Of a stretch of DNA of 64,000 nucleotides, positions 1-64,000 are shown one piece after another; position 1 is the first letter of the stretch, and every line of letters begins with the position of its first letter. The notes beneath the pieces are model-generated. The model was not told where the DNA came from. It worked only from the letters and a program-made list of their open reading frames with translations, and made no database searches. A program made the translations under genes and the position numbers. Origin of the DNA: Umbilicaria muhlenbergii (Eukaryota > Ascomycota > Lecanoromycetes > Umbilicariales > Umbilicariaceae); NCBI GenBank assembly GCA_000611775.1, contig KK106983.1:4330808-4394807 (forward strand). Direction: 5' to 3'.

Positions 1-547
1 GAAAGCCATCTAGACCGCCTGATGATTGCTTCGGGTCTCCGTGTATCTCCATCGGTCATGTCCTGCAGTGGCCACACGAGTGTGATTCCACAAGGCAACG
101 AAATCGATTCGAGTATGTCGGATGTCGAGTGAAACACCACCTCGAAGTACCCAGCGAGACTAAGAAGTGCAAAAGGCTTGCAAAACGTTCCTTGAAGAGC
201 GCTGAGTGCACGTTAAGCAAGGATTAAATAGGTAGACCGGCACACGCGGCAAGACATAGGGAGGCATCACTGATTCACTCGGAAAAAGCAGATTAATCAT
301 GGCAACAAGCTGAATATTCACAAGACGTGCAACAAGCACAAGCGAATTCTATCAAGAACCTGATACACTATAGGGGCTTTGTGTTTGAGGGAAAACAACT
401 GAGAATCAACATTGGTAGTCTTGTGCACTGTTTCTGATGCTCGATGAGAGACCAGGTCCGCAAAAGGTGTGCAGAACAATGAGTAACAAGTCGAAGTCCT
501 TGTCGGAGTTCTAGCTGTCGATTGGATTCCTTGATTGCGTTAGCCAT
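1..547 (-). CDS. Possible partial gene at left edge, unknown product
   Basis: Not recognised. On the minus strand an ATG at 547 opens 59 codons plus two bases (exon 369-547, MANAIKESNRQLELRQ...). A GTGTAT donor at 368 and a CTTAAC branch with CTCAG acceptor ending at 202 would remove 167 bases. The phase then matches an exon 201-1 that stays open to the window edge (YALQGTFCKPFALLSLAG... ending IIRRSRWL). The frame match across the intron and the ordinary composition are the only support. The gene would continue left of the window. A decayed copy of the 5' coding segment lies at about 828-868. It could also be non-coding. Confidence 0.3.
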
Positions 548-574
548 TTGATGCGTTGTATCATCTGCTCTCAA

Positions 575-1090
575 GGCCCTTCGATATCAGTAGAAATGCC
601 TCAGTCCCCTAATATATCATTGGCAAAGCTCGGTCCTACGAGTCATATGCCTGGCCCCAGTCCTTTTCAGCCCGCTTCCCAGTCCTTCGGGATATGTGAA
701 GGTAGTCGTTGAACTTGTAGTGGGTAGAACCAGTGAATACAAAATCTCGGTCTTTTGCATGACTGCTGAGCTGCCTCTGAAAAATGCAGAAAAACGCTCG
801 CTTTCTGCTCTAATGAAAAGGGAGTTCTAGCCATAGATTGGATTGCTTGACCGTATTACTCAGGGCTCTGGCGGCTGACTACCTTACCTTACTCTAAGTA
901 CATGTAAGGTAGCACGGCTCGCACGGGTAGGGAAGAAGTTAAGATTACCCGTAGTGCGGTCCAGTTTGAAGTCGCGCTAGTAATTGTAGACATTTCGGCT
1001 CGCGTCGCTCAAACTGGCAGCGTGAAGTTACAGAGTAGGAATTCATTCTTGTAGGAACGCCTCCCTGCACCTATCGACAACATACAAGAG
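575..1090. other. Intergenic region before CCT2
   Basis: No gene seen. It holds a degenerate copy (about 828-868) of the sequence at 505-545, and near 880-920 an imperfect hairpin built from ctacctta/taaggtag. The last few hundred bases should carry the CCT2 promoter. Confidence 0.5.
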
Positions 1091-2851
1091 ATGGTAGCTT
1101 TAACTCCCCTCAAAACCTGGCCAAGACATCCGCTGACTCCTACAGGCGTCATTCAACCCTACGCAAATCTTCGGCGACGATGTCACGGAAGAGAAAGGAG
1201 AAAATGCACGCCTTTCAGCTTTCGTCGGCGCAATCGCAGTTGGAGACTTGGTAAAGAGCACACTTGGACCGAAGGGAATGGACAAGATATTACAATCAGC
1301 GTTCGTGGAAAGTTGTATGTCTGCAGAGACGATCGACACTGACCAGGGATAGGTCAACTGGAGAGATTATGGTCACGAACGATGGAGCCACGATACTAAA
1401 GTCGATAGCTCTCGACAACGCTGCAGCGAAGGTTCTTGTCAATATTTCCAAGGTTCAGGACGATGAGGTTGGAGACGGTACAACATCAGTCACGGTTTTA
1501 GCTGCAGAACTTCTACGTGAGGCTGAGAAGCTAGTGGACAAGAAGATACACCCTCAGACTATCATCGAAGGTTACAGAATAGCAAGCCATGCTGCCTTGA
1601 CGGCGTTGGAAAAGACGGCGGTGGACCACAGCAAGGATTCGGCAGCATTTCGAAGGGATCTATTGGCGATTGCGCGGACAACGTTGAGCTCGAAGGTGCT
1701 GAGCCAGGATAGAAATCAATTTGCGGAGCTGGCGTGCGACGCTGTGTTGAGGATGAAGGGTTCAGCGGACTTGAGTCACATTCAAATCATCAAGAAAGCC
1801 GGTGGGAAGCTCAGCGATTCATACTTGGATGAGGGTTTCATCCTGGACAAGCGGATAGGTGTGAACCAAGCGAAGCGGTTGGAGAACGCAAAGATCTTGG
1901 TGGCAAACACAGCAATGGACACAGATAAGATCAAGATATTCGGGGCAAGAGTCAAAGTCGAATCTACGGGGAAGCTGGCAGAACTGGAGAAGGCAGAGAA
2001 GGAGAAGATGAAGGCAAAAGTGGAGAAGATCAAGGCACACGGCATCAACTGCTTTGTCAACCGCCAACTCATCTATAACTGGCCCGAGCAACTCTTCGCG
2101 GATGCTGGCATCATGTCAATAGAACATGCAGATTTCGACGGTATCGAACGGCTAGCTCTTGTCACAGGAGGCGAGATCACTTCAACTTTCGACCATCCGG
2201 AGAGCGTCAAGCTTGGGCACTGTGATCTGATCGAGGAAGTCATCATCGGCGAAGACACTCTAATCAAGTTCTCCGGAGTTGCTAAAGGCCAGGCTTGCAC
2301 CATCGTCCTGCGTGGAGCGACAGAGCAGCTTTTGGATGAAGCAGAGCGGTCACTACACGATGCCCTAGCTGTACTGTCACAGACGGTTAGAGAGCCCAAG
2401 ACGACACTTGGTGGTGGATGCGCTGAGATGGTCATGGCCAAAGCCGTTGACCAAGCGGCGCGAAAAGTTGCAGGCAAGAAGGCTATCGCCGTTGACTCCT
2501 TCGCCACGGCTCTGCGACAACTTCCGACAATATTGGCAGACAATGCAGGGTTCGATTCGAGCGATCTAGTGGCGAGGTTAAGGGAGGAGATATACCGAGG
2601 GATGACGAGTTCGGGGTTGGACCTCATGACGCCTGGAGGTGGCATAGCTGATATGAGGGAAATGGGAGTGATTGAGAGCTACAAGCTGAAGCGAGCGGTG
2701 GTCTCATCGGCTTCGGAAGCTGCAGAGGTGTGTTCCGATCTAGCAACGCTTCTCCGAAACAAACGTGGAAATGTCACTGACTGGTGCACAGCTACTCCTG
2801 AGGGTGGACAATATCATAAGATCGGCGCCTAGGAAACGTGAGAGGATGTAG
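1091..2851 (+). CDS. CCT2: T-complex protein 1 subunit beta (CCT2)
   Basis: Beta subunit of the cytosolic TRiC/CCT chaperonin, which folds actin, tubulin and WD40 proteins using ATP. Exons 1091-1093, 1146-1300, 1353-2727 and 2792-2851 give 530 residues, the usual length. The three introns (52, 52 and 64 bases) each carry a CTGAC branch site. The protein starts [10 protein letters not shown]. Group II chaperonin motifs follow: [10 protein letters not shown] (41-50), TNDGATIL (61-68) and GDGTTS (93-98), then the beta-specific stretch [13 protein letters not shown] and the C-terminus SAPRKRERM. The first coding exon is the start codon alone: the donor GTAGCT follows ATG directly. This start is chosen because ATG joined to the acceptor at 1146 restores the conserved N-terminus in phase. 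Reading through the last intron would give a foreign C-terminus, so that intron is real. Assignment is very secure. Confidence 0.97.
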
Positions 2852-4314
2852 GTTACGTAGATTGCTTCGAACACCAAGAGCATTAAACGGCGTTGCTAGG
2901 AGCGTCATTTATATGTAGATGAGACACTAAAAGGGTCATTCACCAGAACCATACACATCACTTGGCTTTACCCGGGAAGAGAGTAGACGTTGACGCTGGT
3001 GAGAACCATGGTGGGTGTGAACCCTACCTGCGCACGGATTCAAAACTTGTTTGTGGCGGAGAGAGAACCCTACCGGTAAGGTCAAAGTACTCGAGCTTTG
3101 ACCTTGACCGCTGGTATTGACGTTGCCTGATGGGACCGTGTGATGTTTGTGCCAGCCTGGGCGCCGCACACGAATGAGGCTCATGCAAGGAGAAGCGTTT
3201 CGACTTCTATACTTGGCCCATGTTCTCACTGCCCTCCGGCTGCTACGGGGTAGTCATTTGTGTCCTTGCCTCTTTTGGTGTACAGCTACAGAATCGACTG
3301 GAGATGGTCGGAAATCGGGTAGTCTGTAGTTGTTTCTGGTGTAGATATCCAGCGACAGATGAAACAAATTGGCAGTAGTGCTCTTACGAAACTGAACTGT
3401 ATATTTAAAAAAGAGTGCTCGATCAAGAAGGAGCACCTGTGCAGTGGGGAAGGTGCTTGTAGGCTAAGCGAAAAAGTGCATTGTGCGCGATTTTAGTTCC
3501 TTGACGAAATTCGTCCGGGGTTTGGATTCCCCTCGATCCTTCGAGGCAAAAATCTCCCAAAAAGAAATTGAGTTGCCGGCAGAGCGGTCACATTCACTGT
3601 GAATGATGAAGACAATTGGAGTATTTGGGAACTGGCCGTCATATTTGCCAGTAGTATAATCCTGAATGTAATCAGTCACCTAATCTTGCGATCAAAGGTT
3701 GATTGTTCAGACTAGTGGTGTTTTTTTAATCCCAGGCTCAGTCTGAACCACTCACCAACAACCCTGTTGAGTTAAGGTTTACCTTATTATGATATGTTAA
3801 CTAGCCAGTCGTTAGAACTATCAAGCAAGGGCGACAGCTCCTCCGTAATTGAGGCTTCTTCAGGCTTCACAAGCTGGGGTACCCGGAGAACAGCGCCCGA
3901 TCCCGTGAAGTACGCCCGCCATTATGTCTCATCCTAGTTAGCCGAGGGCCCGCCCGCGCAGATCCACGGGATGCCCTCGCTCTCTTTTCTAGGTAGGCTT
4001 CCTGATTGAAGCGGGTAAAGATCTACCGCGGTAGCACTGGCTGCGCGTCGCACCAAGGCATCCCTTTCGCATCCATCCCGAGCTGATGCTGACTGCGCCC
4101 TTCCACAGCGTTCCCTTCTCCGTGCCTCTTCTGCCCACACTGACTTCCCATTACTGCCCATCATTATCACCACCTGTGGATATCCATCATGCTCAAATCG
4201 CTCGAGAAGTCTTTCCGACCCTCGATCACATAGAACCGAATCGAGTCGACACCGTCATAGTGTGACCCCCTGCTAAGCCTTGCGGAACTTCACAACGTTG
4301 TCGTCCTACTCAAG
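2852..4314. other. Intergenic region CCT2-IRE1
   Basis: About 1.46 kb without a recognisable gene. Open frames are short, unlike known families and without start context. It should hold the CCT2 3' end and the IRE1 promoter and leader. Confidence 0.5.
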
Positions 4315-7300
4315 ATGCGTCGACGAGCCGGCGCTGGAAGAGCTGTCTTATCAGCTCTTGCTGTCTCCCTCTTCGCAATTCCTCTCGTTCTAGCTTCCCG
4401 GCAGCAGGAGCAGCAACATTACCGCAAATCACCGCATGAGAATGGCCCCCTTTCGGATAGGCAGACGCACGCCGTACCCTCTGCAATACCACGTCACGAC
4501 GAAAAATTCGAAACGGCAAATTACAAACACTTCAAAGACACGAGTGTGATCCCCAACAGTGCGAGCGCTATCGCAACCCTAGCTCCGGCAGGTGTCAACC
4601 CTGCCGTCCGAGCTCCACGATCTGCAAAAGGGTCCGGCAAGTCCGCCGGGCTTTCGTCGCTGCTTAATGCGCGGTCCCTGCAGGACTGGGAGGTTGAGGA
4701 TTTTATCCTCTTGGCGACCGTGGATGGATCGATTCACGCTAGAGATAGGAAGACTGGAGCGCCCAGGTGGGCGTTGGAGGTGGACAGGCCAATGGTGGAA
4801 ACGGCGTACCATCGGCAGAATAAATCCGAATTGGAGGATCAGAGGCCAGAAGATGACTTTCTGTGGATCGTGGAGCCGAGCAGGGACGGCGATATCTACA
4901 TCTACAATCAAGGTCGGAATGGTGGCCTGCAGAAATTACGCTTGACGGTCAAGAAATTGGTGGAAGAATTGTCACCATATGCTGGTGAGGACCCTGCAGT
5001 GGTCTACACGGCCGAGAAGAAGACAACTCTTTATACCGTGGATGCTGGGACCGGCAAAATCACCAAGGTGTTCAGCTCCAGGGGTGCGACCATGAACGAC
5101 GAACAAAGCTGTCGAAGGGTCAACGGCTTGGAGAACCTTGACGACGAAGAGTGCGGGTCGAGTGGTTCCCTCATACTGGGCCGTACCGAGTATACCGTCG
5201 GCATCCAGCACAGAGACACGGCAGAACCAATATGCACCTTGATGTACTCGGAATGGGGCCCGAATAATCGAGACAGCGACCTTCACAGCCAGTATTCAGC
5301 AACCATGGATCAGAAATACGTTTACTCCCGTCACGATGGAAGTATATTCGGGTTCGACCATGCACGACTAGATGAAAGGCGGAAATCGTACACGCAGAAA
5401 CTTTCATCACCAGTAGTCAGAGTCTTCGACATAGCCCGCCCCACGACTGTAGAAGATCGAGACATCCAACTCATCGTTCTGCCTCAGCCTATCGGACCTA
5501 TCGACAGCGAAGATCTTTACGGCACTTTCAGCGACCGGAACCGCATTTTTATCAATCAAACCGAAGCGGGGGGATGGTATGCAATGTCCGAGAACACATA
5601 TCCTCTTGTGACAGGTGGAGCTGCTACAGCCCAGTGTTACAATCAAGATTGGTTCGAAACGACATTTCCATCACAGTCCGTCAGTCTTGCACAACGACAG
5701 AAAGCCCTTGTTGGTGTTCATGCAATTTCGGAAATGGAAAACATGGAGGAGAGCTTCATGACTATATCTGGCCCGCCGACTGAGGTCATCAATGACACCC
5801 CCGTCAGTCTGTACTCGGATACACCACCTCTGCCATCGCTGCCAGTGATCGGCAGTAGTCGCATTATAGGCAGCGCAGCGGCTAACGCCACGGACATTCT
5901 CATCGCGTGTGTTGTGCTCCTCATGTGTACGTTCTTAGGGATAAACCGGAGGGTCATCGCAAAGCTATTGCGCCAGAATCTAGAGCTGAAGCATGTCTTC
6001 CCTGCCCTCGAAGGACCACTTACTTCCTTACCCACTACTCCCGTCGCGGTAGAATTCAACAAAGATCCGAGCCCAGACCCTTTGGACAGCATTCAAGATG
6101 CGATGGGAAAAGAAGAGGGCGACGTCACTCCGACGATATCACGGCGCTCTACGTTATTATCGCCGCCCACAACCGTGCGAAGTCGTGCGAATTCAGTGGA
6201 TGAGGAGCGGGGCAGACCAGAAGGTGCACAAAAAGTTCGAATCCAGGAGCCGTCTCCTTCACCCGCGCGGGACGACGAAGAAGCCCCGAACTCACCGCAG
6301 CCGGGTAAGAAGAAGGCACGCCGAGGTGTTAGAGGTGGTGTGAAGCACAAGAAGAAGAGGAGTAATAGCAAGCAAGAGGAGAAGGACGTCGTGGAGGATA
6401 CTGTACAGGAGGTTAAGCCAATCATAAAGGAGACACCGCCAGAGCCTGAAGTTCTCAAAATCAACGGCACCGTTACCAACGACATCACGGATGTATCGGG
6501 ACCGGTCATTCAAATCGGACATCTGAAGGTCTTTACCGACACGGTTCTTGGTTTTGGCAGTCACGGCACGATGGTTTACAAGGGGTCATTTGGCGGCAGA
6601 GACGTCGCAGTGAAACGCATGTTGTTGGAGTTCTATGCCATTGCTTCCCACGAAGTCGGCTTGCTCCAGGAGAGCGACGATCATCCCAATGTCATACGCT
6701 ACTTTGACAAAGAATCCGCTGGCGAGTTTCTTTACATCGCTCTGGAGCTCTGTCCCGCTTCCCTACAAGACGTGATCGAGAAACCATTCAGCTATCCATC
6801 TCTTGTCGGACCTAACGGTCTGGATCTACCGGACGTCCTCAAGCAAATCACGGCCGGGGTTCGATATTTACATTCACTCAAAATTGTCCATCGGGATATA
6901 AAGCCCCAGAACATCCTCGTCTCCGCTCCGAAATTACTACCCGGCTTTCCATCCGCCATTCAACCCGCACGTCTTCTGATCTCTGATTTTGGCCTTTGCA
7001 AAAAGCTCGAAGGCGACCAGAACTCTTTCCGGGCAACCACCGCCCACGCAGCCGGCACTTCCGGATGGCGCGCTCCCGAACTCCTTGTCGACGAGGATAT
7101 TGTCGCAACCCCGCAGACCCTAGCCACCTCTACAGGTCCACATACTGGCGGCTCCAGCTCCGAGCCCGCGGTCGTCGACCCCCAAACGAACCGTCGTGCC
7201 ACCCGTGCTATTGACATCTTTTCTCTCGGCTGCGTTTTCTACTACGTCCTCACCGGCGGCAACCACCCATTTGACAAAGACGGCAAATACATGCGCGAAG

Positions 7301-7887
7301 CCAACATCGTCAAGGGCTACTACAACCTCTCGGATCTCTCCAACCTGGGCGACTACCAATGGGAAGCGAAAGACTTGATCGCATCCATGCTCAGCCACGA
7401 CCCTCGATCCAGACCCGACGCCAGCGCCGTGGTGCTGCACCCGTTCTTCTGGACCGCTGAAGAACGCCTCGAATTCCTCTGCCACGTCAGCGACCAGTTC
7501 GAGTTCGAGCCCCGCGACCCGCCCAGCTTGCAGCTCGAATGTCTGGAATCCTACGCCGAAATCATCCTCGCGGGGCCGGAAACGCAGGCCTGCCATGGGG
7601 ATTTCCTGCGGCTCTTGCCGAAGGATTTTAAGGATACGTTGGGGAAGCAGAGGAAGTATAATGGGGGAAGGGTGTTGGATTTGCTGAGGGCGTTGCGGAA
7701 TAAGAAGAATCATTATGAGGATATGCCGGAGGGGGTTAAGCGGATGGTGGGGGGGCTGCCGGAGGGGTATTTGGGGTTTTGGACGAGGAGGTTCCCGATG
7801 TTGTTGATGTGTTGTCATGCGGTTATTAGGGAGTGTGGGTGGGAGGGGCGGGATCGGTTTCGGAGGTTTTTTGGGGGGGTGGTGTGA
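4315..7887 (+). CDS. IRE1: IRE1 ER-stress sensor kinase/endoribonuclease
   Basis: Type I ER membrane protein that senses unfolded proteins and splices the HAC1-type mRNA through its cytosolic RNase. It is one uninterrupted exon of 1190 codons. A signal peptide (about 1-27: basic start, then a hydrophobic run ending LVLAS) precedes the lumenal sensor domain, whose beginning reads FILLATVDGSIHARDRKTG. A single membrane segment lies at about 522-545 (ILIACVVLLMCTFLGI). A long basic/acidic linker follows. The kinase begins near 730 with P-loop GFGSHG and lysine in VAVKRM, catalytic loop VHRDIKPQN (about 857) and ISDFG (about 890), and has an insert after RAPELL. The C-terminal KEN RNase domain carries RNKKNHYEDMP and ends WEGRDRFRRFFGGVV. 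All catalytic motifs are present. The last 300 bases are markedly G-rich compared with the C-rich kinase region. Confidence 0.96.
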   Translation: MRRRAGAGRAVLSALAVSLFAIPLVLASRQQEQQHYRKSPHENGPLSDRQTHAVPSAIPRHDEKFETANYKHFKDTSVIPNSASAIATLAPAGVNPAVRAPRSAKGSGKSAGLSSLLNARSLQDWEVEDFILLATVDGSIHARDRKTGAPRWALEVDRPMVETAYHRQNKSELEDQRPEDDFLWIVEPSRDGDIYIYNQGRNGGLQKLRLTVKKLVEELSPYAGEDPAVVYTAEKKTTLYTVDAGTGKITKVFSSRGATMNDEQSCRRVNGLENLDDEECGSSGSLILGRTEYTVGIQHRDTAEPICTLMYSEWGPNNRDSDLHSQYSATMDQKYVYSRHDGSIFGFDHARLDERRKSYTQKLSSPVVRVFDIARPTTVEDRDIQLIVLPQPIGPIDSEDLYGTFSDRNRIFINQTEAGGWYAMSENTYPLVTGGAATAQCYNQDWFETTFPSQSVSLAQRQKALVGVHAISEMENMEESFMTISGPPTEVINDTPVSLYSDTPPLPSLPVIGSSRIIGSAAANATDILIACVVLLMCTFLGINRRVIAKLLRQNLELKHVFPALEGPLTSLPTTPVAVEFNKDPSPDPLDSIQDAMGKEEGDVTPTISRRSTLLSPPTTVRSRANSVDEERGRPEGAQKVRIQEPSPSPARDDEEAPNSPQPGKKKARRGVRGGVKHKKKRSNSKQEEKDVVEDTVQEVKPIIKETPPEPEVLKINGTVTNDITDVSGPVIQIGHLKVFTDTVLGFGSHGTMVYKGSFGGRDVAVKRMLLEFYAIASHEVGLLQESDDHPNVIRYFDKESAGEFLYIALELCPASLQDVIEKPFSYPSLVGPNGLDLPDVLKQITAGVRYLHSLKIVHRDIKPQNILVSAPKLLPGFPSAIQPARLLISDFGLCKKLEGDQNSFRATTAHAAGTSGWRAPELLVDEDIVATPQTLATSTGPHTGGSSSEPAVVDPQTNRRATRAIDIFSLGCVFYYVLTGGNHPFDKDGKYMREANIVKGYYNLSDLSNLGDYQWEAKDLIASMLSHDPRSRPDASAVVLHPFFWTAEERLEFLCHVSDQFEFEPRDPPSLQLECLESYAEIILAGPETQACHGDFLRLLPKDFKDTLGKQRKYNGGRVLDLLRALRNKKNHYEDMPEGVKRMVGGLPEGYLGFWTRRFPMLLMCCHAVIRECGWEGRDRFRRFFGGVV

Positions 7888-8435
7888 TGGGTTTTGGGAA
7901 TGTTGGGGTGTATGAGTACTATGTTGGGTGGTATAGAGAGTATGGCGGTTTTTGGAAGATGGATAGATGATGGGTGGATATGTGGATTGGGGTTTTAAGT
8001 GTCTGAGTTTGGAACATCTGGTTGAGAGTTGTTGGGTTAGGTGTGGTCTTGTCTTGTCTTGTTTGTATCGGAGAGGAGACGAGAGCTCCGAGGCCTGTAT
8101 TAGTCTAGTTCTCGTAGTCATAGCATAATGGATCCATAATGTTACCCATCCCACCTGCATCCCTTCCCGTCATTTCAGCACAGCAGAGTGCATCACGCAT
8201 TCAAGCAGCCCAGCAGGGCGAGGCACTAATGCGGGGATGCGCGCATGATCATCGGACGATCCTCCGCAAGACAAGGTTGAGCCATGTGCTTTTCCTCCCG
8301 TGCTTGGCGATGACCTCAGCTCCAGTCTCACCCCTACGTCCACAACGAACCAACAAATTTATCCAAAAGCCCTTGTCCTCTCCTCCCCCTCCCCTCCTTG
8401 GCCCTTTTCGTAATCGACATCACCTCCAGACACCA
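7888..8435. other. Intergenic region IRE1 to AIG1-like gene
   Basis: 548 bases. The G/T-rich IRE1 3' region passes into the pyrimidine-rich leader of the next gene. No gene seen; long antisense open frames here are composition shadows. Confidence 0.5.
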
Positions 8436-9797
8436 ATGGAAGCCACACAGGACGCTCTGATACGGCGGCATCCGCTGCAGCGAGTCAACTCCCCATCCCG
8501 GGGCTTCTCGGCCCTGGTTCATGTAGGTGGAGCCTGTTCTGCACCCGGTGGACTACTCCCGCTGATGCCCGGGCAGTTTGTTGGGTTGTCGAGTTTTGCT
8601 GCGTCGTTTAAATAGTAAACCACCTTCCCCCCTCCCCCGACCCAGGGAATGGCGGAATTGTTATATCTTGCCTTACTAACATCCCCCCGCCCGGCAGTCT
8701 GGTCGATTTCCCTAATCTGATGTAAGCCCCCCCTCCCCCCCTTCCCATTCCTCTTCCACTTTCTCCTATCTTCTCTCTTCAACCCGTCCTCTCCTCTCCT
8801 CTCCGCCCCCATCACCCCTTCTTTCTCAAAGCGAAACTCACCCTCCTACCCAGCAACGACTCCTACGGCTGGCACCTCCAATACCTAACCATCATCGGGC
8901 TCTCCCTCGCAACCATCACGTTCTTCTTCGGCTCCCTGGCCGACATCACGTTGAGCCGGCGATTGTTTCTGGTCAAGAATGCGTTGAGTATGTGCAGCGC
9001 GCCGCTGGAGGTGCTGATCAGTCTGCTGTATTGGGGGTTGAGAGGGGTGAGTTTTTTTTTTTTTTTTTGGGTGCTCTGTGGGATGATGGGGATGGGATGG
9101 GGTAGTGGGGAGGGGGCAGGGGCGGGATGAGATGGGATGGGATGAGGGATGGCAGGGTTGGTATATGGGGATGCGCTTGGCTAATTGAGGGTTTGGTGGA
9201 GTAGATCGATCGGAGACTGGTTATGCCGGATTGGGTGGAGTTGGATCCGTGGGCGGGTAAGTAGCGAGCTTGAGGAGCCGGGGTTGGAGGAGTGGTTGTA
9301 GGAGGGAGGGGGGGGGGGGGTTTGGAGAGCATGCGGGACCAACTGACGGGACAGTAGATCTTGGGTTCCACGCTATTCCTTCGATCTTACTGGTTGTGGA
9401 TCTGCTGTTCCTGTCGCCGCCGTGGACGATTACCGTACTTCCGGCTATGGGCATTAGTTCGGTGTTGGCGTTTGGGTATTGGTTTTGGGTCGAGCAGTGT
9501 TATCGGCATAACGGATGGTAAGCCCGAAATTCCTTCACCCTTATGAAGATCTAGCTGCAGCGTAGTGGAGGATGGCGGAGGCAAATGCGACGGTGATGGA
9601 ATGGGTGGTTGACTCCTACTTGTAGGTATCCATATCCGCTATTCGATGCTCTTAGTCCGCCGTGGCGTGCTGTGCTCTTCGCGGGCAGTGCCGTGGTCAT
9701 GACGTTAAGTACGGCGTGCTTGAAGTGGGCTTATGGGAGAGTCAATGGGTATGGGGTTGGGAGTGTGAGGGCGAGACCGGGCGCGGTCAAACAATAA
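8436..9797 (+). CDS. FAR-17a/AIG1-like multispanning membrane protein
   Basis: Member of the FAR-17a/AIG1 (androgen-induced gene) family. Human relatives hydrolyse fatty-acid esters of hydroxy fatty acids; the fungal role is not established. Seven exons: 8436-8522, 8577-8614, 8698-8721, 8854-9046, 9205-9256, 9358-9517 and 9626-9797, giving 241 residues. All donors are GTRAGN-like or GTAAAC and every phase agrees. The order of conserved segments is as in the family: RHPLQRVNSPSRGFSALVH, then SSFAASFKYLVDFPNL, DSYGWHLQYLTIIGLSLATI, CSAPLEVLISLLYWGLRG, DLGFHAIPSILLVVDLLFLS, FGYWFWVEQCYRHNGWYPYP and KWAYGRVNG. Five to six hydrophobic spans are visible. Exon 3 is only 24 bases. Introns 4 and 5 contain long T and G runs. 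Continuous open frames cover less than half of the gene, so it is easily missed. Confidence 0.92.
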
Positions 9798-11791
9798 GGT
9801 CACATCACAGTAGCATGTCGGAGTCTAGATTGTAGAGAGTAGAAAACACAAAAGTTGATATTGATATCTTGAGATCGTTGATCGTAACATACATTACTGC
9901 AATATCTGACTGATAAAGGTAAATGTAGCTCAAAAGGAGAACTAGGTGACGCCCACCATAGAGAGACATTTAGGCAGTGTAGTACGCTCAATAGCGTCAT
10001 CACCTCCTGTGCCATGAGACTGGGGTAAAAGTACTAGTAATTATCTGTAGTAGCCATGATGTGTATTGTTGGTGAGGTTGAAGTGATCAAGACATGCAAC
10101 GAGAGAAGTTGTGAGCTCCAAGAGATCCCCGCCATGTAATGTCACAGGCCTGGGCCCGGACCGAGGGAAGACCCGAGGAAGCAATATATATCACCAGAAG
10201 ACCTTTCCTCGCAAAGGGCCGTGTGGTGTGTAGTCGAAACAGCCGATTCTCCCGGATCGGATACGGAGTAGCTCTTCCTGTCACAGGGATGTCCGCCCAC
10301 CACACGTAAGACGTGTTACATGTGACCCTCTTCTTACATGGCAAGCTCAGGTCGAGAGTTCAGGTCTTTCCTGTAACGTCTTCTCCCTATACAGATTGCG
10401 GGCTCTTGCAAGCTTCCTTCCAGCATGTATGCAATGAAAACCCCGAGTGGGGGGCTTTCGTAGGCGCTGCGCGTGTTTCACACCGCAGAGCTGAGCTTTT
10501 TGTACTTTTGGGTGCTGGAGGTTGCGGGTTCGATTCTGGGAGAGGTCGGTGGGCTGTTTTGTTTTTTGTAGTTCTTTTTTGCGGTCGTGGAGATGTTAGG
10601 TGCCCGGGGGGCCCAATAGCCCTAAGCAATTTCTTCGGAGGCAGCCACCACACTCATACATCCATACAACTCGCGCAACGCTCACAACCATCGCAGCAGA
10701 ACGTTTGATGTATTCTCTCACTGCCTTGGACGCTTTCGCAGGGAGTATCTCACGATCAGCTGCAATGACTGCGGGGGCACCACCGACGCAATGCGATTTC
10801 GCGAGCGATCCGCCACATCGATGATGTTTTTGGTATGCGCAAGCGCAAGGTCATCAAGCATAGAGCACGCAGCAAATGCGGACATGATTGCATACATCAT
10901 CAAAGTACAGAACAGCGATAAGGGACCGATACCAATTCAAAGCTATGCTGGAGGTGAACCACTGTTTGACCGCTGAAGACCGTTGGTGACTTACTCTATA
11001 GCCTTCTCAAATCGACAGCTTGGACGCCCCGTAGTAATCACTTCTTACGGCTTCCACATCTCTCAAGCCATGATGCCCCTTTGTATCGATGGCGGCTTCT
11101 ACTAAGCCTTGCCTACTGCATTCTGGAACCTGGGCTCCTCGGAAACAAATACACAGTTCTTCGAGTCAAGTGTCAGAAAACCCACACAGTCATTCTAACA
11201 GGTCCGTTTCTTAAGCATTGAAAAAGGAAAAGGTTGCTGGAAGGTATCATCGTGGTCTGACAATGGCATGTCGTTGGACTTTTCCACTTCTTCTTCGGGG
11301 ATTCCTTCGCTAAGGCAAGGCTACCTGAGGCTACCAATGCTACCGATGCTACCTTGCTCCACACGCCGCGGCAAGTGCCCGTTGGCTCTGCTTTGGCGCG
11401 CCTTGGGCCCGGGCTTGGGGCCGTGTGGGCGTGTGGGCGTGGGACAAGTCCCACGTTCTTATCAAGAAGCGACCAGGGTCGGCTTACGGCTGCCTCTTTC
11501 ACGAATCAGGATCAGCTGCTCACATCGGCTGAGGAACGTACCAGCCTGTTGGTTCAAGCATGAGCAGACTCAGCTGAAGAGCCTTGGGACCAGAAGCGTC
11601 GCTACTGACAGTTCTTGTACCTTTCAAGACTACTGCTCGTTCAATATGCGCTACGCTGTGCCCAGTGACCGATAAGTCTTCCACCACGAAGCCAGACGGG
11701 GACCGAATTTCAGGCCACCGTCCACCGAACGCCCAACTTTCTGCGTGGAAATCGCTCATGACAAGCGGCGGCAGCAGCACACATCCTCTCC
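9798..11791. other. Gene-poor intergenic region
   Basis: About 2 kb with no recognisable gene on either strand. A tRNA-like B-box sequence near 10526 was examined and rejected. A short GC hairpin lies near 10440. The right part must include the promoter of the Zn2Cys6 gene. Confidence 0.45.
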
Positions 11792-14759
11792 ATGCCCCGA
11801 CCAAAGAAGCCTGGCGGTCCTGAGCCGAAAAAACGAAGCCGCAACGGCTGCTGGTAAGTCATCCGGATCACCTTCGAGCTGTCTTAGAAATCACTGGATA
11901 ATTGTTCCGTAGGCCCTGCAAGGCCAGGAAAGTCAAATGTGGAGAAGAGAAGCCGAAATGCCAGAACTGTGAACGACAAGGTGAACCGTGCGATTACAGC
12001 ATACGCCTGAATTGGGAGGGCAGGACCAAAAGGAAGGGCGACCATGCTACACCGGAGTCCACTGGGAGTCCGGAGGCTCCAAAGTCTTCGGGTGGACTAA
12101 ATGGTACGATGCATTATGGCGGGATTGCGAGGCCGCTAACTACAGTAAAAGCACCGCCGATCAAGATAGAACGTCAGGATACCATGCTTTCCAATGCGCC
12201 AAGAGGTAAATCCATCCCCTACGACCAGGGCTGGGAGCGTCCACCGAGTGCCTCTTCCAGCGTGGATGGTCTGCAGAGGAGCCCTGCTACGCTACTGAAT
12301 AGGACTGGATATCACCCAAAGAACTTGTTACCTCCGGACACATCTGCTATTGATCCAATGCTCGTTGGCCTGGGAGAAGCGAAATACATGAACTCCCCGA
12401 ACGATCTGGCTACGCCGCCTGATTCGGGGTCAATCATGACAGGATTCACCGGCTTCAACGGATTCAATAACTTCAACAACTATGATAATAATACAACCGC
12501 TACCGCCGGCCTCCGAGACCAGATATCTGCTGCGCAGCTTTTGAGGTTCCGGGAGCAAGCTCAACCATCGTATCCGTCCCCAGCAGATTCGAGTACGAAC
12601 TTTCCGGAGACACAAAATATGATGGTCCCGTCATATAGCGGGTATCAGTCGACCATGCCACAAGCTCAGATGCCCCCTCCTTTCCATGGCTCTTTGGCCT
12701 CTGCTCCTCAGGCTGGTTCATTCCGACGATCGGAGCAAGAGGTACCGGCCGTTGCAGAACACAGATCTAAAAGAATGCGACTTAGCCCACTGTACGATCT
12801 TAGCAAAGGTCCACAACGATACAACGGCAATCCCATCGTTCCAACTGGTAGTGCTTACTACCAAAACGGGCAACAAAGATCTCCACAAACACATCAATAT
12901 CGACCTTACAGTCCATCGATTTCGAACGTTGGGGTGCCTCTGACACCATCATCGTCGTCGGCCGCATCGGACGAGAATCATGCTCGCTCATCTGCCAAGC
13001 CTTCCCCAGCCGTTATACAGGATTCACCAGATCTACGCCGCGTTTCTGTTAACTCCCTACTCTCAAATGACGACGACACTATAGGGGACTCAAATATCGA
13101 AGAACCTATTCCATCGTTCATGCATCAATGTACAACGGATGCAATCACTCAAACGGTTCCGTACGGGTTGGACCGCGGGCTTCCTGATCTCGACTGCCCC
13201 CGAAACAATGACTCGATTGCACTAGATGACTCGAGTAGCGGGTTCGACGAAATGGTCGGTCGACCAACCGGCAATGGCGCCAATGTGCATGCGGAATTTG
13301 GTTTTGGATATCAGAGATTGAATACGGCTCATGACCAAGGCAATTACTACGCCAAGCCCGTGCCTGTCCTGATACCTCGATCGTTGGAGCCACTACCTGC
13401 CACACTGCTGGAGAACCCTATGAACATGCTCTACTTCCATCATTTCCTCCATCACACCGCCAGGATTCTAGTGCCTCACGACTGCTCCGAAAATCCGTTC
13501 AAGAATATTCTCCCACAGAGTAGGTACCACTACATCGTTCACTACATCCTGCTAACTAAGCTCCCAGTGGCTGTATCGGACATAAATCTCCTCCACCTCC
13601 TTCTGGCCTACTCTGCCAGCCACCGAGCTCGCCTCTTGCAACACCCCGAACCCGCAAATCGTATCGCCGTATGGGTCCGCGACGTCTTCCCCGCCCTCCG
13701 GCACGCTCTCGACTCCCCCACCGCCCCCATAACCAACGCCAACCTGGCCACGGCCATCATGCTCGCCTCCCTCGAAATCATCTCCCCCAACACCTTCGAA
13801 GTGCCCGTCTCCTGGCAAACGCACCTCTCCCTCGCGCGCAGCATGATCCTCGCCCGCGGCGGCGCCCAATCCGTGCACCGCAAAGACAAAGTCTCCTACT
13901 TCCTCAGCCGATGGTTCGCCTACCTCGACGTGCTGGGATCCCTCTCCGGCGGCCAAAACGACCAACCCCTCTCCGGCGGCGTGTACTGGGCGCCCGACCC
14001 CGCGGGCGCGGACTCCCCCGCCGACGCCGAGCAGGAATTCCAAATCGACTGCCTCATGGGCTTCACCAGCCGCTGCGTCGGCATCCTCGCCAAGATCGCC
14101 CAGCTCGCCCGCCGCTGCGACAACGAGCGCATCCGGCCCGACGGCTCCGTCCGCGCCGACTGGCGCCCGGACGCCGCCGTCATCGAGGCCGCCGAGCGCC
14201 TCAAACGCGACCTCCAGGACGCGCGCGCCCACACGTACCGCGGCTGTCCGCACCGCCGCGCCAGCACCGCCGCGCCGGACTCGGCCTGGGACAGCCAGGA
14301 GATGGTCGCCACCAACGACGCCTTCCACTGGGCGGGGCTGGTGCAGCTCAACCGGCGCGTGCTGGGGAAGGCGTCGGAGGACTGCGAGGTGCAGTTCGCG
14401 GTGCGGGAGATTGTGGGCCAGTTGGGCAAGGTGCGGCGGGGCGGGACGGCCGAGGCGAATCTGCTGTTTCCCATGTTTACGGCCGGGTGCGATGCGCGGG
14501 AGGGGAGGGTGCGGGGGGAGATTATGGAGAGGTTGAGGGGGGTGGAGGGGAGTGGGATGACGCATGTGAGTTTTTTTCTTTCTTTTTTTTCTTTTTTGGC
14601 TCTTTCTTTGGGGAAGGCTAGTGGGGAGTTGTAGGTGGTTGAGGCTGAGGCTAATGCGGGGAATGGATGTAGGTTCGGAAAGCGCGCACGTTGATGGAGA
14701 GGGTGTGGGAGACGGGGAGGCCGTGGGAGACGCTTGTGGCGGGGGAGTTCTTTGGATAA
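11792..14759 (+). CDS. Zn2Cys6 transcription factor (Moc3/ARCA-like)
   Basis: Nuclear binuclear-zinc regulator. Exons 11792-11853, 11913-13519, 13568-14565 and 14673-14759 give 917 residues. Intron 1 splits the tryptophan codon inside the zinc cluster. The cysteines fall at 20, 23, 30, 37, 40 and 47 (C-x2-C-x6-C-x6-C-x2-C-x6-C), followed by DYSIRLNWEGR, typical of the Moc3/ARCA-like group. Intron 3 (13520-13567, 48 bases) has no in-frame stop and is easily read through. Its removal restores ILPQMAVSDINLLHLLLAYS, and it has a GCTAAC branch. A last small exon encodes VRKARTLMERVWETGRP...EFFG, the usual family ending. The middle is a long Ser/Pro/Asn-rich linker; the C-terminal half is the fungal-specific factor region. 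Targets cannot be told from the sequence. Confidence 0.9.
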
Positions 14760-15199
14760 ATGGTACTATGGAATTTCTGGGCTGGGATGGGATGGATCCT
14801 GGGGGGTTTTCTGGGCTTTGGAATGATATGATACCCTGCGATGGTTTTTGGAATCTTGTTGTCTTTCTCTGTATCTATTGGTGGGGAAACATGATGGATA
14901 TAGGGGTCCTTGGGTTGGTTGATTGTATCAGTAACTTGATCTGTTTTCTTGGGGATTGGCACATTTAGAGGTTTCCAGGGCTCGGGTGGGATAGTTTCAC
15001 ACGGGTATGGGTATGGTCATGGACTTATTGGTCATGGATCGGGGCTTTAGATGGAAAATGGGACAAAGAGCGTGCATATGGTTTTACTTACGCTATTCGA
15101 AGCCTTTTTCAAGCTTCGGCGTGTTCTTAAACTCTGATGATGCATAAGACCTGTTCTTTCCAAACGTGATTCGCGTACGCATGCGAAAGCATGCTCCAC
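14760..15199. other. Intergenic region
   Basis: 440 bases between the transcription factor and the decayed dehydrogenase. Left part G/T-rich, no gene seen. Confidence 0.45.
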
Positions 15200-16035
15200 T
15201 CTTCCTATCTCAATCGGGCCATCACTCTCGATACATACCACCCCCTCAACCGCCCCATTCCCACTACCATAAACCCCCCACCCCCACCCGGGGAAAAAGA
15301 AAACCGCGCCTCACCCGTCGCCACCCCCCCAGGAACGCCACCGTATCCTTCGCACACGGCCGAAACACATCGTCCATCAGATCCGTATCCACCATTCCCG
15401 GATACAACGCTATAGCGGTGATGAGCGGGTTCTTGGCTGCGACGAAGGATTGGGGTTGGCAGGAGAAGAGTTTGGAGAGGGTGGAGCTGGTCATTTTGGG
15501 GGAGGGGGATTGGGGGAAGGAAGGGCGTGGGTGGTGAGCAAGAGGGGCTTTGATATTGACCTCCAGGAAATGGGAAAGGGAGGATGAGGGTAGTGGTGGG
15601 TTTTGGGGGCGTGTGTGAGACGCACGAAACCGAGCCACCACCGGTCTGCGGGCACGGCGGGAGGCGATCGGTCGGGCTGTTGGTTAGGGCGCGGGCGTTT
15701 GTTGTTGAGCAGAACGTCTGCTGGACCGAGTGTTTTCCTTGGTCTTTTGGAAAACTTCTGGTACGGACTTTGGGGCTCGGGACGTCGGTTGCTCACTTCT
15801 AGGACTTGGACTTTGGGGTTGGGAGCCGGTGTTTCTTTGCCTGTGTTGTTGAGTTCGGCGGTATTTCGAGCGAGTAGGACGATGTCTTTAGCATTCGCTT
15901 TTGCAAAGGCGGGAGCGAATGCCTGCTCTTGCTGTTACTTCCTCTGAGCTCGTGCCGAGGGGAGGGGACTGCTGAGCTGCAAACTTTGCCCCCTAAACCT
16001 TTGCTGGCTCCTGTGATGACGATGACCTTGGCCAT
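15200..16035 (-). pseudogene. Short-chain dehydrogenase/reductase pseudogene
   Basis: Remains of a Rossmann-fold SDR. The minus strand starts MAKVIVITGASKGLG (nucleotide-binding TGxxxGxG). A plausible GTTTGC...GAGCAG intron then leads to KANAKDIVLLARN. Further on are LGPADVLLNN (NNAG-type motif, with the AG changed), VDRWW-like and VNIKAPL pieces, and near the end NPLITAIALYPGMVDTDLM. These pieces lie in different frames: there are frame changes around the QKTKE block (about 15740), after LGPADVLLNN and at VNIKAPL (about 15540). The segment expected to hold the catalytic Tyr-x3-Lys between MTSSTL and NPLITAI is absent. The C-terminal end after DTVAFLGG is not recognisable. The host gene is therefore dead; there is no sign of a full copy elsewhere in the window. 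Confidence 0.75.
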
Positions 16036-17228
16036 CTGTGTTAGCTTGGGAGATGTAGGATCGACTGAGGCATACTGGTCACGATAGATTGTCTTTGTGA
16101 ATTGCTAAGCCGTGACATATTGATCTGGGTCGACGCCATTACTTATGAAAGATTGAACGTCTGCTCATATTATTGACTCGTTTTAACTCGGCCTCCCGGA
16201 GGAGGTACTGAGTAGTAAATAAAGATGTTGTAGGAGGTAATTGAGGGAGGATGAAGGAGGGTCAGTATATAGCCTTCAATGGTAAGGTAGGGTTCCTAAC
16301 TGCCTAATATCCTCTAATGCGCAGAACGAAGACGTGCTGGGGAAGAGAGGTAATCAACATGAGTGTTCACACGGCAACATCAGACCCTGCTTTGTTAAGC
16401 CGCCAGCACATAATACTCCATTGGTAGTAATGGTACGAAGAAAATGGTGATTTGCTATCGAACGTGATCGATTATGAAGCAGAGTCGGCGTGTTGGTGAC
16501 AATGTGCAGCTTGCAGCATGCTGCGCAGAACAAACCGAGGCTAATTGTAGCACCTTTAACCCAAATGGTCCTCACGACCACCTCAACGAGACGATAACTG
16601 CGTGGCTCATCACGTTCAGGACAAGGACCACTGATAACCAAGAAATGTCGCAGAAAGCTGAACACTTGTAACCAAGAAACGCTTGACCATCCACCGAATC
16701 AATTAGCAACTCCCATCTATCCTTCAAAGGAGTACACTTAGGAGAAGGCCGTGTGTTGCAAATGCAAAGGTCAGTGCATCGTTACCGCGGCGCTTGATCC
16801 AGTCTCTTGACGCTTTATGAATGCTGCTCTTGAAGTATCGATCCTTGTGTGCAAGCCGGCCGAGCCGAGCCTATAGTACACTTAAGAACGGTGGTGGGCT
16901 GATGTGCTTTATGTTCATTGCTTGCCTGTATTAAAGTACAAGAGTAGCTTGTACTGGATCCTTCATCGAGCTTTGCTCATTGCCGTTGGAACCACCATGG
17001 TCGGATCATGGTGTGAGTCCCGTGGCATTCATGACAGCGCATGTAATCCAGACAAACTTTATACCCGCATGCAGTCCTTATAACCGCTGCAACTGCCAAA
17101 GTAATTGTGGTAGTTGTGGCGTCCAAGCAAGACCGCTGATACTTCGGTTTTGCATGCTTTGTAAACCCTGAATATTTCTGAACCCCTCATGCAAGGAAGC
17201 TCCTTGGCTGAGCTCTGTGGATTATGCT
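16036..17228. other. Gene-poor intergenic region
   Basis: 1.2 kb with no gene recognised. Around 16190-16270 there is a purine-rich patch with repeated GGAGG words. A 103-codon open frame on the minus strand (16354-16665) resembles nothing known to me. Confidence 0.45.
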
Positions 17229-18062
17229 TCAAGGAGGCCCACTGTCAAATATCCGGCCTAGTTCGACGCATACTTCTGAATAAGTTTTAGCCGCTTCCCA
17301 GTGGTGTTTGAAAGGATTGGGGGACTTGTCCCACGCATGAGGAACGGCATGGATCATTCGATACTTGACGTATTTACCCAGAGCCTTCAGGCGAGTTGTG
17401 AAGGCATCGGCTTCGGTGCATAGCATGTCGTACTCGCAAGAATAGATAATGATGTTTTCCGGCAGCTCCCTTAAGGTGTCGTCGGAAGCATTGGCGGGAG
17501 AAAGTAGCGGGTCGGTCAAGTCGAGATTGGGCGGGTGCAAATACGCTTCGTCGAAGAGGGTACATAAGAAAGGAGGTAGATGCTTGTCTGGCCGGGCATT
17601 CATTTTTCGGAGTTCGGCCCTTGGTATAGTCATAGTTACTCGTGGGTACCAGGCTACCGCGGCCAGGACCTGATAATCTGGAGCCACGGCCTCCTTCAAC
17701 AGATTCGATGAACTATGAGCAGCAGGAGCCGACAGGTCGTGCATCAGCATCTCGGAGTCCTCGGACGAGCTTGGACTGTGCTCTAGAGTTTGTGCCACAC
17801 CCTGCTGCTCCAACCGTTGCCGTAATCTCAGCGGAACCGTAAAGGCCATGTTTCCTCCCGCCGAGAAACCAGTTGTTGCAATCCTGTTCACATCGATCCC
17901 GAATTTATCGGCGTTCTTGACCAGGTAGAGAACGGCATCTGTTCCATCTTCCACTGCTTTCGGAAAGGGATATTCCCACGCCGGCTCCAACGGCCACACC
18001 AAAGTCCACAAATCTTTGGCCAACCTTGGGCTCAGCTCGTCCAGCCAAAGCTCTCTATCCAA
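17229..18062 (-). pseudogene. N-terminally truncated alpha/beta hydrolase (ErdH-like)
   Basis: Alpha/beta hydrolase of the HSL/esterase-lipase type. Because it abuts an ErdS-like gene, the best guess is ergosteryl-aspartate hydrolase (ErdH), which removes Asp from ergosteryl-aspartate. The minus frame is open from 18353 to the stop at 17229, but recognisable hydrolase sequence starts only near 18062 (RELWLDELSPRLAKDL, then EYPFPKAVEDG). The nucleophile elbow TTGFSAGGNMAF (Ser), the acid region YSCEYDMLCTEAD and the histidine in HAVPHAWD are intact. The upstream part with the HGGG oxyanion motif is missing. In its place the frame runs antisense through the N-terminal coding region of the neighbouring synthetase, and no ATG with a hydrolase N-terminus is found. 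Truncation is seen directly; the ErdH identity is inference. It could be a still-translated fragment. Confidence 0.6.
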
Positions 18063-20766
18063 CGGAGACAACGGTGGTACGGGCTTGAGCAAAAACCAGC
18101 GGAAAAAGGAGGAAAAGAGACAGAAGAAGGAGGAGAGGCAGCTCGAGAATGTGAAACGAAGGGAGTCGATTGAGAGACGACAGCGGGAAGAGGAGAAGCA
18201 GGCAGAGCGGAATGACCCTGCCGAGCTGAGGGCCCGATATGGAGACCTCATTCTCGTCCACCGCGAGCGCCATAACAACCCTAGCCGTACCATCGAACAA
18301 CTGTCAAAGCAGAGAATTGGTGATACAGCAGCACTCCGGGCACGCATCCACACTTTGCGAAACTTGAGTTCGCACCTAGTCTTCCTCGTCTTCCGCCAAG
18401 GAGGCCGTACCTTGCAGGGAGTCTTGCAGGAAAAGGAAGGAGAAGTGACTCATCACATGGTAAAATGGGTCGAGCATCTCCCGGTGGAGAGCATTGTCCT
18501 TGGCAAGGGGGTTTTGCAAAGGCCAAAGGAAGAGATCAGAGGTGCCTCCGAACACCATTTCGAAATCCTGGTTCGAGAATTACATGTCATTTCACGCCCC
18601 ACCGAATCGCTCCCCATGCACGCCTATGAAGCTGATGCCCCCGAGGCAAATGCCGGAGGAAGGTGACGAGAAAGACCACGAGGAAGACTCGCAGGAATCT
18701 GAAGATCGGAGGGTTCAGATCTCGGACAGGACCCGCCTCAACAACCGGCTCATTGATCTTCGCACGCCGACCGCAAACGCCATTTTCAAAGTCAACTCCG
18801 GTGTCTGTAATCTCTTCCGCTCCTCCTTGGATCCAAAAGGCTTCATGGAAATTCACACCCCGAAGCTGCAAGGCGGCGCTACCGAATCGGGGGCAAGCGT
18901 TTTTCAACTAGAATATTTGGGTAGGCCCGCATTCCTGGCCCAGAGCCCGCAGCTCGCAAAGCAGATGTGCATATCAGCAGACTTCGAAAAGGTCTATGAG
19001 ATCGGCCCGGTGTTCCGCGCCGAAAACAGCAACACACATCGGCATTTGACCGAGTACACCGGACTCGATTTGGAAATGGCTATCGATGAACATTATCACG
19101 AGGCGCTCGATCTGATTGACGCCACGCTCAAGCACATATGGAAGGGGCTATATGATCGATTTGGACGTGAAATGTCAGTGATCAAACGACAGTTCCCCCA
19201 TGAGGATCTTGTTTGGCTCGATAAAACACCTGTGATTCCCTTCAAAGAAGGTATCAAAATTCTCCGCGAGTCCGGTTGGACTGACGACGAAGGAAATCCG
19301 CCTTCTGGCTCGAAGATTTGCATACAAGAGATGAGATACGATTGGGACAGCTAATCAAAGAAAAATATCATACCGACTACTATATACTTGATAAGTTTCC
19401 AGCCTCGGCTCGTCCGTTCTATACCATGCCAGACCCAGACGACGGCCGGGTGACCAACTCCTTTGACATATTTCTACGTGGACAAGAAATTCTGTCCGGT
19501 GGTCAACGTGTTCACGACGCTAAAATGCTAGAGGCGCAGATGGATAAACAAGGGGTCAAGAAGGATGGCATGGAGGACTACCTGGATGCGTTCCGGTGGG
19601 GTGCCCCTCCACATGCAGGTGGTTTCGGGCTTGAGCGGATAGTCATGCTGCTGCTCAACCTCGGTAACATTCGACTTGCATCGCTATATCCCCGCGACCC
19701 GAAGAGTTTCCCTGATGTCCGGAAGGCTGCGGAGCTTCGCTACCCCGAAGCAGATACCTTGCATCCTCCGTGGAAGAACCGGACACGTGAGGAGAATGAC
19801 TACCAGCCAATAGAGAAGCTCATTGCCAACTACGGCGATGCTTCGAACACCTCCTGGCTTGACGACCGATTCCGAATCTGGCGGGACGAGGAAACAGGTG
19901 CCGCTGTGGCATGCGTACCGCAAGGAAAGTACGGCATAATCCCTGGCGATCCACTATGCGCCAAGTCTCAATACCCCCGAGTCATTACCACCTTTCTGAA
20001 ATGGATAAAGAAAGAAAAGGGCCTGAAACCGCTGTGGATACTGTGCGGACACGAGACCGAAGAGGTCTTAGGCGGCAAACTGGGATGGAGTACACTCACG
20101 TGCGCAGCCGAGCAACGCGTAGATCCAGGTCACAACCCCGACGACAGCGACCTAAAACGAAAGATCAAACACGCGGAAAAGGAGGGCGTCAAGATCATCG
20201 ACGTACCCAGCCAAGAGGGCCCCTCGGACGAACTCAAGCACAAATGCGACGCCCGCATCAAAGACTGGCACGCCGGCCGCAAAGGCACCCAAGTCCACCT
20301 CACCCAGATCCTGCCCTGGCGCGACCAAGAACACCGCCGCTACTTCTACGCCCAAGGCAAAGACGGCACCATCCACGCGCTCGTCGTGCTCGCCCAGCTC
20401 GCCCCCGAGCACGGCTACCAGGTGAAATTCGCGCTCGACTTCCCCTCGGCCCCGAACGGCGTCATCGAATCGCTGATTTTGCACGCCATCAAAGCCGTCA
20501 AGCAGGACGGCGAGTCGGGCGTCACGTTCGGGGGCGGCGCGATGGCGCATCTGGAGGCCGGGCACAATCTGGGCGGCGTGCGGGTCAAGTTGCTGGCCGA
20601 GTCTTACAAGGCCATCGCGACGCGGCTGAAGTTGACGCAGAAGAGCGATTTCCGCGAGAAGTTGGGGGCGCAGGAGGATCCGATTTTCATCTGTTTTCCC
20701 AAGAGGGGGCTGGGGCAGGGGGGCATCAGGGCGATTATGAGGTTTTTTGAGGAGGACGATCAGTGA
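18063..20766 (+). pseudogene. AspRS-DUF2156 fusion, ErdS-like, with two frameshifts and no start
   Basis: Aspartyl-tRNA synthetase fused to a GNAT-fold tRNA-dependent transferase (DUF2156), the architecture of ergosteryl-3beta-O-L-aspartate synthase (ErdS). Three frames carry it in order. About 18083-18660 holds the lysine-rich lead (LSKNQRKKEEKRQKKEE) and the anticodon-binding OB fold. 18662-19315 holds catalytic-core sequence TRLNNRLIDLRTP, GGATESGASVFQLEY, LAQSPQLAKQM and FRAENSNTHRHLTEY. 19318-20766 holds motif 3 ([12 protein letters not shown]), then the transferase domain from about 19840 ([28 protein letters not shown], ending [10 protein letters not shown]). The first frame change, in the acidic linker near 18660, fits one extra base. 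The second, near 19312, fits one lost base (expected [12 protein letters not shown]). No GT-AG pair bridges either in phase. Upstream, the frame is open to 17929 but has no ATG. Sequencing error is the alternative. Confidence 0.72.
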
Positions 20767-22437
20767 GAGTGGGGCTGGTGGTGAGGGCTTTTTGCGGGGC
20801 TATGGATCCCACATCGGGACGGATACCTCCCATTGTACCGGCATACTCTTGAAGGGGGTCGATCCAGCACATACACCTTTTCCTTGTTTTTCTTCCAGAC
20901 GATCGCGGGGCAGGTCTACCGTTTGTCGCTACACCGGCGCTCGTCGCACATCAGGTCGATATCGACCACCCCATCCTCGATTAATGCTTAATGTCCATAC
21001 ATGCACCCCCGGGCGTCGAAAAAATTGGGCTGTGGGGGCGCCAAAGCGGGTTCCTTTGGGCTTTGTCTGGTCCACATGCATCCGGTTTTATGATACAGCC
21101 GTTTTGCGTAGAAGGACGGAGGGAGGGAAGGGGGGTTTAGATAGACATGGCCGGCGTGTTTATACCGTTTTCGTTCTTGGGTACAACCAAACCACTCGTG
21201 TAGAGGACCGTTGAACCGGACGGAGCTGATGCGCGGTGCGGTCGTTGGGTGATGAGGGATGAGATCCTCCATTATCTATATTCGGATTAGACGGGTTGAA
21301 CGGGTGGGGTTAGGGTCGACAGGCCGAATGGGCCGAGCGGGCTGACGGAGAACTCCACGGCGGGGTGCTATACTCGAAAGGGTTTAGTCATTGTTCTTGC
21401 GGCCTTGCCTGTCAACCGATCTTAGCCCTCCTCTTCACCTCCCTGGTACTCTACTTTTATTATTACCCACTAAACGGCATCGATTGTGAACGATCCTATC
21501 TGGGGCAAAAATATTGCTGGGCTGGAGGAGGGTAAATGGAATCTAGTCTAAGGGACTATGGTGCCTCTGAGTCTAGATTTCCCGTCCCTTACTAGCCATA
21601 TGAATGCAAACTGGGTGAGTCAGTAGCGAGAAAGAGTCATTCTAGTGTCTAAGGGAAGGGTCTCTTGCATGCGTAATTGGTTGCTATTGCTATTGCTCCT
21701 AACGACAAGCTTTGTGCTACCCAGAGATATATATTTGACTCAGCAAAGAGACCCCGAGTGTCCATCTCTTCCATCACCAATCTACTCCATCGCTCCGTTC
21801 CCAGGTGTCGTGTTCGATACTTTCATACCTAGTTGCGTAAACAATCCAAGACCGTCTGCTGTCTTTTCAAATGATAACGACCACCACCGCTCCAGTCAGC
21901 GGCGCAAGTAGGGTACTCGAACAAGAATCCCCTCGTCAGGACTCTGATCCCCTCCCGATACCGCCGTCTTTTTACCCCACCAGCCGGTCTAGTCCCCCTT
22001 GAAACCCTTCCGTACCATTGTGCTCCGGCATGATCGATCAGATGGCCCCTCAAACCGGTACTACCCCCATTGGCATAGATTCTCACTACTTCCTGTGCGA
22101 GGTTTTTCATCTCGTATGCCAGGAGAGCAAGCTAATTTATAAGAAGCCGAACCGGCGATCCAGCTGTATATAGTGACACGGGCCCCTTGATACTGCGTGA
22201 GGCGTGAGACCCTGTGCATCCGAGGAGCAGGTTCGGCTGTCAAGCCATGAGGGCTTGCGGAAAGATCGCAAATTTGTTTGTAGCTGCGCTTCAGAAAGTA
22301 GGGTGGGCTGTGCGAGCATGATCGCTCGCGCCCTAATCCTGAAGTTAATGTAGCGCTTTAGAATGTAGGTTTAGCTGTGAAGCTACGAGAGGCCAAAGAG
22401 CTCCCGAGCAGATATCAAATCCAATTCTGGTAGTGCT
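20767..22437. other. Gene-poor region with decayed repeats
   Basis: 1.67 kb. No confident gene. An 80-codon frame from ATG 21669 to 21911 starts MRNWLLLLLLLTTSFVLP, which looks like a signal peptide, but nothing else supports it. At 22211-22437 there are four degenerate copies of a roughly 40-base sequence that also forms the 3' end of the neighbouring ankyrin gene. Confidence 0.45.
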
Positions 22438-22470
22438 TCAGAAGAGCAGGCTGGGCTGTGCGGCCAGACG
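22211..22470 (-). repeat. Four degenerate copies of ankyrin-gene 3' end
   Basis: Read on the plus strand, a unit like gtag-gcttcagaa-g-agg-tgggctgtg recurs at about 22211-22250, 22280-22320, 22350-22387 and 22430-22470. Spacing is about 65-80 bases. The last copy overlaps the stop codon of the ankyrin-repeat gene. The copies differ at many positions, suggesting old tandem duplication. Confidence 0.5.
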
Positions 22471-25060
22471 TGGCGAAAGGGGCGGTCGAGCAGATCCCGC
22501 AGCTGATTCCAGCAGGGCCATCGTCCCGGGATATTTCGCCTTGCTTGCCAATTCCAGCGCGGCAACCCCATCGGCAGCTTGTGCCCCTATTTCCGCGCCT
22601 CTGTCTAATAGTGCCTGCGCGACTGCCTCATCTCCCCACAGCACAGCCTCATGGAGTGCTGTCCGTCCTTCAATATCAGCCGCCCAAACATCAGCGCCTC
22701 TCGCAAGTAAAAGCTGGACAACGGCCTCGTTTCCCCACATGGCAGCCTCGTGCAATGCGGTCTGTCCGTCCATGTCAATCGCTGCAACGTCAGCGTCTCT
22801 ACTCAACAAGAGTTCAGTGACTGATGGATGTGCAGCCGAGGCCGCAGTATGTAACGGTGTCCTGCCTAGAGAGTCCTTTGCATTGATGTCGGCCCCTTTC
22901 GCCAATAACAGCTGTACGATTGAGTCATATTTGCAACGGGCGGCCAGATGCAACGGGGTTCCCCACCCGGTAAAGGAAGCATTTACCTCTGCGCCTGCGA
23001 ATAATAGCAGCTGTACGATTCCGTCGTGTCCTTGCAAGATGGCCGAGTGCAGCGTAGTCTCCTGGATATTGTTCCGTGCCGCTGGGTCCGCTCCCCGTGT
23101 GAGCAGCAACCACACAATAGGTTCTTGCCTGAGGAATATCGCCCAATGCAGTACCTTGTCCCCATTTGCATTCTTTGCCTCAACATTCGCCCCTTTATCC
23201 AGCAGGATATTGACAATATCTTTCCGGCCAATAGCAACGGCCAAGTGCAAGGCCGTATTCCCTTCCCGATCCTTCGCCTCAATTTTAGCACCGCGGTTCA
23301 GCAGCAGCTGAACCATGGATCTTCGCCCAGCTGAAGTTGCTAGGTGTAGCGCCGTGACTCTACCATAGTTGTATTGATTGACATCAACACCACGACTTAA
23401 TAACTCCCTGACTCTCTGTAAATCTCCCAACTCCGCATACTGAAGTAGTTCAGAGGGACCCCATGGCGTAAGTAGTATCTTTAACGCCATCTGGCGAGGT
23501 ATAGCATACGGAAAGTGTAAAGACCACTTATCGGGTACTAGCTGCAACGCCGTTCTCCCATATTTGTCTTTTGTCTCAGTGTTGGCACCCTTCCCCAGTA
23601 AGATCCGAGCAATCGATTTCTGTTCATAAAACGCGGCTCGATGCAGAGCCGTCTGCCCGGTATGGTCTTGCTGGTAGACGTCTGCTCCGTTTTGCAGCAG
23701 CAGCTTCACGACTGCTGCAGACCCGCTGGAGGTTGCACTATGTAACGGTGTTTCTCCTCCGTTATCCTTTGCGGCTACATTAGCGCCCCTGTTCAGTAGT
23801 AACGTTACAATCCCTCCTTGAGCGTGCTTCGATGCAATGTGCAGTGCAGTTGATCCTTGATTGTCCTTTGCCGCAACATCAGCCTTGTAGTCTAGTAAGA
23901 GCTCTATGACACCACAATGCGGTCTTGAGGCTGCTAAGTGCAGTGCAGTCAACCCAAACTTGTCTTTTAACATATTTTGGGCTCGGTGTTCTAGCAACAG
24001 CTTGACCAAGGCCTCATGACCATAGCGGGCCGCCATGTGTAATATGGTCATTCGATCACTGATACGATGGTCCACGGATAGGCCACGATTTAACATTTTC
24101 TTGATCCACTCCACGTCACCGTCCATCGCAGCGCGCGGCAAGCTCTCAAAGTCAGAATCTGTCAGGTTGCCAATTGCTGGTGTCAAGGGCGAACGGGGCG
24201 ATTGTCTGCTGCTAGCGTTGGGAATCGTGGATGGAAGTTGTCCGAAGTTCTCTGGGAGTATAAATGCTTCAGCCGGCCCTTGTGATTCGGAATCTTCAGC
24301 GGAATCAATGATTGATATCCTAATATTGTCCATCTGTCCATCATCATCCACTCCTTCCAATGCACCCGTTCTAACAGCTTCTTCGAGCCAAGCAACGATA
24401 AACCGCTGGTGTTGTTTCAAGATCGGAACCGATATCCCAATGTCCTGCAAATCCTTCCGCAGCTGGCGCCAGGCATCTCTGTCGTCGGCAGATAGGGAAT
24501 CTAGCGTGTGATTTGAGACTGTTGAAGCTCGTTTTCCGGCTCGGATTCCCGCGACCAACTCGTTCAACTTGTCCTCAATACGAGCTTGAGAGAAACTGGA
24601 GAACGCCGTAGTAAGTTTCGTATCGTTGCAAGTATGGCTCATAGGTGAAGTAAAAAACGAAGACGCACTGTACCAACGCAGCGTTGAAAGCGCTCAGCAT
24701 AGTAGTGTTTGATATAAGCCGATCCCGCATGGTCTTGACATCTTCCAATCCCCACTTCATCCTATCCCACACTCTTGAACTCTTAGTTGTTCCAAGACTG
24801 CCATACTTCTTGAGCAGCTTGTCCAAGTCCTTGAGCACATCATTGCACCCCTTGCCAACAGACTCAAGCTGCGCCTCTTGATGTTGGTTCAGTTGCTGAC
24901 ATGTGAGGCTGTCTTGGACTTCCTTGAGAACGATATGCAGAGAGATCACCTCACTGGAGATATTCTTGAAGTCGGCAGACGAATCTTTGCAAGATTTGTA
25001 GATCTTCCATGCCAAAGCTGATGTGGAGACAAGATCACTGACGCTATAACCGAAACTCAT
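22438..25060 (-). CDS. Ankyrin-repeat protein with STAND-type N-terminal domain
   Basis: Two exons, 24669-25060 and 22438-24595, joined by a 73-base intron (GTGCGT...CTCCAG), give 849 residues. The first 180 residues (MSFGYSVSDLVSTSALAWKI, later FSQARIEDKLNELVAGIRAG and WRQLRKDLQDIGI) resemble the helical N-terminal domain of fungal STAND/NLR-like proteins. No NACHT or NB-ARC P-loop follows. Instead about 16 ankyrin repeats run from residue ~290 to the end (LHxAAxxGxxxhVxLLLxxGA). One repeat in the middle is irregular (LLTPWGPSELLQYAELG). Two late repeats, WGNEAVVQLLLARGADV and WGDEAVAQALLDRGAEI, are near-identical and recently duplicated. The likely role is protein binding, perhaps in non-self recognition or programmed cell death; this is family-based inference. 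Confidence 0.85.
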
Positions 25061-25908
25061 CTTTCTCCGTGAGCTCTAGATTGCATAGTGAGGAAAGCAG
25101 TAGGATAATAAAGGGGAGAAGACATCTTAGGTGCTCATGAGGGCCTAGAATATACGTAAGGATGTAGCTTCGCCCCTCCTGCCACCCTGGTACCACCCGG
25201 AAGGAGACAGCGAGGCTGAGTCGTACACCAAGAGGGGCCCCTTCCACTGTCTTCGAAAGCATATCGTTACGAGAATTCGGTCTGCAAGGCAGACAGATGT
25301 GAGGCGCACAACAGTCAAAGAGGCTTGGATTAGTGCAAATGTGGAAGTTACGTTACGCGTTGAAATACTCCTTCGTTCTTGTGCCGCAACTTGACGGCTG
25401 CATTGCTGTACGGCGCATTCCCGCATGAAAAGCTAGCTTGTTCGCGGGTGCCTAGATCAATATTTGTAGATTGAGGCTTCGCCATGGGTCGAGCTTGCAA
25501 CCATAGGTATCGTTGCTGCTTTCTCAGACGAACATATACCATGCTGGGACTGGCTCGACATTGACCGTAGAACGTCGAATAAGCATCAGGGTACGAGGGG
25601 TGGAGGGCTCCCGTTTTTTCTCGGTCGGACCTTCCCCGTTCCCATCTCGCATTTGGATCAACCGAATAACGCTGCATAAATGAGGAATGACGAAAGCACA
25701 AAAAGTCACCTGTATAAGAGAAGTTCTGGCTGGCACCAAGGTCGGAATATTGTGTCTACTCAAGCCGAAGAATCACTCGAGGATAACTTATAATCATAAT
25801 CACAAGCATTGCTATGTCCCTACAATCTACAGTGTCCACATTCATTAGAACCGAACAACAAGCAGAACCCTATATCAACACCCCTTTGCAGTAAGCAATC
25901 CGACCGAC
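25061..25908. other. Intergenic region
   Basis: 848 bases between the ankyrin gene and the 3' end of BIG1. Minus-strand open frames of 79-117 codons overlap one another and match no family I know; none is called. Confidence 0.45.
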
Positions 25909-27100
25909 CTATTGCTCCTGTTGTTTCTTCTGCGCCGCCGGCCCCATCTCCTTATCAAATGCCCCATACGTAACCTGCAGACTAGCCACTCCACTGATGG
26001 CCATATACAGAATTGCCACCAGTAGCAACCCAACTAGGAAAGTCATGAAGATACCTGCACGTTCATGCGTCAGCACACCTCGAAAATTCAGGACTTAGAC
26101 TCAACGTGATCACTGACCTGGTGTTAAGAATTGGTAGCGCTCGAATAAAGGCCCATCAACCAGTGTATCGTTGCCGCTGCTATTACTAGCCCGGACTGAG
26201 TGATCACGCTTCAGGCCCATGTGTAAGGGTGCGGCAAACGCGCTGTCCATCTCGTAGACTTGAGATTCCTCGACAACGGAATGATGCTTGCTTGAGAGAG
26301 GAGTAGTGATGTAGATAACGGTGTATTTGGGCGAGGGGAGGAGGTCGAGGACGGAGGCTAGGAAGGCATCTAGAGTTGAACGGTTAGCAGTGCGCTTGGA
26401 TGGAGACAGGTGCTCATTGGGAGAGATACCGTTCTCTGCGAGAGTTGTTGCCCTGTCGGATGAGGTGGGGAGGGCTGGGAAGTTGAGTTGGATTACTCGA
26501 GGCCTCATATCATCGATCATAGCGAACGAGCCAGCTGAAGGAAGACGTGAGTCAGCATTTGGTATCCGGATACAAAGCCCTTCCACCATATGTGTATCGC
26601 TAGCCAACTCTCCCATTGCTTTCCCAAGAAAATAACTCACTCGAAGCATCTACGTTCATCAAGCCAGCTCCACATTTCTTCTCCAACACCTCCACTAGCC
26701 TGTTTGGATTTATCTCTCCTAGAACATCTGCCACTGTGAAGCTCGACCGCACATTCTCATCTTCACCCGCTATCCTCTTCCTCAGATGCGGTGCTGAGAA
26801 TCGACTTCCATAATCCGCGGCGTTTACTCCAGGCTGTGATATCACAACGTACGTATCCGATGGGCATTTCTCAAGCTGTGATGTGAGGTCAGCTGTTATT
26901 GAGGCGGCGGATGCGATCTGTGAGGAGGGGATGAGAATCCTGTAGAGGTGCCTGGTTAGCTAAGGTAGCTGGCAACACAATGGATCTAGGTGTGGGGCGG
27001 TGTACTCTGAGCTCGAGAAAAAGAACAATGGAGACGTGTCTCGGAAGGCATCAACAGCTATTACACTCAGGGCAAGCGCCCCGATTTTACTGAAGTGCAT
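25909..27100 (-). CDS. BIG1: BIG1-like ER membrane protein (V-ATPase assembly/cell wall)
   Basis: Homolog of yeast Big1, an ER type I membrane protein needed for beta-1,6-glucan and related to the V-ATPase S1/Voa1 accessory subunit. Five exons (27006-27100, 26641-26939, 26430-26534, 26118-26369 and 25909-26054) give 298 residues. An N-terminal signal peptide (MHFSKIGALALSVIAVDAF) is followed by family blocks CPSDTYVVISQPGVNAADY, APHLRKR, NVDASTGSFAM, RPRVIQLNFPALP and DAFLASVLDLLPSPKYTVIY. The last exon encodes the membrane span (FMTFLVGLLLVAILYMAISG) and a short cytosolic tail ending KKQQEQ. All splice sites are GT-AG and in phase. The gene is divergent from RRP17, with 197 bases between start codons. 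Confidence 0.9.
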
Positions 27101-27297
27101 GGCGTCGTACTCTTGTACTTCTGCTTTTGATGATGATGCCAGAGATAGGCGATTGAGTACCGTAATGAGGTCGGAGTTTGGGAAGTAACAAGCGAATCGG
27201 CCACCGTAGAGAGCCGCGAGAAATTGCTTTTGATATTTTGGTTTCGCAGCCGTTTTGAAGCTTTGGGCTTCCTAACTGTTCAAGTTTGAAGAACACG

Positions 27298-28050
27298 ATG
27301 CTGGGCAAAAGGAAAACCGCGCACATGGCGCCGCTGCCAAAGCGGAGGAAGAAGATACCGGCTATAGAGGAGATTTCGTTTGACTTCAGCGCCCGAGAAG
27401 ATTACCTCACAGGATTTCACAAGAGAAAACTACAGCGAATCAAGCATGCTCAAGAGGAGGCAGCCAAGAAAGAGCGGGAGGAAAGGATTGCTGCGCGCAA
27501 GAGAGTAAGCGTCTGCGATGCGACTTTCCAAGAATCGTGCTAACCCTAGTGGTAAAAGCTGAGGGAAGCCCGAAAAGAAGACCTCGAGAAGCACGTGGAA
27601 GCTGTGAACTCGGCACTCCGCGAAGCGGATGGAGCCGCAGACGGTCCGGAGAGCGAGGATGATAGCACGGCACAAGAGGAATGGGACGGCATTGTGGAGA
27701 TACCCGAGGTTGACCATGAGGAGGAGTACATTGACGAGGACCGGCATACTACAGTAACGATTGAGGCAGTGGACGTCACGAGAGATGGTCTGCACAAAGT
27801 TGCTGTGGAGAGGGAAGATGGCGACGAGTCGGATGAGGTCAACGGAGATCAGAAAACTAACACTCGTGGCGAGGCTGGTCCCGACGGTCAAAACAAAACA
27901 AATGGGAAGCGTGTATGGACCAAAGAGAGGCCAGGCGGACCGAAGAAAAAGAAGAAAAAGTTCAGATATGAAAGTAAGGCCGAAAGGAAGGTTACGCGGC
28001 ATAAAGAGAGGTCGGGGAGCAGAGCCAAAGCCAAGGCCAGGAAGGAGTAG
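27298..28050 (+). CDS. RRP17: Ribosomal RNA-processing protein 17 (Rrp17/Nop25)
   Basis: Nucleolar protein of the Rrp17/NOL12 family, a 5'-3' exonuclease or RNA-binding factor for pre-60S 27S rRNA processing. Exons 27298-27504 and 27559-28050 give 232 residues. The 54-base intron (GTAAGC donor, GCTAACC branch, AAAAG acceptor) is required to avoid a stop. The conserved N-terminal block is EISFDFSAREDYLTGFHKRK followed by a basic coiled helix (HAQEEAAKKEREERIAARKR). The middle is acidic and the C-terminus is strongly basic (GPKKKKKKFRYESKAERK), as expected of a nucleolar protein. It converges on tropomyosin, 226 bases away. Confidence 0.9.
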
Positions 28051-28276
28051 ATGGTCGACATTGGTCCGTTATCATAGCATTTTTCATGATACCCATATGG
28101 CTTGTCAAAGGATTAGTCAGAACCAGTCTCGAAAGGAATTTCAAGTCTATCTACAAGACCAACTTGCAATTGCCACCACCGTCCAGTTCCCCTCCGATCG
28201 TCTTCTCCTTCCCACCAGTGGGAAAGATCAATAACGCTTGAAATGCAACGCTCAACTGACAGCACACAGGACAAAC

Positions 28277-29040
28277 CTAGATGTTTCCAATCTCGCGTTG
28301 GAAATCCTCTAGCTCCTTCTGGACGTCGGCGTATTTCTTGGCCATATCCTCGTATTTGGTCTCCCATTGGTTGACGGCGGCCTCGAGAGCCTGGACCTTG
28401 CGCTCGTAGTGGCCGGCCTTCACATCTGTCAGGCGTAGTCTAATGGTCCATCACGTTAGCATTAAACGTTCACCAACATCGTTGCAATGCTCAAACCCCA
28501 TGAGCGGACACGCTGTGAGTCGGCTGTGTAGTGTGGTGTATGTGAAGGGACAACATACTTCTCATTTGTCTCCCTCATGTTCTTGTCCGCTTCCTCAGCT
28601 TCTTCCTCCAAGAGCTGCAACCTCCGCTGCAAGGTCTCGTTTTGTGCGCCGTGCTGACTGCTCTCCTCGGCTGCTGCCTTGGCGTCTTTGATGCCGTGCT
28701 CCAACTTCTCAACTTCAGCTTCGAGCAGCTGGTTCTTGTGTGACAGTGAGGTGATTTCTTGCTCCTTCGCTAGGTTCTCTTGCTCGAGCGCCTTGACTTT
28801 CTGTTGAAGGTCTTGGACTTTGGCCTGGGCTTCCTCCTGCTCCAGCCGGATGGAGTTCATTTTCTGGGAAAGCGTCTGTTAGCATAGTCTACATGGTATC
28901 AGAAAAGATTAGGGGAAACGCTGTTGGCCATGAGGTGCATGTAGTTGAAGCGTGGACTCCACACCCATCTGAGCTTAGGTGGGGGGTTTCCGGAGCGATA
29001 ACAATAAACTTACCTGCTTGATACCTTCTAGGCCGGCCAT
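28277..29040 (-). CDS. TPM1: Tropomyosin
   Basis: Actin-filament-stabilising coiled-coil dimer, needed for actin cables, septation and polarised growth. Three exons (29014-29040, 28559-28863 and 28277-28439) give 164 residues, in the range of fungal tropomyosins (about 161). The first exon encodes MAGLEGIKQ. Continuous heptads follow (KMNSIRLEQEEAQAKV, then QDLQQKVKALEQEN), with the family signatures KNQLLEAEVEKLE and LQLLEEEAEEADKNMRETNE. The last exon reads LRLTDVKAGHYERKVQALE and ends FQREIGNI. Introns are 150 and 119 bases. Securin starts 385 bases away in the opposite direction. Confidence 0.94.
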
Positions 29041-29425
29041 GATGACGCTTGTGGTTGTTTGGTAAACGGAGGAGATGGTAGGTTGGAGGGCGAAGTGATG
29101 TAGGCCAGGGGACGCTTTGTGATGAATTAGGCAGAGACGTGAAGGGATTCTTGAATGGTCGTGTTTCGCAAGCTCCTTGTGCTTATGCTTCCACAGGCAA
29201 CGTGCCAGGGGTCCTCCTCGGCTCCTCCCGATCCTGGACGCTTGCGCTGGTCCCCGCGCTAATCCCCAAGGGGAGCCGAAGTAAACATTGCTCTTACGAC
29301 GTTAAATTGCACTGGCATCGACATCATCAAGGACATCACAACGCATATTTATCAACTCCACTGTGGAGCATGAGAAAGATTATCTGAAACCAACACTGCG
29401 GTAGACGATTCCGGATCACCACACA

Positions 29426-30995
29426 ATGCTGGCCGCCAGAGATCAAGAGAACCTTGTGCATGGGCACCAAGCAGCTGCCGCGGCGAAGCCGTTGAACCAG
29501 GGGGTAAAGCAATTAGCACCAAAGACGCCCGGGAACAAAGTACCCAAGACGCCTTTCAAGGTACCTCTGAATGATGAAAATGGACCGGCTGGCTTTGGGG
29601 GTGGCAAGACAGGGCTTAAGACCGGGGCTAGGGGTAATGAGAACTTCTTGACAGTTGGGAAGAAGGGTGGATTGGGAGACAAGAACGCTTTCGTTACACC
29701 ATTAGGTCTGTTTACCAGTAATGGCTATCTCTATGTTTACAGCAAAAGCTCATCTACGCACACAGGACCAAGAAATCGAGCCCCTCTAGGTCTCAAGACT
29801 ACCAATGCCAAAGCCAAAGCATTTCAAACTCCTGCCCCTCCTATTCCGGAGAATGACCCCGACAAAGGTGCTCAGAAGAGTGCTACGGCACGGAAGCCGA
29901 AACCAAGAGTCTCTCACGCTGAGATGACGAAGCTCGAGATACTCGGTGACAAGGATGAGCTTGGAGATAGAGAGATTGAATACATGCCACCCCGATCCAT
30001 AGGTATGCACTCCGTCTATCGCAAAGTATCTCCGAACGTCTCTCTGACGGCCAACAGATCTCCCAGACTACCCAGACGACATGCCCCACGACATCGACCT
30101 CTCCATGTTCGCCAACGGCGGCCTAACCCGCGGCTTCTGGGCCCACTACGGCAACCCCCTCGGCGACGACGGCCTCACCCACCACGAACGCGAAGACCTT
30201 AAGCGCCGCGAACGCTGGGACCGCATGGACAAAGAGATGGAAGAAACGATCCAAGCCCAACTCGACTCCATCATCCCCTGCACGCACTACCCCTCCTGCC
30301 CCGGCGACGACTGCAAAGACGCCATCGCCCACCGCAAAGCCATCGAAGCAAAACAGCGCAAAAAGAAACAACCCTCCACATCCACCTCCACCTCCACCTC
30401 CACCACTCTCAAACCCGCCCTCCCCTCCAAAAAACCCCTCGCCCCAAAACCCACCTCAACACTCACCGCCCAATCCGCCGCCTCCGCCCTCTCCTACCCC
30501 AAACCCTCCACCCACCCCCCCAACCCGAAAACCTCCGCTCCCGCCACCAAACCTAGCCTCCCCTTCAGCAAAAACCCACCCCCCACGACTTCCAACCCCT
30601 CCCCCATCCACCCCACCGCCGCGCGCCTCTCCTCCCTAACAATCGGCTACGCCGCCGGCCGCGCCACCTCCGCCTCCCTCCGCCGATCCGTCATCCCCTC
30701 TTCCAAAAAGCCCTCCCCGCCACCTTCCACTTTCCCCCGCTCCTCCACCTCCGCCTCCACCACCACACCCGCAACCGAAACGCCCGACACGACCCTCGCG
30801 CCCGCCATCTACATCCAACGCTACGGCGTTCCACCCGTTGGCAGCGAGAAGTGGCACGAGTGTCGGCGGTGCGGGTGTTTTGATCACGAGCAGGGGGATG
30901 AGGGGGAGGAGGATGAGGTGGCGAGGGGGTTGAGGGGCGGGACGGAGTTGTTGGATGAGGTTTTGAGGGGGGAGGAGGAGGGGTTTGTGTGGTGA
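29426..30995 (+). CDS. Securin (Cut2-like separase inhibitor)
   Basis: Anaphase inhibitor that holds separase inactive until APC/C destroys it. Exons 29426-29705, 29766-30002 and 30058-30995 give 484 residues. Two features match S. pombe Cut2. First, the N-terminal degron region: a KEN-like DQENL and NENF, then DKNAFVTPLG and the D-box RAPLGLKTTN. Second, the separase-binding motif REIEYMPPRSIDLPDYPDD at the exon 2/3 junction. Intron 1 (60 bases) has no in-frame stop; removing it places PRNRAPLG directly after TPLG. Exon 3 includes LSMFANGGLTRGFWAHYGNP and a long Thr/Ser/Pro-rich low-complexity tail with strongly C-rich codons that turn G-rich over the last 150 bases. The use of the second acceptor (29765 rather than 29742) is not certain. 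Confidence 0.78.
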
Positions 30996-31644
30996 GGGAT
31001 GGTTTGTTTGGTAGGGGGTGGGATTTGGGGGAGGGGATGGGTGGTGTTGGGCGGTGAGAGAGGGGGGTGGGGTAGGAGATGGGTGGCGGTGAGATTGGGG
31101 GAGGGATTGGGGGAGAGGTGGTAGCTCCTTGCTTGGATTGACGGGAGATGAGGAGGGTGGGGTGAGGTGGGGGGGTTGGGGAGATCAGGGAGCGGTGGGC
31201 TTTGCGGATTTTTTTTGGGGCTGCTGGTGGCGCTATAAGGTGGTAAGTGCGGCATTATTTTAGAGCAAGCAAGCGGAGTTTGCAATTGTATTTGCGGGGA
31301 TTAGGCATGAAAGATTCGTGGGATGCAGCAACATTGAAGGGATGTTTATTGGATTATCGAGTATGCTTAGATAGTAGCTGGCGGTCTAAACCAGATGGCC
31401 TACTTCGACTATCTTACAGTAGTCTCTCTTAGACTTTCCAATGCGCACACATAGCAGTAGCCACATCCCATCCGGCAATGATCTGGTTGATCAATCGAAG
31501 TAGTATTCACAGTACGATGCTTCCTCCTCTTTATAGCTAGCCAATTGCTACTGTAACTGTCTCGACCACTCCCCTTATCTTCACAGTCAACCAAGTGCTA
31601 CTTTAAGTTGCTTCATCAATCAAGTAGATTCATCCACAGCCACT
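30996..31644. other. Convergent intergenic region, G-rich left half
   Basis: 649 bases between the 3' ends of securin and the methyltransferase. 30996-31210 is extremely G-rich on the plus strand, with many runs of three or more G (quadruplex-capable). No gene seen. Confidence 0.5.
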
Positions 31645-33434
31645 CTATTCATCTCGCAGCACATTCCGAATCCTCTCCCCCAAACCACCAGCCACATTCT
31701 TAGCCTTGTTAGCAGCCATATTAACCTTCGACGACGCAAGCGCGCCCGAAAGCCCGAATTGAGTCGGGATACCCTCGACACGGTGCGTGGAGTTGATGTT
31801 CTTGACCAGGGTGATCTGGTAGCAAGTGGCAGAGCCTTGGCGGGAGATGATGGTGGAGTAGGCGAGGAAGAATTCCCAGATCTGGAAGAAGTAATGAGTC
31901 AGGAAGACGAAAAGGACGTTTTGGAGGAGGAAAAGGGCAATAGGAGGTGTTACTCTAAACCAGCGTTTCCCGTACTTCGCCTCCACCTTCTCCTTGTTCG
32001 CCATCCAATTCCGATACCATCTCCACAGCGTGGCAGAGTAGTGGACACCGACCGTGTCAATTCCTTTGATTTCGAAGCCGGCTCCTTCAAGCTGGTCTAC
32101 GAACCACCCCAACGGCGTACTTGCGTCCGCGCCAGGGAAAATATACTTGTTCATGAAAAGCCCCCAGATCAAGTCCTCGTATTGCCAAGATTTCCGAAGG
32201 CCGGCGATCTGAAGGAAGAAAACGCCATCGTCATCTAGCATATCATAGACTTGTCGTAGGAAAGATGAGAAGTGTCGTACGCCAACGTGTTCGGCCATCT
32301 CGAGGCAGGTGATCTTACTGTATCCACCTGCGCGTACAGGGATGTCGCGGTAGTCCATACATAGGATCTTGCTCTGTTCTTCTGGCACTCCTGCCTTCCT
32401 GAGCGCATTGTTACCCCATGCCGTCTGGTTCCGTCCGAGTGTGACACCCGTAGCGTGAGCACCATACTCGGTGCTGGCGAATTTGGCCAGTGTGCCCCAG
32501 CCGCAGCCGATGTCGAGAAGGGAATCACCAGGCTTGAGGCCGATTTTCTCGCAGACGATTGCCAATTTGTTATCTTGAAGCTGTTCGAGAGTCTCTTCTT
32601 TATTGATGTCACTGATAAGACCAGAAGTGTAGATCATGCGGGGCCCGAGGAACCAGCTGTAAAAATCGTCGCCGCGGTCGTAATGGTCGCGGACTTGTTC
32701 TTCGTCTTTGATCAATTAGCATTTTGAACAGGCCATTGCTTGATAAGGACGGAGAAGGAGTCTACCTTGTGATCGAGTGTGCATGAGCATCTCGGGTATC
32801 ATGCCAGTCAAGAAGAAACGGTACAAGCTCAGCGTCATCCTAAAGTTCGCCCAGTCATGTCTATATTCCATAACCTCCAACGCATCACCCTTGAAATCGA
32901 CGTTGCCCTCAAAATACATCTCATGAAACGTCTCCATAGGAATCTTGCTCTTTCCATGGTATTTCGCCCTGTCACTCTCTTTGTGGAAATGTAAATAATG
33001 CTCAACCCCACGCCCGGGGAATCGAGCTTTCTCATTTTTGCGCGGCGAGATAGTGGAGGCGGTGGTCCAGAAGGAGGCAAGAATCGGAATGGCGGCAATG
33101 ATAGCGAAAAGGATCCAGGTAAAAAGACCTCCGCCGACCTTGCGAGCGAGATATAACGGGACGAGAGCAAGGAGGGCGAAGAGGAGGCCGTTGGAGAAGC
33201 TTTCACTGCCTGCAGCGTCGGCTGGGAGAGGGGCGTTCTTGATTGCTGGGTACTTTCAATGGTGTCAGCTTGGCAGACATGTGCATGGAAGCTTGCATGG
33301 CTTCCAGATCTTCAATTGGAACCTACGGTTGTGGTTCTGACCCCATAATCCTCGGCGGGTGGTGTGGGTGTAGGGGCGGCTGGAGTGTCGATGAATTCGA
33401 AGTCGTCGGACGCCTCTGACACGGACTTGGACAT
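31645..33434 (-). CDS. Sphingolipid C9-methyltransferase
   Basis: SAM-dependent enzyme of the cyclopropane-fatty-acid-synthase family that adds the C9 methyl group to the sphingoid base of fungal glucosylceramide. Exons 33327-33434, 32766-33252 and 31645-32705 give 551 residues. Two membrane spans lie near residues 50-100 (LLFALLALVPLYLARKV and LFTWILFAIIAAIPILASFW). They are followed by FHEMYFEGNVDFKGD, the conserved DHYDRGDDFYSWFLGPRM and SAM motif LLDIGCGWGTLAKFA, then SKITCLEMAEHVG and PLGWFVDQLEGAGFE. Introns are 74 and 60 bases and phase-consistent. The start is the ATG at 33434; open frame further upstream lacks family sequence. Located in the ER membrane by family knowledge. Confidence 0.93.
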
Positions 33435-33931
33435 GATGACGGCTCGCGCTGCTTCAATGGCGCGTCCGAGTGTCGAGGATATCGGTAATGTGGGAAATTG
33501 GTGGTGTTCGGAATTGTGCAAACAACGGGGACGGGTACCTGAGACGCAAGGGTCTGCGCTAGCGCGGAGCTGGTGCATCCAGAGCAGATCAGGGCTAAAG
33601 TAGTACCAGAGTAACAGACCAGTGGGTTCCCTCAATTGTCATATCATACATATTACACCGAGTCCTTATTTGGCCAAGTTTTACATTATCACAATTCTCT
33701 TTAAAAGTCAGCTACTACTGTCAGAAAACCGAAATGTAATTAGGGGTATAATTCTGTCAATAGACAATAATCCGAAATGTGCCATAGCCCGGATCAAGAT
33801 CCTCGCTCATAATGTGGTCCCAACACCCCAAACACCGTCCTTGCAGTATCATCAATACCTTCAGCGCCTACCGAGACCCTCACCCAAGGCCCTTCGCTAT
33901 ATCCCTACGCCCAGTGCCTGTAGGCAACCAC
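33435..33931. other. Intergenic region
   Basis: 497 bases between the methyltransferase start and the exonuclease stop, both on the minus strand. Presumed methyltransferase promoter; no gene seen. Confidence 0.45.
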
Positions 33932-36900
33932 TCACTTACTTCCTTGAGGTCGCCATCCACGCCCTGGAACCCTTGCAGGCAAGAAGGCCCACACTTTTTC
34001 CAGCCTGTGATCTTGGAAAGGGAGTTTCTCAAGTCTGATAGCCTCCGATATATAATTGGCCACGGTGGTGGCCTGTAACGGTGGGTCTCTTAAGATTTCC
34101 GCAACCTCGGACACATCTTTGCCCAGCTCGCTCCATAGGGCGTATGCCCGAAGTTGTGACGGCATTGCGCGTGGTTTGTACCCAGGAGTCTGTTTAGAGC
34201 GCCAGTTGGTGACCCAGGTCTCTGCTGCGGTAAACTCTGGTGACTTTTTCGAACCCCGAGCCGCCGATCTCGATGTGGAGGAGGGCTTGATCTCACTGTC
34301 CTCTAGCTCGATATCAAGGAAGTCTCTTGCCATTTCTTCCACGTCAGCTGGGTGCCCATTGACGTCTTCCGTTGGCTTTTCATCTTTCAGCTCATCTGGT
34401 TCATCGTAGGTAGCAACCGTCTTGCCGTTCGCCAAGATGATTGGCAAATTTAACTCTGCGTGTGCTGGTCGCGGCGGGGTGGGCTTCAGCGTCTTTCGCT
34501 TGCCCTCCATCACGTCGTAGAGCCGTAGGCCAGCATAGGAGTCAGAGGCCGCATCTGGGAGAAAGTAAGCAACGTATCGGGATAGTGCACCAGTCTACCT
34601 ACATTTGATTTGCTCATAGTTCAGCTTCTGACTCCAGTCACTAGACCGGACATCCCCTTTCCACATCGGTAGCTGGAGATGTTCCTCAACTTGCTGAGCA
34701 AGTGATACCAATAGCTTGTTGATCTTTTTCACATCACCAGCAGAGTGTTTGATCAACTTGTAAAGATGACTTAACTCGAATAGGCCACGCGCTTCGATGC
34801 CCAAGAACCGTCGAAGCCTAGTGCAATCTGCTTTGACAGATACACCGACCTTGCTGATCTCAGAAGACTCCATGATCTCTTTGAGACTAGGTGCTAGCAG
34901 GTCGTCGATTGTATCGCCTTTCGCATAGCGAGCAATGTGGAATAACGCAATGCGCTCTTCGCTCGCTATTTGTATTAATGAGACGTTTTTCTTGATACCT
35001 TCACCGACCTGTGCCTGTGGTTTCCATTCTATATCGAAACCAATTACCTCTTTATCCAGGAAAAGCTGCGCGATCCGCTGTGTTGTTTCTTTGCTTGTAC
35101 AGTAATGCACCTTCACTTTCTCCCCGCTTGGATCTCCTCCTTCTTGATATAAAGAATATTGCCAATACGCAGCGCCGGTACTTTGAGAGGCGAGCATAGC
35201 TTCTCGCAGGACTTCTCCCGGGATCTGGTATACCATTGAAGTGTGATCGATCACATCAGCTGGAGCTTCGGCATCGCCACTATCAGACCACTCTGATTCA
35301 TCCTCCACAGCCACAGCAGAGCATTGGGAGTCAAGCTTGTGAGTTGGGCGAAAGCCCAGAGTACCGCCACTACTTGAGCTTTGGCCCCACGAACTATTTG
35401 CTTCGCTGAAATCCTTGTCCTCGTAGTCGGAGATACCGACAAGACAGGTGGTGGCTAGCGACAAACTGTCTGGTCGCCTTTGCACCGCATTTTCGCACAT
35501 CCGCAAAAGTGTTCGCAAAATGTAGTTACGGCGCTGCATTTCATGACACCGGGACATCAGGGTTTCGCGCAGCTTCTGCAAGAACAGGACCCCGGCATCA
35601 AGCCTTGTACCATCTGTAACAGTACTAGGTACATATAGTACCAATCCCTGTTTGTGCCAATAATCACAGAGTTCGGTTATGCTCTGATCTGTGTTGCTCA
35701 TTGATTTGTCGTAATTCCGAAAGCTCACCACGTTCGCCTTCCACCCAAATGCAGCGGCGTCTCTGTTCCGGATAGTGTCAAGACAATCGCGTACGCTCGT
35801 CTCAAAATAGCCACGTGCGAAATATCTTAGCCAGTTTTCTCGCAAAGCGATGAAGACCTTCCGGTGTCTTCGTAACATGGACTCTATGAACATGTCGAAA
35901 GCTAAGTCGGTCTCGCGCATTAGTCTCGCATATTCCCAAAAAGGCACTTCGACATAGTGCCGTCTGATACTCCAAGTTAAAGCATCTCGGCTCAAGGCCT
36001 GTTCAGCATCAGTCAAACTGTAAAATCGCCTGAGATCCAGCCTGAGCCTGTGAGCGGCACGAAAGCTGTGCCCAACTCGTGATATTTCTTTCTGCAACAT
36101 CTTTACCTCATCATACATATCTGCACACAACGTGCGTACGTGTTGAGAGCACCGCATTTCTCTTGCAAGGAGTGCCGTGGCATCCAAAATATTGTGAAAG
36201 CCTCTATCTACCGATATGAATGGCAGCTTGATCCTTATGTATTCGTTTGTTAGGGAGAATAAATCTTCCTCGTACCCTTGACATGACTGAGCCACCGACG
36301 TGTCAAGGTTTCCCGAGGATTGCTCCGGGCTCCTGCACTTATCTCCCTCGTTTCTCTTGGCTGTTTCCAATTCCAATTTGGCACGTTGCCACATCTCGGT
36401 TTCTAATATCTCCTTGTGGCCTGTCCCACTTTTCAGCTTTGAGAAATCATGTAGAGGTCCTTGTGTATCAAGTGCTACTGAAGCTCTGCCATGCTTCCCG
36501 CCAGTCGACGCAAAGCCAGGCGTGTGAACGTCGAAAAGTAAATTCTGTGCTATAGCCGGTGATTTCAGCCGCATCTCCTGCTTCTGGGGTTGTGGCTCCT
36601 TCACGGCTTTCTGCTCCGCTTCAGCATTCCGTCTTTTCTCCTCCTCCTTCACCTTCTTAGCTTTTTGCAGGGCTTTCACGTTCCGTCTCTTTTGGTCGTC
36701 CTTCTCCTTCTTAGCTTTCTGCAGTGCTTCCACATTCCGTGCTTCTTTATCAGCCTGCCTCTTCTTCATAGCTTCACAGTTAGCTAACATTTTCTGGGTT
36801 CTTTTCATCGATTCCACAATCTCTGATATGACATCTGCCTTCTCTTCCAAACTTGCTTGCTCCGCTATTATTTTCTGGGATTTCGTCTTCGTTTCCTCTT

Positions 36901-37548
36901 CCCATGATAATCTTACCCCCCTTCTCCCCATTTCTTTATGTTTGAGCTTTCTATCTTCCGATACGGCCAATCTTGTTCCACGCTGTTGTCCTCGCGACGT
37001 GCCTGCTGATTCGATGGGTTCTTCTGCGTCTGAGCCTGAACCATCTTCGAAAAGGATACTGGTATCGTTCCTAGGTTGTCCTTCAACTCCGGGGATTTGT
37101 CGCGACTTTTGTTGTTTGGCTCTCCATAATAACCTACCGAGCTCGGCATAATCTGGGCTGTAAATACCACCATAATCTGGGCTGTAAATACCACCATAAC
37201 TTTTGACTGGAATATCGTGGGGCGTTGAAGGATCCGGTAAAGGCTGAGAGACAGTTTCGCGCAGTATGGAGAGGGCCACTGGTAGGGCTCTGTTGGAGCT
37301 CTCGGGACTCTGCGACGCGGTCGTTGATATTGAGAATTTATTGTTAGTGTTTGAAGCGCCTTGCGTTCCCCGCTTGTTGGATTTCGTTGAATAGGGATCT
37401 TTTTGACTAGCCGATGGAGTAGCGAATACAATGCCCTGGGTTGGCTGCCACGTTAGATTGCGTGCAGAATTGGGTCTCTGCTTCGTCGAGCTTTAGTGGA
37501 CATTAGCATACGCTCTTTACCGCAGGTCGAGTGTTCTCACGTTGACAT
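33932..37548 (-). CDS. Large WRN-like 3'-5' exonuclease domain protein
   Basis: DEDD-family 3'-5' exonuclease (RNase D/WRN type) at the C-terminal third of a 1172-residue protein. Exons are 37541-37548, 34603-37490 and 33932-34554. Exon 1 encodes only MS and part of a Thr codon; joining it to 37490 gives MSTSTKQRPNSARN in phase. Exo I is GFDIEW, Exo II is SVKADCTRLRRF and Exo III is YAASDSYAGLRLY. The last motif is assembled across the 48-base final intron, confirming that junction. Before the nuclease come a long coiled coil of alternating Lys/Glu/Ala repeats (QKAKKEKDDQKRRNVKAL) and a middle region of unknown fold. A perfect 24-base tandem duplication at 37147-37194 repeats GGIYSPDY. C-terminal to the nuclease are about 200 residues with a small helical block (WSELGKDVSEVAEILRDPPL). 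Substrate is unknown. Confidence 0.85.
37147..37194. repeat. Perfect 24-base tandem duplication in exonuclease gene
   Basis: Two identical 24-base units, 37147-37170 and 37171-37194, lie in frame and duplicate eight residues (GGIYSPDY). Perfect identity implies a recent event. Confidence 0.9.
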
Positions 37549-37964
37549 GGTTCTCGGCGTAGGATCTCCGCCTTCAGCAAGCCCAGGAGGTTCAATGTTG
37601 CTACAACCCGCCATGATCGTAGATGTAGAGCCAGGACCGTAGGGACAACGGCTGAGCTTGATTGCTAGCCTGTGACGAGGTAGCATGACAATCTTTCAGC
37701 TCCATGGCCGACGGAGCTGTTGACGTGGATAGCTCAACACCTCCTGTACGTTCAAGTGTGCGGGGGCAATGTTTCGTTTCGACATTGGACAAGCTATGTG
37801 ATTGGCTGAGCAGCAAGCAGGCAGATCCCCGTTTGATCTAGTTTAGCTCCCGCGACTCGCGAGCCAAGCTTTCGAGCCTCAGCCTTATCAAATTCCAAGA
37901 TCGAGCCTCGTGAAAGTCAAAGCGAACGAAGACCAACACGGAAATTTCGAGGTTAGGAAATACG
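37549..37964. promoter_or_regulatory. Bidirectional promoter region exonuclease/LSM5
   Basis: 416 bases separate the divergent start codons of the exonuclease (37548, minus) and LSM5 (37965, plus). No other gene is seen, so both promoters should lie here. No defined motif is claimed. Confidence 0.5.
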
Positions 37965-38514
37965 ATGGCATCACAGCTTCTACCCTTGGGTGTGTAACAT
38001 TGTTCTTCAGCTCTGTTGATTGAATGGTAGCTGCTAACTACCTTACAGAGTTGATCGATAAGTGCGTCGGGTCACGGATATGGGTCGTTATGAAAGGCGA
38101 CAAGGGTACGCTCGAATACGTAAAGTGACGACGTCAGCTGTAACTTACGCTTATATGCATGTTAGAATTCGCAGGTACACTGCTAGGTTTCGACGATTAT
38201 GTTAGTATGTATACTTGTGCTCCTCCTGCCTCTTTCCTCGCTCACCAGAAACTACAGATATGGTACTAGAAGACGTTACGGAATTGTGCGTAATATGTTC
38301 TACTCTTGAGCTACTTGCTCAAGGATGTTAATGTTTGTTGATGCAGCGACTATACCGGATCCCAAACAAAGCTACCGAAGATACTACTTAACGGTAATAA
38401 CATTTGTATGGTACGTCTGTTAGAGTGATCCTCCTGCAAGCGCAAGTTCTACTCTACTGACACCCACTATAGCTCATTCCGGGCGGAGAGGGTCCTGTTG
38501 CAGCAGGCTCATGA
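37965..38514 (+). CDS. LSM5: U6 snRNA-associated Sm-like protein LSm5
   Basis: Subunit of the LSm2-8 ring that binds the U6 snRNA 3' end, and of LSm1-7 in mRNA decay. Six exons (37965-37989, 38049-38105, 38166-38204, 38258-38285, 38347-38410 and 38473-38514) encode 84 residues, the usual size. Five introns of 53-62 bases break every phase consistently. The spliced protein starts MASQLLPLELIDKCVGSRIW, with Sm1 sequence GTLLGFDDYVNMVLEDVTEF and Sm2 sequence ILLNGNNICMLIPGG, and ends PVAAGS. Introns make up more than half of the gene and no exon is longer than 64 bases, so open-frame scans miss it. Confidence 0.96.
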
Positions 38515-39637
38515 TGGTAGCAGTCTGGCTCCTGGGAATTTTGATACTGGCGTTAGAGCGTCTGTATGAGGGTTAGTCGAGAATACAATCTTGTTACCAT
38601 AACAGCATCTTTGCAAGACAAGAGACGCCCCTGGATTGTATGGCCTGCGCACCCGAATATTTGGACCTAAACTTGACCTAATCTGGAAGACCGTTCTCGT
38701 GCCCCATGTTCTGGAATGAGGTGGGGTAAGAAAGCGTCCGGAGGGCCTTCTGTATAACACGGAAGGCAGTGCAGTCCCCTTTCAATTCACATCTTATGGT
38801 CACTCAAAACCTGTGGGGCCCCTATGGACAACTTTAAACCCTCATCCTATTACCAACAGGTCTTGTAATTGGATAGGAAGATATAGGCAGCTTAGCCATC
38901 GGAGGCTCCCCAGGATTTGGCGTAGAGAAAGGTAGCTTCTTGTCATCATTATAGTCTCTCTTAGTTACTAATTCTGCAAGAGGACCCTCCTATGCCTCTT
39001 TTCTCTAGGTACCGGCAATGGGCACTTACAAAACTAGAATGAAATCGTACGGGAGGTTGTGTTCAGGGGGTTGCCATGGGGAAACGCAGGTATACGCAGG
39101 CATACGCAACTTACTATTACAAATTTGAGTATATTAGCTAAAAGCCTACGGAGGGCCTCCAGTGTAGTCTATCAACTACCTACCAAAACAGATGAAATGG
39201 TATAGGAGGTAGTGTTCAGGGGGTCGTCGTGAGTACGCAGGCACACGTATTTTACTTTTATAAATGTATTCTATGTTGGCCAAGGACCTATGGGGCCCCT
39301 CTGCGTAGTCTCACAGCCCCTAAACAAGTGGTTACCTGTAAGAACTGCAGTCCAGTGCCTATAAGCCCGAGGAGGCCTCCTGCATGGGATTTCTGGAAAT
39401 TCCAACCCTTGGAGGTCCGTGCGTAGCCCCAGATATCGCGGTTGCTTGCACTCACCTCCAAATCACCTGACGCAAGCCACATCACCGCCACAACGAAGAA
39501 CAACTGGTAAGTACTCGTATTATAAGTCCGAAAGCTGGCAGATCTGGGTACTGACTCTTGGATTAGAGCGAGCTACCATACAAATTTCGCGTGGAACCAG
39601 CGCCAAGCCGCGAATCGGCCATCACAGAACAGCAAAC
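38515..39637. other. Intergenic region with repeat patch
   Basis: 1.1 kb without a gene. It contains degenerate repeat units (see 39026-39316) and related words near 38795-38815 and 38905-38925. The right end is the promoter of the SRA-YDG gene. Confidence 0.5.
39026..39316. repeat. Two imperfect ~140-base tandem repeat units
   Basis: 39026-39172 and 39183-39316 align over their length. Shared words include ggaggt-gtgttcaggggg, acgcaggca-acg and ggcc-cc--tg-gtagtct. A piece of the unit end (ctgtggggcccctatggac) also occurs near 38810. This looks like a decayed repetitive element of unknown type. Confidence 0.55.
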
Positions 39638-40997
39638 ATGGAGCAACCGTCCAGCACCATGGCTCCACTCACAGAGTACGAAGCGCAGCGGTGAGAAAGC
39701 CAATCATTGATGCACTCTGGCGTCCGCCAGACTGACTTCCACCGTCTCCAGCCAAAGAAACATCGAGTGGAATCGTGCGCTGCTCCAAGAGCTCAATCTC
39801 ACCTCGCCTTTCGCTCCTACCGCCCTGCCAAAAGCTGCCAGAGTGGCTCGGAAGCCTAGAGCCCATAGTCGTAGAGCAGTCCTGGAGCTCTCCCGAGGGA
39901 AATCCGCGCGTATCGCAAATAAAGCGGCTGGCATCAAGGCTCCAGATGTCCCCCTTGACGTGCAGGGGATCCCCGACGACGACCAACCCAGTTCCAGCGA
40001 CGACGAGGACACCTCCCAGGCCGCGGCAGCAGAAGACCCACCCGTATGTACTAAGGTCGACTTCGTGTATCATGCGACCTCAGAAACGAAAGATATATGT
40101 ACTCGTTTCGCGGATGGGAGGGTTGATGACCATTTCCTTGAAAGGCCCGCACGATTCAATCCAGATATGGCCGGAGAATCTGCAAGTATGTCACTGAGTC
40201 TGGCAGCTGGCTCTGCCGCCGAAGCGACCCCCGCCGCGAATCTGCCTCAGGCTGTCGTTGAAGATGTCGTTGAAAGTGCGGCCGTGACTGCGGATCCGAA
40301 TGGATCTCTTCCTCTACCCACACGCCCAACCAAGAACAAGTTGAAAGGGAAAGCCAGGAAAATCGCAAAAGCAAAGCGATTTGGAGATGTCAAAGTTTCA
40401 GTCGGGACATGGTGTGCAAGACGAGCCGACTTCCACGACAACCTCGTGCACCTGCCTACCATGGCAGGAATTTTCGGAGATCCTGACCGTGGTGCGTATT
40501 CGGTTGCCGTCTCCGGCGGCTATGAGGATAATGTCGACCGGGGAGACTCGTTCACGTTCACGGGAGAAGGGGGGAAAATAGTGAACAAACGTAAGAAGCG
40601 TGGGAGCTTGAATAGTACGAAGCCAAACGCTGCGCAGTCCTTAACCAAAGGCAATATGGCACTCTATAGATCATGCCAGACAGGTAAGGCAGTACGGGTG
40701 ATTCGCGGCGTGAACAGTAGCTGGGATGGTGCTCCTAAGAAAGGCTATCGCTATGACGGAGTGAGTGTTGTGTGCAAGCCCACAGGAAATAGTAAGTTGA
40801 ACTGACAGTATTAGCTATACCAAGTCCGTAAAGTGTGGCAACAGCAGGGCTTGTCGGGTTTCCCAGTATTCCAGTACGCGCTGGTACGCATTGCCGGACA
40901 ACCCGATATCGACATCCGCGCCGGTCCAGGATCTCTTCTGGCAGACCAGTTAGGACTAGTGACGGCGGAGAAGCCAGAGACAGAGGAGGCCGGATAA
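39638..40997 (+). CDS. SRA-YDG domain protein
   Basis: Exons 39638-39690, 39752-40760 and 40815-40997 give 414 residues. The C-terminal half is an SRA (SET- and RING-associated, YDG) domain. In UHRF1 and its relatives this domain binds hemimethylated or modified cytosine by base flipping. The order is GTWCARRADFHDN, MAGIFGDPDRGAYSVAVSGG, YEDNVDRGDSFTFTGEGGK, QSLTKGNMALYRSC, GKAVRVIRG, then GYRYDGLYQVRKVWQ across the 54-base last intron and GLSGFPVFQYALVR. The signature YDG is present. The N-terminal half (IEWNRALLQELNL, then Ala/Pro/basic low complexity) has no recognised domain; there is no RING, PHD or SET region. The domain is certain; what it reads in this fungus is unknown. It converges on the nitronate monooxygenase gene, 150 bases away. 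Confidence 0.92.
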
Positions 40998-41147
40998 AGC
41001 TGGTCCTTTCCGCAGAGAGACAGGCATTACTCAGATGAGCCAAGGGTTAAGATTTCGTTCCAGCGGATCCTATTAGCGAGGGAGTCGTGTGCAGGGACCT
41101 GTCGGGATGACCCGACGGCCCAGGGTTTCGGAGACGTTCATGAGGGG

Positions 41148-42206
41148 TCATATGTTGGCTTTCGGTTCATGAACTCGATGCTGGATTCTTTTCACGTCTT
41201 TCCGTACCTCTTCGAGTATCGCTTCGGCGGGCTTGATTTCATGGATAAGACCGACTCCGGTACCTGCGTATGTTGTCATTCGGCCTTGCGGACCCCAGCC
41301 GTCATTGCCAATCTTCATGGCTTCGGCGTAAAGTCTCTTATTTTCTTCCTTTACCTCTCCGTTTGTGGCATCCAAAAAGCTCTGGTTAATGATACCCCTT
41401 CCATTGTATTGGCCCGGCCAGTCCGTCGTTCCACGCAGTGTGTCATAAACCCGTGATCGCACAGTATTGACACCTCCGTCCTTTGCGCGTAATACTTCGT
41501 CCTGGTAGCCTTTGGCTATGCGTGCCTCAGTACATGCAAGGAAACGTGTACCCATGACCACGCCGTCAGCGCCTAGTGCTAGACAAGCAGCTGTGCCTCG
41601 GCCTTCTATGATACCTCCTGCAGCGACTAACGCAATGCGTTCCAAGCCTTGCTCTTTTAATGCATCCGCAACCTCTGGCAACAGAGCTATAATTCCAGCA
41701 CCTCTTTCAAGCCCATGGCCACCAGCGTCAGTGCCCTGCACAACAAGAACATCCGGCTTGCACAACCTTGATATCTCAACAGCATCGGCAACCGTCCCAA
41801 CTTGGATCCATATCTTAGTCTTTGCAGCACTGACTTCTCGAATACGTTTTGTCCAAAGCGCAAGATCCTCGTTTTTCCTCGGTGCAAAGAACCATACCGC
41901 CGCTGGTACGTATTTTCGAATGGCTTCTAACGCTTTACTGAGATCAGCGCCCCAGTTCAAGAAACCGATACCAATTGGTAGCGTATCACGTGCTGCTCCA
42001 GGAACAGGTGTATGCTTGATTAGACGTGCTGCTTCCTCGAGATTGTCCTGGAGATCGCTGAGGTCGTTACCTGCAGCCAGGAAACCGATTCCTCCTGCTC
42101 GAGAGACAGCAACGGCAAGTGGAGACAAAGCTATGACACGCATAGGCGCGCAGGCTATCAAGGGTTCGATGACCCACGGATATGAAGCCTTGAATGCTGT
42201 AGACAT
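41148..42206 (-). CDS. Nitronate monooxygenase (2-nitropropane dioxygenase family)
   Basis: FMN enzyme oxidising alkyl nitronates such as propionate 3-nitronate. One exon of 352 codons from ATG 42206 (MSTAFKASYPWVIEPLI, then ACAPMRVIALSPLAVAVS). The open frame extends to 42266, but family homology starts at the inner Met. TIM-barrel and FMN motifs are GGIGFLAAGND, IGIGFLNWGADLS, VQGTDAGGHGLERGAG, LVAAGGIIEGRG and LGADGVVMGTRFLA. The C-terminal TYAGTGVGLIHEIKPAEAIL is typical. The histidine in GGHG matches the catalytic residue of class I enzymes. It is divergent from RPB11. Confidence 0.92.
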   Translation of the reverse strand: MSTAFKASYPWVIEPLIACAPMRVIALSPLAVAVSRAGGIGFLAAGNDLSDLQDNLEEAARLIKHTPVPGAARDTLPIGIGFLNWGADLSKALEAIRKYVPAAVWFFAPRKNEDLALWTKRIREVSAAKTKIWIQVGTVADAVEISRLCKPDVLVVQGTDAGGHGLERGAGIIALLPEVADALKEQGLERIALVAAGGIIEGRGTAACLALGADGVVMGTRFLACTEARIAKGYQDEVLRAKDGGVNTVRSRVYDTLRGTTDWPGQYNGRGIINQSFLDATNGEVKEENKRLYAEAMKIGNDGWGPQGRMTTYAGTGVGLIHEIKPAEAILEEVRKDVKRIQHRVHEPKANI

Positions 42207-43205
42207 GACTTCGAAAGGTCTTTCAACCTCACCAAATGTGTCAGCACGCCTTGAATATGACTTCACAGTATTGGATACGGTCCGAGGAGGTAACTCGTTT
42301 GTAGTGGAAGGACCGTCTCAAGCTGGACAGATTGTCAATGCTGCAAGGTAAGTTCATGAAGCACGGGGAGGAGCATTTTAGGAAGCAGACGGAGATCAGT
42401 TATATAAGGTAATTAGAAGTCCTCACGCCCGAGGGGACGCTAGCTATGATGCTAAGGTATTCTTTAGGCCCAGTTTTGTGTGACCCCACCCATCTTCTTC
42501 GGCTAGTAGCGAAGACTTGCCGCCGCTCTAACGCCATACGGCTTGGAGCCCGGTGGATTTTAATGTCTGAGAAGCATGCAATCGAAGACACACCCCAACA
42601 CAACCCACAACATCAACATCATTCCTTTTGCTTTGCTCCACCGCTCTCAGTACTTTGTATTCTTCCATCAGGTCTCATAGACACGCCGGAACAGTGACGG
42701 CGTTACATCATAGAGAAATTGCAGATATAGAGGACCCCGTAGGAGGACCTACCCTCTGGAGAGGGCATAGAAGGCAGAAAGACGGAGCAAATCACTCAAG
42801 ATGAACGCTCCAGATAGGTCAGCAAAATCTTCTCTTATATTATCATGTTTTACAAGTTCTTTCTTTCATATGCGGATACAAAACAATTCAAATGGAGCCT
42901 TTCATGGGTGCCCTTCACTCCGGAATAGACAAGAAGGAGCATCAATATGCATCTAGGGTTACTGGGAGCCATTCTTTTGTGGCCCTAGCGGCTGTTGCCG
43001 AGTCATGATACGTTGTTTATAATCGCCACCATTTAAAACGAGCATGTTGCTAGTTTCTTTTGTTTCTACATCCTCGCGAGTCACCCCTACAAATCCACGC
43101 TCATCCCACCATTTTTCATCTACGAACTTCAACTTCAATCTCATTCTACCTCTTGCACCTCCATCATCTCATCATCTCCATCATCGCATCAACACCAAGT
43201 CGATC
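42207..43205. promoter_or_regulatory. Divergent intergenic region NMO/RPB11
   Basis: 999 bases. No gene recognised. The last 160 bases before RPB11 are CT-rich, as in a fungal leader, and are open in frame with it, but do not look like protein. Confidence 0.45.
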
Positions 43206-44265
43206 ATGTCTGCACCAGATGAGAACTGGGGCGGCGATGACAGCCCCATCTCAGGCCCAAGCAAAGCAGCGGAAGCGGCTGTGATCGGCGAGGGAGGCGC
43301 TATCATCTTTGGCATCGAGCAGCTAGAGCAAGCCCGTGCTGGAGCAAACATGACCAGTGTTGGCACTCCGAGCAGCGAAGCCTCCACCGTCAAGCTCAAC
43401 CAGTATCGAGGCGCCACTCGCAAGCCTAAGACCTTCTTTCAGCGCGACGATTCCCCCAATCCTACTCCGGAGCCGCAGTACCACGATGGTGGCTTCAGCT
43501 TCAAGCCTCTTCGCAATGTCAACCCCGGCGTCAATGCCCAAGAGCGCTATCGTGGCGATGGACCTAAGAATTTGGCAGGATCTAACATCACGCCTAGATT
43601 CGAGCTTTTCCTTCTTGGTGACGGTGAGAAGAAGGTTACCGAGACTCCCGATACGCGTAAGTCTTCCACATCTCATCTCACTATACGTAGTTACTGCAAC
43701 TAACATGACCTCAAAGGTATCCCATCATCCTCCATTTTCACCTTCAACAAGGAGGACCACACCCTTGGCAATCTCCTTCGTTCCCGCCTCCTTCAATCAG
43801 GCCACGTCAGCTTCGCCGGATACAGAGTTCCTCACCCCTTATTCAGGTATGTCCAAAACTCTGATACATGCGTTTTATTTCTCTACACATCCTTTCCACC
43901 CTTACATTCTTTCCTCACCGTCTCCCCCTAACTCACCCTCCCACACCACCTCACCCGTCCCTGCACTATTCCGCCCCCTCCTCTCCTCTACTGCCAGCCC
44001 TGCCACCTCCATCTCCTCCTCAATAAACCCCCAACCCTACCATCTCCATCTACACCTCCCCAACCCCTCACCACCTCACTAACCTCAAGGCAGCAAATTC
44101 GAACTCCGCATCCAAACTGACGGCACCGTCACCCCGCGCGCCGCTCTCGTCCAAGCCTGCCGTGACCTCGTCAACGACCTCGGCGTCCTCGGCCGCGAAT
44201 TCACCAAAGAGTGGGAGCTGCGCAAGATGGTTGGGGAGGGCGTGAACGGTGCTGGTGGCGAGTAG
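43206..44265 (+). CDS. RPB11: RNA polymerase II subunit RPB11 with long N-terminal insert
   Basis: Partner of RPB3 in Pol II assembly. Exons 43206-43656, 43717-43846 and 44094-44265 give 250 residues. The RPB11 body starts at residue ~131 ([17 protein letters not shown]) and continues [40 protein letters not shown] and [12 protein letters not shown] to [11 protein letters not shown]. Family members normally reach RFELF by residue 6 (about M-x-A-P-D-R-F-E-L-F) and total about 120 residues. Here MSAPDE is followed by about 125 residues of disordered, Gly/Ser/Pro-rich sequence before ITPRFELF. A well-formed 3' splice signal (CTAAC at 43582, TAG at 43595-43597) lies exactly at this border, so part of the insert may be an unrecognised intron. 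No GT donor exists just after MSAPD. The polymerase body is certain; the N-terminus is not. Confidence 0.85.
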
Positions 44266-44846
44266 ACTTTGACTTCAACGACGTGAGGCTGGAAGATTTG
44301 GGGGTGAGATTTTAGGAGCGGTGGTCGTTTGAATTTTCGGAGGATTCTGGAATGCTCGCATTTTGTGCGGTTATGGATAAGTTGAACTGATCTGTACGAG
44401 GCATGGCGGCGTCTGTGAGCGTATGGCGTAGGTCGATGTCTATGGAGATCTTCTTGCTCGATGATACCCGAGGATATCAGAGTTGGTAGGATACAAAACT
44501 TGGTTGTGTTTATGCCTCACCGTAAAAGATGCCATGCAAATGATGTTCATTGTGATAAGTAATAATTCCATTCTGGTTTACAAGCCTAAAGACAGATGCT
44601 CAAATCATAATCAGTCTAAGAAATCTGAGAGCTCTAAGTACTCAAAGAGCTTCAAGAGCGTACTCATTACTCTTAAAGCTCTAAGAGCACTAAGAGCATC
44701 GTGACCATTCTGAGAACTCTAAGAACCCGAAGAACCCGCCCGTAACCATCCACTATCCCTTCAACCCCGCCAAGAACTCGTACACCCGCTCCATCACTCA
44801 CCATCTCTCCACCTCCTCTCACCCCACTTCCCCATCCACCAACCAA
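44266..44846. other. Convergent intergenic region with simple repeat
   Basis: 581 bases between RPB11 and PAN1 3' ends. About 44620-44735 is built from repeated aagagc/ctctaag words (tandem-like low complexity). No gene seen. Confidence 0.55.
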
Positions 44847-47800
44847 TCAATCCAACACCCTCCCCGCAACACTACTCACACTCCGATCCTTCGTCTCCAC
44901 CTTCCTCAACCCCTTCCCCCTCACAATCTCCCCCAACAACGCCCCCACAACCGGCGGCTTTCCTCCCGCCCCCAAACTCGGCATAGGTGGCGGCGGAGGC
45001 GGCGGCGCACCCGGCGCGGCACCCATCCCCGGCATCGGCGGCAGCGGTGGCGGAGGCGGCGGCGCACCCGGCGCGGCACCCATCCCCAGCATCGGCGGAG
45101 GCGGTGGTGGCGGCGCCGGCGGTGGTGCGCCCGCTCCGGTTCCAAAAGCCATCTGGGGCGCAGACGGGGTGGACGGGCTTCCCAAACCGCTGCTGGTTTG
45201 AGTAGGGGATTTGGCCGTATCCATCGCACTGAGCGGCCTCGGTGGCGCCATGGTGCCGAAGAGGATAGAAGCGAGTTGTTTGGCGCTGCTGCCGGTGGGG
45301 CGGCCTTCGTCGGAGGAGGAGGAGGAGGAGCGGTCGTCGTTGGAGTCGACGACGGACCATTCGTCTTCTTCGGGGCGGACGCGGGAGGGGCGGGAGCCGG
45401 TTGGGGTGGAGGAGAGGGGGGGGAGGGGGGATTTCGCCGTGGCGGCAGCGGATTCTTGTTGGGTGAGGCGGTGGAAGGGGTTGGTTGAGATTTCGGTTGC
45501 GGTGGTGGACGAGGAGATGGTGGGTTGGGTTGTTGGTGGGGGGGGACCCGATTCGCTGGATTGGCTGAGTTTTTTGAAGAAGGGGTTTTTGGTTTCGCTG
45601 CTGTAGGTGGAGGATGGGGTTGGGCCTGGTGGGGGACTGCTGACGGTCGATGAGGCCTCGGATACAGGTGCTGGTGGGATCGGAGGTAGGGAAGAGGGCG
45701 CTGGGGGCGCTGGAGCTGGAGGCATCGAGGAGGGCGCTGGAGGAAGTGGTGCTGGCGGAGGTGACATTGCCTCGCCAGTGAGGAACTGACTGTTGGTCGG
45801 TGTGGTTTCTTGGGGAGTGATTTCTTGAGGACCGTCATCGTCAGAAGAATCTTCATCCTCGAGACTTTCGAGTTGCAGCTGCAGCTGTCTTTCTCTCTCT
45901 TTGGCAGCCTCCAGTTCAGCTCTCTGAGCTGCAAGCTTCGCTTCTTTTTCTTTGGCTTCTTTCTCGGCAGCCTGCTTTCTCCGCTTCTCCTCCTGTTTCT
46001 TTACTTTCCCTTGCCTGACCTGCTCCTCTAGAGCCTTGAGCCGGGCTTGAGCGGCTTCACGCTCTCTGGCAAGCTCTTGTTCTTGCCGTTGGGTCTCATC
46101 CCTATTTTAGTGAGTTAGACTATATCCTGGAATGTCAATACCACGGCGAATAACTTACTCCATGCTCCTCGTTTCGACTACTTGAACTGCTTGCTGTTCT
46201 CTGATCGCTTCTTCTCTACCCTCCTGCTCGGCCTTAGCCCTCATGGCTTCCTCTTCAGCTTTTCGCTTCGCCTCGGCCTGTTGGCCCACACTATCCGTCC
46301 TGCCTTTTCGAGCTGGAGGCGGCGGTGGCTTCTTTCCAACAGACTTCGTCCCAGATGGCGGCGAAGACGGCTGTTCATCAGCAAGCCTGCGCCGTCTTTC
46401 TTGCTCCCGTTTAGAATCTTCGGCTTCAGCTTGACGGAGGCGTTCTTCCCTCTCTTTTCTCTCTCTTTCCTGCCGTTGCTGAGCAGATTCCCCCGGCTTC
46501 GTGGGTGGCTTCAAACCAAGAGCTGCTAGCCGTTCTGCCATTCTCTGCTCTGCTTGCTGCTTGATGAATGCGGCTCGTTCTTCCCCAGTCTTATAAGATG
46601 AGTAAGAGGAGGATCCGGTTAATGATGTCGTCGCTGCTGGCCGCGAAGACGTATCGCTGGCCTTCGCAGGGCTATTGTACCTCGTTGGCGTAATATCACG
46701 GGTAGTATCTTTGTGCGAGGCAGCACGAGCATCGCTACCTGATCGACCCCTGCCACTTCTGCAATATGTTAGTCTCGCACGACTCAGGCTTAGATTGAGC
46801 TACTGACTCTTCACGCCGCACTCTTGAGCTGCGGCTGCTTCTCTGCATATCAAAAATGAATTCCTTCACCTCATCTTCGACACCTAAACCATCTTCCCAT
46901 CTCCTTCTCTCATGTTCACTAGCGGAATCCTCGCTACCTTCTTTGAGATTCTCCTCCAAGCGACGAGAAAAGTCTTTGACACCGTCTTCAACATCTCTGA
47001 TCATGCGCTCATTGTTTTCCTTCTCAGTCCTGATCCGCATCTTCTCCTCTTCTAGACGCTTCGGCGCAGCCCCTGAGTCGTCATCAGCAGCGGCACTGGG
47101 TCTCCCTGTCAGAGCCGCCGACCGCTGTTGCATCATAGCTCTTGCACGTGCTTTGAGCCTGTCAGACTCTGTGACAGCGCCACCAGGCCCAGTTCCGACA
47201 ATCGACGAAGCGCTACCCGGGTGAGCCTTGGCGTCCTTTAGTCTGAACAGCTCCAGCTGGGCATCGGCTATGCTTCGTTCTGTTCGCCGTACATGTGATG
47301 CTAGTTCCGGCAGCCGATCCGTCAGTCCTTGAAGCTGGCGTGTGAGAGCTCTACGCTCGGCTCCAGAGTCAACCGTGCGGAAGGATGCGTCAGGGTGGCT
47401 ATCAATATCCTCTTGAATACGTCGAATGCGGCGATACAAATCCTCGGCTTCTCGTCTATCTTTACGGTCAAGAGCGTCATCTTCGTCTGCAGCATTTTCG
47501 TCCTTGAAGTCAATTGCGTCAAGCAATACTTGCTTCTCTCGTATTTTTTTGCGCAATTGCTCGATAGAAAGGTCGTCAGAAGACCTTTCCGAAGAAGACG
47601 AATTTGAGGGTACGGGAGACGGCGTTCGTCCACCTCCACCTACCCGCCGGCGTGCACTTGATTTGTATCCAATGTCTTCATCATTGTTCTTGAAGACTGT
47701 GGCGTCTTTTCGACCAAAAGCCGAGCCATTGGAGTTCGTACGAAACGAGTGGTTCTTCAAGTAGCTTACTCCAGTGTGCTGTGGCTGTAGGAAAGCACCT

Positions 47801-49543
47801 GTATTTTTCCGCGTTTCTGCATCTTGCGAAAGTAAAGACTTCACGGTTCCAATAGAATCCGCAAAATTCCTTGTCGAGGGGGGAACTAGCTCAGGAGGCA
47901 GTCTGTTCGGTACAGGGTAACCGTTCAGTTTCCGGTAAATGAGATGCATGGCGACCGCAAATTCATCCATGTCAAGCCTTCCCTTGTTGCTAGGGTCTGA
48001 GAGCGTCCAGATCTTTTCCAGGTCTGACTTGTCTAAGCCACTTTGGCCCATAACCTCAATCGCTACGTCGCCGCCGATGAAACCTTTGTTGAATCCATCC
48101 CAAGCCTTGAAGAGCTGATCGTATATCTTTTTCTCGTCTTTGGTAACAGCCCATGGAACTGTAGCGCTTCCAGATAGCCCGACAGTTGTAAAGCCCCCTT
48201 CTCGTCCTGGCTGAGGCATCATACGCTGCTGTAGCGCATCGATGTTTGGCAGACCAGAGGCTGGGGCGTTCACAAGTCCCCATTGTCCTGGTCTCCCTGT
48301 AGGTTGGGCATTCAATGGAAGCATCGGAGCACCGGTTTGTGCGGGTGACAGAGTCTCGCCATAGCTTGCGGGCATTGGCGGCATTGGAGGCCGCAAACCT
48401 GTATAGCCGGTAGCTTGTGGATTTTGCTGAAAGCCAGTCGGTTGTGGCTGAAAGCCAGTCTGCTGAGGCGCGAAACCTGTTGATTGCGATTGGAAGCCCG
48501 TAGGCTGTGGGGGTATATACTGAGACGCGAAGCCCGTCGGTTGGGTGGTCATCTGCGTTAGAAGCTGAGTGTTAGAAGTTTGTGGCTGGGGCTGCTGGAT
48601 GCTCGGGGTAGAAATTGATGGAGTATCGAAGTTGGGCGCATTGCTTCGAGGTGGGGCCTGAGGACGGTCATCTGGCACTCCAAAGGATATTATGTCCACC
48701 ATGCTTGAAACCTCGTTTGCAATACGCTCTGGTAACGCTTGTGGCAAGTCTTTTCCAACGAGCTTCAAGTTACAAAGGTACATGGCCAGAGCGAATTCAG
48801 GGAAGAGCAGTTGTCCCGACTTCGTTGTATCCGACAAGACCCTGGAAATTTTAGCTTGACCATGTAACCAGGGACGGACTTCCATTACCATATCTGCATA
48901 AGATCGCTCCCAGGAAGCTTGGATCGCACCAGTAGATCCTTGACTTTATCACCTATAATCAATCAGCTTGAGCCCAATAGGTAAGCACTCAAGATTCCTT
49001 CATACCACTCAAAGCTTGGCCATCGCCCACGGCCGACTTGAAGAGCTGTTCGAATTTGGCTTGATCTTGAGCGGTTAAGAATGACAACCGAATCTTTGGT
49101 ATCTTAGCGCTGGCCGTAGATGGCTTGGGGGCGGAAGGCGGCGCTGAGGGCGTCGACTGGAAGGACTGGGCTATTTGCGAAGATGTCAGTCCCGTTCTCT
49201 GAGGCACCACTTGAGGTTGGCTCGACAGCCCTGTTTGAAAGGCTTGCTGCGGCAGAGGTTGGCTCTGGAAAGGTTGCTGATTTTGTGGTTGGTAGCCGGT
49301 AAACTGGGGTTGTTGCGGAGGAGCTTGTAGGCTTTGTTGCTGTCCAGGACCTGGGTAGCCTGTATATTGTGACTGTAGAGGAGTAGCTCCAAAGCCGGTA
49401 GGCTGTGGCGCAAAGCTGTTTGGTTGCTGCTGGCCTGGCTGCTGGCCTTGCTGCGTGCTCATAAAGGAAGACTGCCCATACTGAGGTAGGCCGGGGCGGC
49501 TGCTATTGCCGCCTCCGAGATAGGAGCTCGAGTTCGAATACAT
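44847..49543 (-). CDS. PAN1: Actin cytoskeleton-regulatory complex protein PAN1
   Basis: Endocytic scaffold and Arp2/3 activator, acting with END3 and SLA1 at actin patches. Five exons (49006-49543, 48889-48952, 46808-48841, 46159-46758 and 44847-46101) give 1496 residues, the expected size. The N-terminus is rich in QPTGF/QxTG repeats. EH domain 1 begins [20 protein letters not shown] and ends with [17 protein letters not shown] domain 2 begins [20 protein letters not shown] and includes the Ca-loop-like [18 protein letters not shown]. Long coiled coils follow (residues ~600-1200), then an acidic patch and polyproline blocks. A C-terminal WH2 motif reads [20 protein letters not shown]. Introns are 47-57 bases. 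Open frames are broken at each intron, but all junctions keep phase. Confidence 0.95.
44994..45107. repeat. Two 57-base tandem units in PAN1 polyproline region
   Basis: 44994-45050 and 45051-45107 are nearly identical 57-base units (19 codons) encoding a polyproline block plus GMGAAPGAP. They extend profilin-type proline runs in frame. Confidence 0.85.
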
Positions 49544-50287
49544 TACGGGTATGTATTGGACCAGACGCGCATAAAGAACAGGTCGAAGTAATGAAGATGA
49601 GGGTGGAAGAGAATCATCGAAGCCTCATGTTAAGGGTGACGACGATGGTGTTGGCGATAAATCAAGCTTCGACAGGGGGGTGGCATTTAGCTTCATCGGA
49701 CCTGTGCCTCAGGAGCATCCGCCAATCTTCCAGGTGGGGAAGGCCTAGATATGCAAAAGAGCAAAGAGAAGATGCTTCGTTTCTCTTTGATCGGAGCCTG
49801 CAGCTTGAAACCATACCTACGCGTATGTCAAGATTCAGAGTGAGCAGGGTTTCATTCCGCCAGCGGCTACATCAGTTTCACTGTTTTGTCTATTTCACGG
49901 TTGCATTCGATCCCTTTCATACATGTAGCTCCACCTCTCAAAGCTGCAATGTGTTGCTGACTATCCGCTGCTTTTGTGTTGTCCATATACTCTGGCTCCC
50001 CCTCTTCATCCAGACCTATCTGCAACCTGCTCAAAAGCCTCAAGAACACTGTCAATTCTGTTCCACTTCTAATTGGCAATTCTGCACCGTCTTTTCCCAC
50101 TCATGAATCGAGACGACAGCACCATGGCGCTTGAACAGGATAACCACTTCCTTTACGGACCGAGTGCAGCAAGTAGCTTTTGCCCCATTTTCGAATTCTT
50201 TACCTGCACATGGTAACAGCCATAGCCTCGTCATTCGTTCCTTTGAACGTATGACCCATAACGCCATAAATTAGCCCATTACTTCGC
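49544..50287. other. Intergenic region PAN1-eIF3m
   Basis: 744 bases upstream of PAN1 (minus) and downstream of eIF3m. A 171-codon plus-strand frame is Cys/Phe-rich and matches nothing; it is not called. Confidence 0.45.
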
Positions 50288-51661
50288 TCAATCCACGCCC
50301 ATGTCTATCTCCCTCTGCCCTCTCCTCACGCCGCCCATCCCCGAGTTTCCATTCAATCTGCCCTCCACCTCCCTCAATTCCCTCTCTTTCTCCCGAATGA
50401 CCTTCTCCCTCTCCGCCCTCACCACAGCTAGCACTCCTTCTAGACTTGACCTCCACGTGTCCAGTCGGCCCTGTACCTCTTGCCATTGTTTCTCCCCAAA
50501 GACCCGGTACGTGCTTCTGTGTATCAAGAACGTCTGGTTCCACTGTGACAATTTCCCTTCGACCAAGCCTGCTCGAATAATATCGATGACCCACATTTCC
50601 ACGTCCTCGTCGGGTATCTGCAGCGCCTTGGCGATGTGCTGGTAAGGTAGTGATCGCGATTGCGTCGAGGCAGCCAATGATGCAAGTGTCAATAGCCGCA
50701 TCTTACGGTACAGGATTGACCTATCCAACCCTTGCTCTTCCACCCAGCCCTCGTGCGTCTCCTTGAAGTCATTGTAGTCGTCCAGCACGTCAGCGTTGAA
50801 GATCTCTAATAGCTCAAAGAACACTGGGTCAGATTTCCGTAACGCTTGTATTGAGTCCAAGGCCGTCAAGTCCTGGAAGTCGAAGTGCGTGGGATGCGAT
50901 AGTGCAGATTTCAGGGCTCGAATGGACAAGGTCCGGGCCTCGTCACTGTCCGCCTCTTCTGTCGGAACCGTACGAAGCGCACGAAGGAGATAGAGGTAAG
51001 ACTGCTCGTCCTCGCCAGCCTCTTCTGCAACGTCCGCAATGCTGAGGTAGAGTTTGCGCTGATCTTCCTCGTCGGTCTCCCATTGCGCGATCCAGGAGTC
51101 TAGGTTCTTGAGCTGGGACTTCAGAGTCTCAAAGGAAGCGCTACCTCGGACAACGCGTAGGATGGCAAGGAAGACATGGTAACGAACATCGTTGTCGGGG
51201 GGAAGTATGTTGAAGATGGTTGTGAGAACTGAAAGCGCTAAACCTGGACCGTTGGATGGAGAAGACGTTATTGGTGCGGAGAGATTTTGACATATCTTGG
51301 GGAGGAATTTGTCGAGGTCTGGCGATTGTCGGACGAGGTGTACAAGTAGATTATATGCAGCAATAAATTCTGAAAAGGATGTGGATTAGCCAGATGCTTT
51401 TCGAATCTGGATTCTAAGGCGCAGAGTTCTGGGCGAGTAATCACCTTTCTCTGGAGCGGCGTTCAGGACTGCGCTTCCAGTGACAATTTTCTTGAGCGCC
51501 TCATTCTTTTGCCCTTGCTCTAGAAGGGGGGTGATCTCTGCTTGTATCCCTGGGCTATCGTCGCTCTGCTTCTTCCTGATCTCGTCGATGTAGTGCGCAA
51601 GTTCATCAGCGAGCTCTTCGAAGGACCCTTCAATGAGTAATGTATTCGTTGGGCCTGGCAT
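50288..51661 (-). CDS. Translation initiation factor eIF3 subunit m
   Basis: PCI-domain subunit of eIF3, the 43S pre-initiation complex scaffold. Exons 51445-51661 and 50288-51369, joined over a 75-base intron (GTGATT...TTTTCAG), give 432 residues. The N-terminus reads MPGPTNTLLIEGSFEELADE. The helical part contains FIAAYNLLVHLVRQSPDLDK, RYHVFLAILRVVR and LYLSIADVAEEAGED. The PCI/winged-helix region reads KMRLLTLASLAAS, SLPYQHIAKALQI and MWVIDIIRAGLVEGKLSQ. The tail is a basic helix ending GQREIDMGVD, with G-rich coding strand. It is in tandem with PAN1 and BRN1, with long spacers. Confidence 0.94.
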
Positions 51662-52130
51662 ATTGGGCGAGTGCCTTGTGTTACTTCTTGAAGCTGTTCC
51701 GGAGCCCTTGCTCTTCTTGCTCTTGCTCTTCTTGCTCTTGCTCTTCTTGCTCTTGCAGCATTATTGTGGGTTGAAATCGCGAAATCGATGCTTGGCGCGC
51801 TAACCTTCGTAGGCGAGTTTCAGTACCGCCATGCTTGCAGGCCGCAGCCTTTCTTCCTCGCCTCTGTTGCTATCTCTGGAGCCATACTCAGATGATCTTT
51901 ACTACAAGAGAATGCTCAATCTTGAGTGCATATACCATTCAACTTTGCAATTTCTACACCGTGACCACGGAGAGGACGTTACAGTTGACAACGTAAGAAA
52001 ATTTGCCATCCGGGCAGTCTAGCTGCCACTGTTGACGCTGAACCTATTCTCGAAAACTCCGGTCCATGCCCACACCCTATCCAGAAGACACCAGAACATA
52101 GGAATATGTACAGTATCCCGTCAACAATGC
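51662..52130. other. Intergenic region with 18-base microsatellite
   Basis: 469 bases. 51707-51757 is a tandem array of cttgctcttcttgctctt units (about three copies) directly upstream of eIF3m, in its promoter or leader. A 63-codon plus frame at 51831 is not supported. Confidence 0.55.
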
Positions 52131-54832
52131 CTAGTCCGCGCCTTCCGTAATCTCAGCCGTAAAGTCCTTCCTTATACTCAGCTCCTCTAAGCCCTCTTCG
52201 TTACTGATTGTTAGCCCCTTTTCGTTCGCCAGATGCAGTAAACAGATGAAACAGTAAGAAGTCGAGATGTCCGCCATGGCTTGTTTAGGGTAGACTTGTT
52301 GCAGGTTGTTCATGATAGTGGTGAACTTGAGCGAGCCGGATTCGTCTTTTGGTAGTGGTGCCGGTGATGGTCTTGAAGGCGTCTGCGGGGGCAAGGTCTA
52401 TGGAAACGTCAGCTTGCAAGTCTACGCTTCAGGAGGCGAAGCCGCGTACCTCGTCAAACCCTATACCTCTCCACATTTCTTCCTTCAGCCTCCTCACATC
52501 CACTTTCTTCGCCACTCTGGCATACTGCACGTACTCAGGTCGTAATCTTCGACTCTGCGTGACAAGTTGCGTGCCAAAGGCGCCTTCTTGGCTTCCATCC
52601 GCTCCTGCCAATACTCCCGCAATCCCTTGGCTCCCAAGTCCAGGATCACCATCTCCTCCCGGCGAGAACGCCTCCCTTGCATCTGCGAACTCGTCATCTT
52701 CGTCATCTGCTGGTCCACCAGGGAAGGCAAATCCGTCATCTTGGAAAAAATTCGCGTCATAGTTGCCTTGCGGAGCGTTGTCATCAGCAGACAGCTGATT
52801 AACGTCGTTCTCTTTTCGAGCCCAGAATGCTTCATCCATTTCGCCCTCTGGTACTTCTTCGTGCTTCAACGTTTTAGTACCTTTGTTGACGCCTGTAGCA
52901 GATCTCCTAGCACCTATACGGGCCTTGGGTTTCAGGAACAGCCGGACTAGTTGCCTCGAATTGAAGTGTTTATCATCGGGCAGCAGATTTCGCGTTTTAG
53001 ACGTCCATTGCGCCTTGGGTAATGAGATTGCCGAGTTCGAACTTGCGGGTGTGTAGATCATTTCCGCCAGAGACGGGTCGAGCGGTGATGAAAACTCGAT
53101 CTCGAAAGGCTCCTTTTCTTTCCGTTTTGTAGGAGCGACCGCAGAGGCCTTGGTTATGTCTTTTATTCTCCGGATTCGCCAGTGTTCAGGACCAGCCCAG
53201 TTTTTCTTCAGTGCATTATCAAAGTAACTCAGGATATCCTCGTGGCGACCTTCAGTCTTATTATGGTTCAAGGACACCACGTACTGGCCGTTTTCGGGAT
53301 TAAAGCCCCCCACACCGGCACCTGCTGCAGCATCATCGCCGTCCAAACCACCCTCTTCATATCCACCGTCGTGGACACGCATCTGAGGCTCGATGGCTGC
53401 ATCTCTGGCCCAGACCTCACCCCCCTCCCCGAAGCCAGTGTCTGCTGGCATGTCGAACGCAGCGAGGACGCCATCGTCGTCGTCAAAGCCGGCCGCGTTG
53501 TCATCGTCCAAGAAAATACCAGACTTGTCATCAATTCCTCCAGCGGGGGGGGTGTCCTTCTCTTGCCGCCAATCTTCTGCCGCTTTTAAGAAAGGGATAT
53601 CCATGGCACCCGCGGGATTTCCTAGATCGAAATTCTTGAGTGATGGGCAGATATATTGGCCGTCGAGTCGGTCAAGGTCGGGGAAGAATCTGGAACCAAG
53701 AGTACCCAAGTCAACTTCAACTTCATCTTCGTCATCCTTGGTATCTTTCTGCGTGGGTTTCTCAGCGTCTTCGGTGGCCTCAATGTCATCCTCGTCCTCA
53801 ATTGCGCCACTTCTTCGTCTTCTGGCATCTCCTTCGGCCGTGGCGTCACCAGCGTCATCACTACTATCAAAAACAATTCTTCCATGGGAATCAATGGCAA
53901 GGTGATTTAATAGCAGCCCTTTCGCCCCGCCTTCATCAAAGTCTGCTGCAACTTTTTTGAAAAGGGGATCGACTGAGAATTCAAGTTCAAACTTCTTCAG
54001 TTGCAGTGGCGCAAATGATGGAGCAAGGGTTGCCTCTGAAGATCGCTGCGCCTGTGACATATCAGCTGCAGCTCCCTTCGGAAAGGATTCTCCAATGGTA
54101 TACCCTTTTCTTTGCCTTCTTCCTGACGCCATCCTCACCCTCTTCCTCCTCTTCGCCGTCCTCACCATCCTCGCCCTCCTCTTCGCCTCGCTTTGTCTTT
54201 TTGTTCCCACTGTCCGCTAGACCGCTCAGTAATTTGCCCGTCTCTGTCGCGACACTGTCCACACGGCTTGTGTATATCTTCACGCAACCATCAAGCGTAC
54301 AGCTAGCCTTCTGAAAATTGACTCCATCCCCCTCCTTCAGCAAGGACATATCATGGAAGTAATCGATGAGTGCAAAATTCCAGGAGTTTGCTGCATTGAT
54401 TTTGTTGTCCGTGGCCATCTTCATCCATTCCTCGAAATTGGCCAGTATTGGTACGCGCTTCATGGGCGTCATTGCGCTGCCCACAACCACAGCCAGACCC
54501 TCATCCACAATGTTGTCTTTGCCCCGCGCATTGGGAGCTCGTGGTGTCTTTGGGCTGTTGCTAGCAGCTCGTTCGTAGTTGTTGAGTTTTCGCATAGGTG
54601 AGGCTGCAGCTTTCAGCTGGTTCATTTGAAGGTCATGTAAGGCTTGTCGCGATTGCAGCCGAACTGCTTTCTCCTGTCGATCATCGTTGAGTGGTATTCT
54701 AGAAGCATGGCTATGGTCAGCAACATGAATGACGCGTATAATTACTGCCAATGCCTACTTTATTGGCGACTGTTTATGCGGAGTCGTGGTGGTAACGTTT
54801 TTTGCGCGCGGCGGATTTGCGACACGAGGCAT
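52131..54832 (-). CDS. BRN1: Condensin complex subunit 2 (Brn1/CAP-H)
   Basis: Kleisin subunit of condensin that bridges the SMC2/SMC4 heads for mitotic chromosome compaction. Exons 54759-54832, 54104-54710, 52450-54051 and 52131-52397 give 849 residues, normal for the family. The N-terminus is MPRVANPPRAKNV, then family motif SRIPLNDDRQEKAVRLQSRQ with ALHDLQMNQLKAA, then FEEWMKMATDNKINAANSWN. A 52-base intron (54052-54103) joins KKAKKR to AQRSSEATLAPSFAPLQLKK; without it two overlapping frames would seem to compete. Middle blocks include FELEFSVDPLFKK and RFFPDLDRLDGQYICPSL. The C-terminal winged helix ends KFTTIMNNLQQVYPKQAM, then SYCFICLLHLANEKGL. It is divergent from the HNH gene (483 bases between starts). 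Confidence 0.95.
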
Positions 54833-55315
54833 GGTGTTGATGCAATCCAAATCCTTGTGATCAATGGTCGTCGAGGATTCACTATCTTCAAAGGCCCCAA
54901 ACGGCTTCAAATCGCGATTGTAAATGACCAAATTGCCGAAATTATCAGAGGTCGTTCCATTGTTTACAGAGCATGTCTACTCTCTGGTGTTCGGGCGGCC
55001 AAAAAGAGCTGGGTCGGCGGCCGCTTTAAGCTGCCAGAACCAGTTACTTGCAAAGAATCAACAGCTTTCACTCTTTGCTACATTAATTACTATGTCAAGT
55101 TATTTCTTTCAAGCTTATGTGCACATTGCTCTGTCTGTGCATTTATGTGTAACTTTTCTGTTGCATGTGTGCCGTGAACTTGCTCATCTCTCTGTTTATC
55201 ATGTAATTACTTAAAATTCATCTTTAATGCTCTATCTGCTCCAATAAGACACAAACTCATTGAAGATCACCTCTGCCTCTAGAGGGTCTGCGGGCACCTC
55301 TGCGTTCAGCAGTCA
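54833..55315. promoter_or_regulatory. Divergent promoter region BRN1/HNH gene
   Basis: 483 bases between divergent start codons. No gene recognised and no defined motif claimed. Confidence 0.45.
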
Positions 55316-56710
55316 ATGTCAACAATCAATTCGCCTTCTCAACCGCGCATACGACTACGACCAGAAGCCGCCAGTCCTGTTACAGGCGCCGCTCCCCAGC
55401 CCTACTCGATCCACTCAAGACATCGCGTCTGCTTCCGCCATCCCCATTATCGCGCCCCAACAAACGTCCTCCTCGACCTACTTGCGCCAGACGGTCCTGA
55501 TGGGGGCTTGGAATATGACTTTGCACATACGGCATGCGCGGTGATAGCAGGCAATCGATGGGATGGGTTCTTCACAAACGAGGTTGATGGAACGCCTTTG
55601 CAATTTGCACATGGCGACATCATGCCAAAAGGCGAATACTACTTCCGAATCGAAGGCTCGACACCGGAGGATCCATATCCCATCATCCCAACATTTCGAG
55701 AGTGGCCATTCCCACATAACGATCTCCCCCCATCATGGGCAGACAGCGTTCAACCACCGTCGCCAACCTCTGGCCGGTCCTATGCGCCTTCCAATCTCAG
55801 CACTGCCATAATTAACCAGAATATAACCTGTCGAATGAGTGATTTTGAGGAAGGCACAGAAGCAGCACACTTATGCCCCCGAAGCGAGCTTGAATGGTCT
55901 CGGCAAAATCGAATGTCTATATACAATACCAGTCCTAGTCTACCCCCCGACAGGATCCTCGATGATACAGCCAATGCCCTCCTTCTTCGACAAGATCTCC
56001 ACACACAATTCGATGCAAACAAATTTGTCTTTGTGCCGAAGAAGAGAGCAGATACGGCGGGGATTACAAGCATTGTGACGCATTTGCTTATGCCGAGTCG
56101 GGAATTGGGGATGCTCCACCACAACGCACGGCTCAAGCCCATTCCCAACGTCCATCCGGGGTTTCTCTTCGCACGGTTTGCATTGGCTATCTTTAGATTC
56201 TCTGAACAATTCTTGACGGAAGGCGTGGATCGAAACATACTGGGTGTGGATGGTGTGCCCAAGATGGTTTCAGGGAATGACTGCAAGAAACTCACCGCTC
56301 GGACTCGGAGTCAAAGCCCAACAAAGAAATCGAAGAGAACGCTACCTGATGACGATGACGGTGGCCTTATGGATACCGAAGTCGGGCAGCGCAACTACAA
56401 GCGACCAAGACATGACCAGTCGTTCAGAAGCTCAGGTACTAAGACCGTCGGAAGTCCACCAGCAGGCACAGATGCAGTGACAGCCTCGGAGGAAGAGCCC
56501 CAAACACCCCAGACGCAGCGAAGTCAAACCGGGGCATTGCGAGAGGAATGGCTCAAGAGTGAGCGACAAAGATCGGATCCTGAGAATACATGGGCGCAGG
56601 AACAGGCGTGGGTGGAGAGCGTGTGGGATGGGAAGACATCAATGGGTCCGCAGGAGGCGAAGAGGTTTCACGAGTTTTACGGGACGGAGAGTCAGGAATG
56701 GATTCTCTGA
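55316..56710 (+). CDS. HNH-endonuclease-domain protein
   Basis: One uninterrupted exon of 464 codons. The middle carries the fungal HNH_2-type nuclease fold: CRMSDFEEGTEAAHLCPRSE (Asn/Cys-His core), then DDTANALLLRQDLHTQFDAN, in which the Asn and the LH..FD pattern complete the motif, followed by KFVFVPKK. Before it is a region of about 170 residues starting CFRHPHYRAP and DGGLEYDFAHTACAV, common to this fungal family. After it comes a helical block (LHHNARLKPIPNVHPGFLFA) and a basic, disordered tail with SPTKKSKR and KRPRHD, possible nuclear signals. Such genes are common and variable in filamentous fungi and their targets are unknown. No transfer signature is seen. Start ATG 55316 is the first in frame. 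Confidence 0.82.
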   Translation: MSTINSPSQPRIRLRPEAASPVTGAAPQPYSIHSRHRVCFRHPHYRAPTNVLLDLLAPDGPDGGLEYDFAHTACAVIAGNRWDGFFTNEVDGTPLQFAHGDIMPKGEYYFRIEGSTPEDPYPIIPTFREWPFPHNDLPPSWADSVQPPSPTSGRSYAPSNLSTAIINQNITCRMSDFEEGTEAAHLCPRSELEWSRQNRMSIYNTSPSLPPDRILDDTANALLLRQDLHTQFDANKFVFVPKKRADTAGITSIVTHLLMPSRELGMLHHNARLKPIPNVHPGFLFARFALAIFRFSEQFLTEGVDRNILGVDGVPKMVSGNDCKKLTARTRSQSPTKKSKRTLPDDDDGGLMDTEVGQRNYKRPRHDQSFRSSGTKTVGSPPAGTDAVTASEEEPQTPQTQRSQTGALREEWLKSERQRSDPENTWAQEQAWVESVWDGKTSMGPQEAKRFHEFYGTESQEWIL

Positions 56711-58158
56711 ATGGCTCGAATGAATTTACGATTTGGAACATGCTAAGTATGATTTGTGGCTTGCCTGCTTCAATATGAGCTCCATCCATCCTTGCTTGTT
56801 CTTCGCAATTTATTTTCGCCACTCAAAGCTCGTCCAGAGCTCTTCATCACTATTCTTTCATCCCCTTCCCACATCGCCAACCACAGCCATATGTCACCAG
56901 CACTTGAGCTTCATTCTCTGGCACCGCTGACCACCACTCAACTCACACAGAAAGATTGTGGCAGGATCGGGATAGGAAGTGGAGACTGGAGCAATTTAGA
57001 CAGTACACATAGCGGGCGTTCATATTCAAAGAGAGCACTCCCAGTCACCAAATGAATAATCATCATGCTGCTACGAAGCCGTGCGCGATATGCGAGATCT
57101 TCGCCTTGGTGCATCACGAAATCCCACCGTCCTTATCTAAGGAAGCCTCCTCCGCTTGAATAGCATAGGCCAACGCCTTTGCCGCTTGTGACAGGCGGCT
57201 CGTTGTGTGGCCCGCCTCGCAGCCACTGTCTCTCAATCTTGAAGGCATGTATACTGAGCGTCAAGCCATTCATGTTGCTGCTGCCAAAGTGACTGATCAT
57301 CTCTGTACTTGATGAGAGTGGTCCAGTTCTGTGGTCCTGAGTTCTTCACGTCAAGTGACTGTCACGGGAAAAGCTTCTTCCTGTGAGTCTGAGCCTTAAG
57401 TACTGCCCGCACTTGGGGCGCAACGCAATGATGCGGGCCAGATACGGTGAGATGAATGAGGCCACAGAGTTTCAACAGGCTTCATATTCCTGGGTCATCA
57501 ACAGATGATACGGCGCCTGAGCAAGGAAGGCAGATTTGAAGCTAAGAAACTTGCATGAGGTGTCAGGAGGTATAGAGGAGCTCAAAAGCTTCAAAGGTAT
57601 ATCTAGTCATCCACCTTCACCTGACTCTAGGAGCCTGATCATTGAGATATGTGATGTTAACAAATTGAACTCAGCGCAATAGAGTGACATCCTGACCAGG
57701 CCTCTGCTGAAAGAAGGCTGCCAGAGTTTGAAGGTCATCAAAGTTGAGTGCTTCATCAATGTGAAGGCGGATTGAGGCCGCTCCCCTGGATTTTAGCGGA
57801 GGTGAGTATGAGATATCAAGGAAGGCCGTCCGCAAGTCTCATGATACAGAAGTCAGTGAGTGGTAAGCTCTGCATGTGCTCACCTCATCACTCAGCGGCA
57901 ACAGCTGAACATCTGCAATTGCATATTCTAAAATATGAGAAGTGATCTCAGCGGGCATGGCAGTCCTGCCATTGTGGAAGGTTGAGAAGCATGGGATAGG
58001 CAGGGAAAGGGTGAGCATTATAATGATTAGATGTCAGGCTTCCAGTCTGTGTTAGAGAGGGTAAGGGAACAGAAAATGATGGTGAGAGAAAATTAAATGA
58101 AATTCACCTTTCATAGGCGGTTGCGGATCGTGAATTGCGGCAGATGGCACTACGCCTG
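56711..58158. other. Gene-poor region left of MITE
   Basis: 1.45 kb with no gene recognised. Frames around 57600-57800 are broken by stops; they could be a very old element or simply spacer. The composition is AT-richer than the genes. Confidence 0.4.
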
Positions 58159-58160
58159 TA

Positions 58161-58604
58161 ATCGTGCCACACACCAATAAGCGTTTCGCTTGTTAGTGCT
58201 GGCCAGCTCAACGTCGCGGCCGGCTCAACGTCGCATTCAACAGCTTTTTCACATTGAGACTCAGAGATGTGATCTTGAGTTGAGAGAACAACTCATATGA
58301 TTTGAAATGAGCCTAGGAAGGCACATGATCCATCTATCTGAGTATGATTTAGCTCTTCAAAAGAGTAGTGTGGACGTTCTATAAGAGGAATAGTTGTGAT
58401 TTTTGATGTCTGTAAAATATCATTTTTCTACACATCAACACCATCAATGAGATTCGATTTCACACAGATACCAGATTTAATTGTAGTCTCAACTATGCAG
58501 CTTTCAAGAAGTTGTAAACTTGACTGTGCATTACACAATCAAACAATGCGACGTTGAGCCGGCCGTGACGTTGAAGCGAAACGATTATTGGTGTGTAGCA
58601 CGAT
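58161..58604. mobile_element. MITE with ~60-base terminal inverted repeats and TA duplication
   Basis: A 444-base non-autonomous DNA transposon. The left end (from 58161, atcgtgccacacaccaataa) and the reverse complement of the right end (to 58604, atcgtgctacacaccaataa) match over about 60-75 bases. The match continues through gcgtttcgctt, then, after a 17-base insertion in the left arm, ggccggctcaacgtcgcatt. The element is flanked by TA on both sides (58159-58160 and 58605-58606), as for Tc1/mariner-pogo elements. The left arm carries two copies of gctcaacgtcgc. No transposase frame lies inside. The arms differ from each other at several positions, so the insertion is not brand new. Confidence 0.88.
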
Positions 58605-58915
58605 TAACACGAATAAACACACGATTTGGTGCTTTGCGCAATTCTATTCGTCGTTCTGCGTAGAGTGGCGTCGCCTCCTGATGATGGTCACCGTAACATC
58701 GCTTGCCTTAGCGAATGTGGCGAAGTGGCGGCATAACGTCAGATTGCAGTTCACTGGAGATCCAATTTGAAGCCAGTGGAAGCCAAGTTATGAGCAACCT
58801 TTGGCGCTGATGGCAATCAGCCCACCCCACTGCAGTGATGCTTGAACCCTTCTTGGATCCGATAGTATCATCTACATATCATCCTTAGAGATGCTTTTAC
58901 GGTAACGTATCTACA
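58605..58915. other. Intergenic region MITE to transporter
   Basis: 311 bases, promoter side of the exchanger gene. No other feature seen. Confidence 0.4.
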
Positions 58916-61900
58916 ATGCGCTCGGCCAAACCCTCAGCAAAGCCATTGCGACAGGATGCTTTGCCCACCTATCGCAGACAGAAATATTCCGCCCGCGCCT
59001 TCTATCTTACTGTCCTGGTAATCTCCATTATTGCAGCTTTCAGCTTGGTTATCGACAAGAGGCAGCCAGGTGGAAGAGGAGGAAACCATGGCTCCTTACA
59101 ACAAAGAGATTCGAGCAGCTCCGCTGCGGGTATGGGCGCGGTTGTCATGCGAAGAGATGAAGAGGTTAATCTCCTAAGCACCACGTACCTGTGATACAGA
59201 CAGATATAGACTTCAACTAACTGCTTCCCTTCAGTGTCGGCTAGTCAACACAGTCGACGACAAATGCGCATTCATTCGCGCAAATTGTCCCGATGAAGAA
59301 GCAGGCCTCTTCTCCTACCTCCAACTCTACTACTGCGACCTGTACCACGTCAAGCCAATAGCCTTCACTATTCTGGTACTATGGCTCGGTCTTCTGTTCA
59401 GCACAATCGGCATTGCAGCGAGCGACTTCTTTTGTATAAATCTGAGTACTATCGCGAGTATCTTGGGTATGAGCGAAAGCATGGCAGGCGTCACTTTCTT
59501 GGCTTTTGGAAACGGGAGTCCGGACGTCTTCTCGACATTTGCCGCGATGAGCACACATAGTGGGAGTTTAGCCGTTGGTGAACTCATCGGTGCAGCTGGT
59601 TTTATCACTGCGGTTGTGGCCGGCTCCATGGCATTGGTCAGACCCTTCAAGGTTGCCAGAAAGAGCTTCATAAGGGACGTTGGCTTTTTCATCGTTGCAG
59701 CCAGTTTTAGTATGGTGTTTCTGGCGGATGGGCACCTACACTTTTGGGAGTGCGCCGTTATGGTAGGGTTTTATGTTTTCTATGTGATAGTCGTAGTGAT
59801 TTGGCATTGGTACCTTGGGCAGAGGCGACGCCGGAGGGAGCGGGAAGCTGCAGCTAGGGGACATTTCAACATTCCTGGCACGGGAGAGCTGGAGGTTGAG
59901 GTAGAGAACGGCGATGATGAGGATGCAGCACCAGGGGAACGCAGAGGTCACTTGAGCCGCAATTCCACGCAAGACTTTGCCGCATTGGAAAGGGGCGGAA
60001 GTCCACTGCCAACAAGCTTAGACGAGGAAGCCGACGATGAGACTAGAGACCGACGGCTGGCCGAAATCAGCAGCAATATGCGAGTCAGCCGACTCCAACG
60101 CGGAGAGCGCCGAAACACTGTGAACCCGATTCGTCCAAGTCTGGTCGGTGCGCTGGAATTCAGAGCTGTGCTATCCTCCCTCCAGAGGTCGAGAAACATC
60201 CAGACCGTTCCCATTAGCCTACGACGATACTCCGATGATCCCACAAACACAGCAGCCCCGCAACGAGAGTACTCACAGAGTCTGTCTAATCCTCAGCTTG
60301 ATGGAAATGAGGTCAATCTTTTGGACATCGAATCCAGCGATGGCTTAAGGCCTAGCAATGACAGCGACCGATCAGCTGCCGCCAAGCGGACACGCGCGGT
60401 ATCCGCAAACGATGTCACAAGCTTAAGGCTGGACTCAAGAGCTCTGCAAAGGCCACCCGTTCCGCAGATTGACCTTCTAAGCGCTTCACCGCCTGGAAGT
60501 CCTCTAACGGATGATCCAGGTGAAGTTGGAGGAAGGAAAGGTACCTCCTCAAAAACAGAAATGCCTCATTCCTCGAATCTGTCCGTCTCTTCATCGCCTG
60601 GCGGTTTAGGTTCTCGTGAAAGCAGTCCAGCTTCTCTCCATCGACGGCCGTCGCCTGACTTGCTAGCTCCACCTGCAGAATGGCCATCAAGTATGTCAAC
60701 TTCTCAAGACCATCTTACGGAACCTTATCTTGGTATCTTCGAATCCCCAGAACACTCGCCAAGGTTAGCCGCCTCACGCAACGTTCCACGAATTTCAATA
60801 CCGCACCGCCAATGGTCAAAGGGATCAAGTCTGGCCTCTCCGTTTCCACAATACTTCGATGACCCTGTACATTCAGCTCTATCGTCGCGTCCACCGAGCA
60901 TACGACTGCCTCCACCTAGTGTAGGATCTGAATCGCTTTACCCCCAGCAAGTTTATGAGGAGTATGACGAGAAACCGGTTCGCTGGTGGCCTTACAAAAT
61001 TCTACCGCCACCTCGAATCTTGGCATCTACTCTTTTTCCTACGCTCTACTCCTGGCACGATAAGAATATTTGGGACAAGCTTCTCGGCATCGTTTCTGCC
61101 CCTAGTGTCTTCCTCCTTGCTATCACGTTACCAGTGGTCGAAACCGAGAGCGGCGATGAATTGGAAGTCGTTGGTGCAGACCCTGGGTTCCTTACGCCTC
61201 AAGGTGCACACTCACGGTCCAGATCCCATAGCGTGGTTGTCCTCCCACTCGAAAGCCCTAGCACTGGAGTTGCAGATAGTCATTTCGAGGACGCTGGACA
61301 CCAACTACCAAACCCCGCGCAGCACGGAAACCGCGGTCTAGACGCCCCTGCGACCAAGGGATTGGGGGATGACGGCAACGTCGCTGCCATCGCTGCTTCG
61401 CCTGAAATCATGCACCACCACCCGCACCACAAAAAGCCATCGGCTCCGCCTCTCGACCTCATCCAACCGCCCAGTCCTCCGAACCCCACAATCCCGCCCC
61501 CATCTTCCCCCAAAGAGTGGAACCGCTGGCTCGTCTCAACCCAAGTCTTCACCGCCCCCTTCTTCATCGTCCTCCTCGTCTGGGCCAACACCGACCCGAC
61601 CCACTCCCTCCGCAACCTCCTCCTCCCAACCCTCTACACACTCATCGGCTCCCTCACCACCATCGGCCTCCTCCTCCTCACCACCTCCGCCTCCCAACCC
61701 CCGCGCTACCGCTTCCTCCTCTGCTTCCTCGGCTTCGTCGTCAGCATCGGCTGGATCTCCACCATCGCCAACGAAGTCGTCGGCGTCCTCAAAGCCTTCG
61801 GCGTCATCCTCGGCATCAGCGACGCCATCCTCGGCCTCACCATTTTCGCCGTCGGCAACTCCTTGGGCGATCTCGTCGCCGATATTACGGTCGCGAGGTT

Positions 61901-62252
61901 GGGGTATCCGGTTATGGCGCTGAGTGCGTGTTTCGGGGGGCCGATGCTGAATATTCTGTTGGGGATTGGTCTCAGCGGGCTCTATATGATGGTTCGCGAT
62001 GGGAATGGAAGACATCGGAAACATCCGACGCAGCCGGTTCGGTATAAACCGTATCAGATCGAGGTTGGGGGGACGCTTATTATTAGTGGGGTTACGCTGT
62101 TGGTGACGCTGGTGGGGCTGTTGGTGGTGGTGCCGCTGAATGGGTGGAGGATGGATAGGAGGATTGGGTGGGGGTTGGTGACGCTTTGGTCGGTTAGTAC
62201 GGTGCTTAACGTGTTGGTCGAGATTACGGGCGTGATGGGAGATTTGGGGTGA
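58916..62252 (+). CDS. Sodium/calcium exchanger family transporter
   Basis: Cation/Ca exchanger of the NCX/CCX type (YDL206W-like in yeast), probably in an internal membrane. Exons 58916-59164 and 59235-62252 give 1088 residues. The 70-base intron (GTTAAT donor, AACTAACT branch, TTCAG) joins RRDEE to CRLVNTVDDKC. An N-terminal hydrophobic anchor (FYLTVLVISIIAAFSLVI) is followed by the first exchanger half with alpha-1 motif LAFGNGSPDVFS and VGELIGAAGFITAVVAGS. A cytoplasmic loop of about 450 residues, rich in Ser/Pro and Arg, separates the halves. The second half has alpha-2 motif IFAVGNSLGDLVADITVAR and several spans to the C-terminus (GVTLLVTLVGLLVVVPLNGW). Codons are C-rich until about 61860, then G-rich to the end. 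Ion specificity cannot be read from the sequence. Confidence 0.92.
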
Positions 62253-62526
62253 GGGTGTGCTTGGATTGGTTTCAGAGTCTTTTGTTGCACAGTTGGGGTG
62301 TTTGGGATATCGGTGGGCGTTCTGGATATATATCCCTTAGGATAGCCGCGCAACGTTGTGCTGGAATGATACCCTTCTGAACTCCGCCAGCGTACGTCAG
62401 GGGGCTCCGCTACAGTTTGATGTATTTTAGGCGCGGCCGTGTAAGCCGAGTAACGTAAGGATATATCCTAGGTTGGATTGGAATTGTAATCGTGGGTCTA
62501 TACAGTCTACGAATACCACCACCCCT

Positions 62527-63578
<1,052 letters not shown>

Positions 63579-64000
63579 GGTGGTGCGCTTTCGACGGCGT
63601 TTGCTTCGAAGGCTTTCCGCCTTGGGTGCATCTCGGCTGCAGCCGATTGTGACCTCATTTCTTCAACGGTGTTCCTCTTCTGGGCACTTTCTAGACCTGT
63701 CAACGATATACTACACTATATGAGAATGGATCTTTCATAACACAAATGCTAACGCAGCTGTTGTGGTCCGATTCCTTTCTATAACGGCAAGCGCGCAGCT
63801 CTCCAACTGTGACGTTGTGGCATTGCTATGTAGCGGCGCTCGCAGTTCCTTTCTTCTTGATCACGACTGCCAGATTATGAACCCTCTTATATGATCGTGT
63901 CATGTGTGTCGTAAAAACATCCTCTGGCAATCATGGTGAGGGGCAAGCCCTGTCCTTGTGCCCTTGAAGTTGAAGGAATGTTCTTTCCTTGAGCGATCGA
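63579..64000. other. Right-edge intergenic region
   Basis: Upstream region of the small membrane frame/URA6. No gene recognised to the window end. Confidence 0.4.

What the first reader, a model, noticed from the sequence alone, without database searches (positions are those of the whole stretch)
17229..20766. Head-to-head ErdS/ErdH-like pair that has lost both facing 5' ends
An AspRS-DUF2156 fusion (plus) and an alpha/beta hydrolase (minus) meet at about 18062-18083. The hydrolase stops being recognisable there and lacks its HGGG half. The synthetase starts there without any ATG, its frame running antisense into the hydrolase back to a stop at 17926. One deletion of a shared divergent promoter plus both N-termini explains both defects at once. 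ErdS makes ergosteryl-aspartate from Asp-tRNA and ErdH removes the Asp, so one event would remove the whole tRNA-dependent sterol aspartylation pathway. The families are established; the deletion and the ErdH identity are inference.
Basis: partly seen in the sequence, partly recalled or inferred. Interest (0 to 1): 0.8.

Follow-up and report, generated by a model that had tools for sequence, protein, structure and literature searches.

The report
Dead fungal sterol-aspartylation gene pair
In a fungus, the gene for an enzyme that decorates membrane sterols with an amino acid, and a hydrolase gene facing it, both look broken, so this copy of the locus most likely no longer works; it is a fossil of a known pathway, not a new system.

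Summary
A plus-strand AspRS-DUF2156 gene (ErdS family; nearest solved relative PDB 9w9e/f/g) and a minus-strand HSL-type alpha/beta hydrolase abut at about 18046-18085. The hydrolase keeps its Ser, Asp and His motifs but lacks HGGG and all before it. The synthetase frame has no ATG before 18457.

The "one deletion explains it" story is incomplete. The synthetase lost at most 58 N-terminal residues, ahead of all its domains. No convincing GT-AG intron of 40-120 nt removes the frameshifts. So this erdS copy is most likely a pseudogene with several separate lesions, unless the assembly is wrong. Order of events is unknown. One deletion spanning both 5' ends is the simplest cause of the join; a rearrangement is not excluded.

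ErdH identity and "whole pathway lost" were not testable, because neither this genome nor any collection of fungal genomes is held. Possible remnants of a short-chain dehydrogenase lie next door. Interest is modest: a likely snapshot of pathway loss.

The parts
17229..18062 (-). C-terminal part of an HSL-type alpha/beta hydrolase; GFSAGGN, EYD and PHAW motifs kept (motifs begin at 17870, 17441 and 17345), HGGG and everything N-terminal missing
   Evidence: Abhydrolase_3 profile 40-208/210; PDB HSL esterases; motif coordinates
18046..18085 (.). junction zone between the hydrolase remnant and the synthetase remnant
   Evidence: hydrolase-frame DRELWLDEL begins at 18059, synthetase LSKNQ begins at 18085, low-complexity linker between
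18085..18645 (+). ErdS remnant, piece 1: Lys-rich extension and OB-fold; no start codon; its frame ends at a TGA at 18664
   Evidence: PDB 9w9f residues 46-247, E 1.3e-37; OB-fold PF01336 below its cut-off, E 0.0023; stop
18637..18671 (+). frameshift 1, in the acidic linker between OB-fold and catalytic domain (a CCCCC run lies here)
   Evidence: frameshift-aware alignment; frames 1 and 2; GT-AG candidates weak
18671..19303 (+). ErdS remnant, piece 2: AspRS catalytic core with the FRAE motif
   Evidence: PF00152 profile 2-158; 9w9e E 3.4e-98; 143 of 208 identical
19302..19311 (+). frameshift 2, inside the AspRS catalytic domain, not in a long homopolymer run
   Evidence: frame 2 aligned to 19303, frame 1 resumes at 19312; frame-2 stop TAA at 19352
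19312..20766 (+). ErdS remnant, piece 3: end of the AspRS domain and the DUF2156 transferase domain, ending at a TGA
   Evidence: PF00152 170-307 and PF09924; 9w9e E 6.2e-199, to its last residue
19606..19638 (+). motif-3 region, one residue short of 9w9e ([11 protein letters not shown])
   Evidence: alignments; coordinates
15267..16036 (-). possible relic of a short-chain dehydrogenase beside the pair (context, uncertain)
   Evidence: motif order read by eye in different frames; weak or absent library support

Best explanation
This is a pseudogenised erdS (AspRS-DUF2156, ergosteryl-aspartate synthase family) abutting a truncated HSL-type hydrolase in a fungal chromosome (probably a filamentous ascomycete; inferred). 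Shown from the sequence: the hydrolase lacks the oxyanion HGGG box and all before it; the synthetase has no start codon ahead of its domains, two frameshifts, and one residue fewer than its relative in the motif-3 region (an ATP-binding motif of class II synthetases, family knowledge). Inferred: neither makes its full enzyme, so this locus makes no ergosteryl-aspartate. Inferred, about 60% likely given the rest: the join arose by one deletion that removed a shared upstream region and both 5' ends of a head-to-head pair, and the other lesions accumulated before or after it.
For: Family and architecture. Frameshifts and motif-3 gap: with boundaries that agree with the single-frame phmmer matches (same reference protein). 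Hydrolase truncation. Missing hydrolase half not recognised elsewhere in the window. Other genes of the window have long single-frame domain matches (Cpn60_TCP1 457 of 490 profile positions; Cnd2 profile 188-686 of 764; kinase plus 2-5A-type RNase in one 1208-codon frame), so the sequence is not generally error-ridden; this was not a systematic frameshift scan. Full-length proteins of this type are about 950 aa (A. niger 952 aa, PMC4301749, passages; 9w9f chain 947 aa).
Against: The hydrolase frame is still open over 277 codons and matches Abhydrolase_3 in one frame (no frame change there has probability 0.39 if it took indels at the synthetase's rate of 3 in 2670 bp, which counts the in-frame one). 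Much of the synthetase is well conserved and its GC3 looks ordinary, so decay is recent or some lesions are assembly errors. Frameshift 1 lies at a CCCCC run. The motif-3 gap was judged against one relative only. No intact relative at the DNA level was available to show the ancestral order.
Confidence: 0.78

Rival explanations
1. Assembly or sequencing artefact: an intact erdS and hydrolase gene exist in the organism, and the join and indels are errors.
For: Frameshift 1 lies at a CCCCC run. The protein is well conserved outside the lesions (507 of 885 residues identical to the relative). No reads are available.
Against: Frameshift 2 and the motif-3 gap are not in long homopolymers. Other conserved genes in the window have long single-frame domain matches. 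An error would also have to join two genes at their facing 5' ends.
Confidence: 0.12
2. The genes are dead as in the best explanation, but the join is a rearrangement breakpoint (inversion, translocation or insertion of a foreign hydrolase fragment), and the hydrolase is not ErdH and was never a partner. (Overlaps the best explanation; it differs on the origin of the join.)
For: The missing hydrolase half was not recognised in the window. Libraries gave only general HSL-type matches, no specific family.
Against: A single deletion needs one event and explains why both genes lost their facing ends. No repeat of 18 nt or more is listed at the join itself; mobile elements were not searched for otherwise.
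Confidence: 0.3
3. The gene is alive: introns or new first exons hide the frame changes and supply starts.
For: GT-AG pairs of the right length and phase exist, among them 18663-18711 (49 nt) and 19251-19315 (65 nt, with a branch-site-like CTGAC).
Against: The first has a poor donor, a GAG acceptor and no branch-site match. The second would remove about 20 residues, most of them aligned with the solved relative. Neither restores HGGG, a start codon or the motif-3 residue.
Confidence: 0.05

Closest known systems
ErdS, ergosteryl-3beta-O-L-aspartate synthase (Yakobov et al. 2020, not held, cited in PMC9437257; A. fumigatus AFUA_1G02570 per a table in PMC11619415; PDB 9w9e/f/g is the nearest solved sequence)
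   Same: Lys-rich extension, OB-fold, class II AspRS and DUF2156 domains in that order; 507 of 885 residues identical to 9w9e/f
   Different: no start codon ahead of the domains, two frameshifts, one residue fewer in the motif-3 region
ErdH, ergosteryl-aspartate hydrolase (recalled from the PNAS 2020 abstract; paper not held)
   Same: a hydrolase facing an erdS gene; that ErdH lies next to erdS in other fungi was not checked
   Different: no ErdH sequence was available for comparison; this one lacks its N-terminal part and HGGG
Bacterial and archaeal HSL-family esterases (e.g. PDB 2c7b, 1qz3)
   Same: GxSAGG nucleophile elbow, Asp and His motifs
   Different: no HGGG oxyanion box; truncated

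Membership tests
ErdS | AspRS catalytic domain fused to C-terminal DUF2156 | tested here: met
ErdS | near full-length similarity to an ErdS-type protein | tested here: met
   9w9f 46-247, 246-454 and 458-947 matched; calling 9w9f an ErdS is inferred from its architecture, the entry names it aspartate--tRNA ligase
ErdS | one coding sequence with a start codon | tested here: not met
   three frames, no ATG before 18457; hence filed as a pseudogene of the family, not as a working member
ErdS | Asp-tRNA-dependent aspartylation of ergosterol | not testable with these tools
   needs a lipid assay
HSL-type alpha/beta hydrolase | GxSxG elbow with Asp and His motifs | tested here: met
   assignment of the residues is family knowledge
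HSL-type alpha/beta hydrolase | HGGG oxyanion box | tested here: not met
ErdH | orthology to characterised ErdH | not testable with these tools
   no ErdH sequence or fungal genome held; PNAS 2020 not held

The most novel reading that the evidence does not exclude
The gene was split rather than killed: the last frame (19285-20766, first ATG 19426) is kept as a separate DUF2156 transferase, comparable to the Ascomycota glycyl-transferase ErgS (free-standing, recalled), and the headless hydrolase frame, open for 406 codons across the join, is translated with a new N-terminus read antisense from the old synthetase.
Probability: 0.03. Interest if true: 0.6.

Novelty: new member of a known kind. 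Interest (0 to 1): 0.3.

Why it matters
Sterol aspartylation is reported from fungi, with the gene absent in S. cerevisiae (PMC8172173, passage). A recent pseudogene in another fungus would show the pathway being lost in the act, and would offer a natural null in which its role could be tested. It adds no new biochemistry.

Tried and rejected
Own-genome search for a second copy: no genome held. Relatives in viral contigs with the synthetase end and with the hydrolase: none confirmed. Genome contigs with the synthetase end: 30 stretches matched a pattern, none a relative; with the AspRS core: 12 archaeal or bacterial AspRS-type loci at 37-46% identity out of 58 stretches, not useful for the junction and not studied further. 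These scans use exact short peptides, so they reach close relatives only. Hydrolase structure prediction: mean pLDDT 34.7, single sequence, unusable, so no fold search was run. NCBIfam: hydrolase and AspRS hits, all below the curated cut-offs. Repeats: none of 18 nt or more listed at the join. No tRNA genes in the window (ARAGORN). Literature: PNAS 2020 and JBC 2022 not held. Searches on ErdS/ErdH/ErgS names, DUF2156 with ergosterol, ergosteryl with glycine, the PNAS title, PDB 9W9E/9W9F, ergosteryl with pseudogene, and AspRS with DUF2156 showed no paper on loss of the pathway; one search listed only 30 of 3,621 papers, and the one paper (PMC9023262, on tRNA sequences) was seen as a listing only. 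The introns that could hide the frameshifts were enumerated (GT-AG, 40-120 nt, in set stretches) and judged weak. The long antisense frame was tested by codon shuffles and is not rare enough to build on.

Full report
Setting. The window looks like fungal core genome: a TCP-1-type chaperonin, a kinase-RNase of the IRE1 kind, a fungal Zn2Cys6 factor, an ankyrin gene, a CMAS-type methyltransferase, EH- and WH2-domain proteins, an eIF3m-like gene and a condensin subunit (20 frames scanned, 15 with a Pfam match). No genome is held for it, and no collection of fungal genomes is on hand, so everything rests on the window itself, on profile libraries and on the PDB.

The synthetase. The plus-strand pieces match PF00152 in two frames and PF09924 (DUF2156) in the last. 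The nearest solved sequences are 9w9e/f/g (862 and 947 aa), with E 1.3e-37, 3.4e-98 and 6.2e-199 for the three pieces. They share the AspRS-DUF2156 make-up reported for ErdS (PMC9437257, passages) and for the 952-aa A. niger protein called AsxRS in PMC4301749 (passages). A frameshift-aware alignment gives 78/196, 143/208, 101/133 and 185/348 identical residues for N-terminus plus OB-fold, catalytic part 1, catalytic part 2, and linker plus DUF2156, together 507 of 885 (gaps and the three unknown residues left out).

Lesions. The frame changes from 1 to 2 within 18637-18671 and from 2 to 1 within 19302-19311. Left unspliced, frame 1 meets a TGA at 18664 and frame 2 a TAA at 19352. One residue is missing, against 9w9e, in the glycine-rich motif-3 segment, [11 protein letters not shown]. 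There is no ATG in the synthetase frame before 18457, inside the OB-fold. The relative has 58 residues, any expression tag included, before the LSKNQ-like start of solid similarity. The 5' loss is therefore small and falls ahead of every domain, though it removes the start codon. GT-AG introns of 40-120 nt and the right phase were enumerated. For frameshift 1 the candidates that spare the OB-fold alignment start at a GTGACG donor and have no branch-site match. For frameshift 2 every candidate listed removes residues that align with the relative.

The hydrolase. The minus-strand frame matches Abhydrolase_3 from profile position 40 and HSL esterases in the PDB. It keeps GFSAGGN, an EYD acid motif and a PHAW histidine; assigning these as the catalytic triad is family knowledge. 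By the EST2 offset (1qz3) the HGGG box should lie at roughly 18080-18069, just across the join, where the frame reads VPPL. The 7 HGG-type motifs found in the window's six frames are not in a hydrolase-like context by eye. Its matched stretch lies in one frame; at the synthetase's indel rate, no indel in 831 bp has probability 0.39, so this does not show that it is still selected. The frame stays open across the join for 128 further antisense codons, which codon shuffling reproduces in 4.6% of 5000 trials.

Mechanism. The best reading is a pseudogenised erdS beside a headless hydrolase. A single deletion removing a shared upstream region and both 5' ends is the simplest account of the join, but the two frameshifts and the motif-3 loss are separate events. 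It cannot be said which came first: the deletion may have killed an active pair, or may have struck an already dead one. Whether the hydrolase is ErdH is open. I recall from the abstract of the PNAS 2020 paper that ErdH hydrolyses ergosteryl-aspartate; that paper is not held, and none of the passages read here describes the gene order.

What would change the verdict. If the indels are assembly errors, the remaining defect in erdS is only a missing start and short N-terminus; frameshift 1 lies at a CCCCC run and is the weakest of the lesions. If a second copy exists, the pathway is not lost. PMC4301749 lists other cytoplasmic AspRS-type enzymes in A. niger, and PMC8172173 says that the gene is absent in S. 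cerevisiae, so loss should be tolerable for translation; for this species that is inference.

Context. Upstream, pieces reading TGASKGLG, DVLLNN, and SK...PGMVDTDL lie in different minus-strand frames at 15.3-16.0 kb. They look like a decayed or intron-split short-chain dehydrogenase, but library support is weak: adh_short E 0.088 and 0.32 (2 of 4 pieces; the other 2 none), ketoreductase 6yc8 E 0.12, ribosomal L24 ranked above dehydrogenases, and nothing for 2 pieces. If it is real, the stretch between the transcription factor and the ankyrin gene holds three broken genes.

Noticed in passing
15267-16036 (minus): Short-chain dehydrogenase-like motifs in order but in different frames, with NNAG and the catalytic Tyr not recognisable by eye; perhaps another relic next to the pair, introns not excluded.
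   Followed up: partly
17229-18449 (minus): A 406-codon frame stays open from the hydrolase through the antisense of the synthetase, with ATGs at 18347, 18293 and 18251.
   Followed up: yes
31648-33255 (minus): CMAS-type methyltransferase (probably sphingolipid C9-methyltransferase, recalled) interrupted by what looks by eye like an ordinary short intron around the stop at 32716-32718.
   Followed up: partly
55283-56707 (plus): HNH_2 endonuclease-domain protein in a fungal core region.
   Followed up: no
39711-40802 (plus): SAD/SRA-domain protein, a modified-DNA reader type, in one frame.
   Followed up: no
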